The translations under genes were made by a program, and so were the position numbers. The notes beneath the pieces are model-generated. The model made no database searches and was not told where the DNA came from. It worked only from the letters and a program-made list of their open reading frames with translations. This document shows, one piece after another, positions 1-64,000 of a DNA stretch of 64,000 bases. How positions within the stretch are numbered: the stretch's first letter is position 1; each line of letters begins with the position of its first letter. The stretch is from Acidimicrobiia bacterium (lineage in GTDB: Bacteria; Actinomycetota; Acidimicrobiia; Acidimicrobiales; Poriferisodalaceae). The stretch spans positions 248,001 through 312,000 of the forward strand of contig JAJEEO010000012.1 of NCBI GenBank assembly GCA_022820925.1, read 5' to 3'.

Positions 1-46
1 GCTGTCACTACAGGTCATCGGCTGCCGACGGCGGCGGCTGCATACG

Positions 47-1483
47 TCAGGCGAACGCAACGGGCGGGCGCACATGCCACCACGGATGAGCCTCCTCCAA
101 TTGGGCAGCCAACGAGAACAGCGTCGACTCGTCGCCGTAACGGGCAACGAACATCATGCCGATCGGCAAACCCGATTCGGATCGCCACAACGGCACGCTC
201 ATCGCCGGCTGCCCGGTGACGTTCTGCACCATGGTCATGTTCAGGTACTCCGTCAGATCGCGGCGATACGCCTCAACATCGTTCTCGTGCCGGTAAATCT
301 CGCCGATCGGGGGCGGAGGCCCAGTCATCGTCGGCGAGAGCACCATGTCGTAGCGCCGCATGTACTCGTCCCATGCGTACGCCACCTCCATGCTGACGTC
401 ATTCGCCCGCGCATAGTCGGCACCGCTGACTGCCCGCCCCTGCGTTCTCATGGCGGCCAGCAGAACTTCCAGCTCGTCATCGTCCACCGGCCGGCCCCTG
501 CCTTCGCCGAGGCCATCGATGAAACGTGCGACGTCAACGGAAACGGTCGCAAAGAGCACCCTGGAGAGCACTTCGATGTCGAACGCAGGCGACGGCGCCG
601 ACTCGACGAGGTGACCGAGCGCCCTCAGCAGCTCCGCGGTGCGATGGGTCGCTGCAAGGTATTCCGGATCGAAGTCGCGTCCCGCATGGGTCTGCTCGAG
701 CATGGCAATGCGCATCGGACGCGCGGGTTGACGCATGCCCACCGAATAGGGCACCTGGGGCGAGGGGGCCACGTACCGGCTTCCCGTCTCGGGGCCCGCG
801 ATGGCATCGAGCAGCACTGCCGAGTCCCGCACGCTCCGGGTGATAACGCCATCTGCTGAGAAGCCCATCCAGAATTCGGTGTACACCGGCCCGTTCGGCA
901 CTCGTCCGCGTGACGGCTTCACGGTGAATGCTCCGCACCATGCTGCGGGGATTCGCAATGATCCGCCGCCGTCGTTGCCGTGCGCAGCGGGCAAAGCAGC
1001 GGTGCTGACTATCACTGCAGCACCGGCCGACGAACCGCCCGGGGTCAGGCGGGAATTCCAAGGGTTGCGGCAGGCGCCGGTGCGCGAGCGATCCGTGTCG
1101 ATCGACACCGACAGCGGAGGCACTGACGTTGCGCCGAGCACCACCAGCCCTGCGTCCATGAACCGCTGAGCCAGCACCGATGTCGTGTCTGCGACGTGAT
1201 CGGCCAGCAGGTGCAGACCTTCGGTTGCAGACAGCCCAGCGATCTCGCACGCGCAGTCCTTGCGCACGAACGGCACACCGGTCAACGGCCCGTCAGGAAG
1301 GCCGCTGGCGATCTGTCGACGGGCAAAATCCTCATAGCGATCAGCGAGCACGCCGAACTGACGGTCCACGGCGTCGACTCGTTCGATCGCCTCCTCGAGC
1401 AACTCGGTTGGGGTGACGTCGCCCGAACGGACGAGCTCCGAGAGGCCCACGGCATCGTGATCGTCGAAGACGCTGTCGGTCAT
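47..1483 (-). CDS. Amidase-signature family amidohydrolase
   Basis: 478 aa, the usual length for the amidase signature (AS) family, which hydrolyses carboxamides to acid plus ammonia in the cytoplasm. The Ser-cisSer-Lys triad is visible: Lys75 (FVRKD), Ser151 in GGSSAG (149-154) and Ser175 in DGGGSLRIPAAWCG. A GGGGAG ribosome binding site lies just upstream of the ATG at 1483. The gene is divergent from the monooxygenase operon at 1559, sharing a short promoter with a 22-bp palindrome, so joint control is likely. With a ureohydrolase in the opposite operon, it may act on an amide intermediate of the same pathway (inference). The substrate cannot be read from the sequence. Confidence 0.9.
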   Translation of the reverse strand: MTDSVFDDHDAVGLSELVRSGDVTPTELLEEAIERVDAVDRQFGVLADRYEDFARRQIASGLPDGPLTGVPFVRKDCACEIAGLSATEGLHLLADHVADTTSVLAQRFMDAGLVVLGATSVPPLSVSIDTDRSRTGACRNPWNSRLTPGGSSAGAAVIVSTAALPAAHGNDGGGSLRIPAAWCGAFTVKPSRGRVPNGPVYTEFWMGFSADGVITRSVRDSAVLLDAIAGPETGSRYVAPSPQVPYSVGMRQPARPMRIAMLEQTHAGRDFDPEYLAATHRTAELLRALGHLVESAPSPAFDIEVLSRVLFATVSVDVARFIDGLGEGRGRPVDDDELEVLLAAMRTQGRAVSGADYARANDVSMEVAYAWDEYMRRYDMVLSPTMTGPPPPIGEIYRHENDVEAYRRDLTEYLNMTMVQNVTGQPAMSVPLWRSESGLPIGMMFVARYGDESTLFSLAAQLEEAHPWWHVRPPVAFA

Positions 1484-1535
1484 GGCACTCCCCGCCGGTC
1501 CACATCAGGTACATCGAAGAACGGAACCGTCTGCC

Positions 1536-1557
1536 GACCATACGCTAGCGTATGGTC
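1536..1557. promoter_or_regulatory. 22-bp perfect palindromic operator / bidirectional promoter
   Basis: The half-site GACCATACGCT is followed immediately by its exact reverse complement, giving a 22-bp uninterrupted palindrome between two divergent genes. It ends one base before the GTG start at 1559. The centre carries TACGCT on both strands, which could serve as a -10 element in either direction; the operon mRNA would then be nearly leaderless. Perfect palindromes with ATAC/GTAT cores are typical of TetR-type repressors, but no such regulator is encoded in the window. Confidence 0.75.
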
Positions 1558-1558
1558 A

Positions 1559-3076
1559 GTGGCTGCAGCGCTTGCGAGAGTCGAGGACCGCGGCGACCGG
1601 TGGCTCGTCGTCGGAGCGGGCCCATCCGGTCTCTCGGTCGCGCTGGCCCTGCGAACCGCTGGGGTCGATTTCGACGCTGTCGAAGCCGATCATCAACCGG
1701 GCGGACTCTGGAACTTCGACAATCCCGGATCGGCGATCTATGAGACCGCCCACTTCATCTCATCGGCGGCGCGTTCAGGGTGGGCGGACCTGCCTATGCC
1801 CGACCACTACCCCGACTACCCGCGCTGGTGGGAGATCCGCGACTACATCCGCGCCTACGCAGCACACCACGACCTCGGCAGGCACTACGAGTTCGACACC
1901 GAGGTCGAAACGGCGGTGCCGACCGGCGATGCACCCGACGAACGCTGGGACGTCACCTTCACCGACGGACATCGGCGCCGTTACCGAGGCGTGATCGCGT
2001 GCCCCGGGTTCCAGCGGGTGCCGCGGATTCCCTCGTATCCGGGATATTTCGCCGGCGAAGCCCGGCACAGCCAGACCTACAAGCGTGTCGACGAGCTGCG
2101 CGACAAGCGAGTGCTCGTCGTGGGCGCCGGCAACTCGGGCGTCGACATCGCCGTGGATGCGGCCTTCGCCGCGGATCAGGCCGTCATCTCAGTCCGCCGC
2201 GGCTACTGGTTTTTCCCCAAGCTCATCGGCGGCGTTCCGCTCGACCACTTTGGCATCAACACCGTGTCGAGCCAAGAGCGGCTGGCTGAATTCCTGGCGC
2301 TGCACGTCGGCGATGTCACCCGCACCGGATTCGGCGCGCCCGATCATCCCCCGCTGACGCACCACCCCATCCTGAACGACCAGGTGCTGCATCACCTCTC
2401 CCACGGAGACCTCGTCTGGCGCCCCGAGATCGCCCGCTTCGACGGCCAGCGGGTCCACTTCGTCGACGGCAGCAGCGACGAAGTGGATCTGATCCTGTGG
2501 GCCACCGGCTATCGCGATGAGATGCCGTTCATCGACCCCGAGCACTGCCGCATCTCGTCCACCGACGCCGACAACGACCTGTTCTTGTGGATGTTCCATC
2601 GCCGCTACCCGCACCTGTGCGTGCTGGGTCCCGCAAACCTCGCTGCCGGGGGCTACTGGGGGGTGAGCGCAGCCGCGGACCTGATCGCCAACCACGTACG
2701 TGATGAACAAAGCCACCCTGAGCGCTGGCAGCGATTCCGAGCGCTGATCGAGAGCCCCGAGCCGGACCTGACCGGGGGGTACTCGTACTGCGAACGCGAG
2801 GGACACCTCAACTACGTCAACGCAGCGGCACTCGACGCGTACAGCATCGAGCTGGCAGCCGAATTCGGATTCGACCCACTCGGGTTCCCGGCCGACTACG
2901 AGCCTCCCGAGCTCATCGATATTGACGACTGGCTCGACCACCCGCGACCCGTCGAGCGCCCGCCGCACGGCTCGCTCACGCCTCAGGCCTACGACCCGCT
3001 GGAGCTGATCGCGAACACCCAGCAGAGGACGCCGCCGTCGCCGAACAGCGAGAGCAGAGCGTTCGGGGCGCCGTGA
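1559..3076 (+). CDS. Flavin-dependent monooxygenase (FMO type)
   Basis: About 505 aa from the GTG at 1559. This start is chosen because it lies just after the palindromic operator and places the FAD-binding GAGPSG at residues 19-24. The reading frame stays open upstream to about 1196, but those codons overlap the amidase gene. Signatures: the FMO fingerprint FxGxxxHxxxY at 164-174 (F-A-G...H...Y), a second dinucleotide site GAGNSG for NADPH, and a late ATGY motif. The Tyr at the end of the fingerprint favours an FMO or N-hydroxylase over a Baeyer-Villiger enzyme. It overlaps the following P450 start by 4 bases (GTGA) and is first in a coupled four-gene operon. The substrate is unknown; N- or S-oxygenation of an amine-like compound would fit the context. 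Confidence 0.85.
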   Translation: MAAALARVEDRGDRWLVVGAGPSGLSVALALRTAGVDFDAVEADHQPGGLWNFDNPGSAIYETAHFISSAARSGWADLPMPDHYPDYPRWWEIRDYIRAYAAHHDLGRHYEFDTEVETAVPTGDAPDERWDVTFTDGHRRRYRGVIACPGFQRVPRIPSYPGYFAGEARHSQTYKRVDELRDKRVLVVGAGNSGVDIAVDAAFAADQAVISVRRGYWFFPKLIGGVPLDHFGINTVSSQERLAEFLALHVGDVTRTGFGAPDHPPLTHHPILNDQVLHHLSHGDLVWRPEIARFDGQRVHFVDGSSDEVDLILWATGYRDEMPFIDPEHCRISSTDADNDLFLWMFHRRYPHLCVLGPANLAAGGYWGVSAAADLIANHVRDEQSHPERWQRFRALIESPEPDLTGGYSYCEREGHLNYVNAAALDAYSIELAAEFGFDPLGFPADYEPPELIDIDDWLDHPRPVERPPHGSLTPQAYDPLELIANTQQRTPPSPNSESRAFGAP

Positions 3077-4350
3077 ACACAGCACCTGTCTCGGTGGCGC
3101 AACTGGCCGGTCCGGCCGGCGACCAGTTCGAGCAGTACGCGGCCGCGCCGTTCGAGTACCTGCGCGACCTGCGCAGTCACGGCAGCATCGTGCCGATCGA
3201 CCTCGGCGGGGTGCGCACCGCGGTGGTCTTCGACCTCGGCGTGATCGCCACCGTGTTCGTGAATCGCCTCGAGCATGTGGGGCGGCCCCTGGTCTTCGAA
3301 CGCCTTGCGCACGTGATGGGGTCTGGTCTGATCACCAACTACGACTGGGATCTGTGGCTGGCCCGGCGACGCCGCATCGCCCGCCCGCTCGGCGCCCGAA
3401 CCGTGCGCCGGCTGCACACGCGCATGTGCCAGATCATCGATTCTGAGCTCAGCCGCTGGCCCACCGGCGAGCCTGTCGAAGTGCACGACCTCGTGAAGCG
3501 GCTCACCCTGCGCGTGGTTGCCGACCTGCTGTTCAGCGACGATCTCACCGAAGAGGCCATGGAGGTCATCGCCACGGCAGTTGCCGAGATCCATGCATGG
3601 GCCGAGTCCGATCCGGCCAATACAGACATCGACGCCAGGCCTGCCTCATTCGACGCCGCCATGGCGGCACTCGACGGCTACATCGGCGGTGTGCTCGACG
3701 CCCGTCCACCCGGCGATCCGGGCAGTGACATGGCCGGGCTCCTGCTGGCGGCGGTGGACGAGCCCGACGCCCGGCTGGACCGCCGCGGGGTGCGAGACGA
3801 AGCAGTGACGCTGATCCTCGCGGGACACGAGACGGTCACCAACACGATCTGCTTCGCCATCGACCTGCTCGGTCGCCACCCCCAGCACGCCGGCGCTGCC
3901 GCCCGATTCGTCGTCGACGAGACGCTCCGCCTGTACCCGCCGGTGCACGTGACGAACCGGGCCATCATCAAGGATCTTGTTGTCGACTGCGATCCCGGCA
4001 CGCCCGAGGCCCGAGGGGTACTGCTGCCCGCCGGCTGGGAAGTACTGGTGCCCGAGTACGTCATCTACCGCGATGCGAAACACTTCGAACGGCCCGGGGA
4101 GTTTCTTCCCCAACGCTGGGCCGACGACAGCCCGTTGCATCTCGACCGGCGTGCCTACTTCCCGTTCCTGACCGGGCCGAAGTTCTGCGTCGGCCGCCAT
4201 TTCGCGCTGCTGGAAGCGACCGAGGCCATCGAGCGATTTCGTGCCAGGTTCCGCCACGAAATGACGGATCCCACGACTCCTTGGGGGCGGGAGTTCGCCG
4301 TTTCCTTCGCCCCGGATCGACCCATGGGGATCCGGTTGTGGGAGCGGTGA
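3073..4350 (+). CDS. Cytochrome P450
   Basis: 425 aa, typical of a soluble bacterial class I P450. It has the I-helix AGHET (250-254), the K-helix ExxR (Glu283-Arg286, ETLR) and the heme loop FLTGPKFCVG with ligand Cys372. It begins at GTG 3073, overlapping the monooxygenase stop by 4 bases, and its own stop overlaps the next start by one base (TGATG), so translation is coupled. No ferredoxin or ferredoxin reductase gene is adjacent, so electrons must come from elsewhere. The order FMO then P450 suggests two successive oxidations of one substrate (inference). Confidence 0.95.
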   Translation: MNTAPVSVAQLAGPAGDQFEQYAAAPFEYLRDLRSHGSIVPIDLGGVRTAVVFDLGVIATVFVNRLEHVGRPLVFERLAHVMGSGLITNYDWDLWLARRRRIARPLGARTVRRLHTRMCQIIDSELSRWPTGEPVEVHDLVKRLTLRVVADLLFSDDLTEEAMEVIATAVAEIHAWAESDPANTDIDARPASFDAAMAALDGYIGGVLDARPPGDPGSDMAGLLLAAVDEPDARLDRRGVRDEAVTLILAGHETVTNTICFAIDLLGRHPQHAGAAARFVVDETLRLYPPVHVTNRAIIKDLVVDCDPGTPEARGVLLPAGWEVLVPEYVIYRDAKHFERPGEFLPQRWADDSPLHLDRRAYFPFLTGPKFCVGRHFALLEATEAIERFRARFRHEMTDPTTPWGREFAVSFAPDRPMGIRLWER

Positions 4351-5384
4351 TGATCAGCGAGTTGACCCTGAGCGGTACGGGACGGGCGCGTGGCCGCCAG
4401 CACGGCGAAGAGCTGCGTGGGGCAATCGCCGAAGTGCTCGCCGGTTGGTATGAGGCACTGGCTCCGCGCATCGATCCGCGCGCATTCGTCAGGAAGATCT
4501 TCGCCGACAGCGGTCTGCGCGAGCCAGTCGAGCGCTACACGCCCGAGCTGTACGACGAGGTGGTCGGCATCGCCGAGGGTGCATCGCAGCCGCTCGAGAC
4601 CGTTTTCGCGTGGCAGCTCATCGACGAGTGCTGGTGGTACCTCGACGAGATCACCGGTGAGCTGCGCAGCCACGAGGCCTGCTCGGCCATGGCGGTCAAT
4701 GATGGGTCCCAGGGCTTCGTCGCCCAGACTCAAGACCTGTACCGGCACTTCGACAGCGGCCAGGTGATGCTGCGCTATCTCGAACCGGACGGGCTGGAGA
4801 TCCTGGCGCCGTCGGGCGCGGGCCTTCTTGCCTACAACGGCGTCAACTCGTCGGGTGTCGCAGTGTGCATCACGACGCTGAGCCAGCTCGCTCACCAATC
4901 TGGCGGAGTGTCGAGCGGCTTTGTGATACCGACGTTGTTGCGGTGCCGATCCATCGACGAAGCGCTGCGCTGGTTGCGGGCTACGCCGTTGGCGAGTGGC
5001 AACAGCTGGGTGCTGGGCACCTGCGATCGTTCCGTGGCCGTGGAAGTGTCGGCAGTCGAAGTGGAGGTCTCCCACGACGGCAACCGGGCGATCCACACCA
5101 ACCATCCGTTCCGGGCAACGCCGAAATATCACTACCCGCGACTCGATTCCTCAATCGACCGGCTGAACCAGCTCGAAGCCACCGTGAGGCCCGACATGAG
5201 CCTGGGGGAGATTGCTGCCATGTACGAGACCAAACCCATCTGCCGGTCACGCGCCGGCGCAGGACCGAATGACGAGATCACTGTCGCAACCTCGATATTC
5301 GAACTCGCTGACACGCAGCGCTGCCATCTGGGGGCAGGACCGCTCGACACCGACGAACTCACGACGTTCGCGATGAGCCGATGA
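4350..5384 (+). CDS. C45-family acyltransferase/amidohydrolase (Ntn-hydrolase, penicillin acyltransferase-like)
   Basis: About 344 aa from the ATG at 4350, which overlaps the P450 stop by one base. The protein resembles the C45 peptidase family, acyl-CoA:6-aminopenicillanic acid acyltransferases and their many uncharacterised bacterial relatives. These self-cleave before a Cys that becomes the N-terminal nucleophile. Here that Cys is 111, in the context HEACSAM, followed by the family's AQTQD-like segment. The members form or break amide bonds. Between a P450 and a ureohydrolase it could remove or transfer an acyl group on an amine or guanidine (inference). It ends in a 4-base ATGA overlap with the next gene. 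Confidence 0.75.
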   Translation: MISELTLSGTGRARGRQHGEELRGAIAEVLAGWYEALAPRIDPRAFVRKIFADSGLREPVERYTPELYDEVVGIAEGASQPLETVFAWQLIDECWWYLDEITGELRSHEACSAMAVNDGSQGFVAQTQDLYRHFDSGQVMLRYLEPDGLEILAPSGAGLLAYNGVNSSGVAVCITTLSQLAHQSGGVSSGFVIPTLLRCRSIDEALRWLRATPLASGNSWVLGTCDRSVAVEVSAVEVEVSHDGNRAIHTNHPFRATPKYHYPRLDSSIDRLNQLEATVRPDMSLGEIAAMYETKPICRSRAGAGPNDEITVATSIFELADTQRCHLGAGPLDTDELTTFAMSR

Positions 5385-6340
5385 GCGAGCACGAGCCGGC
5401 GCCGACGGGTGCCGACAGCGGCGACGATCCCATGTACGAGCCGCGCTATCAGGAGATCGCCACATTCATGCGTGCGCCGTACCGGCCCGATCTCGACGGT
5501 GTCGACATCGCGCTGTACGGCGTGCCCTACGACGGCGGTGTCACCAACCGGCCCGGTGCGCGCCACGGGCCGCGCGAGATCCGCAACCAGTCGTCTCTGA
5601 TGCGCGCTATCAACCACGCGACCGGTGTCAACCCCTATGAGCTGTGCGCTGTCGCCGACGTGGGCGATGTCCGGTTCAACCGCGTCTACGACAACGCTGC
5701 TGTGGTGGACGACATCGAAGCCTTCGTGCGGCGCATCGTTGCCGCCGGGGCAACGCCTCTGGCTGCCGGCGGAGACCACTCCATCACGTACCCGATCTTC
5801 CGTGCCCTGTCGACACCTGACGCGCCCATCGGCATGGTTCACATCGATGCGCACACCGACACTTGGAGCGCATTTCGAGGCGAGAAATTCCACCACGGCT
5901 CACCGTTCCGGCTGGCCTGCGACGAGGGGCTGCTCGACCCGGCTCGGACCATCCAGATCGGCATCCGGGGTGCTCAGAACTGGGCGGACGGCTGGGAGTA
6001 TTCGGCGCGGGCCGGCATGCGGGTGATGTTCATCGAGGAGTTCACCGAACTCGGCGTCGATGCGGCGGTAGCCGAAGCCCGCCGAGTGGTCGGTGATGGA
6101 CCCACCTACATCAGCTTCGACGTCGACGGGCTGGATCCGGTCTATGCACCGGGCACCGGCACACCCGAGGTGGGCGGCATCACGACCCGCGAGGCGCTGA
6201 CGTTGCTGCGGGGCCTGCGCGGCCTGAACCTGGTGGGAGGCGATGTCGTCGAGGTGGCGCCGCCATTCGATCCCAGCGGCAATACAGCGCTGGTCGGGGC
6301 CACCTTGATGTACGAGATCCTGTGCCTGCTGGCTGAGTGA
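5381..6340 (+). CDS. Agmatinase-like ureohydrolase
   Basis: 319 aa, the usual length for the arginase/agmatinase family, which hydrolyses guanidino compounds to urea plus an amine at a binuclear Mn site. All metal ligands are visible: His133 (GGDHS), Asp156/His158/Asp160 (HIDAHTD) and Asp247/Asp249 (SFDVDGLDP). The exact substrate (agmatine, guanidinobutyrate, guanidinopropionate, proclavaminate or another) cannot be assigned. It is last in the coupled operon, with an ATGA overlap to the preceding gene. No urease gene is in the window. The gene is convergent with the ABC importer, 19 bases away. Confidence 0.9.
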   Translation: MSEHEPAPTGADSGDDPMYEPRYQEIATFMRAPYRPDLDGVDIALYGVPYDGGVTNRPGARHGPREIRNQSSLMRAINHATGVNPYELCAVADVGDVRFNRVYDNAAVVDDIEAFVRRIVAAGATPLAAGGDHSITYPIFRALSTPDAPIGMVHIDAHTDTWSAFRGEKFHHGSPFRLACDEGLLDPARTIQIGIRGAQNWADGWEYSARAGMRVMFIEEFTELGVDAAVAEARRVVGDGPTYISFDVDGLDPVYAPGTGTPEVGGITTREALTLLRGLRGLNLVGGDVVEVAPPFDPSGNTALVGATLMYEILCLLAE

Positions 6341-6359
6341 ACGGCCGATCAGTCGACGG

Positions 6360-7075
6360 CTACTCCAGCGACTCCACGCCGAGGTAGCTGGCGTCCAGCA
6401 GCGCCCGGTTGGCCAGCAGCTCAGCTGCGGGACCCGACATCACGAGGTCGCCGTGGTTCAGCACGTAGCCACGGTCGGAGACCTCGAGAGCCAGGTCGAC
6501 ATGCTGCTCGACCAGGAGGACCCCGGCGCCGGTCTCGTCCGCGATGCGGCGTACCACCGGCATGAGCTCCTCGTAGATCACCGGCGCGAGACCCAAGCTC
6601 ATCTCGTCGACCATCAGCAGTTTCGGCTCAGCCACGATGGCCCGGCCAAGTGCCAGCATCTGCTGCTCGCCGCCGCTGAGCAGCCCGCCGCGACGACTCA
6701 TCAGCGGCCCCAGCGCCGGAAAGAACTCGACGGCTCGGTCGAGATCCACACGCCCCCGCGTCTTGGCCAGCAGCAGGTTCTCACGCACGGTCAGCTGGAA
6801 GAGCACGCCGCGGTTCTCGGGCACATGGGTCACGCCCCAGCGCGCCACCCTCTGGGCTTGGCGCAGCTTCGGCACCGGGCGTCCCATGACGCTCACGCTC
6901 CCCTCCAGGATCTGCACCAGGCCCGAGATGGTCATGAGCGTCGTGGTCTTTCCGGCTCCGTTCGGCCCGAGCAGCGCCACGACTTCCCCGGGATCGACAT
7001 GGAGTTCGAGGTCGCGCACGACCGCCACACCGTCGTAGCCAGTGTGCAGCCCGGAGATGTCCAGCAGCCGTTCGG

Positions 7076-7079
<4 letters not shown>
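6360..7079 (-). CDS. livF: Branched-chain amino acid-type ABC transporter ATPase LivF
   Basis: 239 aa from the ATG at 7079, which overlaps the livG stop in ATGA; the frame extends upstream only within livG. Walker [10 protein letters not shown] is at 38-46, the signature is LLSGGEQQ and Walker B is LLMVDE. The size and the short C-terminus match LivF, one of the two ATPases of the hydrophobic amino acid uptake (HAAT) family. Members of this family carry Leu/Ile/Val, but some carry urea or short amides. It is the last gene of the importer operon. Confidence 0.93.
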
Positions 7080-7844
<765 letters not shown>

Positions 7845-7852
<8 letters not shown>

Positions 7853-10007
7853 TGCTGGCCCCCACGCCGGCCGGCGGATTGCCGGATGCCGCCCTTCGCC
7901 GCCGTCTCAGCCGATTCCACAGGCCTGCGAGCTGACGCCGCTGGAAGCCGTCGATGCCCTCGTTGTTGTAGACGGCCGTGGCAATCAGGAAGAAGCCTGC
8001 GACATATGCCGTGTACGGCCCGACGTCGATGAACCACTCGTTGGTGACGACAATGCCGATGCCCTCGGCGAAGAGCGTCCCGGCCATGATGGCGCCGCCC
8101 ACCGTGGAGATCCCGCCCAGATAGGCGAAAGCCAGCACCGACAGCGAGACGAAGATCCCGAACGAGTCCTGCGCGTAGGTGCCGAGCTTGTAGGCCGTCA
8201 GCGCTCCGCCGAGCGCAGCGAAGAAGCTCGCTATGCCGAACGCCGACAGCTTGATCGCCGCCACGTTGACGCCGGCAGCCGCGGCGGCGCGTTCATTGGC
8301 GCGCACGGCCAGCATCTGCTCGCCGAGCCGGGAGCGTCGGAGCCGCATGACCGCCACACAGCACCCGATCGCCAGCACGAGCAGGAACAAGCCGAACGCT
8401 CCCGTCGGGATCTTGCCGTCGCCCCAGAAGAACTCGCTGGTAGTCCCGAACTCGACGCCCCCGATCTCGGGCGTCGGCGCCACCTTGGTCGTGCGCCCGA
8501 GCCCGAACCATCCCGAGCGCTGGAAGAAGATCTCCTCGATGGCAAGGCCGCTCGCCAAGGTGATGATCGCCAGGCTCGCACCTCTCGTCCGCAGCGAGGG
8601 CAGCGCTGCGACCAGGCCGAAGCCGAGACCGCTCAAGACTGCGAGGGGCAGCGTGAGCACCATCGGCAGGCCCGCCGACGTGCCGAACGAACCGACTGCG
8701 AAGGCAGCGACCCCGGCAAGTGCCATTTGCATCAGCGAGATCTGTCCGACATACCCGGTCACCACCACCAATGACAGCGCCAGAATGACGCCGATCAGTG
8801 TGTTCTGCATGCCAGAACGGAACTGGAACGGCGCGAACACCGTCACCCAGAAAGCGATCGCGGCCAGCAGCCCATAACCGATCATGCGCCCCCGCGTGAT
8901 CGGGGGCGCATACGCCTCTGGCAATCGCTCGGCCTGCACCGCGCCACGTGAGGGCAGCGTCTCGCCCCGCACGACCATCGCCAGCGCAATCACGACAAAC
9001 GGGAGTGCTCGGCGGATGCCGATGTCGGGGATCCACGCGAACTCGAATTCCAGCCGGAACAGCTCTTGATCCAGTACACCGAGCATCAGCCCTGCCGCCG
9101 CAGCAATCACGAAGGACGACATGCGGCCCAGGAGTGCTGCGCCCAGCGAGGAGATCAGCAGCACTGTGAACAGATTGGGCGTCACGCCGGTGATGGGCGC
9201 CACCAGGATGCCGACCAGCCCAGCCAACACCGACGCCAGTACCCAGCTCACGCCTGCCTGGAAGTCGGCGTTGAATCCGAGCAGCGTCGAGAAGCGCTCG
9301 TTCTCAGCCGACGCTCGGGTCGCAATGCCGAACCGCGTGTAGCGGAACAGCAGCCACAGCGCGAGCGTTCCCACCGCGACGGTGCCCAGCAGCCAGAACC
9401 GGTCCTGGCCGACGCGTACCCCCAGGAAGTCGACCGGATCGTTCGGGAAGATCGGGTCTGCGCTCTTCGCACGCGAGCCGAAGCGCAGCACGACGGCAGC
9501 CTGCAGGAACAGCATGATGCCCACCGAGGCCACCACCTTGGCCAGCACGGGGGCGTAGCGCAGCGGCCGGAAGATCGCATAGTGGGCGATCAACCCGAGA
9601 ACCGCGGCAGTAGACAACGCGACGGTCATGGCGAGCGCCGGATGCATCGGGCCGCCCATCCCGACCATGGTCGGGAAGTCGACGAGTTCGATGCCCCCGA
9701 TGCCCTCGATCGGCGCGAGCGGATTCGGCAGCGGAGGGATCGGGTAGTCGCCCGTGTCGGTGAGCGACACGTAGACGTAGGTCACATAGGTGGCTATCGC
9801 GCCGTGACCGAAATTGATGACTCCAGAGGCTCGGTACGCCACCACGAGACCCAGAGCGAGGGCAGCGACTATTGCCCCAGTACCGAGGCCGAACAGCACC
9901 GGCTGGAAGAAGATCGGCGTGTCGATGAACGCAGCGACTGCCCACGCAGCACCGACCACAGCGAGTGCCGCGAGTGCGATCTGCTCGGCGAGCGGTCGAT
10001 TACGCAA
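7845..10007 (-). CDS. Fused LivH-LivM permease of the ABC importer
   Basis: 720 aa. The N-terminal half (about 1-320) is LivH-like, including YRASGVINFGHGA. The C-terminal half (about 360-690) is LivM-like, including VVTGYVGQISLMQMALAG. In most bacteria these are two separate proteins of about 300 aa forming a heterodimeric channel; here they are one chain. The start is TTG at 10007, because the codon before it is a stop; GGGGAGA sits six bases upstream of that TTG. A Lys/Arg-rich cytoplasmic tail precedes the end. It overlaps livG by 8 bases. Confidence 0.9.
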
Positions 10008-10095
10008 TCATCTCTCCCCGGCACTTCGCCTGCGACCACCCCGGCGCACTACCGCCCGCCGCAGCCGCAACCCCCGCAGGAACCTACGCGAAGCG

Positions 10096-10130
10096 GCCCC
10101 GAACAGGCTGCCACGCAGGCTGTTCGGGGC
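10096..10130 (-). terminator. Strong hairpin between the binding-protein and permease genes
   Basis: An 11-bp perfect stem (GCCCCGAACAG with CTGTTCGGGGC) has inner pairing (CTGC/GCAG, loop CAC) after one mismatch. It lies in the 172-base gap between the binding-protein stop and the permease start. There is no U-run on either side. A leaky terminator or mRNA-stabilising stem here would give more binding protein than permease, a usual arrangement in importer operons (inference). Confidence 0.65.
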
Positions 10131-10179
10131 CCTTCCGGAGTGCGCACCGAAGGCGCACGCGCATATGGTCGGCGTGCGT

Positions 10180-11556
10180 TCAGCCGCCGAGCAGGAAGTC
10201 CAGCTCGCTGAAGTCAAGCTGGACGAAGCCGTCCGGGCTGGTCAGCTGCCCGCCCTCGACCACCACCATGAGCGGTGACTGGTTGCATGCGCCGGTCCAG
10301 ACCGTCGGCCCGGGGCAGGACACATCGGGGAAGCCCGGGATTTCCGTGCTCGAGTAGGTCGACAGCGCCTCCAGCACCGATGCGCGAGTGGCATCTGCCA
10401 ATCCTGCCGCAGTCAGCACGTCGCGCGCCGCGTAGATATTGGAAATGGCCCAGCCGGTGAGGCCCGCAGTCTGGGAGTTCTCGTCTCCATAGGTGTCGAG
10501 CACACGGACGATCAGATCGACCTCCTCGCCGCCGTCGACGGTCGGCGCGGCAGACACGATAGGACCGGCCCAGCCGTCGAGCGCCCCCGACTCGATCACG
10601 CCCTGCGCCATGCACAGATCGTTCGCGTAGGTGCTGCCGGTGTAGCCGACCGTGTCGACCGCGGCGGCAGCGGCGCCGCATTGCGCCCCGTCTGCCAGCA
10701 CGAACAGCCAGGCGTCGTTCTCCGGATTCGCAGCGCTGACCGGCCCGGTCAGGTCGGGCTCGAAGCCCAGTGGCACGACTTCGTTGATGATCATGCCGTT
10801 CGACTCCGCAATCGCCTGCAAGGCGGGGATGAAGGGCTCGAAGGCAGGATCGTCCGCGATGAACAGCGTCGCGGAGACATCGCCGCGGACGCTGGTTGCG
10901 TACACGAAGAACACCTGCGCCAGGCCCGGCAATCCCGGGTCCAGCGAGTAGACGCCTGGGATCAGGTAGTCGATGAAGTCGTTGCCGAGCGTGAGCGTGG
11001 GAACACCGGCCTCGGCCAGCAGCGCGGCGGCGGCTGCGGAGTTCGCAAGGAAGCCGGCGGCCACGACCAGGTGAATGTCGTCGGCGTTGATGAACTCCTG
11101 GGCGCATGCGACATGCGACTCGGGGGCATCGCCGGCACCGCAGACCACCAGCTCCATCGGATGCCCTCCGGCGCCGCCGCGTTCTGTATTGAAGTAGTCG
11201 ACGAACGCCTGGCTGGCGGAACGAACCTCGGGGAATGCGAGCAGCTCCTCGTCCTGTGCGATCAGACCGACCTTCACCGCGGGCAGCGAATCGTCGGCCA
11301 TGTGGCCCATGTCATCTGACATCTCGTCGTCAGACATGTCGTCTGACATCTCGCCATCGTCCATGTCGTCGGACACGTCCTCATCGGCCATGTCGTCCGC
11401 CGGCTCGTCGGCCATGTCCTCAGCAGGCGCCTCCGTGGCGGGTGCCCCCGCATCTGCGTCATCGGCGTCGCCGTCGTCTCCGCAGGCCGAAGCGAGCAAC
11501 GCGAAAGCGAACAGCAGCGCCAGCAGGCGCACGAAGCGCTTCGAACGGTCAGTCAT
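10180..11556 (-). CDS. ABC importer substrate-binding lipoprotein (LivJ-like)
   Basis: 458 aa from the ATG at 11556, preceded by GGAGGGGG; the frame extends upstream without support. Residues 1-24 form a lipoprotein signal with lipobox LASAC and lipidated Cys25. Residues 26-89 are an extremely acidic, Met-rich linker. From about 92 (VKVGLIAQ) it is a type I periplasmic-binding fold of the LivJ class. In a Gram-positive cell the protein would be tethered outside the membrane and feed the LivFGHM channel encoded downstream. The upstream region carries a 19-bp operator shared with the 2-oxoacid dehydrogenase promoter, linking uptake to oxidation. Confidence 0.88.
   Translation of the reverse strand: MTDRSKRFVRLLALLFAFALLASACGDDGDADDADAGAPATEAPAEDMADEPADDMADEDVSDDMDDGEMSDDMSDDEMSDDMGHMADDSLPAVKVGLIAQDEELLAFPEVRSASQAFVDYFNTERGGAGGHPMELVVCGAGDAPESHVACAQEFINADDIHLVVAAGFLANSAAAAALLAEAGVPTLTLGNDFIDYLIPGVYSLDPGLPGLAQVFFVYATSVRGDVSATLFIADDPAFEPFIPALQAIAESNGMIINEVVPLGFEPDLTGPVSAANPENDAWLFVLADGAQCGAAAAAVDTVGYTGSTYANDLCMAQGVIESGALDGWAGPIVSAAPTVDGGEEVDLIVRVLDTYGDENSQTAGLTGWAISNIYAARDVLTAAGLADATRASVLEALSTYSSTEIPGFPDVSCPGPTVWTGACNQSPLMVVVEGGQLTSPDGFVQLDFSELDFLLGG
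11290..11421 (-). repeat. Repetitive acidic Met-rich linker coding segment
   Basis: Codons 46-89 of the binding lipoprotein encode irregular repeats of the type DDM-S-DDEM and DMADE, visible in DNA as repeated GTCATCTGACAT-like words. The same kind of linker is found in the unrelated betaine-type binding lipoprotein at 55483. Confidence 0.75.
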
Positions 11557-11642
11557 GTGAGCAGCCCCCTCCACGATTCCCGAGCACCAGCCCGGGCTGC
11601 CGTGACTCGAATGATGCGACACTAATTGCGATATGCCTGCCA

Positions 11643-11661
11643 GACAAGTGAATCACTTGTC
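11643..11661. promoter_or_regulatory. Palindromic operator upstream of the binding-protein gene
   Basis: GACAAGTGA-A-TCACTTGTC is a perfect 9-bp inverted repeat around one central base, 87-105 bases upstream of the lipoprotein start. Read on the minus strand it contains TGATTCACTTGTC, identical over 13 bases to 13541-13553 in the E1/SDR promoter. Two further GATT cores (minus strand, at 11673 and 11685) lie 19 and 31 bases upstream. The adjacent tandem Lrp/AsnC protein is the obvious candidate binder. Confidence 0.7.
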
Positions 11662-11711
11662 ATGTCGTCAATCTGCCGCAGAATCCTGAGTCGACCGACG
11701 ATTTGACGGCT

Positions 11712-12653
11712 CTACGACAGCGACCCGGGTCCGAACTGCTCCTTGGCGATCCGCAAGTACGGCATGGTGTCGACCGAGCCGATTCCGTCCACCGCCCGCA
11801 AGCGGTCCAGTACCTCAGCGAGATGGTCATGGTCGTCGTACCAGAGCTCGGCGAGCACATCGAACCGGCCCAGCGTGCGTGCGACGACCGTCGATTCGGC
11901 GAGTTCGGCCACGGCTTCGGCTGCTGGACCTACCGGTCCCACGGCCTTCACGGCAATGCCGGAGAATCCGCCGATGCCCATGGCCTCGGGCACCGGGTGC
12001 GCCTCGATCCTGATCACATTGCCGCCGATGAGGTCGATGACGCGCTCGCGCACGGCCGCCTGCGACAGCCCGACGGTCGGTGCCAGTGCGGCGTAGGTGG
12101 CGCGGCCGTCCGCGATGAGCTCGCGCAGCAGTAGGCGGTCGATCTCGTCGAGTTCGCTGCCGGTGCGCACCGCTGGGTTCGTGCGGCGCACTGCGTGGCG
12201 GTTGCCGATGCCCGTCCAGTCCTGCTTCTCGTAGTGCAGCACTGTCGCCGACTGGAGCCGGCGCACACCGGCGATGCCGCGTACACGGTCGAGCGTTTCG
12301 GTGAGGCGGCGGTCATCGGCACAGCGCAGTTCCACCAGCAGGTCGAAACGCCCCGAGCTGATCGCTGCAAAGACCGCCTCGTCGATCTCGGCGATACGGG
12401 CCGCTGTCTTGTCGACCTCGCTGTCGACTTCCAGAAACGCGAACGCAAACACCCCCAGCCCGAGGCTCGCCGGATCGACGCGGCCGGTCACGATGACCAG
12501 GCGCTCGTCCAGCAATCGCTGGACACGGGCCCGCACCGCTGCCTGCGACAGCCCGACGGCAGGCGCGAGCGTGGCGTAGGTGGCTCGGCCGTCAGCGACC
12601 AGGGCACTGATCAGCGAGCGGTCGATGTCGTCGAGCACCGCCGGCTTGTTCAT
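11712..12653 (-). CDS. Tandem-duplicated Lrp/AsnC transcription regulator
   Basis: 313 aa, twice the usual 150 aa. It contains two complete Lrp/AsnC units in one chain: winged HTH at about 7-55 and 169-212, each followed by a RAM effector-binding domain (about 62-140 and 218-300). The recognition regions are nearly the same (GRATYATLAPAVGLSQAAVR against GRATYAALAPTVGLSQAAVR), so the fusion came from an internal duplication. Family members sense amino acids and wrap DNA as octamers. The gene overlaps the upstream SDR stop (ATGA) and lies between the importer and dehydrogenase operons, whose promoters share a sequence motif. It is probably their regulator and autoregulated through the SDR promoter (inference). 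Confidence 0.9.
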   Translation of the reverse strand: MNKPAVLDDIDRSLISALVADGRATYATLAPAVGLSQAAVRARVQRLLDERLVIVTGRVDPASLGLGVFAFAFLEVDSEVDKTAARIAEIDEAVFAAISSGRFDLLVELRCADDRRLTETLDRVRGIAGVRRLQSATVLHYEKQDWTGIGNRHAVRRTNPAVRTGSELDEIDRLLLRELIADGRATYAALAPTVGLSQAAVRERVIDLIGGNVIRIEAHPVPEAMGIGGFSGIAVKAVGPVGPAAEAVAELAESTVVARTLGRFDVLAELWYDDHDHLAEVLDRLRAVDGIGSVDTMPYLRIAKEQFGPGSLS

Positions 12654-13444
12654 GGGAGTGTCCCGGCATCGGGAAGATCTGCTGCGAGGTGTGCCATGAC
12701 CTCTGCGCTGTAACCCACACCGATGCCGTCATGAGCTCCGACGAGCGAACCGGTCAGCGGCGCACTGGCCGCGCTGGCAAGGAATTGGAACACAGGGCCC
12801 ATGTCTGCCGCCGATCGGTGGACGCCATTGGCGGTCATCCGGCGGATGACCTCCAACTCGCCAGTAGAACCGGCGTCCATCTCGCTCTCGACAAGGCCGG
12901 GCAGCACTGCGTTGACGCGGATCTGCCGCTGACCGAGCTCGAGTGCCCAAGTCCTCACCAGCATGTCCAGCGCGGCCTTGGAAGCGGAGTACGCCGCCAT
13001 GCCCGGCGTGGTGACCGAGCCAGCAGGCGAGCTGGTGACGATGACCGATCCGCCAGCCGGCATCAAGCCGATGCCGCAGGCAAGTGCTCTCGCGAGACCG
13101 AGCGTGTTGACGTCGAAAACCTGTTCGAACACGGCAAGATCGAGTTCGTCGATCTCGCCGTGGTGAATATCGATGCCGGCGTTCAGCACGAGACAGTCGA
13201 TGTGGGCGACCTGCTCGGCAATGGCCGCGAACCCGTCTCTCACCGAGGCGACGCTGGCGACGTCCATGGGGACGAATGTCATGCCGGCTTGCATCGCAGG
13301 TTCCGATGCGTCGCGCCGGCCGGTGATGGCGACTGAAGCACCGGCATTCGCCAAGTGCACTGCCACTGCCCAGCCGATGCCGGCAGTGCCGCCGACGATC
13401 ACGATGCGACGGCCGGCGACCGAGAACGGGTCTGCCGCAGTCAT
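12650..13444 (-). CDS. Short-chain dehydrogenase/reductase
   Basis: 264 aa from the ATG at 13444 (MTAAD); the frame extends 15 codons further upstream without support. Rossmann motif GGTAGIG is at 18-24, then NAG (VLNAGI), a catalytic Ser in TSSPAG, and YSASK with catalytic Tyr and Lys. It is a classical NAD(P)-dependent SDR of unknown substrate. It is co-transcribed with the tandem regulator (4-base overlap) and divergent from E1, so it may reduce or oxidise a branched 2-hydroxy or 3-hydroxy acid intermediate (inference). Confidence 0.88.
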   Translation of the reverse strand: MTAADPFSVAGRRIVIVGGTAGIGWAVAVHLANAGASVAITGRRDASEPAMQAGMTFVPMDVASVASVRDGFAAIAEQVAHIDCLVLNAGIDIHHGEIDELDLAVFEQVFDVNTLGLARALACGIGLMPAGGSVIVTSSPAGSVTTPGMAAYSASKAALDMLVRTWALELGQRQIRVNAVLPGLVESEMDAGSTGELEVIRRMTANGVHRSAADMGPVFQFLASAASAPLTGSLVGAHDGIGVGYSAEVMAHLAADLPDAGTLP

Positions 13445-13509
13445 GATGCGTGACCGTACCAGTCGCCACGCGGTGGAACGAAATGGCACCAGACAACGGC
13501 GTCACAGTT

Positions 13510-13583
13510 GATTTCTTGGCACAGTGGCGCAATGATCGATGATTCACTTGTCGAATCGATGATTGCCCTGTGATTCACATTCA
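13510..13583. promoter_or_regulatory. Phased Lrp/AsnC-like sites in the SDR/E1 divergent promoter
   Basis: Four same-direction degenerate copies of one 12-mer start at 13510 (TGATTTCTTGGC), 13541 (TGATTCACTTGT), 13561 (TGATTGCCCTGT) and 13572 (TGATTCACATTC). Start-to-start distances are 31, 20 and 11 bases, close to three, two and one helical turns. This is the spacing expected for a wrapping Lrp-type octamer. The second copy matches the operator before the binding-protein gene over 13 bases. The array lies 54-127 bases before the E1 start and 66-139 before the SDR start. Confidence 0.65.
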
Positions 13584-13636
13584 GAGTGTGTCACGCTCGC
13601 GGAGGTCCGCGACACGGCTGAGGCGAAGGAGTGAGC

Positions 13637-15715
13637 GTGCATCAGATTCTCGACCCCGATGGCGAACTCGTCGATGTCGCACCCGATCTCAGCGACGATC
13701 AGCTTGTCGATCTGTTGCGCAAGGTGCTCACGGCGCGAATAGTTGACGAGAAGCTGCTGAACCTGCAGCGCCAGGGTCGCATCCCGGCCTACTACCAATC
13801 GAGCGGTCAAGAGGCAGCCGCCGGGGCTGCGTTAGCCCTGCGGCCCACCGATTGGATCTTCACCGCCTACCGCGAGCTGCCGCTGTGGATCGGCCGCAAC
13901 ATGGACCTCCGCAGCGCCGTGGGTTTCTGGCTGGGCATTCCCGACGACGACGACATCTGGGACGTGCACGGCGACCGGATCACACGCCTCAACGCCACTA
14001 TCGGAACGCATCTGCCGCACGCCGTCGGGTTCGGGTATGCGTGCGCGCTGCGTGGTAAGGACACCGTGACGTTGGCCGTCTTCGGCGACGGCGCCACCTC
14101 CGAGTCGGACTTCAACGCCGCCATGAACTTCGCCGGCGTGTGGAAGACGCCCACGGTCTTCCTGTGCCAGAACAACCAGGTGGCGCAGTCGACGACGCTC
14201 GACAAGCAGACTGCGGCCGAAACGCTCGCTCACAAGGCACAGGCCTACGGCTTTGCCGGGGTGCGGGTGGACGGTATGGACCCGCTGGCGATGTACCAGG
14301 CCGTGATCGAGGCACGTGCGCGCGCCGCAACCGGCGCGGGTCCCACGTTCATTGAGATGAACACCTATCGGTACGCCCCCCATTCCACCTACGACGGCAC
14401 GCCGGTGTACCGGACGCCCGACGACGAGGCGGTGTGGCGCGAGCGCGACCCCGTCCGCCGGATGCGCAGCTTCCTAGAGCACAAGGGCCTGTGGCGCAGC
14501 GAGACCGAAGAGCAGATGAGCGCCGACCTCGGGTCGCAGCTCGAATCGATCATCGATGAGCTCGAGGCGCGTCCGGGCGTCGGCCGGGACTACTCGCCAC
14601 GGTACCTCTTTGCCCGGGCCCCTCAGCAGCTTGTCGCGCAGCTTTATCGCGAACAGGACGACGTGGGTGAGCCCAGGACGAAGTTTGCTCCCGAGGAGAT
14701 CTGGGAGATCGGGCCCGAGCCGGAGCCGTCGGGGCCCACGCGGCGAGTCGACCTGACAGAAGCGCTCAACATGACCCTCATCGATGCATTCGAGCGTGAC
14801 GACTCGCTGATTGCGCTCGGAGAGGACGTCGGCCTCGAAGGCGGCGTGTTCCGCGTGACCGAGCACATGGCGGAGCGCTTCGGCGACCAGCGAGTAGTCG
14901 ACACGCCGCTGTGCGAGACCGGCATTGTGGGCACGTCGGTCGGCATGGCGATGGGCGGGTTCCGCCCGGTCGCCGAGATGGAGTTCGCCGGTTTCGTATA
15001 CCCGGCATTCGACCAGGTCGTCGGCCATGTCGGACGTCTTCGCTGGCGCTACCGGGGCCACATGACCGCCCCGATCGTCATCCGCATGCCGGTGGGCACC
15101 AATACCGGGGCGTACGAATTCCACACCGACTCGCCTGAGAGCTACTTCACTCACGCTCCTGGCCTGGTGGTGGTGTACCCGTCGACGCCGTACGACGCGA
15201 AGGGTCTGCTGGAGACGGCGCTGTGCAGCCCCGACCCGGTCATGTTCTTCGAGCCGATCGCGCTGTATCGAGGGTTGTCCGGAGACGTGCCGGTGGCGCC
15301 GTACTCGATCCCGTTCGGACGAGCGGCGATGCGTCTCACGGGCACCGACGTCACGGTCGTGACCTTCGGCCCGCCACAGCATGAAGCCCAGAAGGCCGCT
15401 GCTGCGCTCGACACCGAAGGCGTCTCGGTCGAGGTCATCGACCTGCGCACGCTGTATCCGTGGGACACCGAGATGGTGCTCGACAGCGTGGCCAAGACCG
15501 GACGCCTCGTAGTAGCCCATGAGGACCATACGAGCGGCGGCGTGGGTGCCGAGATTCTGGCAACCGTCGCCGAACAGGCTGCCTACTCACTCGAGAGCCC
15601 GCCGGTGCGAGTGGCCCACATGGACGTGTTCTGGGGGCCGACCCAGCTCGAGAAATACTCCGCGATCACCGCAGAGCGCATCGCCGCAGGCGTACGCCGG
15701 GCGATGGCTGGTTGA
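13637..15715 (+). CDS. Fused E1 alpha-beta subunit of a branched-chain 2-oxoacid dehydrogenase-type complex
   Basis: 692 aa. GTG at 13637 is chosen over the in-frame GTG at 13631 because GAAGGA ends at 13630, giving a 6-base spacing. Residues 1-350 are E1 alpha with the thiamine diphosphate motif GDG (150-152) to NN (179-180). From about 370 (DLTEALNMTL) it is E1 beta. E1 decarboxylates a 2-oxoacid and passes the acyl group to the lipoyl arm of E2, encoded 12 bases downstream. Separate alpha and beta chains are the norm in this group, so the fusion is notable. A branched-chain substrate is inferred from sequence type and the neighbouring importer; acetoin or pyruvate enzymes are close alternatives. 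No E3 gene is nearby. Confidence 0.85.
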   Translation: MHQILDPDGELVDVAPDLSDDQLVDLLRKVLTARIVDEKLLNLQRQGRIPAYYQSSGQEAAAGAALALRPTDWIFTAYRELPLWIGRNMDLRSAVGFWLGIPDDDDIWDVHGDRITRLNATIGTHLPHAVGFGYACALRGKDTVTLAVFGDGATSESDFNAAMNFAGVWKTPTVFLCQNNQVAQSTTLDKQTAAETLAHKAQAYGFAGVRVDGMDPLAMYQAVIEARARAATGAGPTFIEMNTYRYAPHSTYDGTPVYRTPDDEAVWRERDPVRRMRSFLEHKGLWRSETEEQMSADLGSQLESIIDELEARPGVGRDYSPRYLFARAPQQLVAQLYREQDDVGEPRTKFAPEEIWEIGPEPEPSGPTRRVDLTEALNMTLIDAFERDDSLIALGEDVGLEGGVFRVTEHMAERFGDQRVVDTPLCETGIVGTSVGMAMGGFRPVAEMEFAGFVYPAFDQVVGHVGRLRWRYRGHMTAPIVIRMPVGTNTGAYEFHTDSPESYFTHAPGLVVVYPSTPYDAKGLLETALCSPDPVMFFEPIALYRGLSGDVPVAPYSIPFGRAAMRLTGTDVTVVTFGPPQHEAQKAAAALDTEGVSVEVIDLRTLYPWDTEMVLDSVAKTGRLVVAHEDHTSGGVGAEILATVAEQAAYSLESPPVRVAHMDVFWGPTQLEKYSAITAERIAAGVRRAMAG

Positions 15716-15727
15716 ACAGGCCGCGCC

Positions 15728-17143
15728 ATGGCTGAGATCTTCCTGCTGCCCAAGATCGGCGACGCAATGGTCGAGGCTGAGATCGTCGAGTGGTACGTGG
15801 CAGAGGGCGACCAGATCGAGCTCGACCAGTTGGTCTGTTCGGTGGAGACCGACAAGTCGGTGGTCGAGTTGTCGAGCCCGTACCGTGGCACGGTGCTTGC
15901 GCTCGGTGGCGAACCCGGCGATGTCGTCGCCGTCGGCGAGCCGATCATCGCTGTAGGCGCGGCGGGTGAATCGCTGCCAGCGCAGATGAGAGCAGGCACG
16001 ACAGAGCGCACTGCCGCGGCCGTTGTTGAGGGAGTCGCCGGAGCATCCGTCGCGCCCGAAACGGCGCGCCAGGATGCCGTCGCGGAGGTTTCAACAGCGG
16101 GAGCAGCGACTGGCGCGAGCGTCATCTCGTCTCCGTTGGTGCGACGTCTCGCCGCCGAGAATGCCGTGGATATTGCGTCGGTCTCGGGCAGCGGCACCGG
16201 TGGACGTGTGACTCGCGCGGATGTCCTGCAGGCAATCGAGGCTCGCTTGACGGCCGTGATAGCACACCGGCCGGATTCCACTCCCGATATAGGGTCAAGC
16301 TGCGCTAGCGGGACGGTGCGAGCCATGCCCAAGGTGCGCAAAGCGGCTCGCGATGCAGGCATCGACCTCGCCCAAGTGCGCGGGAGCGGCCCAGACGGTG
16401 CCGTCACACTCGCCGATCTGACGGCTGTCGCGGACGGCCCCTCGGGAGCTCAGCCCAGCGCTACACGGGAGCACCGCGAACGACTGAGTGCAACGCGGCG
16501 TTCCATCGCGGCACACCTGACTGAGTCGGCGCGGACCATCCCACAGTTCACGGCAATGGTGGATGTCGATGCCAGCGGCCTGCTGGCAACCCGGGCCGCC
16601 CTGCGCGATCGCCTGGAATTGCCGGTGCCGCTCGACGCGGTTTTCATCGCACTGCTCATCCCGGTGTTACGCGAACATCCCGTCATCAACGCTCGCCTCG
16701 ACGGCGATGAGGCCGTGTACTTCGGGCGCTACGACATCGGCGTTGCGGTCGATACGCCGAATGGACTGCTGGTGCCAGTCGTGCGCGACGCTGACCTGCG
16801 CTCGGTGGCATCGCTGGCGCAAGAGATTGATCGCCTGGCTGCCGCGGCCCGAGAACGCACGATCTCCCCTGATGAGCTCGCCGATCCGACATGCACCGTC
16901 AACAACGTCGGCGCGGTCGGCATCGAGGCCGGCACGCCGATGCTGCCCGTCCGCACCAGCACCATCGTGGCGTTCGGAGCCGCCCGGGCGCAGGTACGGC
17001 TGAACAACGGCAACCCCGTCGAAGTACCGGTCATGACCATCTCAGCCACGTTCGACCACCGGCTCATCGACGGTGGCATGAGCGGTCGGTTTCTCTCCCA
17101 GCTCCGCGAGCACCTCGAGGTACCCGCACTCGGGTTGCTCTAG
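15728..17143 (+). CDS. Dihydrolipoamide acyltransferase (E2) with two peripheral-subunit-binding domains
   Basis: 471 aa. The N-terminal lipoyl domain (1-78) carries lipoyl Lys43 in ETDKS. After a linker rich in Ala, Thr and Glu come two peripheral-subunit-binding-like domains: 133-170 (SPLVRRLAAENAVDIASVSG) and 199-236 (MPKVRKAARDAGIDLAQVRG). The catalytic domain follows, ending with the active-site motif DHRLIDGG. E2 transfers the acyl group to CoA. One E1/E3-binding domain is normal; two are unusual. The gene follows E1 by 12 bases and ends just before the convergent vapC. Confidence 0.9.
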   Translation: MAEIFLLPKIGDAMVEAEIVEWYVAEGDQIELDQLVCSVETDKSVVELSSPYRGTVLALGGEPGDVVAVGEPIIAVGAAGESLPAQMRAGTTERTAAAVVEGVAGASVAPETARQDAVAEVSTAGAATGASVISSPLVRRLAAENAVDIASVSGSGTGGRVTRADVLQAIEARLTAVIAHRPDSTPDIGSSCASGTVRAMPKVRKAARDAGIDLAQVRGSGPDGAVTLADLTAVADGPSGAQPSATREHRERLSATRRSIAAHLTESARTIPQFTAMVDVDASGLLATRAALRDRLELPVPLDAVFIALLIPVLREHPVINARLDGDEAVYFGRYDIGVAVDTPNGLLVPVVRDADLRSVASLAQEIDRLAAAARERTISPDELADPTCTVNNVGAVGIEAGTPMLPVRTSTIVAFGAARAQVRLNNGNPVEVPVMTISATFDHRLIDGGMSGRFLSQLREHLEVPALGLL

Positions 17144-17164
17144 CGCCCGCTAGTTCGAAACTGC

Positions 17165-17602
17165 TCACCGAACGAACGGGTTCCTCGTCACGAGCTGGGG
17201 GAACATCGCGAAGTCGCGGTCGTTGGTCAGCAAGACGTCGACACCATTGGCCAGGCAGATCGCTGCGATCTTGGCGTCGTGGATCTTGGGGCCGCGAACA
17301 TTCAGGCCGTTCACGATCTCCGACAAGGTGTCCATGAAGCCAGCGGTCTCGCCGATCAGCCGGCACGACGGCGACGCCGTCCACGCCTCGAGCTGGCGCC
17401 ATGCCTGATCGGTCGTGCTCACGCTGTCTCCCCAGGCGCGACGATTCGTTGTCACTCCCAAGAACTCGTAACAGCAGGGCCACGGGATGGCCCAGAGATC
17501 GGGCCCACCGGCGAGTTCCCCCAGGAGACGCATCGCCTCATGCCAGTACGGTGAGCTGCGGCGGTGGGCGTACACGAGGATGTTCGTGTCGACGGCAATC
17601 AT
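17165..17602 (-). CDS. vapC: VapC-type PIN-domain ribonuclease toxin
   Basis: 145 aa starting MIAVDTN at 17602, where ATG overlaps the antitoxin stop by 4 bases (an ATG 15 bases upstream is less likely). PIN-domain acids are visible: Asp5 (VDTN), Glu46 (CYEF), the Asp in KIHDAKI and the TNDRDF Asp. PIN toxins are Mg-dependent endoribonucleases, usually cutting tRNA or rRNA, and are held inactive by the cognate VapB. The pair is convergent with the E2 gene. Its genomic role (addiction, stress or remnant) is not evident. Confidence 0.9.
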   Translation of the reverse strand: MIAVDTNILVYAHRRSSPYWHEAMRLLGELAGGPDLWAIPWPCCYEFLGVTTNRRAWGDSVSTTDQAWRQLEAWTASPSCRLIGETAGFMDTLSEIVNGLNVRGPKIHDAKIAAICLANGVDVLLTNDRDFAMFPQLVTRNPFVR

Positions 17603-17871
17603 TCCGGCTTCGGCCATTCCCGTTCGCTCATTTCGAGCATCTCGGCGAATGTGAATTTCTCGAACGGGTTCGGTCCGTCCGGGTCCCCGACGCTCAGATC
17701 AGGCAGCTTGTAGCCGGTCGGCGGGGGTTTCTCCAGTACTAATCGCAGGCCTTCCTCGATGACGGCTCGCAGCGTCTGGCCGGTTTCCTTGGCGTGCCGC
17801 TTAGCTCGCTTCAGCAACTCGTCATGCACGTCAATCGTTGTCTTCACGTCACCCAGAGTACCCATACCCAT
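17599..17871 (-). CDS. vapB: VapB-type ribbon-helix-helix antitoxin
   Basis: Up to 90 aa. A ribbon-helix-helix N-terminus (VKTTIDVHDELLKRAK) is followed by a C-terminal tail (from about 50) that would wrap the toxin. The ATG at 17871 lies inside the palindromic operator. The in-frame GTG at 17847 gives VKTTIDV, the usual first residues of this family, so the protein may start there, on a short leader. Transcription of vapBC is probably autorepressed by the complex at 17859-17890. Confidence 0.85.
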   Translation of the reverse strand: MGMGTLGDVKTTIDVHDELLKRAKRHAKETGQTLRAVIEEGLRLVLEKPPPTGYKLPDLSVGDPDGPNPFEKFTFAEMLEMSEREWPKPE

Positions 17872-17890
17872 GAATATGGGAGATATGGGT
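17859..17890. promoter_or_regulatory. Palindromic vapBC operator
   Basis: ACCCATA-CCCAT is followed, after GAAT, by ATGGG-AG-ATATGGGT: two nested inverted copies of CCCAT(A) around the first possible vapB start codon. Toxin-antitoxin pairs of this type usually autoregulate through such repeats. Confidence 0.65.
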
Positions 17891-17957
17891 CCGATGAGTC
17901 AAGCCACTTTTCGTCAGCAGCCGCACGCCGACGCCGTGAGGCGCAACGGGGCGTCGA

Positions 17958-18353
17958 TCAGGAGTCCGACGAGCTGAGCGGCGCGCAGTCTGAACCGCAG
18001 TTGGGATTGGTCGCCGGGGTTGCCGGCGTTGCAGGCCGGTGCAGGACACCATTGGTCGGCCGCAGTTCCAGTTCGAGCCCGTCAGCCCCGTCGGCCGTGC
18101 GGGCCACGGCATCCACGATCATCGAGTAGCCGCCCGGCTCGTACGGCGGCCACAGCACCGAGATCGTCGGCCGCTGCGCCACATTGGCCGCCGCCGAACG
18201 GCTGGCGCCGCACCGCAGCACGTCACCGTCGAGCCGCATCGCCAAGTGGGCGATGTGCGGCGTGGCGTCGTCGCGCACCGTCAGCACGTAGGCAGCGTTG
18301 CCGAACTGCTCCATCTGCTTGCCGATGTCGCCGGGCTCCACGGGGATGCTCAT
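17958..18353 (-). CDS. FMN-binding split-barrel (pyridoxamine 5'-phosphate oxidase-like) protein
   Basis: 131 aa from the ATG at 18353 (MSIPVEPGD). It resembles small actinobacterial split-barrel proteins that bind FMN or F420, with the strand patterns PHIAHLAMRLDGDVLRC, SAAANVAQRPTISVLWPP and GYSMIVDAVA. Its enzymatic role is unknown. The last 25 residues are a low-complexity Ala/Thr/Pro/Ser tail with repeated PAT, probably disordered. It stands alone between vapB and the tRNA gene. Confidence 0.65.
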   Translation of the reverse strand: MSIPVEPGDIGKQMEQFGNAAYVLTVRDDATPHIAHLAMRLDGDVLRCGASRSAAANVAQRPTISVLWPPYEPGGYSMIVDAVARTADGADGLELELRPTNGVLHRPATPATPATNPNCGSDCAPLSSSDS

Positions 18354-18453
18354 GTGCCCGACGATATGCCCGCAGCGCACCGCCCGCGCGCCGGATTGTC
18401 GAGGCGGCTCCCCCTCGATTCAGAGCAGCGCGCTGGTATCGTCGTGAGGCCTC

Positions 18454-18526
18454 GGGGCTATAGCTCAGTTGGTAGAGCGCTTCCATGGCATGGAAGAGGT
18501 CAGGGGTTCAATTCCCCTTAGCTCCA
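18454..18526 (+). tRNA. tRNA-Ala (anticodon GGC)
   Basis: 73 nt cloverleaf: acceptor GGGGCTA/TAGCTCC with one G-T pair, D arm GCTCAGTTGGTAGAGC, anticodon stem CTTCC/GGAAG around loop ATGGCAT (anticodon GGC), and T arm AGGGG-TTCAATT-CCCCT. The discriminator is A and the CCA end is not encoded. It reads GCC/GCU alanine codons. Its last 19 bases are also the 3' end of the phosphatase gene on the other strand. Confidence 0.97.
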
Positions 18527-19335
18527 CTCCCTATTCGGGTGATGTGGGCGACCGCGATGGTGGTGTTGTCGATCAGGCCGGCGAATTGGGCGGTGTCCAT
18601 CAGCGTGTCGGCTACGGCGTCGGCGGAGCCGCGCTGATAGGACGGCAATGCGAAGCCGAGGCTGAGGTCGTCGGGATCGTCGCCGAACCAGCCCCTGTCG
18701 TGAGCCATCAGTACCGGGTCGAACAGCCCGTCGCTCGCCAGCACCACCAGCAGCCCCTGATCGTCGATCCAGCCCTCGACACGCCCAGCTGGGACATCGT
18801 CGCTCAGATTCTCGAGATGGCCAGGTGGCAGCTCGTAGCCGTCGCCATGACCCGCACGGAACATGCCGACGCCCCGGCTCACGAATCCCATGGGACCGCC
18901 GTGCGGGGTGCTGTGCCACCCCGGCCCGCCAGCGACCGGCACCAAGAACGCCATCGAGTCGCCCACCCACGACACCAACAATCCGCTTTGGGGAGTCCAC
19001 GCAGCAACTGCCAACGTCGTCAACGCGATTACCGACGACAGACCGTCGTCGGGGCTTCTCATCTCCGGATGCAGCGCCCACGTCGCCGCGTTGGCCGCAT
19101 CGAACGCCGCCGCCATCTCGGCGGGACTGCTGATCCGTTCTGGCAACGCATCCACCGCCGCCTGCGCGGCCTCGTCGCCGAAGGGGTGGCCGCCCAGCCC
19201 GTCAGCCACCGCCATCATCCAAGAACCGTCGTTGTTCACGGCCGTGAGGACTCGATCTTCTTGCCGATCCCGAGGACCGATTTCGCACCGTGTCGCGAGG
19301 TCAGTCGAGACGGGGGTTTGAGAACTCTGGGGCAT
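18508..19335 (-). CDS. PP2C-family serine/threonine phosphatase
   Basis: 275 aa, with the metal-binding motifs of PP2C/PPM phosphatases: RDRQEDR near the N-terminus, ADGLGGH, VGDS and ASDGLFD. These soluble Mn/Mg enzymes reverse Ser/Thr kinase signalling; no kinase gene is adjacent. The stop codon lies inside the tRNA-Ala gene on the opposite strand, so the last six residues (SGAKGN) are the antisense of the tRNA T arm and acceptor. The ATG at 19335 is chosen as the first in frame before the RDRQEDR motif; its ribosome binding site is weak. Confidence 0.88.
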   Translation of the reverse strand: MPQSSQTPVSTDLATRCEIGPRDRQEDRVLTAVNNDGSWMMAVADGLGGHPFGDEAAQAAVDALPERISSPAEMAAAFDAANAATWALHPEMRSPDDGLSSVIALTTLAVAAWTPQSGLLVSWVGDSMAFLVPVAGGPGWHSTPHGGPMGFVSRGVGMFRAGHGDGYELPPGHLENLSDDVPAGRVEGWIDDQGLLVVLASDGLFDPVLMAHDRGWFGDDPDDLSLGFALPSYQRGSADAVADTLMDTAQFAGLIDNTTIAVAHITRIGSGAKGN

Positions 19336-19446
19336 CGCTGTGTTCCGATCGGGATCGCCTCAACGACCGTACCGAGGTATTCCGGCCCCGGCAGCATGGT
19401 TTTCGAAGTTCTGCGGGGACAGCTGAGCGTCGGGCAAACTTGGCTC

Positions 19447-20208
19447 ATGTCCGACCATGTCCGGCTCGAGATAGACGGCGCCGTCGCCGTGGTCACGATG
19501 GCCAAGCCACCGCACAACCTGCTCAACGGCGCCTTCATCGACCAGCTGATCGGGGCCTTCGAGAGCGCAGCAGACGCCGGTGGCCGCTCGATCCTGCTCC
19601 GCAGCGAGATGAAGCACTTCTCGGCCGGAGCCGACGTCGACGGGTTCGGAACCGAAGAAGGCCGCTCCCAGGACGCGGCCGCAGTCCTCGAACGACTCGA
19701 GGGCGTGCCGCTTCCCACCATCGCCGCCGTCGGGGGCCTCGCGCTCGGTGGCGGATTCGAGGTCGCCTTGGCCTGCGATTTCATCATCTGCGGGGCCTCC
19801 GCCCGGCTCGGACTCGTGGAAGCCACCCTGGGCCTGATGCCGTTGCTCGGCGGAGTGCAACGCGTCGTGGATCGAGCCGGCGCGAGCCGCGGCAAAGAGA
19901 TCGCGATGTTCGCCCGCCGCCACGATCCCGTGCTTCTCGAGAAGTGGGGCATCGTGAACGTCGTGGTGGAGGACGACGAACTGGAGAATGCGTCACTGTC
20001 GTGGGCCCGCCAGTTGGCGACGGGCCCGAACGTCTCCTACGCCGCCATCAAACGCCTGGCCGCCATCACCACCAGCGAGGGTGTGCGAGCCGCCGATGCG
20101 GTCCAGGACGAGGCCGCGAAGCCCGTGTGGGCCTCAGAAGACCTCCAGACCGGCATGACCGCCTTCGCCGAGACCGGTCCCGGCACCGCGATCTTCCAGG
20201 GCCGATGA
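19447..20208 (+). CDS. Enoyl-CoA hydratase/isomerase family protein
   Basis: 253 aa from the ATG at 19447 (MSDHVRLE), the usual N-terminus of crotonases. Oxyanion-hole segments are FSAGAD (58-63) and GGG (101-103). The segment EATLGLMPLLGG follows with a candidate catalytic Glu. The family hydrates or isomerises acyl-CoA thioesters. It is translationally coupled (ATGA) to the CoA-transferase downstream, so the two act together on one acid. Open frame upstream belongs to the antisense of the phosphatase gene and was not used. Confidence 0.9.
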   Translation: MSDHVRLEIDGAVAVVTMAKPPHNLLNGAFIDQLIGAFESAADAGGRSILLRSEMKHFSAGADVDGFGTEEGRSQDAAAVLERLEGVPLPTIAAVGGLALGGGFEVALACDFIICGASARLGLVEATLGLMPLLGGVQRVVDRAGASRGKEIAMFARRHDPVLLEKWGIVNVVVEDDELENASLSWARQLATGPNVSYAAIKRLAAITTSEGVRAADAVQDEAAKPVWASEDLQTGMTAFAETGPGTAIFQGR

Positions 20209-21428
20209 CCGCCCCGCTGGACGGCGTCAAGATCGTCGACTTCACCCGGGTGCTCGCCGGCCCTCATTGCACCAAGCAACTGCGCGACCTGGGCGCATCG
20301 GTGGTCAAGATCGAGCCCCCCGCACCGGACACGGGCCGAAGCGGCCAGCCCCACGTCGGACCGATGTCGCTCTACTTCGCCCAGCAGAACAGCGGCAAGC
20401 GCGCCATCAGCCTCGACCTGAACTTCGTCGAAGCCCAGGACATCGTGCGCCAGCTGGTGGCCGAGGCCGACATCGTGGTGGAGAACTTCCGGCCCGGCAC
20501 GCTCGACGGCTTCGGCCTCGGATACCAGGATCTTCTCGCCGTCAACCCGACGCTGATCATGGTGTCGATCAGCGGATACGGCCAGACCGGTCCGTGGCGC
20601 AACCGGCCGGCGTTCGCCCCGACGGTGCAGGCCGAGTCGGGGTTCACAGAGATCATCTCGCGCCACTATGGCGACACGCTGACCTCGGTCGAGAACGACG
20701 CGTACAACCACGCCGACGTCTACACCGGCCTCCAGGGCGTGATCGCCACGCTGGCCGCGCTGGCGCACCGCGACCGCACCGGCGAGGGGCAACACGTCGA
20801 CGTGGCCATGGTGCACTCGATGCTCGCTGTCAACGACCGCGTGAGCTACGAGTTGTCGGACATCGACGTCGAAGGCGAACCGCTGGCCCTCAGCGCGCCT
20901 GAATCGCCGGTGTTCGAGCTCCCCGACGGCCAGCTCATCACCATTGCGGCCAGCCCCGTCGCCACGTTCGTGTTCCAGCGCTATTGCGCCATGATGCGCC
21001 GCAACGACCTGCTGCTCGACATCCGGTTCATCACCCCCGAATTCCGGCGCGAGAACTGGGCCGAGCTGCATGCCGAGATCCGCGATTGGGTGCTGACGTT
21101 CCGCACCATCGAAGAGCTCGAGGCCCAGGTCAGCGAGGCTGGGCTGGCGGTGGGCACCATCCGCACGGTGTCGGAGATCGCCGAGTCCGAGTGGGCCACC
21201 GAGCGCGGAGCGATCCGCGAGGTGGACGACCGTGCCGGGGGCACCGCTCGCGTCCCGTCGCCGCCCTGGAAGTTCAGCGCGGGCGAGCTTCCCCCCGCAG
21301 GCTTGGCACCGTTCCAGGGCGAGCACAACCGCGAGGTCCTGGCGGAGCTGGGGCTGTCCGCCGAACAGATCGACAAGCTGCACGACACCGGCGTGATGAT
21401 CGACGGCGTGCCGTCGGGCGTCGGCTGA
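20205..21428 (+). CDS. Family III CoA-transferase (CaiB/BaiF)
   Basis: 407 aa, the normal single-domain length. The start MTAPLDGVKIVDFTRVLAGP is the family N-terminus, and the catalytic Asp is Asp199 in GQHVDVAM, which carries the acyl/CoA anhydride. It moves CoA from one acyl-CoA to another carboxylic acid. It follows the enoyl-CoA hydratase with a 4-base overlap. Several CoA-activating enzymes of this class occur in the window, suggesting breakdown of many carboxylic acids. Confidence 0.93.
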   Translation: MTAPLDGVKIVDFTRVLAGPHCTKQLRDLGASVVKIEPPAPDTGRSGQPHVGPMSLYFAQQNSGKRAISLDLNFVEAQDIVRQLVAEADIVVENFRPGTLDGFGLGYQDLLAVNPTLIMVSISGYGQTGPWRNRPAFAPTVQAESGFTEIISRHYGDTLTSVENDAYNHADVYTGLQGVIATLAALAHRDRTGEGQHVDVAMVHSMLAVNDRVSYELSDIDVEGEPLALSAPESPVFELPDGQLITIAASPVATFVFQRYCAMMRRNDLLLDIRFITPEFRRENWAELHAEIRDWVLTFRTIEELEAQVSEAGLAVGTIRTVSEIAESEWATERGAIREVDDRAGGTARVPSPPWKFSAGELPPAGLAPFQGEHNREVLAELGLSAEQIDKLHDTGVMIDGVPSGVG

Positions 21429-21465
21429 CCGGCGAGGCGCCGGCCCCCAACGGCGGCAGCGAACC

Positions 21466-21939
21466 TCAGCGGCGGGGCGGCAGCACGTGGCGCGCCATGT
21501 AGTCGACCTCTCGGGGCCACGCTTCCTGACCCATCGTGAGCACCTGGCGTTTGCAGATCCTCCAACCCGCGTCGGTGCGCACGAACGAGTCGACGTAGCG
21601 GCCGAAGATCCATGCGTTGTCGATGTCCTCGTGGAACTCGTGCCACGCGTCGAGATAGGTCACCGTCTCGGCCGAGTCCTCGCCGTTGAAGCTGACCTCG
21701 ATGTTGCTCACGTAGTGCGCAGACCGCTTGTAGATCTTGTCGGTCCCCGCCCGGAAGAACTTGTACGCGTACCCCTTGTCGTTGAACGTCCCGAGATCAC
21801 CGCCGTAGTCGTACTCGCAGTCATCGGTGAACAGCTCGACGACGTCGTCGGGACGGTTGTCATCGATGGCGCGGCAGTACGAGTGCAGGACGTCGCGGAT
21901 GTCCTGGAGGTCCGACAGCTGTTGTGCGGTGTAGGGCAT
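21466..21939 (-). CDS. NTF2-like (SnoaL-type) protein
   Basis: 157 aa with the cone fold of SnoaL-like / ring-hydroxylating dioxygenase beta-like proteins: an N-terminal helix (LQDIRDVLHSYCRAID), DVVELFTDDCEYDYGG, HYVSNIEV and RTDAGWRICKR. Such proteins are dehydratases, isomerases, cyclases or non-catalytic binding partners; the activity cannot be told. AGGAG lies seven bases before the ATG. It sits nine bases downstream of the acyl-CoA dehydrogenase in the same direction, so it probably works on the same acyl-CoA or ketone pathway. Confidence 0.8.
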   Translation of the reverse strand: MPYTAQQLSDLQDIRDVLHSYCRAIDDNRPDDVVELFTDDCEYDYGGDLGTFNDKGYAYKFFRAGTDKIYKRSAHYVSNIEVSFNGEDSAETVTYLDAWHEFHEDIDNAWIFGRYVDSFVRTDAGWRICKRQVLTMGQEAWPREVDYMARHVLPPRR

Positions 21940-21948
21940 TGGCTTCTC

Positions 21949-23154
21949 CTACTGGTCGGGGAGTTCGCTGAACGCCAGACCCCGGGTTGGATCAGGCTCT
22001 TTGGGAAGACCGAGCTCGCGCTCGCCGATGAGGTTGCGCTGGATCTCGTCGGTACCGCCGGCGATGGCCATGCCCTGGGCGAACAGTGCCGTCTTCAGGA
22101 AGTGGCCGCCGTCGGGCTGATCGTCGCGGCCGAGCTGTGCGGGCATGCCCTTGCCGGAGAAGCCCAGATCGCGCAGGGTGCGGCACAACAGCGAGTTGCC
22201 GAGCTTGCCGAGCGACGGATTCACCTGTCTGGCGCCGTTCCAGTCCAGGACAGCTCGTTCGATGTGCGCGTTGGCCAGCGCCTGTCGCAGCAGCGGATCG
22301 GTTCGATCTTCGTCATCGAGCAACGATCGGACGACCCGGTCCTTCATGGCGCCTGTGGTGTAGCTGAAACCCGAGATGCCGGTGCTCGTGGCCTGCTCAT
22401 GCTGGACCACTCCGACAGGCGCCGAGAGGTCGACGTCGTTGACGACGTCACCGCCGCCGTCGTGGCCCACGGCATCGAGCTCGCGCTCGACGGACAGCAT
22501 CGTCATGGCGGCCCGCCAGCCGTTGTTCAGCCCGCCGATCGCATCGTCGTGACGCACGCGGGCGTTGTCCATGAAGACCTCGTTGAACTCGCAGTCACCG
22601 GTCATGTCCCGCAAGGGGCGAACCTCGACGCCGGGCTGGCCCATGTCGATGCAGAAGAACGAGATGCCTTGGTGCTTGGTCACGTCGGGGTCGGTGCGCG
22701 CCATCACGACAGCCCGATCGGCCGTGTGAGCGGCAGTCGTCCAGACCTTCTGGCCGTTGATGATCCACTCGTCGCCATCTCGCTCGGCGGTGGTCCGCAG
22801 CCCCGCCAGATCCGATCCGGCGCCGGGCTCGGAGAAGAGCTGACACCAGAGCTCTTCGCCTGTGGCGATCTTCGGAAGGTAGCGATCGAGGAGCAGGTCG
22901 GGACCGTGTTCAAACAGCGTGGGCGCCACCAGCGTCACCGACACCCCGTTTGGAGGCCCGAACGCCCCGACGTCATCTCGGGCGCGGTCGGCTTCGGTGG
23001 CTTCGACGTGGCCGAGGCCGCGACCGAACCGATCGGCCGGCCAGAACGGATAGCCCCATCCGGACTCGGCGATGAGCCGCCACCACTCCCCCACGGGCAT
23101 CTCGGCATCCCAGTGAGCCGAGTACCACTCGTGCGCTTCGTCGTAGACCGTCAT
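21949..23154 (-). CDS. Acyl-CoA dehydrogenase
   Basis: 401 aa from the ATG at 23154 (MTVYDEAHEWY). FAD-contact segments QLFSEPGAGSDLAGL and WTTAAHTADRAVVMART are present, and the C-terminal GGTDEIQRNLIGERELGLP is the family end. The enzyme introduces a double bond next to the thioester and passes electrons to ETF. The middle of the C-terminal helical bundle (about 235-300) differs from common members and has an acidic, Gly-rich stretch (GHDGGGDVVNDVD). It is divergent from the Baeyer-Villiger-type enzyme, with 46 bases between starts. Confidence 0.9.
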   Translation of the reverse strand: MTVYDEAHEWYSAHWDAEMPVGEWWRLIAESGWGYPFWPADRFGRGLGHVEATEADRARDDVGAFGPPNGVSVTLVAPTLFEHGPDLLLDRYLPKIATGEELWCQLFSEPGAGSDLAGLRTTAERDGDEWIINGQKVWTTAAHTADRAVVMARTDPDVTKHQGISFFCIDMGQPGVEVRPLRDMTGDCEFNEVFMDNARVRHDDAIGGLNNGWRAAMTMLSVERELDAVGHDGGGDVVNDVDLSAPVGVVQHEQATSTGISGFSYTTGAMKDRVVRSLLDDEDRTDPLLRQALANAHIERAVLDWNGARQVNPSLGKLGNSLLCRTLRDLGFSGKGMPAQLGRDDQPDGGHFLKTALFAQGMAIAGGTDEIQRNLIGERELGLPKEPDPTRGLAFSELPDQ

Positions 23155-23200
23155 GTTCGAGCCTGCCCGTCCCCGCGGCCTCCGCTGAGACACTAGTGCC

Positions 23201-24655
23201 GTGGCGTTAGTCGGGATCTTGGGCGCGGGCCTCAGCGGCGTGGTGATGGGCATCCAGCTCAAGCGTCTGGGCATCGACGACTTCGTCGTCTACGAGAAGC
23301 AGTCCGATGTCGGCGGGACGTGGCTGCGCAACACCTACCCCGGACTGCACTGCGACCTCCCGTCGCACATCTACTGCTACAGCTTCGAGCCCAACCCCGA
23401 CTTCTCGATGGTGTTCTCCGGCCAACCCGAGATCCAGGCGTACATCAGGTCGTGCGCCGAGAAATACGGCATCGCCGACCACATCCGGCTCAACACCACC
23501 GTCGAACGGGCATCGTGGCAGCCTGAGGACACCTGCTGGGAACTCGAGCTGGCAGGGGGCGAACGGCTCCGCCACCGCTTCGTCGTCTCAGCCACTGGCG
23601 GCCTCACCGAACCCCACTATCCCACCCTCGACGGCTTCGACTTCTTCGAAGGCCTGGTGTGGCACGCCGGGTCGTGGCGCCACGACGTCGAGCTCGCCGG
23701 GCGTCGGGTCGCGGTGGTGGGCAGCGCAGCGGCCGCGGTTCAGGTCGTTCCCGAGGTGGCGAAGGACGCGGCCGAGGTCTTCGTGTACTCGCGCACGCCC
23801 AACTGGGTTCGCCCTCGCCGCAACCGCTTCTACACCGATGAGGAGAAGGCGGAGCTGGCCACCGACGAGGGTTGGCACCGCGCTCGGCGCCAGCAGTACC
23901 GCGACACGATGCTGTGGCAACGGGCGTTCGAGAAGAAGACCGACGCCATCGAGGAGCTGCGCGCTGAGGTCATGGACCAGATGCGCGCTGCGATCTCCGA
24001 TCCGGACATGATCGCCGCACTGACGCCCTCGTTCGACCCGGGATGCAAACGCATCCTGGTCTCCGACGACTACTACCGCGCCCTGGCGCTGGATCACGTG
24101 ACGCTCGTCCCGCACGGCGTCACCGCGCTGACCCCGAGCGGCGTGGTCAGCGCCGACGGCGCCGAGATCGATGTCGACATCGTCATCTTCTGCACCGGGT
24201 ACAAGCTGGGCGGCCGGGCCGATGGCGGGCCTGCGCTGGAGATCTACGGGCGCGACGGCCTCGACCTGCGCACAGCCTTCGCTCGGGCGCCCGAAGCATT
24301 CCGGGGCGTCGCCATCCCGGGCTTCCCGAATTGGTTCACCGTCGCCGGTGTCAACGGATCCCCAGGCCATGCTCCGGTGTTCATGACCGCCGAGGTCGCC
24401 ACCAACTACATCGGCCGCTGGATCCAACACCTGCTCGCCCGCGGCGCGAGCGCCATCGAGGCTCGCCGAGACGCCACCCACGAATGGGCCGAAGCCACCC
24501 AGGCGGAGCTGCAGGAGATGAGCTGGGCGGGCGACTGCCCCGGCTGGTACCGCGACCGCAACGGTCGCATCCTGCCGTTCTTCCCCGGCAGCTGGACCCG
24601 CTTCCGTCGCGAGATGCGTGACCTTCACCTCGATGCGTTCGAGGTGCGCGATTAG
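23201..24655 (+). CDS. Baeyer-Villiger-type flavin monooxygenase
   Basis: 484 aa from the GTG at 23201. FAD motif GAGLSG is at 8-13. The Baeyer-Villiger fingerprint FxGxxxHxxxW is complete at 149-159 (FEGLVWHAGSW), unlike the FMO at 1559, which ends in Tyr. The second dinucleotide site reads GSAAAA rather than GxGxxG. Enzymes of this class insert oxygen next to a ketone to give an ester or lactone using FAD and NADPH. Adjacent acyl-CoA dehydrogenase and CoA-transferases suggest degradation of a cyclic or branched ketone (inference). Confidence 0.9.
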   Translation: MALVGILGAGLSGVVMGIQLKRLGIDDFVVYEKQSDVGGTWLRNTYPGLHCDLPSHIYCYSFEPNPDFSMVFSGQPEIQAYIRSCAEKYGIADHIRLNTTVERASWQPEDTCWELELAGGERLRHRFVVSATGGLTEPHYPTLDGFDFFEGLVWHAGSWRHDVELAGRRVAVVGSAAAAVQVVPEVAKDAAEVFVYSRTPNWVRPRRNRFYTDEEKAELATDEGWHRARRQQYRDTMLWQRAFEKKTDAIEELRAEVMDQMRAAISDPDMIAALTPSFDPGCKRILVSDDYYRALALDHVTLVPHGVTALTPSGVVSADGAEIDVDIVIFCTGYKLGGRADGGPALEIYGRDGLDLRTAFARAPEAFRGVAIPGFPNWFTVAGVNGSPGHAPVFMTAEVATNYIGRWIQHLLARGASAIEARRDATHEWAEATQAELQEMSWAGDCPGWYRDRNGRILPFFPGSWTRFRREMRDLHLDAFEVRD

Positions 24656-24667
24656 CTTCCGCGGCGT

Positions 24668-27067
24668 ATGACACTGCTGTCGCCGTACCGGGTGCTCGAC
24701 CTGACTGATGATCGCGGGCATCTGGCCGGGTTCATCCTGGCGAGGCTCGGCGCCGAGGTGATCGGTATCGAGCCGCCGGGCGGCTCCCCCGTTCGGCGGC
24801 TGGCGCCGTTCGATGCGAGCGGCACCTCGCTCACCTACGCCTCCTACGCACGGGGCAAGAAATCGGTCGAGCTCGACATCACCACAGCCGACGGTGCGGA
24901 TGCGCTGCGGCGGCTGGCAGCCGGCGCCGATGTGCTCATCGAATCTGCCCCGCCGGGCCGCATGGCCTCGCTCGGTCTCGGGCCCGAAGCACTTGCCGAA
25001 ATCAACCCCGCACTCGTCGTCGCCTCGATCTCGCCGTTCGGCCAGACCGGTCCCAAGTCTGACTGGGCGGCGACCGATCTGACCGTGTGGGCATCGGGCG
25101 GCCCGATGCACATGTGCGGCGACGAGGACCGGGCACCGCTGGGCGTCGGGGTGCCGCAGGCATTCCTGCACGCGGCAGGCCAAGCCGCCGCAGCGGCGGT
25201 GCTCGCTCTCGTCGAGCGCAACCGGTCCGGGCTCGGCCAGCACATCGACGTGTCGGCCCAGGCGGTGGCGATGAACTCGACCATGTCGTCGGTGCTGTGC
25301 TCGCTGGTCGACGCCCCGCTGACGTTGCGGGGCGGCGGCGGCATCCGCAGCGGCCCCATCCGGCTGCGAGTGGTGTACCCGGCCAAGGACGGGTACGTCT
25401 CGTTCACGCACGTCTTCGGCGCGGCGATCGGGCCGGCAACCGGCCGGATGATGGCGCTGGTGCATGAAGCGGGCTTCTGCGACGGGGCCACCGCCAGCAA
25501 AGACTGGGTGCAGTACGGGATGGCGCTCAGCGACGGCAGCGAGACACTCGACGAGTTCGAGCGGATCAAGGACTGCGTGGCTGCGTTCACGGCCTCGCGC
25601 ACCAAGGACGATCTGTTCGCCCTCGCCCTCGAGCGTCGCCTGCTGCTCGCACCGGTCGCTACCACGGCCGATCTCGTCGCCTCCGAGCAGCTCGCTTCAC
25701 GTGACTACTGGGATGTCGTCGACGGCGAGCGCTACCCGGGGCACTGGATGAAGCCCGAGCCCAGCAACGGCTCGGCCCACCGGGTGCCGGCCGCGGGTGA
25801 GCACACCGCCGAAGTCCTGACCAGCTCGCGCCAGCCTGCAGTGTCCGCGCCGCCAGCACCGCCGGCGCCTGACCGCCCGCTCGAAGGGCTCAAGGTGCTC
25901 GACTTCATGTGGGCGGTAGCCGGGCCCACCGTTTCCCGCCTGCTGGCCGATGCAGGCGCGACGGTGATCCGGGTGGAGTCGTCGGTCAAGCTCGACGCCG
26001 TCCGCACATTCCTTCCGTTCATCGACAACGACCCCGGTCCCGAGAACGGCGCCACGTTCAACAACATGAACGCCGGCAAGCTCGGCATCACGCTCAATCC
26101 GGCCACCGACGCTGGCCGCGAGGTCGCGTACGACCTCGTGCGCTGGGCCGACGTGGTGTGCGAGTCGTACACGCCGCGCATCATGCGCTCGTGGGGCCTC
26201 GACTACGACAGCGTGCGCAAGATCAACCCCTCGGTGGTGATGCTGTCGAGCTGCCTCTACGGCCAGTCGGGCCCGCTCGCCGACTTCGGCGGGTACGGCA
26301 ACCTGTCGGGCGCCATGGTCGGCTTCTACAACATCACCGGCTGGCCCGACCGTGCCCCGGTCGGCCCCTACGGCGCCATCACCGACTACACCTCGCCCTA
26401 CCCGGCCACGGCCAGCCTGCTCGCCGCCATCGACCACCGGCGGCGCACCGGCGAGGGCCGCTACCTCGACTTCTCCCAGGCCGAGGCGTCGGTGCACTTC
26501 ATCGCCCCGGCGGTGCTGGAGTACCTGCGCAACGGCACCGTCGTGGGAGGGCGCGGCAACCAGAGCGAGCACTACTGCCCACACGGCGTATTCCCGGCCG
26601 CCGGAGATGATCGCTGGGTGGCCGTCGCAGCCCAGGACGACAGCGCATGGACTGAGCTGGCCGGGCTGATCGGGCACCCGAGTCTTGCGGCACTGCCGCT
26701 GGACGACCGCCTCGCCCGCCGGGAGGAGCTCGAAGCCGCAGTGTCGGCATGGACCAGCCAGCTCGACGAAGCTGACGTCGAGGCGCAGTGCCAAGCAGCG
26801 GGCATCGCCGCCCACCGGGTGCAGAACAGCCCCGAGCTGGCGGTCGACCCGCAGCTCGCACACCGGCGCCACTGGGTCGAAGTCCCCCACTCCACACATG
26901 GCACCACGATCATCGAGGCACCCCGGTTCACCATGTCGCGCAGCCGTGTGTGGCCCGAACGAGCTGCACCCGCACTCGGCGAGCACCTGTACGAGGTGCT
27001 CACCGAGCACCTGGGCTACGACGCCGACAAGGTCGCCGAACTGGCCGCAGCGGAAGCCTTCGACTAG
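24668..27067 (+). CDS. Two-domain family III CoA-transferase (CaiB-CaiB fusion)
   Basis: 799 aa, twice the usual size. Domain 1 covers about 1-385, with catalytic-type Asp194 in GQHIDVSAQ. Domain 2 runs from about 400 (RPLEGLKVLDFMWAVAGP) to the end, with an equivalent Asp in GRYLDFSQAE. A Pro/Ala linker (PAVSAPPAPPAPD) joins them. CaiB enzymes work as interlocked dimers, so this chain may form a pseudo-dimer. It follows the monooxygenase by 12 bases and precedes the VOC gene. A second fusion of the same type is at 35682, but the two diverge widely. Confidence 0.9.
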   Translation: MTLLSPYRVLDLTDDRGHLAGFILARLGAEVIGIEPPGGSPVRRLAPFDASGTSLTYASYARGKKSVELDITTADGADALRRLAAGADVLIESAPPGRMASLGLGPEALAEINPALVVASISPFGQTGPKSDWAATDLTVWASGGPMHMCGDEDRAPLGVGVPQAFLHAAGQAAAAAVLALVERNRSGLGQHIDVSAQAVAMNSTMSSVLCSLVDAPLTLRGGGGIRSGPIRLRVVYPAKDGYVSFTHVFGAAIGPATGRMMALVHEAGFCDGATASKDWVQYGMALSDGSETLDEFERIKDCVAAFTASRTKDDLFALALERRLLLAPVATTADLVASEQLASRDYWDVVDGERYPGHWMKPEPSNGSAHRVPAAGEHTAEVLTSSRQPAVSAPPAPPAPDRPLEGLKVLDFMWAVAGPTVSRLLADAGATVIRVESSVKLDAVRTFLPFIDNDPGPENGATFNNMNAGKLGITLNPATDAGREVAYDLVRWADVVCESYTPRIMRSWGLDYDSVRKINPSVVMLSSCLYGQSGPLADFGGYGNLSGAMVGFYNITGWPDRAPVGPYGAITDYTSPYPATASLLAAIDHRRRTGEGRYLDFSQAEASVHFIAPAVLEYLRNGTVVGGRGNQSEHYCPHGVFPAAGDDRWVAVAAQDDSAWTELAGLIGHPSLAALPLDDRLARREELEAAVSAWTSQLDEADVEAQCQAAGIAAHRVQNSPELAVDPQLAHRRHWVEVPHSTHGTTIIEAPRFTMSRSRVWPERAAPALGEHLYEVLTEHLGYDADKVAELAAAEAFD

Positions 27068-27113
27068 CACGCTGGGCGCGGACGGGCTTGCCGCCCATGG
27101 CTAACGTGCCCGC

Positions 27114-27752
27114 ATGGCTGCAATCGATCACATCGTCGTAGCGGCGCCCGACCTCGAGGCCGGGACCGCCGCGGTAGAAGAACTCGTCGGTATGCGGGCG
27201 GCGCCGGGCGGGCCCCATCCCGGTGTCGGCACCCGCAACACGCTCATGTCGCTCGGCGACGACGTGTACCTGGAGATCATCGCTCCCGACCCTGACCAGC
27301 CCGAACCGGCCAATCCGCGACCGTTCGGCATCGACAGCCTGGACGGTCCGAAGCTGGTGACATTCGCCATTCATGCCTCCGAAGGCGAGACCATCGATGG
27401 CGTGGTCGCCGCAATGCGCGCCTGCGGCGAGGACCCCGGCGAGGTCATCTCGATGAGCCGTGTCAAGCCCGACGGCGAAGAAATTCACTGGTCGCTGACG
27501 CTGTCACCCGCCGGACTGGCAGCAGGGGCCGGACTGGCGCCGTTCGTCATCGAGTGGGGCGACACCACCCATCCCGCCACCGTGACGCCGACCGGCTGCA
27601 CCTTGGTGTCGATGTCGGGCACCCATCCCGACCCCGATCACATCCGGGCGCTGTACAGCGAGATCGGCATCGACGTCGCTGTCGAGGCCGGCGACACAGT
27701 CAGCGTCGAAGCCGTGCTCGACACACCCAACGGGCGCGTCACCCTGCGCTGA
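27114..27752 (+). CDS. Glyoxalase-like (VOC fold) protein
   Basis: 212 aa. The N-terminal IDHIVVAAPDLEAGTAAVEEL and the following GTRNTLMSLGDDVYLEII match the glyoxalase-like domain of the vicinal oxygen chelate fold, with a metal-ligand-type His at the start and Glu in YLEII. A second, degenerate half follows. Functions in the fold range from isomerases to dioxygenases, so no reaction is assigned. It lies 46 bases after the two-domain CoA-transferase, probably in its transcript. Confidence 0.8.
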   Translation: MAAIDHIVVAAPDLEAGTAAVEELVGMRAAPGGPHPGVGTRNTLMSLGDDVYLEIIAPDPDQPEPANPRPFGIDSLDGPKLVTFAIHASEGETIDGVVAAMRACGEDPGEVISMSRVKPDGEEIHWSLTLSPAGLAAGAGLAPFVIEWGDTTHPATVTPTGCTLVSMSGTHPDPDHIRALYSEIGIDVAVEAGDTVSVEAVLDTPNGRVTLR

Positions 27753-27775
27753 GCAGGCTGAGCAGGCTGAGCCGC
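27749..27775. repeat. Three tandem 9-bp repeats at the end of the VOC gene
   Basis: GCTGAGCAG occurs twice in tandem, then once as GCTGAGCCG, beginning over the stop codon of the VOC gene. It is short and may be slippage; no function is evident. Confidence 0.6.
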
Positions 27776-27835
27776 TGTACCGCTGGACGGCTCAGGCGGC
27801 CACGCGGTTCTCGGGCACCAGACTTCGCTGTCCAG

Positions 27836-29560
27836 CTAGCGGGACCGCTCGACTTCGACGGTCACGATGTCGATCCCGCTGTACTTGCGGTGCCGCACCG
27901 TCGAGGCGAAGTGCCGCAGCAGGTGCAGCGAGATCGTCCGCTCCTCAGGCACTTCGGCCCGCTCGCTGAGGCAGGCAAGCTGCTCTTCGAGATTCTGCTC
28001 CTCCAGCGCCGCCAGGAACTGCATCTCGATCGAATTGGGGGCAGACCGGGCGATCACGACGAGCCGGGCCTGTGAGGGGTCGCTGCGATCCTCAAGCAGG
28101 CTCGCCAGGGCCTCCTCGCCGACCAGGCGCAGACGATTGCGCGACGCCTCGCTCCACCCGGCACCAGCGGCGAGCGAATCCAAGAACTCGCTGATCGACC
28201 CCAGCGAGTCGATGTGCAACTCCACCTCGAGCCGCTGGCGACGCCGGCCGCTGACCTCCACGAATGCAGTGAGGGCGATGGCCGCGATCGTGCCCGCCAC
28301 CATGCCGTTGCCGAGCAGTGCCCCCCACGCCCCACCGATCAGATCGGTCACCACGCTGCTGCCCTGCAGCCCGAAGCCAATCCCCAGCGAGATGCCCACA
28401 ATCAGGGCCCTGTGGCGTGCCAGGCCTTCCCTGGCCACCGCCCGCATCCCCTCCACGAAGACCATGCCCATGATGACCAGCAAGTAACCGGCCGTGACCG
28501 CATCGGGAATCGAGGCCAGCACGGCCGTCGCTTTCGGCGCGAACGCGACAGCCACCAGCATGGCGCCGACGCTGTAGCCCACCCGGCGCGATGCAACTCC
28601 GGTGAGCGTCGTCATGGTCGCCGACGTCGGGCCGTACACCACGGTGGGCAGCGCACCGAAAAAGCCGCCGATCAGGCTCGCCGCGCCGTTGGTGTTCATG
28701 GCGCCTTGAACCAGACGGAAGTCCGTCACCGGCGGGTTCCGCCACGAGACCTGCTGAATGATGACTCCGCTGCTCATCGCGAGCAGCCCGGCAGCCATCG
28801 ACACCACCACGAACATCGGCAGCAGCGACCAGAACTCTGAGCTGGCGGTCAGTCCGATGCCGGGCAGCTGCGGATCGGGCAGCGCGATCCACGGAGCGGC
28901 CGCCACCCTCGTCGAGTCGAACAAGCCGAACAGCGCCGCCACGACGCACGCCACTGCGATGCCGATGAGCGGCGACCACAGACGTACCCGGCCTTTCGCC
29001 CGCAAGCCCAGCATCGCAGCGACGGCGACGGTGAGCGCTGCCACCGCCGGTCCTGCGCTCGATGCCGTTCCGCCGGGCGGTTCGGCCAGCCTGCCGACCG
29101 CCACGCCGGCGACGGTGACCGCTATCAGCATCAGCACGATGCCGCCAACCGACGGTGTGATGATCTGCCGGGCTCGAGGCAGCCATCTCGCCAGAATGAA
29201 CTGGACGCACGACGACACAACGATGAGCGTGGCCAGCGTGCGTGCGTCGGACCGCTCAGCGGCGAGCAGAGTGACGGCGAGGTACGACGGCGCTGTGCCG
29301 ACCATCAGAATGTGCCCGCAGCCGATCGGCCCGCCGCGCGTCGACTGCGCTGCGGTGGCGACGCCGTTGACCGCAAGCGCGGCGAAGATCATCCACGACC
29401 GGTCGTCATCGTCGAGTCCGGCAGCATTGGCAAACAGCGAGATCGTCAGTGCGGTGGTGGTGACCGACAGCAGGAGGCCCTGCAGCCCCATGCCCAGCGT
29501 CAAGCCGGCAGGCAACCGATCATTCGGCTCGTAGAGGATGGAGGCGTCGACTGCTGTCAC
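27836..29560 (-). CDS. NCS2-type permease with a C-terminal ATPase-like (GHKL) domain
   Basis: 574 aa from the GTG at 29560. Residues 1-440 form a nucleobase/ascorbate (NCS2, xanthine-uracil type) permease with about 12-14 hydrophobic segments and the motif QVSWRNPPVTDFRLVQGAMNTNGAAS. After an RRRQR junction, about 130 residues are soluble and resemble RsbW/HATPase_c_2 domains: NRLRLVGEEALASLLED in the position of the N-box helix and a final HLLRHFASTVRHRKYSGIDIVTVEVE. Proton-driven uptake of a purine, pyrimidine or related ring is the family role. The tail could sense ATP or interact with a regulator (inference). It is a single-gene unit. Confidence 0.8.
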   Translation of the reverse strand: MTAVDASILYEPNDRLPAGLTLGMGLQGLLLSVTTTALTISLFANAAGLDDDDRSWMIFAALAVNGVATAAQSTRGGPIGCGHILMVGTAPSYLAVTLLAAERSDARTLATLIVVSSCVQFILARWLPRARQIITPSVGGIVLMLIAVTVAGVAVGRLAEPPGGTASSAGPAVAALTVAVAAMLGLRAKGRVRLWSPLIGIAVACVVAALFGLFDSTRVAAAPWIALPDPQLPGIGLTASSEFWSLLPMFVVVSMAAGLLAMSSGVIIQQVSWRNPPVTDFRLVQGAMNTNGAASLIGGFFGALPTVVYGPTSATMTTLTGVASRRVGYSVGAMLVAVAFAPKATAVLASIPDAVTAGYLLVIMGMVFVEGMRAVAREGLARHRALIVGISLGIGFGLQGSSVVTDLIGGAWGALLGNGMVAGTIAAIALTAFVEVSGRRRQRLEVELHIDSLGSISEFLDSLAAGAGWSEASRNRLRLVGEEALASLLEDRSDPSQARLVVIARSAPNSIEMQFLAALEEQNLEEQLACLSERAEVPEERTISLHLLRHFASTVRHRKYSGIDIVTVEVERSR

Positions 29561-29606
29561 TGGGTTGTGGAGCCAGCGCTAGGCCAGTCGGCGGGTGCCG
29601 CGTCGC

Positions 29607-29897
29607 CTACAGGCCCTCCACCATGAATGCAACGGACTCGACATATTCGCGGCGTTCGAGCCGGAGCTTGATCACCTCGTCCTGCCCGAATGCCGTATTG
29701 AGGCCGTCCAAGGTCTCGAACTCCGAAACGGTGATGCTCGCCGGGGGCGCACCGGGCCCCAGAGACAGGGACGGAGTGCCGCGGATCAGGTACTTGCCGC
29801 CGCTGGCCTCAATGAGCTCGGCTATGCGCATCGAGAGTCTGTCTGCTTGCTCACGATCATGCACCTCGCTGTCCACCACGATCATGTATGCAGCCAT
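29607..29897 (-). CDS. DUF1330-like small protein
   Basis: 96 aa from the ATG at 29897, preceded by GGGGGGAAG; the open frame continues upstream without support. MAAYMIVVDSEVHD, GGKYLIRG and a late EYVESVAFMVEGL match the DUF1330 branch of ferredoxin-like dimeric alpha-beta barrel proteins. Their biochemical role is not established. It lies between the permease and ung on the same strand. Confidence 0.75.
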   Translation of the reverse strand: MAAYMIVVDSEVHDREQADRLSMRIAELIEASGGKYLIRGTPSLSLGPGAPPASITVSEFETLDGLNTAFGQDEVIKLRLERREYVESVAFMVEGL

Positions 29898-30030
29898 TCG
29901 CTTCCCCCCGGTTCGCTGCGACTCCTGGGAACTTGCCCGATGCGCATCTGGCCCGCTCGGCGACGCAGTCAGCGTCGAGCGGTGCCCTCCCAATGTACTG
30001 AACGCTGGATGGCCGAGTGCCTGTTGTGCA

Positions 30031-30696
30031 TCAGCCTCGGAGGCTCCAGTCGATTGGCTGGCGGCCGGCGGCTGCGAGGGCTGCATTGGCCCGGCTGAAC
30101 GGTTTGCTGCCGAAGAAGCCGTTGTGGGCGCTCAGCGGCGACGGATGGGCCGACTCGATGACCACGTGGCGAGTCAGGTCCACGAGCGCCTTCTTGCGGC
30201 GGGCGAATGCGCCCCACAGGATGAACACCACCCGCTCGGGCTTCGCGCTGACCGCCCGGATCACCTCATCGGTGAACGTCTCCCAGCCTGCCGAGCGGTG
30301 CGAGGCAGCTTGACGGGCACGCACGGTCAGGAACGCGTTCAGCAGCAGCACGCCTTGACTCGCCCACCCCTCCAGGTTTCCGTGCGACGGCGGCTCGATG
30401 CCGAGGTCGTCGCGCAGCTCGGCGAAGATGTTCTGCAGCGACGGCGGCTGCGCGATGCCGTGAGGCACCGAGAAGCACAGCCCGTGCGCCTGCCGGGGAC
30501 CGTGGTAGGGATCTTGGCCGAGGATCAGCACTTTGACTTCGGCGTAGGGCGTCAGGTGCAGCGCGGCGAAGACCTGATCGTGGGGCGGGTAGACGGCGCC
30601 CTGGGCACGCTCGTCGGCCACGAACTGCTGCAGGATCGGCCAGTACGGCTTCGAGAATTCTCCCCGCAGGATCGGGTTCCAGTCGGTGCGCGGCAT
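30031..30696 (-). CDS. ung: Uracil-DNA glycosylase
   Basis: 221 aa, standard for family 1 UDG, which removes uracil from DNA to start base excision repair. The catalytic water-activating Asp is in GQDPYHG, the Asn-containing strand is VLLLNAFLTV, the uracil-binding segment is FILWGAFA, and the DNA-intercalation loop is HPSPLSAHNGFFG. It starts at the ATG at 30696 (MPRTDWNPIL). It is encoded 18 bases downstream of the APH-like kinase on the same strand. Confidence 0.97.
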   Translation of the reverse strand: MPRTDWNPILRGEFSKPYWPILQQFVADERAQGAVYPPHDQVFAALHLTPYAEVKVLILGQDPYHGPRQAHGLCFSVPHGIAQPPSLQNIFAELRDDLGIEPPSHGNLEGWASQGVLLLNAFLTVRARQAASHRSAGWETFTDEVIRAVSAKPERVVFILWGAFARRKKALVDLTRHVVIESAHPSPLSAHNGFFGSKPFSRANAALAAAGRQPIDWSLRG

Positions 30697-30714
30697 GCCC
30701 GCGACAGCCCCGCG

Positions 30715-31785
30715 TTAGGAGATCGTCTCGGCGGCGGCGGCCGACAGCTCGATGCCCCGCCCGATGCGCGCCCGGTACAGGTCCAGATCGACATCATCGG
30801 CCGGTTTCTGGCCCCGCATGTAACGGGCGTACACGCCGTGGATGATGCAGGCCGACTTCCAGTGGTTGAAGCTGACGTAGTACGCCAAGTCGGACAGGTC
30901 GGCGCCGGTTTGCTGCTCGTAGCGCTCGACGAGGTCGGCGCGGCCGACGAATCCGTCCACCAAGGTCGGCGGGTCTGAGCCTTCCAGAATGTCGTCGCTG
31001 GCCTCGGTCCAGCTGTTCAGCGCGTAGGCGAAGTCGGCCAGCGGGTCGCCGAGCGTGGAGATCTCCCAGTCCAGCACCGCTTGGAGCTCGCCAGCGGGGT
31101 TGAACAGGCAGTTGTGCAGTCCGTAGTCGCCGTGCACCACCCGCGCTGGGCCCTGCGCAGGCTTGCGTTCTTGCAAGAAGTCGTGCAGCTCATGGGTGAC
31201 CGGCGTGTCGTATTGGGCTGATTCGGCCGAGGCTGTCCATGAGCGGTACCAGGTGCGGATCTGCCGCCCGACGTAGTCGTCCTTGCGGCCCAGTTCGCCC
31301 AGCCCGACATCGTCGGGATCCACCGAGTGGAGCGCCGCCAGCACGTCCATGAACGACATGCCGACGTGTGCCCGGCCCTCGGCGGTCAGGTGCTCGCGGG
31401 CGTCGGCAGACTCGAAGAGCGGCTTGCCCTCGACGTAGCTCATGACGTAGAAGTGCGCCCCGGTCACGTCTGGGCTCTCGCAATAGCCGTACGCAATGGC
31501 GACCGGCACGTCAGTCGAGCCGAGGCCGCTGATGATGGTGAACTCGCGCCCCATGTCGTGCGCCTTGGGCAGCAGCTCGCCCATCGGCGGGCGGCGCACG
31601 ACGGCGGTGGTGCCGTCTGCAGCGGTGAGCTTGTAGGTGAGGTTGCTGTGCCCGCCCTCGAGCTGGCTCCACTCGAACGGCGGCTCGAGGCCGTCCACGT
31701 TGGCGTCGATCCACGCCTCCACCGCGGGAACGTCATAACCGAGAATTCCCGTATCCGCAGCGCCGTCGTTCGCACCGTCCGTCAT
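30715..31785 (-). CDS. APH-like phosphotransferase (ACAD10/11 type)
   Basis: 356 aa from the ATG at 31785, with a GAGGGGAC ribosome binding site; the frame extends upstream without support. Kinase-like motifs: LEGGHSNLTYKL (glycine loop), VVHGDYGLHNCLF (catalytic loop with HGD) and AVLDWEISTLGDPLAD (metal-binding DWE). This branch is often found near acyl-CoA dehydrogenases and in ACAD10/11 phosphorylates 4-hydroxyacyl-CoAs. No acyl-CoA dehydrogenase is immediately adjacent here. An aminoglycoside-resistance role is not suggested. Confidence 0.85.
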   Translation of the reverse strand: MTDGANDGAADTGILGYDVPAVEAWIDANVDGLEPPFEWSQLEGGHSNLTYKLTAADGTTAVVRRPPMGELLPKAHDMGREFTIISGLGSTDVPVAIAYGYCESPDVTGAHFYVMSYVEGKPLFESADAREHLTAEGRAHVGMSFMDVLAALHSVDPDDVGLGELGRKDDYVGRQIRTWYRSWTASAESAQYDTPVTHELHDFLQERKPAQGPARVVHGDYGLHNCLFNPAGELQAVLDWEISTLGDPLADFAYALNSWTEASDDILEGSDPPTLVDGFVGRADLVERYEQQTGADLSDLAYYVSFNHWKSACIIHGVYARYMRGQKPADDVDLDLYRARIGRGIELSAAAAETIS

Positions 31786-31954
31786 CTCGCCTGTCCCCTC
31801 TGCGTCGCAACACTCGCTGCGTGCCAGCGCGGTCCGCACACACTACGGCAACTGCCTCACGCGGCAGCGGGCTGTGCACAGCGTCGACCGGTGACCTGCG
31901 ACCGCAGCGAAACCGACACCGGCCGCGCAGAGATCGACCGGTAGCTTCGGCGCC

Positions 31955-33427
31955 ATGGACCCCGCTGATCCAGACGTGCCCCCGCCGCTGACCTCGCCGC
32001 CGCCGCACATGACGCCCGAGGAGTTCCGCGAGCACGGGCGGGCGGTCATCGACTGGATCGCCGACTACTGGGAGCGCATCGAGTCGCTGCCGGTGGCCTC
32101 GACGGTCCAGCCGGGCGACATCCGCGAGCTGCTGCCCGAGGCCGCGCCCGAAGAACCCGAGCCGTTCGACGACCTGCTCGCGGATCTCGAACGGGTGGTC
32201 GTGCCGGGCGTGACCCACTGGCAGCACCCGGGCTGGTTTGCCTACTTCCCCGCCAACAACTCGCCGCCATCGGTGCTGGCAGACACGGTGTCGGCCGGAT
32301 TGGGACTGATCGGGCTGCTGTGGGCTGCCTCGCCGGCGCTGACCGAGGTCGAGAGCCACATGCTGGACTGGCTCGTCGACCTGCTCGACCTGCCCGGGCA
32401 CTGGAAGACGACGGCCAGCGGCGGCGGCGTCCTGCAGGGCAGCGCGTCAGACGCCACCCACGTCGCGCTCGTGGCAGCCCGCCATCGTGCCGCCGAACGC
32501 AGCGGCCAACCCGCGACGCAGATGGTCGCCTACACCTCGGCGCAGGCGCACAGCTCGGTGGAGAAGGGCGCCAACGTGGCCGGTTTCGGCGTGGTGCGCC
32601 TCATCGACACCGACGAGAGCCTGGCGATGAGGCCTGACGCACTGGCGTCGGCAATCGAGGCCGACCTCGCCGCGGGGCTGGTGCCCACGTTTGTGGGCTC
32701 GACCATCGGCACCACCGGCACTACTGCTGTCGACCCCGTGCGGGCCATCGCAGACGTTGCGATCGAACACGACCTGTGGCATCACGTCGATGCGGCGTAT
32801 GCGGGCACGGCGATGATCTGTCCCGAGTTCCGCCATCACCAGGACGGCATCGAGTTCGTCGACAGCTACGTGTTCAACCCGCACAAGTGGATGATGGTGA
32901 ACTTCGACTGCTCGGCCTTCTACGTCGCCGATAAAGCGGCGCTGACTGACGCCCTGTCGATCGACCCGCCCTACCTGAGCAACACCCAGAGCGATGCGGG
33001 CAACGTGATCGACTACCGGAACTGGCAGGTGCCGCTCGGCCGGCGCTTCCGGGCACTCAAGCTGTGGTGGGTGCTGCGCAGCTACGGCGCGACGGGGATC
33101 CGCCAGATGGTGCGCCATCACGTGGCCATGGCCCAGGAGTTCGCGCAGCTGATCAGCGAGGACTCCCGGTTCGAGATCGTGGCCCCGCACCCGTTCTCGC
33201 TGGTGTGCTTTCGCTGCCGGGCGGCCGACGACTCACCGGCCGCGCACGACGCCGCAGACAGTGCCACTGATGCCATCGCGGCCGCGGTGAACACCAGCGG
33301 CATCGCCTACCTGACGCCCTCGAAGCTGGACGGTCGCAGCATCATCCGCGTTGCCGTCGGCCAGTCGCGCACCGATCGATCCCAGATCGAATTGCTCTGG
33401 AAGTTGATCTGCGAGTCGGCGGTCTAG
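31955..33427 (+). CDS. Group II pyridoxal-dependent amino acid decarboxylase
   Basis: 490 aa, the size of aromatic-L-amino-acid decarboxylases. Visible motifs: the substrate-side segment HPGWFAYFPANNSPPSVLAD, the PLP-binding HVDAAYAG with the Asp that contacts the pyridine nitrogen, and Lys311 in NPHKW, which forms the Schiff base. The expected reaction is amine formation from Trp, Phe, Tyr/DOPA or a relative; the exact amino acid cannot be read. A Pro-rich N-terminus (DPADPDVPPPLTSPPP) precedes the fold. It is convergent with hisC, 20 bases away. Confidence 0.92.
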   Translation: MDPADPDVPPPLTSPPPHMTPEEFREHGRAVIDWIADYWERIESLPVASTVQPGDIRELLPEAAPEEPEPFDDLLADLERVVVPGVTHWQHPGWFAYFPANNSPPSVLADTVSAGLGLIGLLWAASPALTEVESHMLDWLVDLLDLPGHWKTTASGGGVLQGSASDATHVALVAARHRAAERSGQPATQMVAYTSAQAHSSVEKGANVAGFGVVRLIDTDESLAMRPDALASAIEADLAAGLVPTFVGSTIGTTGTTAVDPVRAIADVAIEHDLWHHVDAAYAGTAMICPEFRHHQDGIEFVDSYVFNPHKWMMVNFDCSAFYVADKAALTDALSIDPPYLSNTQSDAGNVIDYRNWQVPLGRRFRALKLWWVLRSYGATGIRQMVRHHVAMAQEFAQLISEDSRFEIVAPHPFSLVCFRCRAADDSPAAHDAADSATDAIAAAVNTSGIAYLTPSKLDGRSIIRVAVGQSRTDRSQIELLWKLICESAV

Positions 33428-33447
33428 ACCGAGCCTGATTCAGCCAG

Positions 33448-34539
33448 TCAGCCGACAGGCTCGAAGGATCCCAACGCGGCCAGCAGTCGGTCGTTCTGGG
33501 CCGGGGTGCCCAGGCTGATGCGCACACCCTCGCCTTCGAACGGGCGGGTCACCAGGCCCTGCTTCTCCAGACGGACGAACAGGTCCGTCGCCCCGTCGCC
33601 CACCGGCAGGTACACGAAGTTGGCCTGGCTCGGCACCACCGGCCAGCCCAGATCGGACATGGCTGCGCTCACCCGGTCGCGCTCGGCCAGGATGCCGGCG
33701 ACGCGTCGTTCGAGCTCCGTACTGGCCTGCGGCTCGAGCGAGGCCATCGCCGCGACCTGCGCGATCCCGCTGACGATGAACGGCAGCGCCACCTTGTCGA
33801 GCGCGCCGATGACGTCGGGGTGCCCGACGCCGTAGCCGACGCGTAGGTTGGCCAAGCCGTACGCCTTGGAGAACGTGCGCAGCACCAGGGCGTTGGGGTG
33901 CTCGGGCAGCAACGTGGGGATCGGGTCGGCCACGGCGGGATCGGTGACGAATTCCCGGTAGGCCTCGTCGATCACCACGATGACGTCGGGCGGCACTGCG
34001 GCCAGCAGACGCTGCAGCTCCGCCGATGTGCACACCGTGCCGGTGGGGTTGTTCGGCGTGGAGAGCACGACGATCTTGGTGCGGTCGGTCACCGCGGCTG
34101 CGACACCGTCGAGATCGAATGCGTGGTCGACCAGCGGCACCGTGACTGCCTCGGCGCCTGAGATGGCGCAGAACACCGGGTGCACCTCAAACGAGCGCCA
34201 GGGGAACACCACCTCGTCGCCGGGATCGACATAGGAAGCGAAGAGCTGCTGCAGCACGCCCACCGAACCGGAGCCAACAGTGACCTCGTCGAGCTCGACG
34301 CCGTGCCGGTCGGCCAGCGCCTCGCGCACCTGGGTGCAGCGATGGTCGGGATAGCGATTCATGCCCAGGGCGGCCTCGGACACTGCTTTGGCAACCGAAG
34401 GCAGCGGCTCGTTGGCGTTCTCGTTGGATGCCAGCTTGATCGCCTCGGCCAGGTTGTGCTCGGCCTCGGCCTGCGCCGCAGAACGACCCGGCTTGTACTG
34501 CGGGAGGCCCTCCACCGCCGCTCTCGGTCGTCCGATCAT
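33448..34539 (-). CDS. hisC: Histidinol-phosphate aminotransferase-type enzyme
   Basis: 363 aa, PLP fold type I. PLP-binding segments are STPNNPTGT, IDEAYREF and FSKAYGLANLRVGYG, where the Lys forms the Schiff base. It transaminates imidazole-acetol phosphate in His synthesis; some members take aromatic amino acids instead. No other his genes are near, and the adjacent decarboxylase raises the possibility of an aromatic aminotransferase role. GGAGGAG lies upstream of the ATG at 34539. Confidence 0.88.
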   Translation of the reverse strand: MIGRPRAAVEGLPQYKPGRSAAQAEAEHNLAEAIKLASNENANEPLPSVAKAVSEAALGMNRYPDHRCTQVREALADRHGVELDEVTVGSGSVGVLQQLFASYVDPGDEVVFPWRSFEVHPVFCAISGAEAVTVPLVDHAFDLDGVAAAVTDRTKIVVLSTPNNPTGTVCTSAELQRLLAAVPPDVIVVIDEAYREFVTDPAVADPIPTLLPEHPNALVLRTFSKAYGLANLRVGYGVGHPDVIGALDKVALPFIVSGIAQVAAMASLEPQASTELERRVAGILAERDRVSAAMSDLGWPVVPSQANFVYLPVGDGATDLFVRLEKQGLVTRPFEGEGVRISLGTPAQNDRLLAALGSFEPVG

Positions 34540-34671
34540 GCGCTCGCTCTCCTCCGAGACGAGACCCGCCGATGGCTCGCAGCGGTGCCCGGCGGCAAAC
34601 TAGCGGCCCCAACCCCTCGAGGCGGCGGTTGGCCCGGCCTCCCGCGAGGGCGGTGATCGGCCTGGCGGCTG

Positions 34672-35580
34672 CTACAGGCGGCGATTGGCACGGTCCCCGG
34701 GCGCGGAGACCGAGCGGAATCCCTCGGCGACCTGTTCCATCGTGGCGAACGCCACGCCCGGCCGGGACGCCATGTGATCGATGAGCCGCTCGAGCATGAG
34801 CATCCGGCTGCCGCGCCCGATGCACTGGGGATGCATGGTGAGCACGAACACCCCGCTGCCGACCCGCTCGTACAGGTAGTCGAACTCGGCCGACCACACG
34901 TCAAAGACGTGATCGGGCGTGCGCAGCCCTTGCACCGTGGGCCCGTCGTAGCTGAAGTACGGCCAGTCGTCGAGGATCCAGTCGAACGGCAGCTGCACCA
35001 GGTCGACCTCGTCGCCGAATCGGTGCGGGCCGTCCGTGGTGGGCACATCGCCGAGCCGGCACCACGTGGGTGCGTAGTCGTTGCGCGCCATGGAGGAGTC
35101 GTAGGAAAAGCCGTGCTCGATGAGCAGGCTGATCCAGCGGTCGCCGCAGTTGCCGCCCGGCACGCGGTGCCCCACGGGCGGTCCGCCTGCGAGCCGCTCG
35201 AGGCAGTCCATGGAGCGCGTCAGGATGGCCCGCTCGTCGGCTTCGTCCCGCTTCGATGAGGGCGCTTCGTGGCAGTAGCCGTGGTAGCCCACCTCGTGCC
35301 CGTCCGAGGCCACCCTCGCGCAGACATCGCCGAAGGTGTCGATGGTGTGGCCGGGGATGAACCACGTGGACGGGAGGGAGCGCTCATCGAGCAGGTCGAG
35401 CAGCCGGTGCGCGCCGATCGACGCAAATTCGCCCCGGGCCGTCAGATTGGGCGACCGTGAGCCCCGCGGGCCGGTCCAGATCGAGATCGCGTCGAAGTCG
35501 AAGCTCAGACAGACCGTGACCGGGCCATGAGCGCCGTTGGAGGCCCCGTTGGATGCAGTAGCGCCGTGTGACAAGCTCAT
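34672..35580 (-). CDS. Polysaccharide deacetylase family protein
   Basis: 302 aa, NodB-like carbohydrate esterase 4 fold. Motif 1 is SFDFDAISIW, then TWFIPGHTIDTF with a metal-binding His. HEVGYHGYCHE holds motif 2 histidines, and RVPGGNCGD follows. It lacks a signal peptide, so it is probably cytoplasmic and closer to PuuE-like allantoinases or imidase-like members than to cell-wall deacetylases. The N-terminus (residues 1-18, with two SNGA-type segments) is low-complexity and the true start may be a few codons later. The start is divergent with the CoA-transferase at 35682. Confidence 0.82.
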   Translation of the reverse strand: MSLSHGATASNGASNGAHGPVTVCLSFDFDAISIWTGPRGSRSPNLTARGEFASIGAHRLLDLLDERSLPSTWFIPGHTIDTFGDVCARVASDGHEVGYHGYCHEAPSSKRDEADERAILTRSMDCLERLAGGPPVGHRVPGGNCGDRWISLLIEHGFSYDSSMARNDYAPTWCRLGDVPTTDGPHRFGDEVDLVQLPFDWILDDWPYFSYDGPTVQGLRTPDHVFDVWSAEFDYLYERVGSGVFVLTMHPQCIGRGSRMLMLERLIDHMASRPGVAFATMEQVAEGFRSVSAPGDRANRRL

Positions 35581-35681
35581 ATTCGGACCCTACTGAACCC
35601 CCGTCTGAGCCCGCCACAGCAAGCACGGCGGCCCGCTCGTCGGCCCGGTGTGCCGGGGTCATCGGGCGGTACCGTGATCCG

Positions 35682-38057
35682 ATGCCTGGCCCGGCCGATG
35701 GAGCCGCCGAGACTGAACGGCCGCCGCTCGCAGGGATGCGTGTGCTGGAACTGGCCACCGGCATCGCCGGCCCGTATGCCGGACGTCTGCTGGCGGGCGC
35801 GGGGGCGACCGTGGTGAAGGTCGAACCGCCGGGCGGCGATCCTGCACGGCGCCAACCAGTCGACGACATCCCGCTGCGGCCCGATGAGATCAGCCCGCTG
35901 TTTGTCCATCTGAACGCGGGCAAGCTGAACTGCACCGCCGACAGCGTGGAGGAGACCTGGCCCGAGGTGGTGATCGCCAGCGACACGCTGGCCGGACTTG
36001 CCGGCGGAGCGTGGGATCCCCAGCGGACGGCCGCCCGTGCGGCCGAAGGCGAACGCGTGCCCAAGCTCGTGACGGTGACGGCCTGGGGTGCCGATGCCGC
36101 CGACCCTGGCGTCATCGCCGACGAGCTGCTGGTACAGACCGCCACCGGCTTCCTGGGCTTCAACGGCGACGAGGGCGCCGAGCCGCTGCGGCTCCCGGGC
36201 TGGCAGGCCCAGTACTGCGCAGGGGGTCTCACCGCGTGGGCTGCCCACCTCATCCGGCGGCGGCCCGAGACGCACATGGATGTGTCGTGGCTCGGGGCGC
36301 TGCTGACCGCCGTCGAGCTCTGCTACTGCGATTCGCTGCACTGCCAGCGGCGCCGGCCGCTGGTGGGGCCGCACCCGCCGACGGCGTATCCGTCAGGTGC
36401 CATCCGCTGCGCCGACGGCTACGTGTGCCCGGGCTCGATCCGGCGGGACGACTGGGAGATGCAGTGCCTGCACTTGGGTATGCCCGAGTGGATCGACGAC
36501 CCAGAGCTGAGCCACCGTCACCGCCGGGCCCGCCACATCGACAAGATCCGTGAGGTCATCGAGCCCTGGTATGCCGCCCGCACCAAGCGAGAGCTGTTCC
36601 AGTTCGCGCTGGAGACGCCGTGGGCGGTCGGCATGGTGATGACGCCGCTCGACGCCCTGGAAGACGAGCATCTCGCCGACCGGGGCTTCCTGGGTGAGGT
36701 CAAGACACCGGCGGGAACGGCCTTGGCGCCCATCCAGCCCTTCGCCGCGCCGAGCCTGCCCGTGGCGGGGCAACGAGTGAGCGATCAGGGTGCTGACAGA
36801 TGCCCGCCAATCGATGCCGCCCCGGTGGTGTTGCGACCGGCGCGCGAGCTGCGGGTGATCGAGATGACCATTGCCTGGGCCGGGCCGTACATCGGCAACC
36901 TGCTCACGCCGCTCGGCATCGACGTCATCAAGATCGAGGCGCAGAACCCATTCGACGGCTTCCGCACCCAGCGGCCCTACGACCATGGCATGGCGCCCGG
37001 CCTCGAACACCTAGTCCACGACAATCGCTTCTACGAGGCGGGCGGGCATTTCAACGCCGTCAACAAGGGCAAGCGCGACTGCGTCGTCACGCTCGCCACG
37101 CCCGAGGGCCGCGCCGCCTTCATGGAGCTGGTGCGCAACTGCGACGCCCTGGTCGCCAACTTCTCGGCCCACGTGCTGCCCCAGCTCGGGCTCGACTTCG
37201 AGACACTGGCCGAGGTCAATCCCCGCATCGTGTTGGTGCGCATGCCCGCGTTCGGCGTCGACGGCCCCTATGCGGGCGCGGTGGGCTTCGGCTCGATCAT
37301 CGAGGCCATGGGCGGGATGGGTCAGCGGCAGGGCTACGAGCACGAAGGCGCCCGCATCTCCAACATCTACTTCCCCGACCCGATCGCCGGCATCACCGCC
37401 GGTTTCGCCCTGCTGAGCGGCCTCCACCACGCGGAGCGCACCGGCCAGGGCATAGAGATCGACGTCTCCCAGCAAGAAGGAACCTGGCAGCACAGCGGCG
37501 AAGCACTCGTACTCGCCTCAACAGCAGGCCGAGACATCGGCCGCATGGGAAACCGAGAACCGAACACCTCCTGGAGCGGCTTCATCCAAGCCACAGACGG
37601 CTGGCTCGCCGTCATCGCCGACAGCAACCCGCACGATCCGCCCCTTGGCCAACACGCGGTCGACGTGATCCGCGGCTTGCTCGAAGAGATCAAGACCAAC
37701 GGCGGCAGGCCCGTCCGGACCAGTGCAGATTTGAACGCGAACCTGCGGCTCGCCGGTGCCCGCACCGAGTTCTGCTGGGACCCATGGACCGCACCCGACC
37801 ACCATCCAGTTGCCAATCGCATTGAGATCGTCGATCACCCAGTCACCGGCCCGATGCGTCACATTGCGTCCCCCTTCACCCTCGACGGCACCCGCCCAGC
37901 CCAAGCAGGCCCCTCTCCCCTGTTCGACCAACACACCGACGAAGTCATGGCCGAAGTAGCCGGCCTCAACGAGAAGCAGATCGCCGGCCTGCGCGCTGAC
38001 GGCCACATAGGAGGCAAGCTCCCCCCACCAGCCGAACTCGGCTTCGTCTACGACTGA
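35682..38057 (+). CDS. Two-domain family III CoA-transferase (second CaiB-CaiB fusion)
   Basis: About 791 aa from the ATG at 35682. Domain 1 spans about 15-370 (RVLELATGIAGPYAG) with the Asp equivalent in HMDVSWLG. Domain 2 starts near 385 (LRVIEMTIAWAGPYIGNLL) with the Asp in GIEIDVSQQEG. Domain 1 is shorter than usual, lacking part of the small domain (about 80 residues after the first Rossmann half), so only domain 2 may be fully active. The last 200 codons use noticeably more AA- and CA-ending codons than the rest. A 118-bp inverted repeat follows 20 bases after the stop. Confidence 0.88.
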   Translation: MPGPADGAAETERPPLAGMRVLELATGIAGPYAGRLLAGAGATVVKVEPPGGDPARRQPVDDIPLRPDEISPLFVHLNAGKLNCTADSVEETWPEVVIASDTLAGLAGGAWDPQRTAARAAEGERVPKLVTVTAWGADAADPGVIADELLVQTATGFLGFNGDEGAEPLRLPGWQAQYCAGGLTAWAAHLIRRRPETHMDVSWLGALLTAVELCYCDSLHCQRRRPLVGPHPPTAYPSGAIRCADGYVCPGSIRRDDWEMQCLHLGMPEWIDDPELSHRHRRARHIDKIREVIEPWYAARTKRELFQFALETPWAVGMVMTPLDALEDEHLADRGFLGEVKTPAGTALAPIQPFAAPSLPVAGQRVSDQGADRCPPIDAAPVVLRPARELRVIEMTIAWAGPYIGNLLTPLGIDVIKIEAQNPFDGFRTQRPYDHGMAPGLEHLVHDNRFYEAGGHFNAVNKGKRDCVVTLATPEGRAAFMELVRNCDALVANFSAHVLPQLGLDFETLAEVNPRIVLVRMPAFGVDGPYAGAVGFGSIIEAMGGMGQRQGYEHEGARISNIYFPDPIAGITAGFALLSGLHHAERTGQGIEIDVSQQEGTWQHSGEALVLASTAGRDIGRMGNREPNTSWSGFIQATDGWLAVIADSNPHDPPLGQHAVDVIRGLLEEIKTNGGRPVRTSADLNANLRLAGARTEFCWDPWTAPDHHPVANRIEIVDHPVTGPMRHIASPFTLDGTRPAQAGPSPLFDQHTDEVMAEVAGLNEKQIAGLRADGHIGGKLPPPAELGFVYD

Positions 38058-38077
38058 CGGAAACAGCGAGCAACCGA

Positions 38078-38195
38078 GGGGTGTGCGAGGGCAGGGGTAC
38101 CCGCGCGCAGTTATGCGGCGCCCCTGCGACACCTCGCCAGCCCACAGCGCGCCGCATCTGTTTGAAGCACGGGTGCCCCTGCCCTCGTACACCCC
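38078..38195. repeat. 118-bp compound inverted repeat (REP/MITE-like)
   Basis: Outer arms of 26 bases (38078-38103 and 38170-38195) pair at 24 of 26 positions; the arm starts GGGGTGTGCGAGGGCAGGGG. A second, perfect 9-bp pair (ATGCGGCGC at 38113-38121, GCGCCGCAT at 38149-38157) is nested within. The element fills most of the gap between the CoA-transferase and epoxide hydrolase genes. It carries no gene. It could be a mobile non-autonomous repeat or a strong transcription-end hairpin. Confidence 0.75.
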
Positions 38196-38230
38196 GGGCT
38201 GTCTCACACAGCCGGACTACCGTGCGCCCC

Positions 38231-39361
38231 ATGCAGATCGAACCGTTCCAGATCAACGTCCCAGACGAGCAGCTAGCAGATCTCAAGGACCGCCTGGCAA
38301 GAACCCGCTGGCCAGACGCCGAACCGGTGGAGGACTGGTCCCAAGGCATCCCCCTCGCCTACGTCCAGGAAGTCTGCGACTACTGGGCCAACACCTACGA
38401 CTGGCGGGCCAGCGAAGCCGCTCTCAACCGGTTCGACCAGTACATGGCCGATGTCGACGGCATGGGCGTGCACTTCATCCACGTCCGCTCCCCCGAGCCC
38501 GATGCGATGCCGATCGTCATCACCCACGGCTGGCCCGGCTCGGTGGTCGAGTTCCACAAGGTCATCGAGCCGCTCGCCGACCCGGTCGCGCACGGCGGCA
38601 ACGCATCTGATGCCTTCCACGTGATCTGCCCATCGCTGCCCGGGTACGGCTTCAGCGCCAAGCCGACCGAGCCCGGCTGGGGCATCGAGAAGATCGCCGA
38701 CTGTTGGGCCGAGCTCATGACCGGCCTGGGCTACGACCGCTTCGGCGCGCAGGGCGGCGACTGGGGATCAGCCGTCACCAGCGCACTCGGCAGCCGTCAC
38801 CCCGACCGCTGCATCGGAATCCACCTGAACATGGTGATGCGCGGCAGCCGCCCCAAGGACCGTGAGCCCAACGACGAGGAGATCTCAGCCCTTACCAAGG
38901 CCAAGCACTACAACGATTGGGACTCCGGCTATTCGAAGCAGCAGTCCACCCGCCCGCAGACCCTCGGCTACGGCCTCACCGATTCGCCTGCCGGGCAGGC
39001 GGCGTGGATCCTGGAGAAGTTCTGGGCGTGGACTGACTGCGACGGTCACCCGGAGAACGCGCTGGGCCGCGACGAGATGCTCGACAACGTCATGCTGTAC
39101 TGGCTGAATGCCAACGCAGCCTCGTCTGGCCGCCTGTACTGGGAGAGCTTCCGGCAGCTCCCCCGCATGACGGTGGACGTTCCCACCGGCGTTGCCAAGT
39201 TCCCCGCCGAGATCATCCCGCCGGTGCGGTCGTGGTCCGAGCCCATCTATTCCGACATCCGGCACTGGACCGATATGCCTGCAGGCGGTCACTTTGCGGC
39301 CTTCGAGCAGCCCGAGCTGTTCATTGACGACGTGCGCGCCTTCTTCAGCCTGCTCCGATGA
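38231..39361 (+). CDS. Epoxide hydrolase (alpha/beta-hydrolase, N-terminal EHN domain)
   Basis: 376 aa from the ATG at 38231. The N-terminal EHN segment (about 1-105: PFQINVPDEQLADLKDRLARTRWP) is followed by the alpha/beta-hydrolase core with the oxyanion HGWPGS (99-104), nucleophile Asp177 in GGDWGS, and a C-terminal GGHFAAFEQPE His. Microsomal-type epoxide hydrolases open epoxides to diols through an ester on the Asp. Nearby P450- and monooxygenase-type genes and the CoA ligase that follows fit breakdown of a terpenoid or similar compound. The ribosome binding site is weak. Confidence 0.92.
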   Translation: MQIEPFQINVPDEQLADLKDRLARTRWPDAEPVEDWSQGIPLAYVQEVCDYWANTYDWRASEAALNRFDQYMADVDGMGVHFIHVRSPEPDAMPIVITHGWPGSVVEFHKVIEPLADPVAHGGNASDAFHVICPSLPGYGFSAKPTEPGWGIEKIADCWAELMTGLGYDRFGAQGGDWGSAVTSALGSRHPDRCIGIHLNMVMRGSRPKDREPNDEEISALTKAKHYNDWDSGYSKQQSTRPQTLGYGLTDSPAGQAAWILEKFWAWTDCDGHPENALGRDEMLDNVMLYWLNANAASSGRLYWESFRQLPRMTVDVPTGVAKFPAEIIPPVRSWSEPIYSDIRHWTDMPAGGHFAAFEQPELFIDDVRAFFSLLR

Positions 39362-39398
39362 GCACCGGCTCACAGCGTCTGGCGCGGATTCGCCGCTG

Positions 39399-41072
39399 AT
39401 GGCAGCAGAGGTCGCCGAGCCGATGCTGCTCGGCAACACCATGGATCGGCCGTTGCTGGTCTCGAGCCTCATCTCGTATGCGGCGCGCAGCCATGCCAGC
39501 ACCGATGTGGTGGCCGTGGATTCGGCGGGCGTCACCACGCGCAGCAACTGGGGGACGGTGGCGGAGCGGGCCCATTCGGTCTCAGGGGCGCTGGTGGCCG
39601 ACGGGATCCGGCCCGGTGAACGCGTTGCCACCATTGCCTGTAACGACCACCGCCACCTGGAGGCCTACTACGGCATCACCGGAATCGGCGCCGTACTGCA
39701 CACCGTCAACCCGCGGCTCCACGACGACCAGCTGGCATTCATCCTGAACGACGCCGCCGACAGCGTGGTGCTCGTCGACCGATCGTTCATCGAGATTGCT
39801 GCGCGGCTCGCCCCGCGCACGCCGACGGTCCGCCGCTGGGTGGTGCTCGGCGGACTCGATGCGCCCGCTGGCCTGCCCGGCGAGATCGCGTACGAAGACT
39901 GGATCGCAGATGCACCGGGTCCCTCGGCGTGGCCCGACTTCGACGAGCGTGCGGCCGCAACGCTCTGCTACACGTCGGGCACCACCGGCAACCCCAAGGG
40001 CGTGCTGCAGAGCCACCGGTCGATCGTGCTGCAGACCTGGGCCACCTGCACCGGCGACGGCCACGACGTGCACTCGGGCCACGCCGTGCTCGGCACCGTG
40101 CCGATGTTCCACGTCAACGGCTGGGCACTGCCGTTCGCCACTGCGATGAGCGGCGCGAAGCTCGTGCTGCCGGGCCCCGACCTCAGCCCCGAGGCGCTTG
40201 TGAAGCTCATCGAAGCCGAGGACATCACGTTCTCGGCGGGAGTGCCCACGATCTGGCTCGGCGTGGTGCAGTACCTGCAGGACACGGGTCGAAGCGTGCC
40301 CTCACTCCAGAAGGTGGCCGTCGGCGGCTCGGCCGCGCCGCGGGTGCTCATCGACACCCTCGAGGACGACTACGGCGTCACGGTCAGCCACGTCTGGGGA
40401 ATGACCGAGATGACCCAAGGCACGTCGGGACGGTTCACGCACCGGGTCGAGCGCGCCAGCCGCGACGCCCAGCGCGACCGCCAGGCCAAAGCCGGCCGCG
40501 AGCTCTACGGCATCGAGCTGCGCGTGGTCGACGCCGACGGCAACGTCTTGCCCCGTGACGGGCGCAGCGTCGGCGAGATACAGGCACGCGGCCCGTGGAT
40601 GTGCGGCACGTACTACCTCGGCGAACTCGCCGACCCCGACGCTTTCGCCGACTCGCACCTGCAGCCCTCCGACGGCGGCTGGCTGCGCACGGGCGACGTG
40701 GGCGTACTCGACGCCGAGGGCTACCTGACGCTGACCGACCGATCAAAGGACGTCATCAAGAGCGGTGGCGAGTGGATCAGCTCGATCGAGCTCGAGAACG
40801 CTGCGCTTGTTGCGACCGGTGTGGCGGCCGCTGCGGTCATCGGCCTGCCGCACGAGCGCTGGGGCGAACGGCCGCTGCTCATCGTCGAACTCGCCGCCGG
40901 TGCCACCCTCGATGCCGGCGCCGTGCTCGATGCGGTCAAGCCCAAGGTGGCGTCGTGGTGGCTGCCTGACGACATCGTCGTCGTGCCCGAGATACCGCTG
41001 ACCGGCACCGGCAAGATCGACAAGAAGCTCCTGCGCACCCGATTCGCCGACCACACCTGGCCCTCGAAGTGA
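39399..41072 (+). CDS. AMP-forming acyl-CoA ligase
   Basis: About 557 aa from the ATG at 39399. The ANL-family P-loop YTSGTTGNPKG is at 191-201, WGMTEM binds the adenylate, GWLRTGDVG is the hinge and GTGKIDKKLLR holds the catalytic Lys. Members activate fatty or aromatic acids as acyl-AMP and then acyl-CoA. The type resembles long- or medium-chain acyl-CoA ligases (DUF4009-like C-terminus absent). It follows the epoxide hydrolase by 37 bases in the same direction. Confidence 0.93.
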   Translation: MAAEVAEPMLLGNTMDRPLLVSSLISYAARSHASTDVVAVDSAGVTTRSNWGTVAERAHSVSGALVADGIRPGERVATIACNDHRHLEAYYGITGIGAVLHTVNPRLHDDQLAFILNDAADSVVLVDRSFIEIAARLAPRTPTVRRWVVLGGLDAPAGLPGEIAYEDWIADAPGPSAWPDFDERAAATLCYTSGTTGNPKGVLQSHRSIVLQTWATCTGDGHDVHSGHAVLGTVPMFHVNGWALPFATAMSGAKLVLPGPDLSPEALVKLIEAEDITFSAGVPTIWLGVVQYLQDTGRSVPSLQKVAVGGSAAPRVLIDTLEDDYGVTVSHVWGMTEMTQGTSGRFTHRVERASRDAQRDRQAKAGRELYGIELRVVDADGNVLPRDGRSVGEIQARGPWMCGTYYLGELADPDAFADSHLQPSDGGWLRTGDVGVLDAEGYLTLTDRSKDVIKSGGEWISSIELENAALVATGVAAAAVIGLPHERWGERPLLIVELAAGATLDAGAVLDAVKPKVASWWLPDDIVVVPEIPLTGTGKIDKKLLRTRFADHTWPSK

Positions 41073-41144
41073 ACCTTTTGCTGCACCCGAAATCAGGCAG
41101 GTCCCCAGTAACATGGTTCGCCGGATAGGGCGCAAGGTGTTGTC

Positions 41145-41447
41145 ATGGCTGCAGGTCGCACGACGTTTGAGAAGCTGCAACGGGACCGGGCCAAGAAGGC
41201 AAAGGCCGAGGCCAAGCGAGCCAAGCGCATGGGCAAGGTCCCCCAGAGCGGTCCGCTGGTCAACGAGACACCCGAGCCCGAAGGCACGGGTGCCGTGCTC
41301 GACGGCAACCTCGACGAAGAGCTGTCGGCGGCTGATCTGATCCGCCTCGTCGAAGAGGTCCAGACCCAGTTCGACAACGACGAGATCAGCTTCGACGAGT
41401 ACGAGGAGCGCAAGATCGAGCTCCTCGCCCGCCTGCCCACCGACTGA
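41145..41447 (+). CDS. Small SHOCT-like protein of unknown function
   Basis: 100 aa. Residues 1-35 are a basic coiled-coil-like helix rich in Lys and Ala (FEKLQRDRAKKAKAEAKRAK). A short acidic linker follows, then a C-terminal SHOCT-like helix pair (DEISFDEYEERKIELLARL). Short actinobacterial proteins of this layout are widespread and uncharacterised; the basic N-terminus could bind nucleic acid or membrane. It is convergent with the methyltransferase gene, 34 bases away. Confidence 0.8.
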   Translation: MAAGRTTFEKLQRDRAKKAKAEAKRAKRMGKVPQSGPLVNETPEPEGTGAVLDGNLDEELSAADLIRLVEEVQTQFDNDEISFDEYEERKIELLARLPTD

Positions 41448-41481
41448 GCCGAACCAGCGCCTTCAGCTCGGCGGCACCGGC

Positions 41482-42078
41482 TCATCCGGTTCGCCGGTGA
41501 ATCGAGACGGCGTAGTCGCCGCCGCCGAAGGGGGCACCCTCCCATGTCGAGTAGCGGGCCTCGAGTTCCAGCCCGTTGCGCTCGGCGAGTGCGTCATACA
41601 CGTGCAGTGCCATGTAGCCGTCACTGAGCTGAAAGCCCGCCACCAGCGCGCCGCCAGGGCGCAAGTGTGCCGCGAGGTTGGCCACGACAGCCGCCTCGCT
41701 GCCGCGCTCGAGGAAGATCATCACGTTGCCCGCCGCGACGGCGGCATCGAACTGACGCCGTTCGTCGGCGTCGTCGCTCACGACGACGGCAGACAGGTCG
41801 CCTTGGATCCACGCAAGGTCGGGAGCCTTGTCGCGGGCCAAGTCGAGCATGGCCGGGTCGAGATCGACGCCCACGACGTCATAGCCGCGGCGAGCCAGCT
41901 CGATCGCCACCCGACCCGTTCCGCAGCCCGCGTCGAGCACGCTTGCTCCCGACTCAAGCAGCGAATCAACTAGATCGGCCTCGCCGTGGATGGATTCGCC
42001 CCGCGCGGCCAACTGGGCCCAGCGGTCGTCGTATGCCGCCCCGCGGGGAATGTCGCCTCGCTCGGACCAGCGGCTCAG
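41482..42078 (-). CDS. Class I SAM-dependent methyltransferase
   Basis: 198 aa if it starts at the CTG at 42078, whose CTGA overlaps the stop of the upstream enoyl-CoA hydratase gene. A TTG start at 42012 would remove YDDRWAQL, which belongs to the usual N-terminus of this group. No ATG or GTG exists in frame between the previous stop and the SAM motif. Motif I is VLDAGCGTGR (about 47-56), followed by GVDLDPAML and NVMIFLE. It transfers a methyl group from SAM to an unknown substrate. The start codon is uncertain; the family is clear. Confidence 0.8.
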   Translation of the reverse strand: MSRWSERGDIPRGAAYDDRWAQLAARGESIHGEADLVDSLLESGASVLDAGCGTGRVAIELARRGYDVVGVDLDPAMLDLARDKAPDLAWIQGDLSAVVVSDDADERRQFDAAVAAGNVMIFLERGSEAAVVANLAAHLRPGGALVAGFQLSDGYMALHVYDALAERNGLELEARYSTWEGAPFGGGDYAVSIHRRTG

Positions 42079-42857
42079 CGGTCCTCCCAGACGGGGTCAC
42101 GCTTCTCCGCGAATGCGGAAGCGCCCTCGATGGCGTCGGCGGAACCGAACACTTCCTCCATCTCCGGCCGCTGGTACTCCCAGAAGCCGTCCTCGGACAC
42201 ACCCAGCACATCGCGGATCAGGCGCTTCGAGGCGCGCACTCCCATCGGCGCGTTGCGCGCAATACGCTCAGCGATCTCGACTGCGACGTTCACTGCCTCG
42301 CCGCGCGGGCAGACGCGGTTCACCATGCCGTGCTGGTGGGCCACCTCAGCGGTGATCGGCTCGGCGGTCAATGCCATTTCCATGGCCAGGCTGTAGGGCA
42401 GCTGTCGCGGCAGCCGCAACAGCGCGCCAGCGCCAGCGAACAGGCCCACACCCACTTCGGGGATGCCGAGCATCGTGCCTTCGGACGCCACGATGAGATC
42501 GCACGACAGAGCCACCTCCAGCCCGCCTGCCAGCGCGAAGCGCTCCACCGCCGCGATGAGCGGCTTGGACGCGCTCTTCTCGGTGATGCCGGCAAAGCCC
42601 CGCTCGGGCGGATTGGGCATGCCTGCGAGGCCGCCCCCCTCCACGAATGCCTTGAGGTCCATGCCGGCACTGAAGCCGCGCCCCGCCCCGGTGAGCACCC
42701 CGACCCGCGCATCGGGATTGGCGTCCAGCGCTTCGAGCGCCTCGCCCAGTGCCACCGACAACGCCATGTTGAACGCGTTCATCGCATCAGGGCGGTTGAG
42801 CGTCAGGATCTGCACGTAGCCGCGCTGCTCGACGAGGACGAGGGGTTCTTCGCTCAC
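42075..42857 (-). CDS. Enoyl-CoA hydratase/isomerase family protein
   Basis: 260 aa crotonase. The start MSEEPLVLVEQRGYVQILTL is the family N-terminus. Oxyanion-hole segments are FSAGMD (about 62) and AGGLE (about 110). The position of the catalytic Glu is occupied by VGVGLFAGAGALL, so one of the two usual glutamates seems absent; isomerase or other crotonase chemistry is possible. It is upstream of the methyltransferase on the same strand and divergent from the esterase. Confidence 0.9.
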   Translation of the reverse strand: MSEEPLVLVEQRGYVQILTLNRPDAMNAFNMALSVALGEALEALDANPDARVGVLTGAGRGFSAGMDLKAFVEGGGLAGMPNPPERGFAGITEKSASKPLIAAVERFALAGGLEVALSCDLIVASEGTMLGIPEVGVGLFAGAGALLRLPRQLPYSLAMEMALTAEPITAEVAHQHGMVNRVCPRGEAVNVAVEIAERIARNAPMGVRASKRLIRDVLGVSEDGFWEYQRPEMEEVFGSADAIEGASAFAEKRDPVWEDR

Positions 42858-42932
42858 GGAAACTCCTTCATTTCAGGCGCCGACAGTAGCCTCGCGACGC
42901 GACCAGGCACGATACGGAACCCGGAGCGCGGA

Positions 42933-44471
42933 ATGAACGGCAGCGGCGACGAGGTGGGCGACCTGCTGGCGCGGATCGAGATGGCGGAACCGTCGGAGGC
43001 GCCGCTGCTGGTCCAATTGCTGGCGCGGTCGCCCAATCTGCAGCAGGCAGACGGGCCGTTGGCCTTGCGGGCTGCCCGGGCACTCAGCGTCCATGGCGGG
43101 CCCCAGACGCTGTCGATTGCGGGTGAGCTGGCCGCTCGCGCACACCGTTCGGGGCAGGCAGGCGCCGGGGTCGTGTTCGCCGAGTGCGCCGACAAGATGA
43201 GCCTGCTGAGCGGGCGGCCCCAGCAGTTCGGCACCGTGGTCACCCAGCACCTGGGCGACCTCGTGCTGGCACCGGTGGACAGCTCGGTCGACGACGAGTC
43301 CCGCAATCGCATCGGCCTGCCGACGCTGGCACAACGGCGTGCAGAGATCGACCGCCGCAACCGTGAGCTCAGCCGCGAACGGGCCGACACTCCGGGCCTG
43401 CCGCCCGGCCAGCGCATGTGCCGGGTCTGGCGCGACCCGTCGCCGGGGTTTCTCGGGTCGCGACTCGACGCCGATCCGGCCGGCTGCTGGGCCGACGGCG
43501 ACGAGCTCACCTTCGTCTGCCGCAGCGATGCCGCCGGCGTGCTGCCTGGGCCGGTCATCGAGCTGCCGATGTGGCGCATCGAAGAGAACGGCGTCAACGT
43601 TGACGGCGGCGATCTGTGGGCGCTCAGCGTGCGCATCGAACGTCTGCCGGAAGCCGTGATCGGCTACGGCTTCTGGCCGCTTGACGACGCGGGCAGCCTG
43701 CTGGGCGGCCAGCGCGGGCCGGTGCCCCATCGCTTCCGCGGTCCCGACGCGCCAGCCGAGCTGCCCTCACACCCAGACGACGAGCTGCGCGGCGCTACCC
43801 AGGTGCACACCATTGACAGCACGGCGCTGCGCTCCAAGCGCACGGTGACGGTGTACCTGCCGCCGGGTCACTCGGTCGCCGAGCGGCTGCCGGTCTTGTA
43901 TGCGACCGACGGCGGCATGATCGGCCCGTACATCCGGCGCCTTGACGCGGGTATCACCAACGAGACCGTGCCCCGCTTCGTGCTCGTGGCAGCCCACTCG
44001 GCGCCCATGGGCGGATATGGCAACGAGCGCGCCATGGAGTACCTGCCGGGCTTCGACAACGACCGATTCGACCGCCACCAGCGCTTCTTCGTCGAGGAAC
44101 TGACGGCTTGGGCGACCCAGACGTTCGGCGTCTCGGAGGATCGCAGCGAGCGCGGCGTGTTCGGCGCCTCTGACGGCGGCGGCCATGCGCTCGCTGTCGG
44201 GCACATGCACCGTGACAAGTTCGGTCACGCCATGGCCTATTCCACCGGCATGCCGCCGAACGAGCAGATGAGCTGGAACGCCGCCGAGGCGCCATTCGTG
44301 CACCTGTGCGCCGGCACGCTCGAAGGCGGTTTCCACCAGGCCACCGAGGCGTGGGCGGCCTGGCTGCACTTCGCAAAGTCGCCCCACGAATGGACCGAGC
44401 GTGTGTGCGGGCATGACCTCATCCAGTGGATCGAGGAGTTGCCCCGAGCCGTTGCACGCGCCTGGGGTTGA
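42933..44471 (+). CDS. DUF6624-like domain fused to an enterochelin-esterase-type hydrolase
   Basis: 512 aa from the ATG at 42933. Residues 1-150 are helical, with AECADKMSLLSGRPQQFGTVV (83-103), which resembles the DUF6624 signature. A beta-sandwich-like middle (about 165-270) follows. From about 300 it is an esterase of the enterochelin esterase/tributyrin type (KRTVTVYLPPG, ATDGGM, GVFGASDGGG with the nucleophile Ser). No signal peptide is present. Such esterases cleave ester or carbonate bonds; the substrate is unknown. Its stop overlaps the next gene by 4 bases (TTGA). Confidence 0.75.
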   Translation: MNGSGDEVGDLLARIEMAEPSEAPLLVQLLARSPNLQQADGPLALRAARALSVHGGPQTLSIAGELAARAHRSGQAGAGVVFAECADKMSLLSGRPQQFGTVVTQHLGDLVLAPVDSSVDDESRNRIGLPTLAQRRAEIDRRNRELSRERADTPGLPPGQRMCRVWRDPSPGFLGSRLDADPAGCWADGDELTFVCRSDAAGVLPGPVIELPMWRIEENGVNVDGGDLWALSVRIERLPEAVIGYGFWPLDDAGSLLGGQRGPVPHRFRGPDAPAELPSHPDDELRGATQVHTIDSTALRSKRTVTVYLPPGHSVAERLPVLYATDGGMIGPYIRRLDAGITNETVPRFVLVAAHSAPMGGYGNERAMEYLPGFDNDRFDRHQRFFVEELTAWATQTFGVSEDRSERGVFGASDGGGHALAVGHMHRDKFGHAMAYSTGMPPNEQMSWNAAEAPFVHLCAGTLEGGFHQATEAWAAWLHFAKSPHEWTERVCGHDLIQWIEELPRAVARAWG

Positions 44472-45397
44472 GCGCCGATCCCGTGACCGCAGCGGCGGCC
44501 GAACCCCCCGATCGCGTCCACGCCGGGGTGAGCACCGAAGACGGACGCATCGCCGTCGACGGCGTGGGCATCGCCTGGCGACGCTTCACGCCGGCCAGCG
44601 ACGCCACCGGGGAGCATGGGCCGGCCGGCGAGCGACCCACTGTCGTGATGCTGCACGAGGGCTTGGGCAGCATCACGCAGTGGCGCGACCTGCCCAGCGT
44701 GCTGGCGCGGCGTTGCGGTCTCGATGTGGTGGCTTATGACCGCGGCGGCTACGGGCGCTCCGATCCCCTGCCGCAGACCTATGCCGACGGCTTCATGGAA
44801 CGCGAGGCCGCAGACGTGCTGCCCACGGTGCTCGAACAGCTCGACGTGGATCGGCCCATCCTGGTTGGGCACAGCGACGGGGCTTCCATCGCCCTCATCG
44901 CCGCCGCCACAGGCTCGGTGAGCCCGCTCGGCGTCGCGGTCATCGCGCCCCACACCTTCATCGAGGATGTCTGCATCGAGGGCATCCGTGCCATCGACGG
45001 TCAGCGCGAGCGGGTCATCTCGGGACTGGCCCGCCACCACGACCACCCCCGCCTCGCGTTCGAGCGCTGGCGGGACGCCTGGCTGACACCTCGGTTCAGC
45101 CTGTGGGACATGCGGCCCTTGCTCGAAGGCATCGACTGCGCGGTACTGGTACTGCAGGGTGACCGAGACCAGTACGCCACCGATGCGCAGGTGTGGACGA
45201 TCACCGAGCGGGTGAGGGGGGCCGAAGGTCACCTTTTGGCCGACTGCGGCCACGTCGCCCACCGAGATCAGCCCGAGCTGGTGACGGGTTACCTCGTCGA
45301 GTTCGTCTCAACTTGCGCGCTGGCGCCGAAGCTGCCGGACAGCGCTTCGAGCGCGTCGGCTGCGATGAGATCGGGGTCTTCGAACGGTCCGAAGTGA
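44468..45397 (+). CDS. Alpha/beta-hydrolase
   Basis: 309 aa from the TTG at 44468, in TTGA overlap with the upstream esterase stop; GTG at 44483 is an alternative. Oxyanion HEGLGS, the strand-turn YDRGGYGRSDPL and the nucleophile elbow GHSDGAS (Ser) are seen, with the catalytic Asp in QGDRDQYA and a His near DCGHVAHRDQPE. It resembles non-heme haloperoxidase/hydrolase members. Its last 109 bases overlap the 3' end of the convergent hydrolase gene, and the last 40 residues are Ser-rich and probably disordered. Confidence 0.85.
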   Translation: MSADPVTAAAAEPPDRVHAGVSTEDGRIAVDGVGIAWRRFTPASDATGEHGPAGERPTVVMLHEGLGSITQWRDLPSVLARRCGLDVVAYDRGGYGRSDPLPQTYADGFMEREAADVLPTVLEQLDVDRPILVGHSDGASIALIAAATGSVSPLGVAVIAPHTFIEDVCIEGIRAIDGQRERVISGLARHHDHPRLAFERWRDAWLTPRFSLWDMRPLLEGIDCAVLVLQGDRDQYATDAQVWTITERVRGAEGHLLADCGHVAHRDQPELVTGYLVEFVSTCALAPKLPDSASSASAAMRSGSSNGPK

Positions 45398-46197
45398 CTC
45401 AGTTGCGGGTAGGTGATGAGCCACGAGTTGACGAGCGCCTCGTGTGCAGGCACGCCGATATCCGCATCTTCGCGTGGCGGTAGCTGCAGTCCCCTGCCGA
45501 TGGCCACGTGCGTCTGGCTGCCGTCGAGCAAGGCGGTCGTCGAGACCCACTCACCGTCGTAGGTCGCCGCTTCGTCTGCCGCACGGCACCTCAGCCGGAT
45601 GGTGCCGTCGGGCAGATCCTCGAACCCGTTCGCGATATAACTCGCCAGGGCATCGGCCCTCATGGACCCGAAAGGCGGGCGAGGGGCGTACCGCTCGAAG
45701 GCCTCACCGCGTGACGCGAACGTCTCCCGCCGCTTGTGAGTGAATTCGAGCAGCGGGTTCTCACCGGGGCCGAACCGGTCCTCGACGCGCCACACGACCG
45801 GCTCGTAGCCGTACATTCGCCGGATCGTGCCGGGTCGCCGTGCATCGGCCAGCAGCAGCGTGGCCGCGCCTATCGAGTGGCCGACGCAGTCCAGCTCTCC
45901 AGCGGCGATGCCCAAGTGATCGACGATCGCCAGCAGGTCATCTGCCAGCGTCGTCCACAGGAAGTCGCGGTCCGCCGGCGGCGGGCTCCAGCCATGTGCC
46001 CGCAGGTCGGGCGCCCAGACGGTGAAGTGCTCGACGAGGCGGCTCGCAAGCGGGCCGTAGACCCGACCGTTGAATCCGGTTGCGTGCACGAACAGCAGCG
46101 GCGGGCCGTCGCCCCCCAAGCAATGCAGCGCGAGCTCGACCCCGTCGGCGACTTCGACCATCGCCGGCGCAGGCATGCCGCTGCTGGAGGTAGTCAT
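45289..46197 (-). CDS. Alpha/beta-hydrolase
   Basis: 302 aa from the ATG at 46197. The frame extends upstream to 46227 without support. VHATGFNGR holds the oxyanion loop, GHSIGAA is the nucleophile elbow with Ser, and PQLSHFGPFEDPD carries the catalytic His. The start is divergent with the DsbA-like gene, 47 bases away. The 3' end overlaps that of the gene at 44468. It is homologous in layout to the hydrolase at 58565 (compare SHFGPFEDP with SHFGPMENG), suggesting related substrates. Confidence 0.88.
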   Translation of the reverse strand: MTTSSSGMPAPAMVEVADGVELALHCLGGDGPPLLFVHATGFNGRVYGPLASRLVEHFTVWAPDLRAHGWSPPPADRDFLWTTLADDLLAIVDHLGIAAGELDCVGHSIGAATLLLADARRPGTIRRMYGYEPVVWRVEDRFGPGENPLLEFTHKRRETFASRGEAFERYAPRPPFGSMRADALASYIANGFEDLPDGTIRLRCRAADEAATYDGEWVSTTALLDGSQTHVAIGRGLQLPPREDADIGVPAHEALVNSWLITYPQLSHFGPFEDPDLIAADALEALSGSFGASAQVETNSTR

Positions 46198-46244
46198 GCC
46201 GGACCCAGACGTGTCCGCGCAGCACATGTGCTAGCCATGCGCGC

Positions 46245-46997
46245 ATGAGTACTACAGACGCCGCTGCGGGCGCTGAGGCACCCCCCGATCTCGAGTTCTT
46301 CTGGGATCCGGTCTGCCCGTTCGCGTGGATCACCTCGCGCTGGGTGGAAAAGGTCGTCGCCCAGACCGGCTACTCGGTGGACTGGCGATTCATCTCGCTG
46401 CGCATCCTGAACAAGCACCGCGATTACGCCAGCGAGTTCCCTGCGGGATACGAGCAGGGGCACACGGCGGGGCTGCGGATGCTGCGCACCGCCGCTGCGG
46501 TGCGGGCAGAGCTCGGTCGGGACGTCATGGGTCCGCTGTATGACGCGATGGGCCAGCACTACTGGGAGATGCCCAAGGGCTCGGGGCTGCGCGACCGCAT
46601 CGGCACCGAAGCCCACACCGCAGAAGCGCTGGCGTCCGCCGGGCTGCCCACCGACTTCGCATCAGCCGTCAACGACGAGAGCTGGGATGCCGAGATCGAG
46701 GCCGAGACCGAGCTGGCGCTCAGCCGCACCGGGCGCGATGTGGGCACGCCGATTATCACTGTCGAGCCCCCGGACGGGCTGTCGTTCTTCGGACCCGTCA
46801 TCTCACGCGTGCCCACCGACGAACAGGCCGTCCCGCTGTGGAACGCCGTCATCGAACTCGCACGCTTTCCCGGTTTCGCCGAGCTGAAGCGGTCGCTGCG
46901 CGAGGCTCCGCAGCTGCGTGTGCTGGGCACCATGTCTGACAATCCCGAGATGGAGGACTGGGAAGCCGGCTCCCGCAAGGCCCACAAGCCCGGCTGA
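46245..46997 (+). CDS. DsbA-like thioredoxin-fold protein (mycothiol-dependent nitroreductase-like)
   Basis: 250 aa, with FFWDPVCPFAWITSRWV (18-34), which matches the active-site region of the actinobacterial Rv2466c-like family, and GTPIITVEPPDGLSFFGPVI near the cis-Pro. In Rv2466c the motif is CPWC; here only the first Cys (24) remains, as CPFA, so the enzyme would work with a monothiol mechanism or bind mycothiol differently. No signal peptide is seen, so it is cytoplasmic. It supports an actinobacterial origin. Confidence 0.85.
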   Translation: MSTTDAAAGAEAPPDLEFFWDPVCPFAWITSRWVEKVVAQTGYSVDWRFISLRILNKHRDYASEFPAGYEQGHTAGLRMLRTAAAVRAELGRDVMGPLYDAMGQHYWEMPKGSGLRDRIGTEAHTAEALASAGLPTDFASAVNDESWDAEIEAETELALSRTGRDVGTPIITVEPPDGLSFFGPVISRVPTDEQAVPLWNAVIELARFPGFAELKRSLREAPQLRVLGTMSDNPEMEDWEAGSRKAHKPG

Positions 46998-47002
46998 CTC
47001 GG

Positions 47003-49936
47003 CTAGCTCTGCTCGAAGCGGTACGCCTCGGCCTGGGGCTTGAGCGGGCGCGACAGCCACAACGGGCGCCGCAGGCCGCCGGGGCCCGGCGCGGGCCGGG
47101 TCATCTCCAGCCAATCGGTGTACGCCTCCGCGGCACGTGCCGTGTCCACCACCACGTCGCCGTAGCTGTCGCCGGCCTCAGCCGGCATCACGCGCACGCG
47201 CTGGTGCCAGCACTGCATGCCCGATACGGGATCGGGCTGCACGGAGAAGGTCAGGTTCTGGTGCACGCCGGTGTCGTTCCACCAGACCCGTTCGGAGTCA
47301 GGATCGTCCGATGCGAACGGCGCCATCGACCCGGTGCGCCGCAGCCGCCAGGTCGTGCCGTCCCGATCGATTTCTGCGGGACCGCCGGCCCACGACCGAG
47401 GGCCATCGCCATTGCGGCCACGTCCTGCCCGCTCTTGTTCGCTCCGCTCACGGGCCGCTCGGTCCACGGCTACGCCTTCCGGCTCAGCCTCCGGCGCGGG
47501 GTCGAGCCGCCAGCGACCCATGTGGTGCGAGGCGGCCACCACGCCCGGGCGGATGCCCTCGGTGCGCCATGCCGAGATGACGAAGTGACCTATCCGGGTG
47601 GAGATCCGCACCAGCCCGCCGACGTCGATGCCGAGCACCTCGGCATCGGAGGGATGGATCCACAGCGGGTGGCGATGGCTGATCTCCGCCAGCCACTTCG
47701 AGTTCGCGGATCTGGTGTGGATCAGCGTCGGGATCCGGAAGGTCGGCACCAGGATCCGCTCGTCTCCGGCGAGGTCCAGTTCCTGCCAGTGCACGTGGCT
47801 GGGAATCCAGCCGGGCGTGGCGTGCTCGGGCCAGCCCCAGTCGGCCAGCGTCGTGGAGTAGAGCTCGAGCTTGCGGGACGGCGTCGGGAAGCCCCGCCGC
47901 GCCGCGCCTGCCACGTGCACTCCGAGCGCACCGTCGCCCAGCGGGGGCAGCGGCGCTGACGCCGCGCCGACCGTGTCACGTTGCGGCCGGTACACCCCGT
48001 CGTCGCCGAGCACCGCTCCCAGCAGCTGCGACGGCGCCACGACGCGCTCGTGGTGGCCGTAAGGGTCGCCCTCGATGGCATAGGCGCCGCGGTCACGCAT
48101 GAAATCCAGCGGGGTCTGGCCGGCCGCGGCCGCATCGTCTGCGAGCCCGGGGACCTCGTCGGCAAAGATCGCCCCGTAGTACTCATCGACGCTGATGGGT
48201 TCGCCGGGCCTGGCGGGGCTCTCGAACCACTGGCGGATGCCGAGCGAGCCGTCGGGGTCGATCCGCCACGACAGGTCGATCCAGAACTCGTTCTCCTCCC
48301 AGACCTCCCCCGGATTGAACTCGTGAGTGCGGCTGTGCGGACCCACCTCTCGCCCGGCCAGCTCCGCGTAGCGCCGCATGACCGGCTGGCGGAATCCCAG
48401 CCACTGGCCGGCGTGAGTCTCGAAGGACGCCAGGTCGTGGCGTTCCGAGCCGACACCCATCGGCAGCACGTAGTCGGCGAACCACGCTGTCTCGGACCAG
48501 GTGGGCGTCAGCGCCACGTGGCAGCCGACGCGTTCAGGATCGGACAGGGCCTCCAGCCAGCTGAAGCCGTCGGGATTCGTCCACACCGGGTTGTAGACGC
48601 GGGTGAAGTAGGTATCCAGACGCCCCCGCCCCTCGCGCAGGAAGTGCGGCAGCAGGATCGACATCTCGTGGTGGCAGAGCGGATACTCGGGCGGCCAGGA
48701 GAGCTCATTCCAGTGATCGGATGCCGGCGGCCGCAGCGGAGGCGCCGGCTTCATCTTGTGCCAGCCGGCACCTGTCGTGCCGCCGGGCGTGCCCACCGAG
48801 CCGGTGAGCACGTTGAGGAAGAACAGGCAGCGGGCCGTCTGCCAGCCGCCGAGGTTGCCCGCACCGGCCGCCCGCCAGTTGTGGGATGCAAAGCGACTCT
48901 GCGCGCTGCCGATCAATGCAGCGATCTCGCGCAGCTCATCCGCGTCCAGCCCGCACAATTCGGCTGCCCGCTCAGGCGTGTAGTCGGCGTAGGCGTCGAG
49001 CAGCGCCCGCTCGACTGACTCGAAGACGGGCGGCAGATCGGGGCGAGTCCGCGACAGGTAGGTCTGCCAATTCGTCCATCGGTGCACGAAGGCGCGGTCC
49101 CAGGTTCCGGCTTCGATCAGCAGGCGCGCCAGGCACAGCAGCAGGACCGGCTCGGTCCCCGGCCACGCCGGCAGCCAATGGTCCGCCTTGGCTCCCGTGT
49201 TGGAGAGCCGAGGATCCACGCAGATGACCTTGGCCCCACGCTGCTGCCCTTCGACGATGCGCTGCGCATGCGGATTGAAGTAATGCCCAGCCTCGAGATG
49301 GCTCGAGATGAGAAAGATCACCTCGGCATTGGCGAAGTCGGACGAGGGCCGATCGTGGCCCATCCAACTGGCGTACCCGACCCGTGCGTTGGAGGAGCAG
49401 ACGTTGGTGTGGCTGTTGTGCCCGTCGATGCCCCACGCCGTCAGGACGCGCTCGGTGTAGCCGTCCTCGCCGGGCCGGCCGACGTGGTACATGATCTCGT
49501 CCCGGCGGCCCTCGGTGATCGCGGTGCGGATGCGCTCGGCGATCTCGTCCAGCGCGGTGTCCCAGCTGATGCGCTCCCAGCCGCCGCCCCCCCGCTCGCC
49601 CGTGCGGCGAAGCGGGTGCAGGATCCGCTCGGGGTCCTGCACCTGGTTGACGGTGGCGGGACCCTTGGCACAGTTGCGACCCCGTGAGGCGGGGTGCTCG
49701 GGGTTGCCCTCGAAGCGCACCACCTCGTCGGTGTCGCGGTCGATGTAGGCGACCAGCCCGCAGGCTGCCTCGCAGTTGAAGCAGGTCGTCGGCACCAGGG
49801 AGTAGTTGCGCTCGACGCGTTCGGGCCACGCCGCAGCATCGAGCTCGGTCCAGTTATGCCATTCGCTGTGCGGGACGGCCGAGCTGAGACGCATCGCAGC
49901 GTCCTCCGCGCTCGCGGATTGATCCTGATCGGTCAT
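47003..49936 (-). CDS. Molybdopterin oxidoreductase catalytic subunit
   Basis: 977 aa from the ATG at 49936 (MTDQDQS). It belongs to the DMSO reductase/formate dehydrogenase superfamily. An N-terminal [4Fe-4S] site is formed by Cys52, 55, 59 and 89 (CFNCEAACG ... RNCAKG). A likely Mo ligand is Cys180 (TNVCSSNAR). The C-terminal MopB_CT-like region carries PSRKLELYS and HPSDAEVLGIDVGGLVRIST. No twin-arginine signal is seen, so the subunit seems cytoplasmic. With the FeS/NrfD partner upstream it would exchange electrons with the quinone pool. Substrate candidates (sulfur compounds, arsenic, selenium, formate) cannot be separated by sequence alone. Confidence 0.88.
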   Translation of the reverse strand: MTDQDQSASAEDAAMRLSSAVPHSEWHNWTELDAAAWPERVERNYSLVPTTCFNCEAACGLVAYIDRDTDEVVRFEGNPEHPASRGRNCAKGPATVNQVQDPERILHPLRRTGERGGGGWERISWDTALDEIAERIRTAITEGRRDEIMYHVGRPGEDGYTERVLTAWGIDGHNSHTNVCSSNARVGYASWMGHDRPSSDFANAEVIFLISSHLEAGHYFNPHAQRIVEGQQRGAKVICVDPRLSNTGAKADHWLPAWPGTEPVLLLCLARLLIEAGTWDRAFVHRWTNWQTYLSRTRPDLPPVFESVERALLDAYADYTPERAAELCGLDADELREIAALIGSAQSRFASHNWRAAGAGNLGGWQTARCLFFLNVLTGSVGTPGGTTGAGWHKMKPAPPLRPPASDHWNELSWPPEYPLCHHEMSILLPHFLREGRGRLDTYFTRVYNPVWTNPDGFSWLEALSDPERVGCHVALTPTWSETAWFADYVLPMGVGSERHDLASFETHAGQWLGFRQPVMRRYAELAGREVGPHSRTHEFNPGEVWEENEFWIDLSWRIDPDGSLGIRQWFESPARPGEPISVDEYYGAIFADEVPGLADDAAAAGQTPLDFMRDRGAYAIEGDPYGHHERVVAPSQLLGAVLGDDGVYRPQRDTVGAASAPLPPLGDGALGVHVAGAARRGFPTPSRKLELYSTTLADWGWPEHATPGWIPSHVHWQELDLAGDERILVPTFRIPTLIHTRSANSKWLAEISHRHPLWIHPSDAEVLGIDVGGLVRISTRIGHFVISAWRTEGIRPGVVAASHHMGRWRLDPAPEAEPEGVAVDRAARERSEQERAGRGRNGDGPRSWAGGPAEIDRDGTTWRLRRTGSMAPFASDDPDSERVWWNDTGVHQNLTFSVQPDPVSGMQCWHQRVRVMPAEAGDSYGDVVVDTARAAEAYTDWLEMTRPAPGPGGLRRPLWLSRPLKPQAEAYRFEQS

Positions 49937-49946
49937 GACGGTTCGC

Positions 49947-51248
49947 TCATGAGAGGGGCACCGCCTGCGCCTCACGCAGGAATGCTCGATCATGTCGCCA
50001 CAGCCACGCCAAGACCGCCAACGCAGCCACGGGCGTCCACGAGAAGACGGCTGCGTCGGCACGCATTGCCACCAGCGCGCCCCAGACCGCACCGCCGCCC
50101 AGGACTGCCTCGCCCACCAGCCGCCCGATGAGCGCGAGCACGGGACGATCCGCCCACTGCACACGGCCGCGGCACTGGCGCAGCAGCAACGCGGTGTACC
50201 CGGCAGTCGCCACCGAGAAGAGCGCCGTGGGGATGATCAGCACGGCAAACCACGTCGAGCCGCCCCACAGGCCGCCGATGCCCCACAGCGTCACGAGCAC
50301 TCCGTCGATCATGATCACCCACGCACCCGCAGTGATCCAGCTGCGGAGCCGGCCCTTGGTGAACAGGTACCAGAAGCGCTCGGGCCGCTTGAGGTCGGCG
50401 ATCAGCAGGACACCGGTCACAGCGAGCGCGACCAGTGCGATGACGGCGGGGCCCGTAGCCAGCGCTGCGCGATCGTCCCAGCCGAGCAACGCCGCTGTCA
50501 TCGCCCACAGCATCACGCCGGCCGCTACACCCTTGGTGACGAAGTATGCGGAGACCTTGGCTCCCCACGGCTCGGAGTGCGCCACGGTGTACGCGGTGCG
50601 CGCGTCTGAGCTGCTGTCTTGGGGCCACGTTGCGCTGCCGGTCCAGTCCGACCAGATCAACCCGTCAGGTGCGACGGGCCGAGCCAGCGGATCGAGCGCC
50701 TCGGGAACTGTGCCCGCGTAGTGCACCTTCGGCAGCGTGCGACGCTCTGGCGCTCGCACGGGCAGGCTCTCCCTCTGGATCCGCTGGGCAACGAGGTCAT
50801 TCGGATCGTCATGGTCGACCACCGTGATGGCGCGGGTCGGGCAGACCGACACGCACGAAGGCTCCAGCCCCACCTCCAGCTTGTGCTGGCAGAAGTTGCA
50901 CTTGTGCGCGGTGTTGGTGCGCGGCGAGATGTAGAGCGCGTCATACGGGCAGGCATTCATGCAGCCCTTGCAGCCGATGCAGCGTGAGTCGTCGAAATCG
51001 ACAACGCCGTTGCTCGCACGGAACAGCGCCCCCGTCGGGCAGATCGAGATGCACGGCGCGTCGTCACAGTGATTGCAGCGCATCACCGCGAAGTGCCGTT
51101 GCGTGTCGGGGAACTCGCCCGTCTCGACGTAGTTCACCCACGTGCGGTTGACGCCCAAGGGCACGTCGTGCTCGCTCTTGCACGCCACCGTGCACGCGTG
51201 GCAGCCAATGCACGCGCCGCTGTCCAGCAGGAACCCAAGGCGCGTCAC
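49947..51248 (-). CDS. Fused four-cluster ferredoxin and NrfD-like membrane anchor
   Basis: 433 aa from the GTG at 51248 (VTRLGFLLDSG). Residues 1-150 hold 16 Cys in four quartets (13/16/19/23, 58/61/66/70, 90/93/96/100 and 117/120/132/136) for four [4Fe-4S] clusters, as in DmsB/PsrB. From about 220 there are eight hydrophobic segments with the NrfD/PsrC-like ADLKRPERFWYLF. PsrB and PsrC types are normally separate proteins. The gene is 10 bases upstream of the catalytic subunit on the same strand and divergent from the betaine-type importer. The start is uncertain because no strong ribosome binding site is seen. Confidence 0.87.
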   Translation of the reverse strand: MTRLGFLLDSGACIGCHACTVACKSEHDVPLGVNRTWVNYVETGEFPDTQRHFAVMRCNHCDDAPCISICPTGALFRASNGVVDFDDSRCIGCKGCMNACPYDALYISPRTNTAHKCNFCQHKLEVGLEPSCVSVCPTRAITVVDHDDPNDLVAQRIQRESLPVRAPERRTLPKVHYAGTVPEALDPLARPVAPDGLIWSDWTGSATWPQDSSSDARTAYTVAHSEPWGAKVSAYFVTKGVAAGVMLWAMTAALLGWDDRAALATGPAVIALVALAVTGVLLIADLKRPERFWYLFTKGRLRSWITAGAWVIMIDGVLVTLWGIGGLWGGSTWFAVLIIPTALFSVATAGYTALLLRQCRGRVQWADRPVLALIGRLVGEAVLGGGAVWGALVAMRADAAVFSWTPVAALAVLAWLWRHDRAFLREAQAVPLS

Positions 51249-51397
51249 GCACACAGGATCGCACAGCGAACGGCCACCGCAATGCACCGCCACGAGCCGA
51301 ACTGTCGGCCGCCCCGCGCAGCAGACGCGGTCGCGCGGGTTACCGGCCGCCCGAGTCCGCGCGCCTAACGTGGCACGGGACGAGTCAGGGGGCACTC

Positions 51398-52642
51398 ATG
51401 AGCGACGATGCCGCGAACGGCAGTGCGGACGGCGACGAGATCATCCGCCTGAGTGACGTGTACAAGATCTTCGGACCCCAGCCGCGGGGCCGCGCGTTCG
51501 AGCTGGCCCGCTCCGGCGTGCCCAAGAACGATGTGCAACGGCTGTCGGGGCATGTCGTCGGGCTGACAGACGTGAACTTCTCGGTCAAGCGCGGCGAGAT
51601 CTTCGTCGTGATGGGCCTGTCCGGCTCCGGCAAGTCCACGGCGATCCGGATGGTCAACAAGCTCCACGACGTCACGCACGGCGAAGTGCTCGTCGACGGA
51701 ACCGACGTTCAGAAGCTCCAAGGCGCCGACCTGCAGCAGTTCCGCCGGGAAAAGATGGGCATGGTCTTCCAGCACTTCGCCCTGTTCCCCCATCGCAGCG
51801 TGCTGGACAACGTCGGCTATGGCCTCAAGGTGCAGAAGGTTGACCGCTCTGAACGCAACGAGGCCGCAATGCGGGCGCTCTCACTCGTCGGTCTCGCAGC
51901 GTTCGCGGAGCACCGTCCCGCTCAGCTCTCGGGCGGCATGCAGCAGCGCGTCGGTCTCGCCCGGGCGCTTGCTTCCGACCCCGACATCCTGCTCATGGAC
52001 GAAGCCTTCAGCGCCCTCGATCCGCTCATCCGTCGCCAGATGCAGGACGAGATGATGGAGATCCAGGACGAAGTCCACAAGACGATCCTGTTCATCACCC
52101 ACGACCTCAACGAGGCGCTGCGCATAGGCGACCGGGTCTGCATCATGAAGGACGGCGCGGTCGTGCAGATCGGCACGCCTGAAGAGATCCTCACCGAGCC
52201 CGCGACCGGCTACGTAGCCGAGTTCGTCCAGGACGTCGACCAAGGGCGCGTTATTCAGGTCCACGAGGTCATGTCCGTGCCGCAGCCGATCCCGACCGAC
52301 ATGTCGCTCAGCGACGCGCTGACCCTCTGCGACGACATCGCCGGCAGATTCTGCTGCGATTCCGACGGCCGGCCAGTCTCGCTGCTGACGGCGGCCGACG
52401 GCTTGCGCGCCCGCAGCATGGGCAGCAATGACCTCTCCAAGGCGCTGCGATCCGACTTCGACAAGTGCAGTCCCGACGCCACGCTCAACGAGCTCTACGC
52501 CGCGGCGGGACGAGGACTGTCCATCGCGGTCGTCGACGACGACGGCAAGCTCGTCGGCAATCTCGACCCGCGCCTGATCATGGAGGAGATGGGTCGAGTC
52601 GAGCGGCTCATAGAGGGCTTCGAGCGGGAGGTGTTCATGTGA
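51398..52642 (+). CDS. proV: Glycine betaine/proline-type ABC transporter ATPase (ProV/OpuAA)
   Basis: 414 aa. The long N-terminal region before Walker A (RGRAFELARSGVPKNDVQR) is the ProV/OpuAA hallmark. Walker A GLSGSGKST is at 73-81, the signature is LSGGMQQR and Walker B is ILLMDEAFSALDP. A C-terminal pair of CBS-type repeats follows (about 275-405). It drives import of a compatible solute such as glycine betaine or choline. The stop overlaps the permease start (GTGA). A GGGGGCAC ribosome binding site lies before the ATG. Confidence 0.93.
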   Translation: MSDDAANGSADGDEIIRLSDVYKIFGPQPRGRAFELARSGVPKNDVQRLSGHVVGLTDVNFSVKRGEIFVVMGLSGSGKSTAIRMVNKLHDVTHGEVLVDGTDVQKLQGADLQQFRREKMGMVFQHFALFPHRSVLDNVGYGLKVQKVDRSERNEAAMRALSLVGLAAFAEHRPAQLSGGMQQRVGLARALASDPDILLMDEAFSALDPLIRRQMQDEMMEIQDEVHKTILFITHDLNEALRIGDRVCIMKDGAVVQIGTPEEILTEPATGYVAEFVQDVDQGRVIQVHEVMSVPQPIPTDMSLSDALTLCDDIAGRFCCDSDGRPVSLLTAADGLRARSMGSNDLSKALRSDFDKCSPDATLNELYAAAGRGLSIAVVDDDGKLVGNLDPRLIMEEMGRVERLIEGFEREVFM

Positions 52643-55287
52643 GCGCCATCGCACTGCTTGCGCAGGCCAACGGCGAAGACGCCGCAGAAGAGGACACCGG
52701 CCATTTCATCGACCGATTCGTCGACACCGTCACCGCACCCGAGGCGGGCGATCGTGTCGTCGACTGGGTCACCACCGGAATCGAGTGGGCATTCCTGGCC
52801 GCATTATTCATCGTCCCGCTGCTGATCCTGTCCGGCGGCGTCGTGGGGCGTCGTTACGGCCTCGCGGCGGGCGGCCTGGTCGGGATCGTCGTCATGTGGT
52901 GGTACCGGTTCAGACCCGAGCAGATCGTCGACTCGGGAACCCACCCCTACCTGATCGACGGCGAGCGAACGGAATGCCGGGACGCCCTCGTCGACGCCGA
53001 AGGCGAGATCTTGGAATGCTCGTCGGGCGTCGTCGCGCAAGCGCGGCAGAACACTGTGCTCGACAACTGGCAGATCCCGGTCGGCGACTGGGTGGAACAG
53101 ACCGTCTTCTGGGTCGACAACAACATGAAGGCCACGCTCGAGGTGATCGAGTGGCCGTTCCGGACGCTGCTCAACGTCATCGTCGACGAGTGGCTGCTGC
53201 AGATGTCCTGGCTGACGGTCTGCCTCGGCGTGTTCTTGCTGGGGTGGCTGATCCGCAACTTCCAAGTGGGCTTCCTGGCGTTCATCGGCCTGCTGATCTG
53301 CGGCGTGCTGGGAGAGGCCTACTGGCGTGAGACCGCACTGACGATCGGCTTCATCGGCGTCGCCGTGCTGCTCTGCGTGATCGTCGGGATACCCCTCGGC
53401 GTCTTGTGCGGCCGCGTCGACGGTGCGTGGAAAGTCGTCCGTCCCGTTCTCGACGCCATGCAGGTCGTGCACTCGTTCGTGTACATGCTGCCGTTCATCT
53501 TCTTCTTCGGCGTCGGGTTCGTCTCAGCGACCATGGTCACGATGACGTTCGCCCTGCCGCCGCTGATCCGGCTCACCAACCTCGGCATCCGTCAGGTTCC
53601 CGAGGACGTGGTCGAGGCGTCGCGCGCCTATGGCGCGCCCGAATGGCGCGTGCTCACTGACGTGCAGCTCCCGCTGGCGCGGCCGGCAATCATGACCGGC
53701 CTCAACCAGACGCTGCTGCTCGCCATATCGATGCTGGGCATCGCCGCGATCATGGGCGCCGGCGGCCTGGGCCGGCTGCTCTTCCAGGCAATCTCCAACC
53801 TCGACATCGCGCAAGCGGGTTCTGGCGGCTTGGCGTTCTTCCTGGTGGCGGTTGTGCTGGACCGGCTCAGCCAGCCCGAGGCCAGCGATTCGGGCAATCT
53901 CCTCAGCCGGATCACCAACGCTTGGCGAAACCGGCGCACCCCCGAGAGGCTGCTCATCGAAGCCGAGTCGGCTGATTCCGGATCACCGGATCCCGAACCG
54001 CCAGTGCCTGACGAGGCATTCGAGACCGTCAGCGGGCCGGAGCGCGGCGCCGTCATCGCGACCACCATCGGTGCAGCCGTGACGCTCGTGGCGTTGCTGC
54101 TGCCCTGGAACGTCAATGCCGGCCTCGTCTCAGCCTTCGCTCGCAGCACCGACGTCGACTTGCGGCTCGTGGAGTGCTCAGGCGAATGGTTCGAGGAGCA
54201 ATCGCTCGACCCGCTCGCTGAGGGCAGTACTGAGCTGGTGTGCGCCGGTGACGTCTCCTATATCTCCCAGAGCTACAACGGCGTGTCCGCATCCGGCGGG
54301 TCGTGGATCGGCATCTTCATCGGCGTCATGGCGGCGGTCGTATTGCTGGCAGGGCTCAACACCCTGTTCCGGCCGGGTCAAGGCTCGCGCTGGCTGTCCG
54401 CGCACGGTGCGGCGGTGTTCTCCATCGGAACACTCGTCGTAACGGTGGCGTATCTCTTCGCGCGACCACCCGACAACGTCGAGGAGCTCGCCATCTACAG
54501 CAAGGGAGCGGGCGTCTACCTCGCCGTCGTCGGCGCCCTCATCGCATCGATCGCGGCAGCCGTCTGGATCTGGCGCGCGCCCATGACGGCGCGTCGCCCG
54601 TTGCCCGCAAATGTCGGCTGGGGCCGGCTGCTGGGCGTTTCGTTCTGCATCGTGCTGCTGGTCATGGGCGGGTACGCAGGATGGAGCTTCGACACCCGCG
54701 CCGAATCCGTCATCGACGATGAACTCCAAGCCGAACTCGATCAGATCGCAGCAGAGGGCCAGGCAGCAGCGGATGCGGCTCGAGCCGCAGCGATCGGAGC
54801 AGACGAGGCCGAGGCCGCCGGCGATCTCGAGCGCGCACAGGAACTGCGACGAGAAGAGAACCAGGCGCTCGCGCTCGAGGGTGTCCGAGCAGCTGACATC
54901 GCTGCGAAGATCGCCGAGGCCAAGCGAACCGGTGACGTCATCCACGACGGATTCGAGTCTGAGGGCGCCGGATTGGGCATCTGGGCGCTGATCGCTGGGA
55001 TCGCTGCATTGGTGATGGTGGTGCCGGCGATCGGACTGACCGGCATCGACGAGTCGCGCCGCTATCGCTGGAGCGCGCTTGTAGGCGGCGCTGGCATCGG
55101 CATCTCGGTTCTCGCGCTCTCGTGGGTCTTGACCATCGTCCGTGTTGCCGATCAGAACTTCGTCTCAGGGGTCGGCTCGGTGTTCGTGCTGACGGCGGGC
55201 TTCACGATGTTCGCGACGTCACGAGGAACGCTCGCCGAGTTCGAGCGGAACAAGATCTACGGCGATATCCCTGCAAGCGCGCAGTAA
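52639..55287 (+). CDS. proW: ProW-type permease with a large C-terminal membrane extension
   Basis: 882 aa from the GTG at 52639. About 1-420 is a ProW-like permease: hydrophobic segments, then the binding-protein-dependent transport domain with EAA-loop EASRAYGAPEWRVL and a GAGGLG motif. Residues about 440-882 are extra: about eight more hydrophobic segments, an extracellular-type loop with two Cys (CSGEWF ... CAGDV), and a coiled-coil-like Ala/Glu-rich helix near 700-755. No known transporter domain was recognised in this part. The extension approximately doubles the protein and may sense osmotic state or join a partner (inference). Confidence 0.85.
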   Translation: MSAIALLAQANGEDAAEEDTGHFIDRFVDTVTAPEAGDRVVDWVTTGIEWAFLAALFIVPLLILSGGVVGRRYGLAAGGLVGIVVMWWYRFRPEQIVDSGTHPYLIDGERTECRDALVDAEGEILECSSGVVAQARQNTVLDNWQIPVGDWVEQTVFWVDNNMKATLEVIEWPFRTLLNVIVDEWLLQMSWLTVCLGVFLLGWLIRNFQVGFLAFIGLLICGVLGEAYWRETALTIGFIGVAVLLCVIVGIPLGVLCGRVDGAWKVVRPVLDAMQVVHSFVYMLPFIFFFGVGFVSATMVTMTFALPPLIRLTNLGIRQVPEDVVEASRAYGAPEWRVLTDVQLPLARPAIMTGLNQTLLLAISMLGIAAIMGAGGLGRLLFQAISNLDIAQAGSGGLAFFLVAVVLDRLSQPEASDSGNLLSRITNAWRNRRTPERLLIEAESADSGSPDPEPPVPDEAFETVSGPERGAVIATTIGAAVTLVALLLPWNVNAGLVSAFARSTDVDLRLVECSGEWFEEQSLDPLAEGSTELVCAGDVSYISQSYNGVSASGGSWIGIFIGVMAAVVLLAGLNTLFRPGQGSRWLSAHGAAVFSIGTLVVTVAYLFARPPDNVEELAIYSKGAGVYLAVVGALIASIAAAVWIWRAPMTARRPLPANVGWGRLLGVSFCIVLLVMGGYAGWSFDTRAESVIDDELQAELDQIAAEGQAAADAARAAAIGADEAEAAGDLERAQELRREENQALALEGVRAADIAAKIAEAKRTGDVIHDGFESEGAGLGIWALIAGIAALVMVVPAIGLTGIDESRRYRWSALVGGAGIGISVLALSWVLTIVRVADQNFVSGVGSVFVLTAGFTMFATSRGTLAEFERNKIYGDIPASAQ

Positions 55288-55370
55288 CCCAAGAACCGCT
55301 CAGCGATATGCGGTGGTTTCCGAACACGCATGCGCGGTCTAGGGTCTAGGACGAGCTATGGGCCCGACTA

Positions 55371-55386
55371 CGCTCCCGGCAGGGAG
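55371..55386. promoter_or_regulatory. Small hairpin upstream of the binding-protein gene
   Basis: GCTCCC-GGCA-GGGAGC is a 6-bp perfect stem with a 4-base loop. It lies in the 195-base gap between the permease and the lipoprotein gene. The gap also has a TCTAGG direct repeat (GGTCTAGGGTCTAGGA at 55336-55351). It may be a processing or attenuation site that lets the lipoprotein gene be expressed at a different level; no U-run follows. Confidence 0.35.
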
Positions 55387-55482
55387 CCCTCGTCGAGCCG
55401 GGCGATCGGCGCCACTCTTGCGTGGTCCCAACACGGTGCGCCGCGCGACGCAATCTGAGGCAGATCAGGGAGGATCTCCGCA

Positions 55483-56760
55483 ATGTTCACCAAACAAATG
55501 ACCAAGCTGCTGCTGTTGCTAGCAGCGTTCGCCTTGTTCGCCGCAGCGTGCGGCGACGACGGCGACGGCGATGGCGACGCCACCGCCACTCAAGAGACGT
55601 CGGCACCGGCTGCGGCCGATGAGGACATGGCCGACGAGGACATGGCCGCCGACGAGGACATGGCCGAAGAAGAGGACATGGCCGACGAGGACATGGCCGA
55701 AGAAGAGATGGCCGACGAGATGTCGATGACGCCCGGCGAAGGCGTCACCGTCACCATGGGCCGTGCCAACTGGAGCACCGGCTACTTCCAGGCAGAGCTG
55801 TACCGGCAGATGCTGGAAGAGCTGGGCTACACGGTCACCGATCCGGCTGAACTCGAGCTCGGTCCCAACAACGGCTACATCGCCATGGCCGAGGGACAGA
55901 TGGACTTCTGGGCCAACAGCTGGTATCCGGGCCACCTCGCCTGGCTGGCCGGTGAGCTGCCCGACGGCTCGCTCGTCGGCGACCACCTGTCGATCGTGGG
56001 CGAGGAGATGATCGCAGGCGGCCTGCAAGGCTTCCTGGTGACCAAGTCGTTCGCTGACGAGTACGGCGTCTACACCATGGACGACCTGAACAGCAATGCC
56101 GAGGCACTGGCGGCATTCGATGCCACCGACCCGGTGCCGGGCAACGGCATCGCCGACATCTTCGGCTGCCCCGAGTCGTGGACCTGCGACAACATCATCA
56201 CCAACCAGATCCTGTTCTCAGACTGGGACAACATCAACCAGACCATCGCCGGCTATGACGCCATGTTCGCCCAGGCCGTCGACTCTGCCAACGAAGGCAT
56301 CCCGATGGTGGCCTACACGTGGACGCCCTCGGCGTACATCACCCAGCTGCGGCCGGGCGACAACGTGTACTGGATGGGTGTTGACGAGATCCTCGACGAC
56401 TCCAACCCGTCTGGCACCGAGGGCGGCGAGGCCCACTCGCAGCGTGGTGCAGACGGCACTGGCGGCTACGCAGCAATCGGAGCGGACCAGTGCCCGTCAG
56501 CAGCCGACAATGCTGACGGCCTGTGCCCGATCGGCTGGATCGCTGCCGACATCCTGGTCACCGCCAACAATGACTTCCTGGCTGCCAACCCGGCCGCCGC
56601 GAAGCTGCTCGAGGTGGTGAAGCTGTCAGTGATCGAGGTGTCGCTGGCCAACGTCGAGCAGGGCGAGGGCGCCGCACCTGGCGACCTGGCCTCTGACTGG
56701 ATCGCGAACAACCGCGCCACAGTCGACGCCTGGCTCGACGCTGCTCGCGCAGCTGCGTAA
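55483..56760 (+). CDS. proX: Glycine betaine-type substrate-binding lipoprotein (ProX-like)
   Basis: 425 aa with a GGGAGGA ribosome binding site. The signal peptide ends in lipobox FAAAC with lipidated Cys23. Residues 24-80 are an acidic, Met-rich linker with DEDMADEDMA-type repeats. From 85 it is the type II binding fold of the OpuAC/ProX class; NWSTGYFQAELYRQMLEELGY and DFWANSWYPGHLAWLAGEL are recognisable, the latter holding aromatic residues typical of a quaternary-ammonium cage. It would deliver glycine betaine or a relative to the ProVW channel encoded just upstream. It ends in a strong hairpin terminator. Confidence 0.9.
   Translation: MFTKQMTKLLLLLAAFALFAAACGDDGDGDGDATATQETSAPAAADEDMADEDMAADEDMAEEEDMADEDMAEEEMADEMSMTPGEGVTVTMGRANWSTGYFQAELYRQMLEELGYTVTDPAELELGPNNGYIAMAEGQMDFWANSWYPGHLAWLAGELPDGSLVGDHLSIVGEEMIAGGLQGFLVTKSFADEYGVYTMDDLNSNAEALAAFDATDPVPGNGIADIFGCPESWTCDNIITNQILFSDWDNINQTIAGYDAMFAQAVDSANEGIPMVAYTWTPSAYITQLRPGDNVYWMGVDEILDDSNPSGTEGGEAHSQRGADGTGGYAAIGADQCPSAADNADGLCPIGWIAADILVTANNDFLAANPAAAKLLEVVKLSVIEVSLANVEQGEGAAPGDLASDWIANNRATVDAWLDAARAAA
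55618..55722 (+). repeat. Repetitive acidic Met-rich linker coding segment
   Basis: Codons 46-80 repeat GAGGACATGGCC-like words (GACGAGGACATGGCC and GAAGAAGAGGACATGGCC), encoding DEDMA and EEEDMA units. The composition and repeat type match the linker of the LivJ-like lipoprotein at 11290-11421, although the two binding domains are unrelated. Confidence 0.8.
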
Positions 56761-56817
56761 GCAGGTGCACATAGCCGCTGCCTGATCTGGCCGGCGGCAC
56801 AACAAGCACTCAGCAGG

Positions 56818-56843
56818 GGGTGCCGGGCTGCAGCCCGGCGCCC
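56818..56843. terminator. Terminator-like hairpin between convergent genes
   Basis: GGGTGCCGGGCTG and CAGCCCGGCGCCC form an almost perfect 13-bp stem with one G-T pair. It is flanked by further complementary CAGCAG/CTGCTG words. It sits between the lipoprotein stop (56760) and the convergent SDR stop (56863), and would end transcription from both sides. Confidence 0.75.
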
Positions 56844-56862
56844 TCTGCGCGTCTGCTGCTGT

Positions 56863-57690
56863 TCAGTCCTCCAGCTCAGGCAGGCGCGCCGGGGTGTTCG
56901 AGGCAGTCACGCGAGCCAGTCCGCCGTCCACCACCAGCGTCTCCCCGGTGACGTAACGGGATGCATCTGACGCGAAGAACAGCACCACGTCGGCGATGTC
57001 GTCGCCGAAGCCCCAGCGCTTGAGCGCGATCTGGCCGGCGAGGTCCTCGATCAGACCAGGCACGTTGTTGCGAGCGTCTTCCCAGATGGCCGTGGCGATG
57101 AGGCCAGGCGCGATCGAGTTCACACGGATTCCCTCAGGACCCCAATCTGCGGCCAGGGCTCGGGTCATCGCATCGACAGCGCCCTTCGTGCCGGCGTACG
57201 CCACGCGACCGAGCGGACCGTGCACACCCGCCACCGAGCTGATGTTGATGATCGAACCGCCGCCGCGCTCGATCATCGACGGGGCCAAGCCGACGCTCAG
57301 CATCACGAGCGAGCGCACGTTGATCGAGAACACCAGGTCAAAATCGGCCTCACTGAGCTGCGACGGAGTGCGGCGCATCGGGATGCCGGCGTTGTTGACC
57401 AGAACATCCACGCCGCCGACCTCGTTCAAGATGCGCTGAGCGAGGTCAGTTCCCGCACCTGCGGGCGCGAGGTCGGCCGTGAGCACGACGGGATCGTGCT
57501 GCAGCGCGGCAGCAACATTCTCAAGATCAGTGGTAGTCCGCCCGGTCAGCACCACCTGCGCGCCTGCAACATCCAGCGCGCGTGCACTCGCTTCGCCGAT
57601 GCCGCGGCTGGCTCCGGTGACGACTGCCACCTTTCCGTCAAGCCGGATGCTGGTGCCGTGGGAACTGTCTGTGGTGGCTGCGTTCGTCAT
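56863..57690 (-). CDS. Short-chain dehydrogenase/reductase
   Basis: 275 aa. The Rossmann motif TGASRGIG is near 25-32, then NNAG, ISSVAG with catalytic Ser, and YAGTK with catalytic Tyr and Lys. RYVTGETLVVDGG is the classical C-terminal motif. It is NAD(P)-dependent with an unknown substrate, of the FabG-like classical type. The start is the ATG at 57690 (MTNAAT), with a weak ribosome binding site. It lies downstream of the hydrolase at 57747 on the same strand. Confidence 0.92.
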   Translation of the reverse strand: MTNAATTDSSHGTSIRLDGKVAVVTGASRGIGEASARALDVAGAQVVLTGRTTTDLENVAAALQHDPVVLTADLAPAGAGTDLAQRILNEVGGVDVLVNNAGIPMRRTPSQLSEADFDLVFSINVRSLVMLSVGLAPSMIERGGGSIINISSVAGVHGPLGRVAYAGTKGAVDAMTRALAADWGPEGIRVNSIAPGLIATAIWEDARNNVPGLIEDLAGQIALKRWGFGDDIADVVLFFASDASRYVTGETLVVDGGLARVTASNTPARLPELED

Positions 57691-57746
57691 GCGCGCAAGC
57701 TAATGCGCGGCGTGGGCCCGAGAGGCGGCGGGACTCTCCGGCCTGC

Positions 57747-58469
57747 TCAGGGAGTGTGCTCGGCCAGGAATGCTGCGAACTGCTCCATTGCGGAGGTACG
57801 AGCGTCGCCCTCCATCCAGTCCTCGATCATCGTGGAGTTCGGCGCGACCTCATGGACGATCCTCGACGAGGATTCGGGGTGGTACAGGTCGTTGCCGAGC
57901 AGCACCAGCAACGGTGTCTGCACGGTGGCCACGAAGTCCCGGTCGACGTTGAACAGGAAATTGTCGCCGTCGTACATGTTCGAGCGGAACTGTGTCCAGG
58001 CGGCTTCGTCGGCTTCGGGATGGTCGTTACGGATCGCCTGCGCCCAGTCGTCGAACATGTCGTAGAACGCGTGACGGTTCTCGTCGAGCCCGATGGTCTG
58101 GAACAGCGTGGCGCTGACCACCCGCTCGGGAGCTGCCTGGATCAGTCCCATGATGTAGGGGCCGCCGATGCACATGCCGGCAAGGTGAAACCGTTCGCAG
58201 CCGAGGTGGTCCATGAGCGCGAGCTGGTCAGCGGTGTAGGTGGCCCAGCCGTCCTCGGCAGACACGGGAGCGCTCGAGCGACCGGCGTTGCGCTGGTCCA
58301 TCGCGATGACCCGGTACCGGTCGGACAGTTGCGTGATCGGATTCCACGGCATCTGGGGCCAGAAGGAAGCGGCGGATCGCATGCCTCCTGGTGCGATCAG
58401 CAGCAACGGGAATCCCGAGCCGTGGTCGTCGTAGTGAATGTCCGCTGTGCCATGCATGAAGTGCGCCAT
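57747..58469 (-). CDS. Alpha/beta-hydrolase with Cys in the nucleophile elbow
   Basis: 240 aa from the ATG at 58469 (MAHFMHG). The core reads LLLIAPGG, AMDQRNAGRSSAP and, at the nucleophile elbow, GMCIGG with Cys100 where Ser is usual. The fold and size match short alpha/beta-hydrolases. A Cys nucleophile is known in dienelactone hydrolases, but the context GxCxG here is in a different branch. Active-site Asp and His candidates are in GNDLYHPE. The gene is divergent from the hydrolase at 58565. Confidence 0.85.
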   Translation of the reverse strand: MAHFMHGTADIHYDDHGSGFPLLLIAPGGMRSAASFWPQMPWNPITQLSDRYRVIAMDQRNAGRSSAPVSAEDGWATYTADQLALMDHLGCERFHLAGMCIGGPYIMGLIQAAPERVVSATLFQTIGLDENRHAFYDMFDDWAQAIRNDHPEADEAAWTQFRSNMYDGDNFLFNVDRDFVATVQTPLLVLLGNDLYHPESSSRIVHEVAPNSTMIEDWMEGDARTSAMEQFAAFLAEHTP

Positions 58470-58564
58470 GACGCCAGTCTGCCCGCAGCGCGCCAGCGGG
58501 GCAGGCGAACCGCCGCGCTCCACAACACGACAACGCCGGGGCCGCCCACTATCGTGCCGCTGCG

Positions 58565-59413
58565 ATGATGCGGCTGACCACCTCCGACGGCGAGCACGCC
58601 GTGCTCCACGACCTGGGCGGGCACGGCACACCGTTGCTGCTGACGCACGGGAACGGTCTCAACGCAGGCATGTGGGCCACGGTCGTGCCTCATCTGCAGG
58701 ACAGCTTCCGGTGCTGGGGGCTGGACTTCCGGGGCCATGGCGCATCGCGCCCTCAGCATGACGGCATGTCGGTCGAGCGGTCACGGTTCACCGACGAGGT
58801 GCTGGCCGCGGTGAATGCCCTCGGCGGCGAGTCGATGCTGGCCGTCGGCCACTCGCTGGGAGCGGCAAGCCTGCTGCACGCCGAACTTCGCCAGCCCGGC
58901 ACCTACCGGGGGCTGTACCTGTACGAGCCGGTGCTGGTTCCCGAGGGCTTCCCGATGCCCGATTCCGATCATGAACTCGTCGTGGCTTCGAGGCGGCGGC
59001 GGATTCGCTTCGCGACCGTCGACGAGGCCTACGACCGCTTCATGTCCAAGCCGCCGTTCTCGCGTTGCGAGCCCGAAGCGGTCAGGGCCTACGTCGAGAT
59101 CGGCACGTATCCCTCAGGCGACGACGCAGTGCGACTGTCGTGCTCGGGTGACACCGAGGCACGCATCTACGAGTCAGGCATGCCGATGGACTTCTCCGGC
59201 TTCGGCGCTATCGCCTGCCCCACTGTGATCGCCCGCGGCGACGCCCCTGCGCAGTGGAACGAAATCCCGCCTCGCGTCGCACAGCCCATCGCGGAGGCGC
59301 TCGGCAACGGCCGTCTCGAGACGTTCGCCGAGCTCAGCCATTTCGGCCCGATGGAGAACGGCGAGATGGTCGCCAAGTCCATCCGCGCACATCTCGAGCC
59401 CCTCGCGGCGTAG
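58565..59413 (+). CDS. Alpha/beta-hydrolase
   Basis: 282 aa. LLLTHGNGLNAGMW has the oxyanion loop, LDFRGHGAS the strand 4 turn, GHSLGAAS the nucleophile Ser, and AELSHFGPMENGE the His region. It resembles the hydrolase at 45289 in both the order of motifs and the cap (RYAPRPPFG there, RFMSKPPFS here). An esterase or lipase-like activity is expected, with no known substrate. Two hairpins span its stop codon and the gap to the convergent amidohydrolase. Confidence 0.88.
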   Translation: MMRLTTSDGEHAVLHDLGGHGTPLLLTHGNGLNAGMWATVVPHLQDSFRCWGLDFRGHGASRPQHDGMSVERSRFTDEVLAAVNALGGESMLAVGHSLGAASLLHAELRQPGTYRGLYLYEPVLVPEGFPMPDSDHELVVASRRRRIRFATVDEAYDRFMSKPPFSRCEPEAVRAYVEIGTYPSGDDAVRLSCSGDTEARIYESGMPMDFSGFGAIACPTVIARGDAPAQWNEIPPRVAQPIAEALGNGRLETFAELSHFGPMENGEMVAKSIRAHLEPLAA

Positions 59414-59448
59414 CCGCGATCAATCAACGCAGCGCGGCGTAGCCGCGC
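59404..59448. terminator. Two tandem identical hairpins between convergent genes
   Basis: CGCGGC-GTA-GCCGCG (59404-59418) and GCGCGGC-GTA-GCCGCGC (59432-59448) are the same stem-loop repeated, separated by 13 bases. The first overlaps the stop codon of the upstream hydrolase. They probably form a bidirectional transcription end; no U-run follows. Confidence 0.55.
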
Positions 59449-59458
59449 GGGGCGTCGC

Positions 59459-60601
59459 TCAGGCAGCGGCAGGCAGATCGTCCGGATCGAGGTCGTAGAG
59501 CTCGAGGACGTTGCTCCAGACCATCTGTTCCTTCTCGTCGTCAGGAACGCCCGAGAGAATCTCGTCGAGGATCGGCCGCGAGTTCGGCCAGATCGAATCG
59601 TGATGGGGGTAGTCGTTGCCCCACAGCAGGTTGCTGACGCCGATCGAGTGCCGGGTCGCGACGCCCTCGACATCGTCCTCGAAGGTGACCCAGAAGTTCC
59701 GGTCGAAGTACTCCGACGGCTTCATCGTGAGCTCGTCGGACACTTCCCAGGGCGTGCGGTACGCCGCGTGGTCGAGTCGCTGCTTGAAGTGGCCGACCCA
59801 GCCAGTCTCGTACTCCGCGCAGACGAAGCGCAGATCCGAGAAGCGCTCGACGACCCCGCCGCAGATGAGGTCGATGATCGTGTTGGCGATGGTGGTGTGG
59901 GCCAGCGTGTAGCCCTTCAGGTGGCCGCCAGGCGTGCCCCAGTGCTCAGGCATGCCGCCCTCGAGGCTCGACCCGGTGAAGATGTGCATGGTCAGCGGCA
60001 CACCGAATTCCTGGGCGCGGGCCCAGAACGGGTCGAAGTCGGGATGGCAGTACGGCTTGGCGGGGTCGACGTGGGCGGGGATGGCGAAGCCGCGCACGCC
60101 GAGCTGGGCCGAGCGGTCGATCTCGGCAATCGCGCGCTCGACGTCGGGCAGCGGCAAGCAGCCGACACCGATGAGCCGGTTGCGATCGACCGAGCAGTAG
60201 TCGAGCACCCAGTCGTTGTGGTTGCGGAAGGCGGCGTCGCGCACCTCGTCGTCAGGAATGGCAAAGGTGAACATCGACAGGCTCGGGTACATGACCTCGC
60301 CGACGATGCCGTCCTGGGCCTGCTCGTCCAGCCGCGCGGCCGGGTCCATCACGCCGGGGTTGAATCCGTCATAGCCCCGCTCGATGCGGGCATGGGTGGC
60401 GGGATCGGACAGGCTGGCACCGGCAATGCCCAGCCGGCCCACCGGCACGGGGCGGATGCCGCCGGGCAGCACCAGCCAGGTACCCGGCTTGTCGTTGTAG
60501 TCCTTGCTAATGAACGGTGCCCGATCGCCGAACCTGTCGGTCAGTCCTGCATAGATCTCGGCTGCCTCGACGACGTGCGAGTCACACGAGTAGTACCGCA
60601 T
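59459..60601 (-). CDS. Amidohydrolase-family metal-dependent hydrolase
   Basis: 380 aa from the ATG at 60601, with GGGAGAG before it. It is of the amidohydrolase 2 (ACMSD-like TIM barrel) type: an N-terminal CDSHVVE in place of DxHxH, MHIFTG with a metal His, and WGNDYPHHDSIWP near the end, which carries the final Asp. Members include decarboxylases and hydrolases of aromatic or cyclic acids. The substrate is unknown. It is divergent from the quinone-oxidoreductase-like gene, 154 bases apart. Confidence 0.88.
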   Translation of the reverse strand: MRYYSCDSHVVEAAEIYAGLTDRFGDRAPFISKDYNDKPGTWLVLPGGIRPVPVGRLGIAGASLSDPATHARIERGYDGFNPGVMDPAARLDEQAQDGIVGEVMYPSLSMFTFAIPDDEVRDAAFRNHNDWVLDYCSVDRNRLIGVGCLPLPDVERAIAEIDRSAQLGVRGFAIPAHVDPAKPYCHPDFDPFWARAQEFGVPLTMHIFTGSSLEGGMPEHWGTPGGHLKGYTLAHTTIANTIIDLICGGVVERFSDLRFVCAEYETGWVGHFKQRLDHAAYRTPWEVSDELTMKPSEYFDRNFWVTFEDDVEGVATRHSIGVSNLLWGNDYPHHDSIWPNSRPILDEILSGVPDDEKEQMVWSNVLELYDLDPDDLPAAA

Positions 60602-60755
60602 CGCTCTCCCCTGCTTCTGTCTGAGCGTCAGTACGCCTGGTTGCCCAGCGCAAACGCACTGCGCGGCCCACAGTACCAGCGGCCTTCGCCCGGCTCCCGT
60701 GGGTGCACCGGTGCTGCTCGGGCGGCGACTGCGCGCGATGTGCCATCGTGACGCC

Positions 60756-61745
60756 ATGCGTGCTTTGGAAGTGCAATCCCTGAGCGGTCCTGCGGGCGTC
60801 GCCGTCGTCGACGCCCCCGAGCCGGTCGCCGATCCTGACGGTGCCTCGGTCATCGTCGACATCGTCTGCGGCGGCGTGTCGTTCCCCGACTTGCTGCAGA
60901 GCCAAGGGCTCTACCAGTACCGGCCCGATCCGCCGTTCAGGCCGGGCATCGAGGCCTCGGGTGTGGTGCGCTCAGCGCCTGCCGATTCGGGATATGCGCC
61001 CGGCGATCGGGTGTGCGTGTGGTCGAGCGAATGCCTGGCAGAGGTCGTGGCCGCCAAGCCCCGTGACCTGTTCGCCTTGCCCGGCGAGCTCTCGTTCGAA
61101 GAGGGGGCGGCGCTGGTCATGAACTACCAGACCGCCGTGTTCTGCATGATCGACAGGGCGGGTCTGCGCGAGGGCGAGTCGGTGCTGGTGCTCGGCGCCT
61201 CGGGCGGGGTGGGCACCTCGGGCATCCAGGTGGCGAAGGGCGTCGGCGCCGGCCCGGTCATCGGCCTGGTGTCGACTGAGGCCAAGGGCGACATCGCTCG
61301 AGCTGCAGGTGCCGATCACATCGTGCTGATCAGCGATACCTGGAAGGACGAAGTGCGCGAGCTCACGGGCGGGCGGGGCGTCGACATGACCTACGACCCG
61401 GTCGGCGGCGATCGCTTCCTCGACGGCATCCGGGCGCTGGCACGCTTCGGACGCCTCGTCGTCGTGGGATTCGCTGCGGGCGAGATCCCGACGGTCAAGG
61501 TGAACCGGCTTCTGCTGCGCAACGTCAGCCTCGTCGGCGCGGCCTGGGGCGAAGCCGTGGCGGCGGACCCGACGATTCCCGCCCGAATCCACGAGCGACT
61601 GCTTCCCATGATCGCATCGGGTGCGGTGAAGCCGCCCATCGGGCAAGTGCTGCGGTTCGAAGACGCGGCGCAGGCCTACCGGCTGCTCGACGAGCGCGAA
61701 GCCGTCGGCAAAGTGCTGGTGCGAATGCGTCCAGATCCCAGCTAG
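60756..61745 (+). CDS. NADPH:quinone oxidoreductase-like medium-chain reductase
   Basis: 329 aa from the ATG at 60756. GroES-like N-terminus (PDLLQSQGLYQYRPDPPFRPGIEASG), then the NADPH motif GASGGVG (after VLVLGAS). No zinc-binding Cys/His set is seen, as in the quinone reductase/zeta-crystallin branch. It could reduce quinones or alpha,beta-unsaturated carbonyls. Its TAG stop shares a CTAG palindrome with the convergent ribH stop. The frame upstream of the ATG is open but unsupported. Confidence 0.92.
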   Translation: MRALEVQSLSGPAGVAVVDAPEPVADPDGASVIVDIVCGGVSFPDLLQSQGLYQYRPDPPFRPGIEASGVVRSAPADSGYAPGDRVCVWSSECLAEVVAAKPRDLFALPGELSFEEGAALVMNYQTAVFCMIDRAGLREGESVLVLGASGGVGTSGIQVAKGVGAGPVIGLVSTEAKGDIARAAGADHIVLISDTWKDEVRELTGGRGVDMTYDPVGGDRFLDGIRALARFGRLVVVGFAAGEIPTVKVNRLLLRNVSLVGAAWGEAVAADPTIPARIHERLLPMIASGAVKPPIGQVLRFEDAAQAYRLLDEREAVGKVLVRMRPDPS

Positions 61746-62227
61746 CGGGCGAGGAAGTCGCGGGCCAGCAGCGCCATGGCGACGGCCACGCAGGCGGCGT
61801 CCTCGCCCACGTTGTGACCGCCTGGACCCTCGCTGCGCTGCAACGCCTGTTCTTCGTTCTCGACGGTGACCAAGCCGAAGCCGACCGGGACGCCAGTTTC
61901 GAGCTGCACCGCCATCACACCCTGGGCTGCACCCCCGCTGACGAGCTCGTAGTGCGTGGTCTCGCCACGGATCACCGCCCCGATGACCACGAGGGCATCG
62001 ACCTGTCCAGATCCGGCGAGCAGCCTCGCCGCCAGCGGGATCTCGAAGCACCCCGGCACGGTCACCTCGGTCGCGTGAATTGCACCAAGCTCGTCGAGGC
62101 CCCGTTCGACCCCCGCTGCCAGACGGTCCACGATCTCGGTATTCCAGGTCGCCCGCACGACGCCGATGCGAAGCCCCGCACCGGCCCCCGCCGGCGGTCT
62201 GCCGGCCCGTTGGTCGCCGCTCGCCAC
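61742..62227 (-). CDS. ribH: 6,7-Dimethyl-8-ribityllumazine synthase
   Basis: 161 aa from the GTG at 62227 (VASGDQ), which gives the normal length; the frame extends far upstream antisense to the next gene. RIGVVRATWN (substrate-binding Trp), PGCFEIPLAARLL, VIGAVIRGETTHYELV with catalytic His, and FGLVTVENEEQALQRS are the family signatures. The enzyme makes the riboflavin precursor lumazine in an icosahedral or pentameric assembly. The rest of the rib pathway is not nearby. The N-terminal 18 residues are Gly/Ala-rich. Confidence 0.95.
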   Translation of the reverse strand: MASGDQRAGRPPAGAGAGLRIGVVRATWNTEIVDRLAAGVERGLDELGAIHATEVTVPGCFEIPLAARLLAGSGQVDALVVIGAVIRGETTHYELVSGGAAQGVMAVQLETGVPVGFGLVTVENEEQALQRSEGPGGHNVGEDAACVAVAMALLARDFLAR

Positions 62228-62240
62228 GCCTGCACGGTAC

Positions 62241-62258
62241 CCCCCTGATCGCAGGGGG
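62241..62258. promoter_or_regulatory. Inverted repeat between divergent ribH and hydantoinase gene
   Basis: CCCCCT-GATCGC-AGGGGG, a 6-bp perfect stem, lies in the 54-base divergent gap. It is too short to be an FMN riboswitch. It could be an operator or a chance GC palindrome. Confidence 0.35.
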
Positions 62259-62281
62259 CGACCCGCGCCTACGCTGGGCGG

Positions 62282-64000
62282 ATGGCAGGCGCGCGCGCCC
62301 GGCTCGCGGCCGACATCGGCGGCACCTTCACCGACATCGCGCTCGAGGTGGGCGGTGACGGCGGGTCCGGCCAACTCCACACGGCGAAGGTGCTGACAAC
62401 CCAGGACGCGCCAGCCGATGGCGTGCTCGAGGGCGTCGGGGACGTCCTGTCCGCTGCGGGCGTCGAGCCCGCGGAGGTGGAGGTGTTCATCCACGGCACA
62501 ACGCTGGCCACCAACGCCCTGATCGAGCGCCGCGGCGCCCGCACGGCGCTGCTCACCACGCACGGCATCCGCGACTCGGTCGAGATGGCCCACGAGAACC
62601 GGTTCGAGCAGTACGACCTCTACATGCGGCGGCCTGAGCCGCTCGTGCCGCGGGACCGTCGCATCGGCATACCCGAGCGGCTGAGCGCTGACGGCAGCGT
62701 GCTGCTGCCGCTCGACCCCGACGCCGTGCGTGCCGCTGCTGCCCAGCTTGCCGACGACGGGGTGACTTCGGTGGCGGTGGGTTACCTGCACTCGTACCTT
62801 GACCCGCGGCACGAGCAGCGCACCGCCGAGATCCTGGCCGAGTGCTGGCCCGAGGCGACCGTCACGCTGTCGTCGGAGGTGTGCCCTGAGATCCGCGAGT
62901 ACGAACGCTTCTCGACCGCGTGCGCCAACGCGTACATCGCTCCGCTCATGCGCAGCTACCTGACCGACCTCGATGCGCGCCTCAAAGCGCTGGGCCTGGG
63001 CTGCGGGCTGTTCCTGATGACCTCGGGCGGCGGTTTGGGAACGCTCGCGGAGGCCGTGCGCTTCCCGGTCCGGCTGATCGAGAGCGGTCCCGCCGGCGGG
63101 GCACTGCTCGCCTCGGAGATCGCCCGAGGCTTGGGCTGCGAGCGGGCGCTCAGCTTCGACATGGGCGGCACCACCGCCAAGCTCTGCATCGTCGAGTCCG
63201 GGCATCCGCGCACGAGCCGTGAGTTCGAGGTCGGGCGCGAGTACCGGTTCCTGCCCGGCAGCGGACTGCCGCTGCGGCTGCCCGTGATCGAGATGGTCGA
63301 GATCGGTGCCGGCGGCGGCTCGATCGCGAGCGTGGACGCCCTCGGGCGCATCACGGTCGGGCCGGCCAGCGCCGGCTCCGAGCCGGGACCTGCCGCGTAC
63401 GGGCGGGGCGGGGCAGATCCCACCGTGACGGACGCAGACGCAGTTCTCGGCAGGCTGGCACCGGAGCGCTTCGCAGGCGGCACGATGACGTTCGATGCCG
63501 AGGCTGCCGCGAAGTCGCTCACCTCAGCGGTGGCCGAACCCGCGGGACTGAACACCACGGTCGCTGCCATCGGCATCTCCGAGGTCGTCGACGAGAACAT
63601 GTCCAACGCCGGCCGCGTCCATGCCGCCGACCAGGGCTGCGACATCAGCCGCGGCACGCTCATCGCGTTCGGCGGAGCCGCCCCGCTGCATGCCGCCGGC
63701 GTGGCCGCCAAGCTCGGCATCAGCGACATCGTGGTGCCGGCCGGAGCGGGTGTCGGATCGGCGATCGGCTTCCTGCGGGCACCTGTGTCCCACGAGTCGG
63801 TGCGCACTCGCCATGCCCGTGTCAGCGAGCTGACGGTGACGGCGCTGGCCGAACTGCTGGGCGAGATGGCCGACGAGGCCTTCGGGATCACCCATACGGC
63901 TGCACCGGGCGCACCCACCAGCACCCGGGTGAGGGCGCTCATGCGCTATCGCGGCCAGGGCCATGAGATCAATGTCGACATCGATGCGGCGGCGCTGCTG
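62282..64000 (+). CDS. Hydantoinase A/5-oxoprolinase-type protein (incomplete at window edge)
   Basis: At least 573 codons, open to the end of the window. It starts at the ATG at 62282 with AADIGGTFTDIALE, the N-terminal ATP-type motif of the HyuA/OplaH family. FIHGTTLATNALIERRGARTALL follows, then SFDMGGTTAKLC, EIGAGGGSIA and GPASAGSEPGPAAYGRGG, and AFGGAAPLHA. These enzymes use ATP to open a hydantoin or 5-oxoproline ring, or carboxylate acetone or acetophenone, usually with a HyuB partner. The partner would be expected just past the window edge. The substrate is not defined. Confidence 0.92.
   Translation, partial: MAGARARLAADIGGTFTDIALEVGGDGGSGQLHTAKVLTTQDAPADGVLEGVGDVLSAAGVEPAEVEVFIHGTTLATNALIERRGARTALLTTHGIRDSVEMAHENRFEQYDLYMRRPEPLVPRDRRIGIPERLSADGSVLLPLDPDAVRAAAAQLADDGVTSVAVGYLHSYLDPRHEQRTAEILAECWPEATVTLSSEVCPEIREYERFSTACANAYIAPLMRSYLTDLDARLKALGLGCGLFLMTSGGGLGTLAEAVRFPVRLIESGPAGGALLASEIARGLGCERALSFDMGGTTAKLCIVESGHPRTSREFEVGREYRFLPGSGLPLRLPVIEMVEIGAGGGSIASVDALGRITVGPASAGSEPGPAAYGRGGADPTVTDADAVLGRLAPERFAGGTMTFDAEAAAKSLTSAVAEPAGLNTTVAAIGISEVVDENMSNAGRVHAADQGCDISRGTLIAFGGAAPLHAAGVAAKLGISDIVVPAGAGVGSAIGFLRAPVSHESVRTRHARVSELTVTALAELLGEMADEAFGITHTAAPGAPTSTRVRALMRYRGQGHEINVDIDAAALL

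Follow-up and report, generated by a model that had tools for sequence, protein, structure and literature searches.

Interspersed palindromes in bacteria tend to be regarded either as parasites or as terminators that arose by accident. The attC sites of integrons keep structure over sequence, form a strand-specific hairpin bounded by terminal boxes RYYYAAC and GTTRRRY, and lie behind a gene. In the Correia elements of Neisseria, the inverted repeats are about 26 bp long, and these arms are terminal repeats shared among copies and accompanied by a TA duplication. Two publications describe the Correia elements, or NEMIS, as about 100–155 bp long and as giving a hairpin RNA that is cut by RNase III, and report that ERIC sequences in Yersinia are co-transcribed and alter message stability (PMC2229807, PMC10969869). 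For REP sequences, PMC3733652 gives a length of 20–40 bp, together with a tag reading GTAG or CGTC, and reports G.T pairs in the stems; REP counts for Acidimicrobium ferrooxidans are given in PMC12306157. The element analysed here, no published description of which was found in the literature searched, its 15-base core included, belongs to a family that is scattered between genes in one genus and is rare outside it.

Results

The window, a stretch of 64,000 nucleotides, contains at 38078–38195 a 118-base inverted repeat that folds on the + strand (Table 1). The initial annotation had described 26-base arms with a 9-bp stem nested inside, and both are borne out: after inversion 24 of the 26 arm positions match, the remaining two forming G.T pairs on the + strand, and all nine inner pairs form. 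In an inverted-repeat search, the arms could be extended to 29 nt at 90%. Between the two stems lie further features that go beyond that description: a C.A mismatch and two bulges, TT and TTGAA. The RNA fold of 38076–38196 has an energy of −89.5 kcal/mol against −51.4 ± 3.7 kcal/mol for 200 dinucleotide shuffles (z −10.4), none of which folded as low. Codon-usage gene calls agree with the earlier view that the element is non-coding, though open reading frames cross it. Its unlikeness to a terminator also holds: the GC-rich hairpin followed by a T run that marks an intrinsic terminator is absent, there being no T tract, and a terminator scan of 30000–46000 did not pick the element. Rfam returned no match for it in the window, in 37950–38350 at a permissive threshold or at five loci; a tRNA gene (RF00005) was recognized at 18454–18526. 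The upstream gene is a single 773-aa reading frame holding two PF02515 stretches.

Table 1. Parts of the window element and its flanking genes (window coordinates)
Feature	Position	Strand	Remarks
Upstream gene, CoA-transferase family III (PF02515)	35736–38057	+	Stop 38055–38057, 20 nt before element
5′ outer arm, 26 nt	38078–38103	+	Sequence copy-specific, pairing retained
5′ half of conserved internal loop, CGCGCAGTT	38104–38112	+	(Near-)invariant in genus; also in g66 and G493
Inner stem, 5′ side, ATGCGGCGC here	38113–38121	+	Other complementary inner stems elsewhere; none in g66
Terminal loop, variable	38122–38148	+	
Inner stem, 3′ side, GCGCCGCAT	38149–38157	+	
3′ half of conserved internal loop, CTGTTTGAAGCA	38158–38169	+	TTGAA bulge; A of C.A mismatch
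3′ outer arm	38170–38195	+	Sole remnant at same site in G001, G004, G008
Downstream gene, epoxide hydrolase (PF06441, PF00561)	38231–39361	+	ATG 38231, 35 nt past element

Copies in the genus measure 118–123 nt. Each has an outer stem some 26 bp long whose sequence varies among copies, an inner stem of one of several types (among them ATGAAG, ATGCGG, ATGTGG, TTTGCGA and CGCAG) and a terminal loop of roughly 25–32 nt. Between the stems lies a conserved asymmetric internal loop, with CGCGCAGTT on its 5′ side and CTGTTTGA(A)GCACGG on its 3′ side, the latter reading CATGTTTGA or CTGTCTGA in some copies; its conserved unpaired elements are TT, TTGAA and the C.A mismatch. The arms at unrelated sites have a common consensus in alignment, though they vary copy by copy, and the 5′ flank is often CGAG. 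In a second genus, g66, copies of 74–78 nt combine the conserved core with unrelated stems; they are without an inner stem, and TCT caps the loop. A 118-nt copy in genome G493 keeps the loop, while both of its stems are unrelated in sequence; it occupies a gap between convergent genes, presumably those for an acyl-CoA dehydrogenase and lepA as named from their translations. At two g66 loci (L075 and L076), a second GC-rich inverted repeat, AACCGGGG...CCCCGGTT, lies just 3′ of the short element and precedes a CDP-alcohol phosphatidyltransferase-like gene, the family match coming from the copy at L074.

A DNA search of the source genome gave 12 matches, namely ten full copies, an adjacent 3′ fragment and the window copy read in reverse; a lone copy restricted to this gap, which the initial annotation had named as counting against a mobile repeat, is thus not what was found. 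With a covariance model made from 17 copies, the family was detected in 10 of the 11 genus genomes at 2–10 copies per occupied genome, the exception being G001, which is 84% complete. Searching 57 sources with this model yielded 102 rows over both strands and, once the better strand was kept, 54 places: 48 full copies in the genus and six in g66. By our own count, grouped by synteny, the 48 fall at about 16 sites; one more genus place, the 49th, lies in G010 and is incomplete where it meets a run of N. Two contigs of G005 (C37 and C100; loci L143 and L144) begin inside element copies. Contig ends of this kind make the copy numbers in fragmented assemblies lower bounds.

At the rank of family, 10 of 39 genomes were positive, all of them in the genus and none among the 28 outside it. 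The order and class searches were run with stricter filters, at which weak matches are lost: 9 of 298 genomes were positive in the order, five in the genus and four in g66, which belongs to another family (4 of 9 genomes positive there), and 2 of 395 in the class, the source genome and G493, the latter from a further family. Scanning about 85,000 named species genomes with a sequence pattern returned 23 loci, 16 of which, all in seven Acidimicrobiia assemblies, take the fold of the element (−74.8 to −97.3 kcal/mol); the other seven, from other phyla, fold poorly (−26.7 to −51.2 kcal/mol) and were taken as chance, as was a 24-nt match in G026 that the covariance model did not recover. Three patterns gave no matches in viral contigs, and phages and plasmids held no match to the element. 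Contig C10 of the source genome, 296 kb out of 3.28 Mb, carries seven of the ten own copies, and seven family sites lie in the ~41 kb at 240–281 kb (L038, L039, L040), all in the same orientation, five occupied in G000 and two in relatives only. A replication-linked orientation was considered, since these sites are on the − strand, two copies, at 79 and 119 kb, are on the + strand and the skew has its minimum near 180 kb; the idea was ruled out, as dnaA is on another contig and the copy on C16 has the opposite relation to skew.

The 16 genus sites divide into six co-directional sense, two co-directional antisense, four convergent and four divergent, as compared with 677 co-directional, 141 convergent and 138 divergent gene intervals over 1.13 Mb of the source genome. 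The site classes are thus near the genomic make-up, with no clear class preference and a weak sense bias in orientation. Gene calls for this count came from a home-made caller, some of whose short calls are doubtful; one small doubtful ORF at L107 was set aside, and synteny was used for L110, where the upstream gene is off the contig. The side of the element that faces a stop codon is usually nearer the gene, mostly at about 9–35 nt, and at convergent sites the gaps go down to 12 and 9 nt. The flanking genes have no function in common (CoA-transferase, epoxide hydrolase, TIM, asd, lysC, NAD synthase, TetR, LUD), and some sites are inside likely operon pairs, lysC-asd and LUD-LUD.

We queried the fold by covariation. 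Over 41 pairs in 17 sequences, 97.6% of cells are paired, as compared with 34–54% for control structures slid along the alignment. Double-sided changes occur in 20 of the 41 pairs and the covariation score is 0.402 versus 0.145 when shuffled, neither value being reached in 500 shuffles; these counts are not probabilities, since the 17 sequences share ancestry and one of them supplied the structure. Covariation beyond column make-up, as expected of a structured RNA, is present in the 17-sequence set and among the window-site orthologues.

Mismatches in the outer stem are strongly asymmetric. In 1245 cells from 48 genus copies, read on the strand defined by the core, we counted 118 G.T and 8 A.C mismatches and 44 others. 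Strand-symmetric neutral mutation would give G.T and A.C in equal numbers, and the observed imbalance thus identifies the + strand as the strand that folds. Two wobbles are habitual: of the 54 rows, 39 have T.G at pair 21 and 28 have G.T at pair 22. With both pairs removed, the asymmetry persists (G.T 23 versus A.C 2, p 1.9e-5) in a reduced set of 19 rows, comprising 17 for the 16 genus sites and two for g66; one genus site was entered twice, its arms being unrelated. The wobble asymmetry fits a folded RNA and a folded single-stranded DNA alike. Stem sequences drift while the fold and the central motif stay constant, which suggests that the element works as a folded RNA (or single-stranded DNA) and not as an ordinary terminator.

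The window site is occupied in seven genomes (G000, G002, G009, G003, G007, G005 and G010). Relative to G000, element identity is.833–.959 and identity at fourfold sites of the upstream and downstream flanking genes is.538–.812, the element being higher in all six orthologue comparisons (element; fourfold upstream/downstream: G002.900;.767/.801. G009.892;.812/.772. G003.959;.760/.770. G007.875;.749/.784. G005.851;.632/.651. G010.833;.538/.721). Four pairs show double-sided changes among the seven orthologues, a number reached in 4 of 500 shuffles; the corresponding counts are 0 of 500 for paired cells and for score and 235 of 500 for further pair types. Homogenization by other copies is unlikely, since the inner-stem type of the window copy is confined to the window site among the copies read.

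In G001, G004 and G008, the element is missing from this site and its 3′ arm is left directly behind the stop codon; function there is accordingly dispensable. G006, with its flanks on different contigs, was left out. The three genomes are not sisters in the flanking-gene trees: G004 pairs with G010 in both, G001 pairs with G003 in the upstream-gene tree (88/91, below the starred level), and G008 groups with G002 and G009 in the downstream-gene tree. The alleles that retain the 3′ arm alone had raised the idea of arms derived from the target by snap-back copying, which we did not adopt, given the consensus common to the arms of unrelated sites. Asymmetric deletion fits these alleles better, though it does not fully explain a boundary shared by three non-sister genomes.

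Sites have been gained and lost between species, and the comparison of occupied with empty sites that the initial annotation had proposed finds both filled and unfilled orthologous sites in congeners. Among unoccupied alleles, a short 3′ end is left at c2 in G006 and at c5 in G004; no remnant is present at c2 in G004 and G009, at c9 in G003 and G008, or at the L111 site in G009. At c9, the arms of G000 are unrelated to those of G006 and G009, pointing to independent arrival. At c4, the 5′ arm is identical in six species apart from the first flanking base, and the inner hairpin is of type A in two species and of type B in four; the same arm with a switched inner type indicates that copies recombine. 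At C10:240782–240952 (L136, copy c6), a full copy has the 3′ half of a second one immediately behind it, and the complete form of this second copy occupies the corresponding locus in G007 (L121); G003 has the 3′ half alone (L141), and G005 a second 3′ piece after the 3′ half. Broken copies and 3′ pieces start in or near the conserved 3′ core. A 5′-truncated retro-insertion was considered for solitary 3′ pieces, few of which occur in the sequence scanned. No consistent target duplication was found in eight sites compared, where the intergenic flanks have diverged. Y1_Tnp was found in 0 of 11 genus genomes, the source genome included, and in 5 of 14 control genomes, and no autonomous partner element was seen in the loci read. 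The element is short, non-coding, multicopy and interspersed, as a MITE is; its arms are copy-specific, not shared terminal inverted repeats matching an autonomous element.

Discussion

Taken together, dispersal and turnover combined with a fold that is kept after arrival favour an interspersed hairpin acting in RNA. From the sequence evidence, we give a probability of about one half to a dispersed ERIC/REP-like hairpin, often positioned behind stop codons, that has spread and would retain a function at the RNA level. When transcribed, the hairpin would act as folded RNA at the ends of, or between, coding regions. Read-through transcripts would carry it, its GC-rich stem may block or invite RNases and so determine where neighbouring messages end or how stable they are, as reported for ERIC and REP, and the invariant loop may be where a trans-acting protein docks. 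Copies could have reached unrelated sites via a mobilizing activity or via recombination between copies. Against this reading stand the mismatch asymmetry, which selection on single-stranded DNA would equally produce, the weakness of the sense bias among the sites, and the loss of the window copy from three congeners. A wider proposal, which we put forward tentatively and hold to be rather doubtful, is that the element is at once a structured-RNA class and a genomic colonizer: a class old enough to be found, with entirely different stems, in three families of a single bacterial class, whose invariant loop would be bound by a dedicated protein and whose copies would have spread behind stop codons and then been selected for their effect on transcripts.

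The resemblance to a non-autonomous mobile repeat that the initial annotation had noted is upheld in part. Copies are multiple and interspersed, with filled and unfilled sites, as that idea has it, but the arms covary and are not shared terminal repeats. A more specific account supposes that the + strand folds when single-stranded and that a putative recombinase or transposase recognizes the loop, much as RAYT recognizes REP or IntI recognizes attC, so that the fold is kept for mobility only. We regard this as possible but rather unlikely. The dispersal over unrelated sites, the orthologous sites left unoccupied in relatives, the independent arrival of unrelated arms in one gap (G000 versus G006/G009), the strand-specific fold and the broken copies beginning in or near the conserved 3′ core all speak for it, but all 11 genus genomes are without the Y1 transposase, target-site duplication was not seen in the filled and unfilled pairs compared, whose flanks have diverged, and the viral, phage and plasmid sequences searched contain no copy. 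The long-settled window copy is moreover conserved above fourfold sites and has accrued compensatory changes; mobility alone needs neither, and a mere parasite would not need that conservation.

Two simpler accounts fare worse. An ordinary or bidirectional transcription terminator, repeated by chance, is suggested by sites just past stop codons and between convergent genes, but the missing T tract, the terminator scan that passes over the element, the 4 of 16 sites between divergent genes and those within likely operon pairs (lysC-asd, LUD-LUD) make it improbable, and the invariant internal loop would be superfluous for termination. A neutral palindrome, with arms kept complementary by template switching or by repair of one arm from the other and without selection, would give near-perfect arms of copy-specific sequence, and recombination is visible at c4, where a constant 5′ arm in six species accompanies a switched inner type. 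Such repair predicts that G.T and A.C are equally rare, against the 118 and 8 seen; this imbalance, the habitual wobbles at pairs 21 and 22, and an invariant loop left unexplained render the account about equally improbable. Stem and loop sequence are decoupled in this family, and covariation, wobble asymmetry and orthologous sites can hence be read together. The family thereby offers a way to test whether mobility or an RNA function accounts for the retention of a dispersed repeat, and its conserved loop is a motif with which to seek a protein partner.

Comparison with the described systems places the element beside, but not within, several of them. It shares with integron attC sites the precedence of structure over sequence, the strand-specific fold and a location behind a gene; it differs in having no terminal boxes, as judged from alignment by eye, and in that its copies are dispersed and form no cassette array. 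With Correia/NEMIS elements it has in common the length range and the 26-bp arms, but here the arms differ among copies and no duplication was seen. Like REP, BIME and REPIN sequences, which PMC3733652 describes as hairpin repeats outside genes, many of them behind coding regions and thought to be transcribed, it is an intergenic hairpin; at 118 bp, with neither GTAG nor CGTC as a tag and with Y1_Tnp (RAYT) missing from all 11 genus genomes, it falls outside REP on tag, length and RAYT, and its arms set it apart from a classical MITE. It resembles the enterobacterial ERIC (IRU, RU-1) sequences of 127 bp in length class, interspersion, inverted ends and mostly intergenic location, a likeness drawn from their description. 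ERIC sequences belong to other taxa, the present element has no Rfam match, and its 2–10 copies per occupied genome compare with the tens to hundreds given for ERIC in PMC10969869. Unlike those of ERIC, the stems of the present element have drifted apart through compensatory changes, with the asymmetric loop between them invariant.
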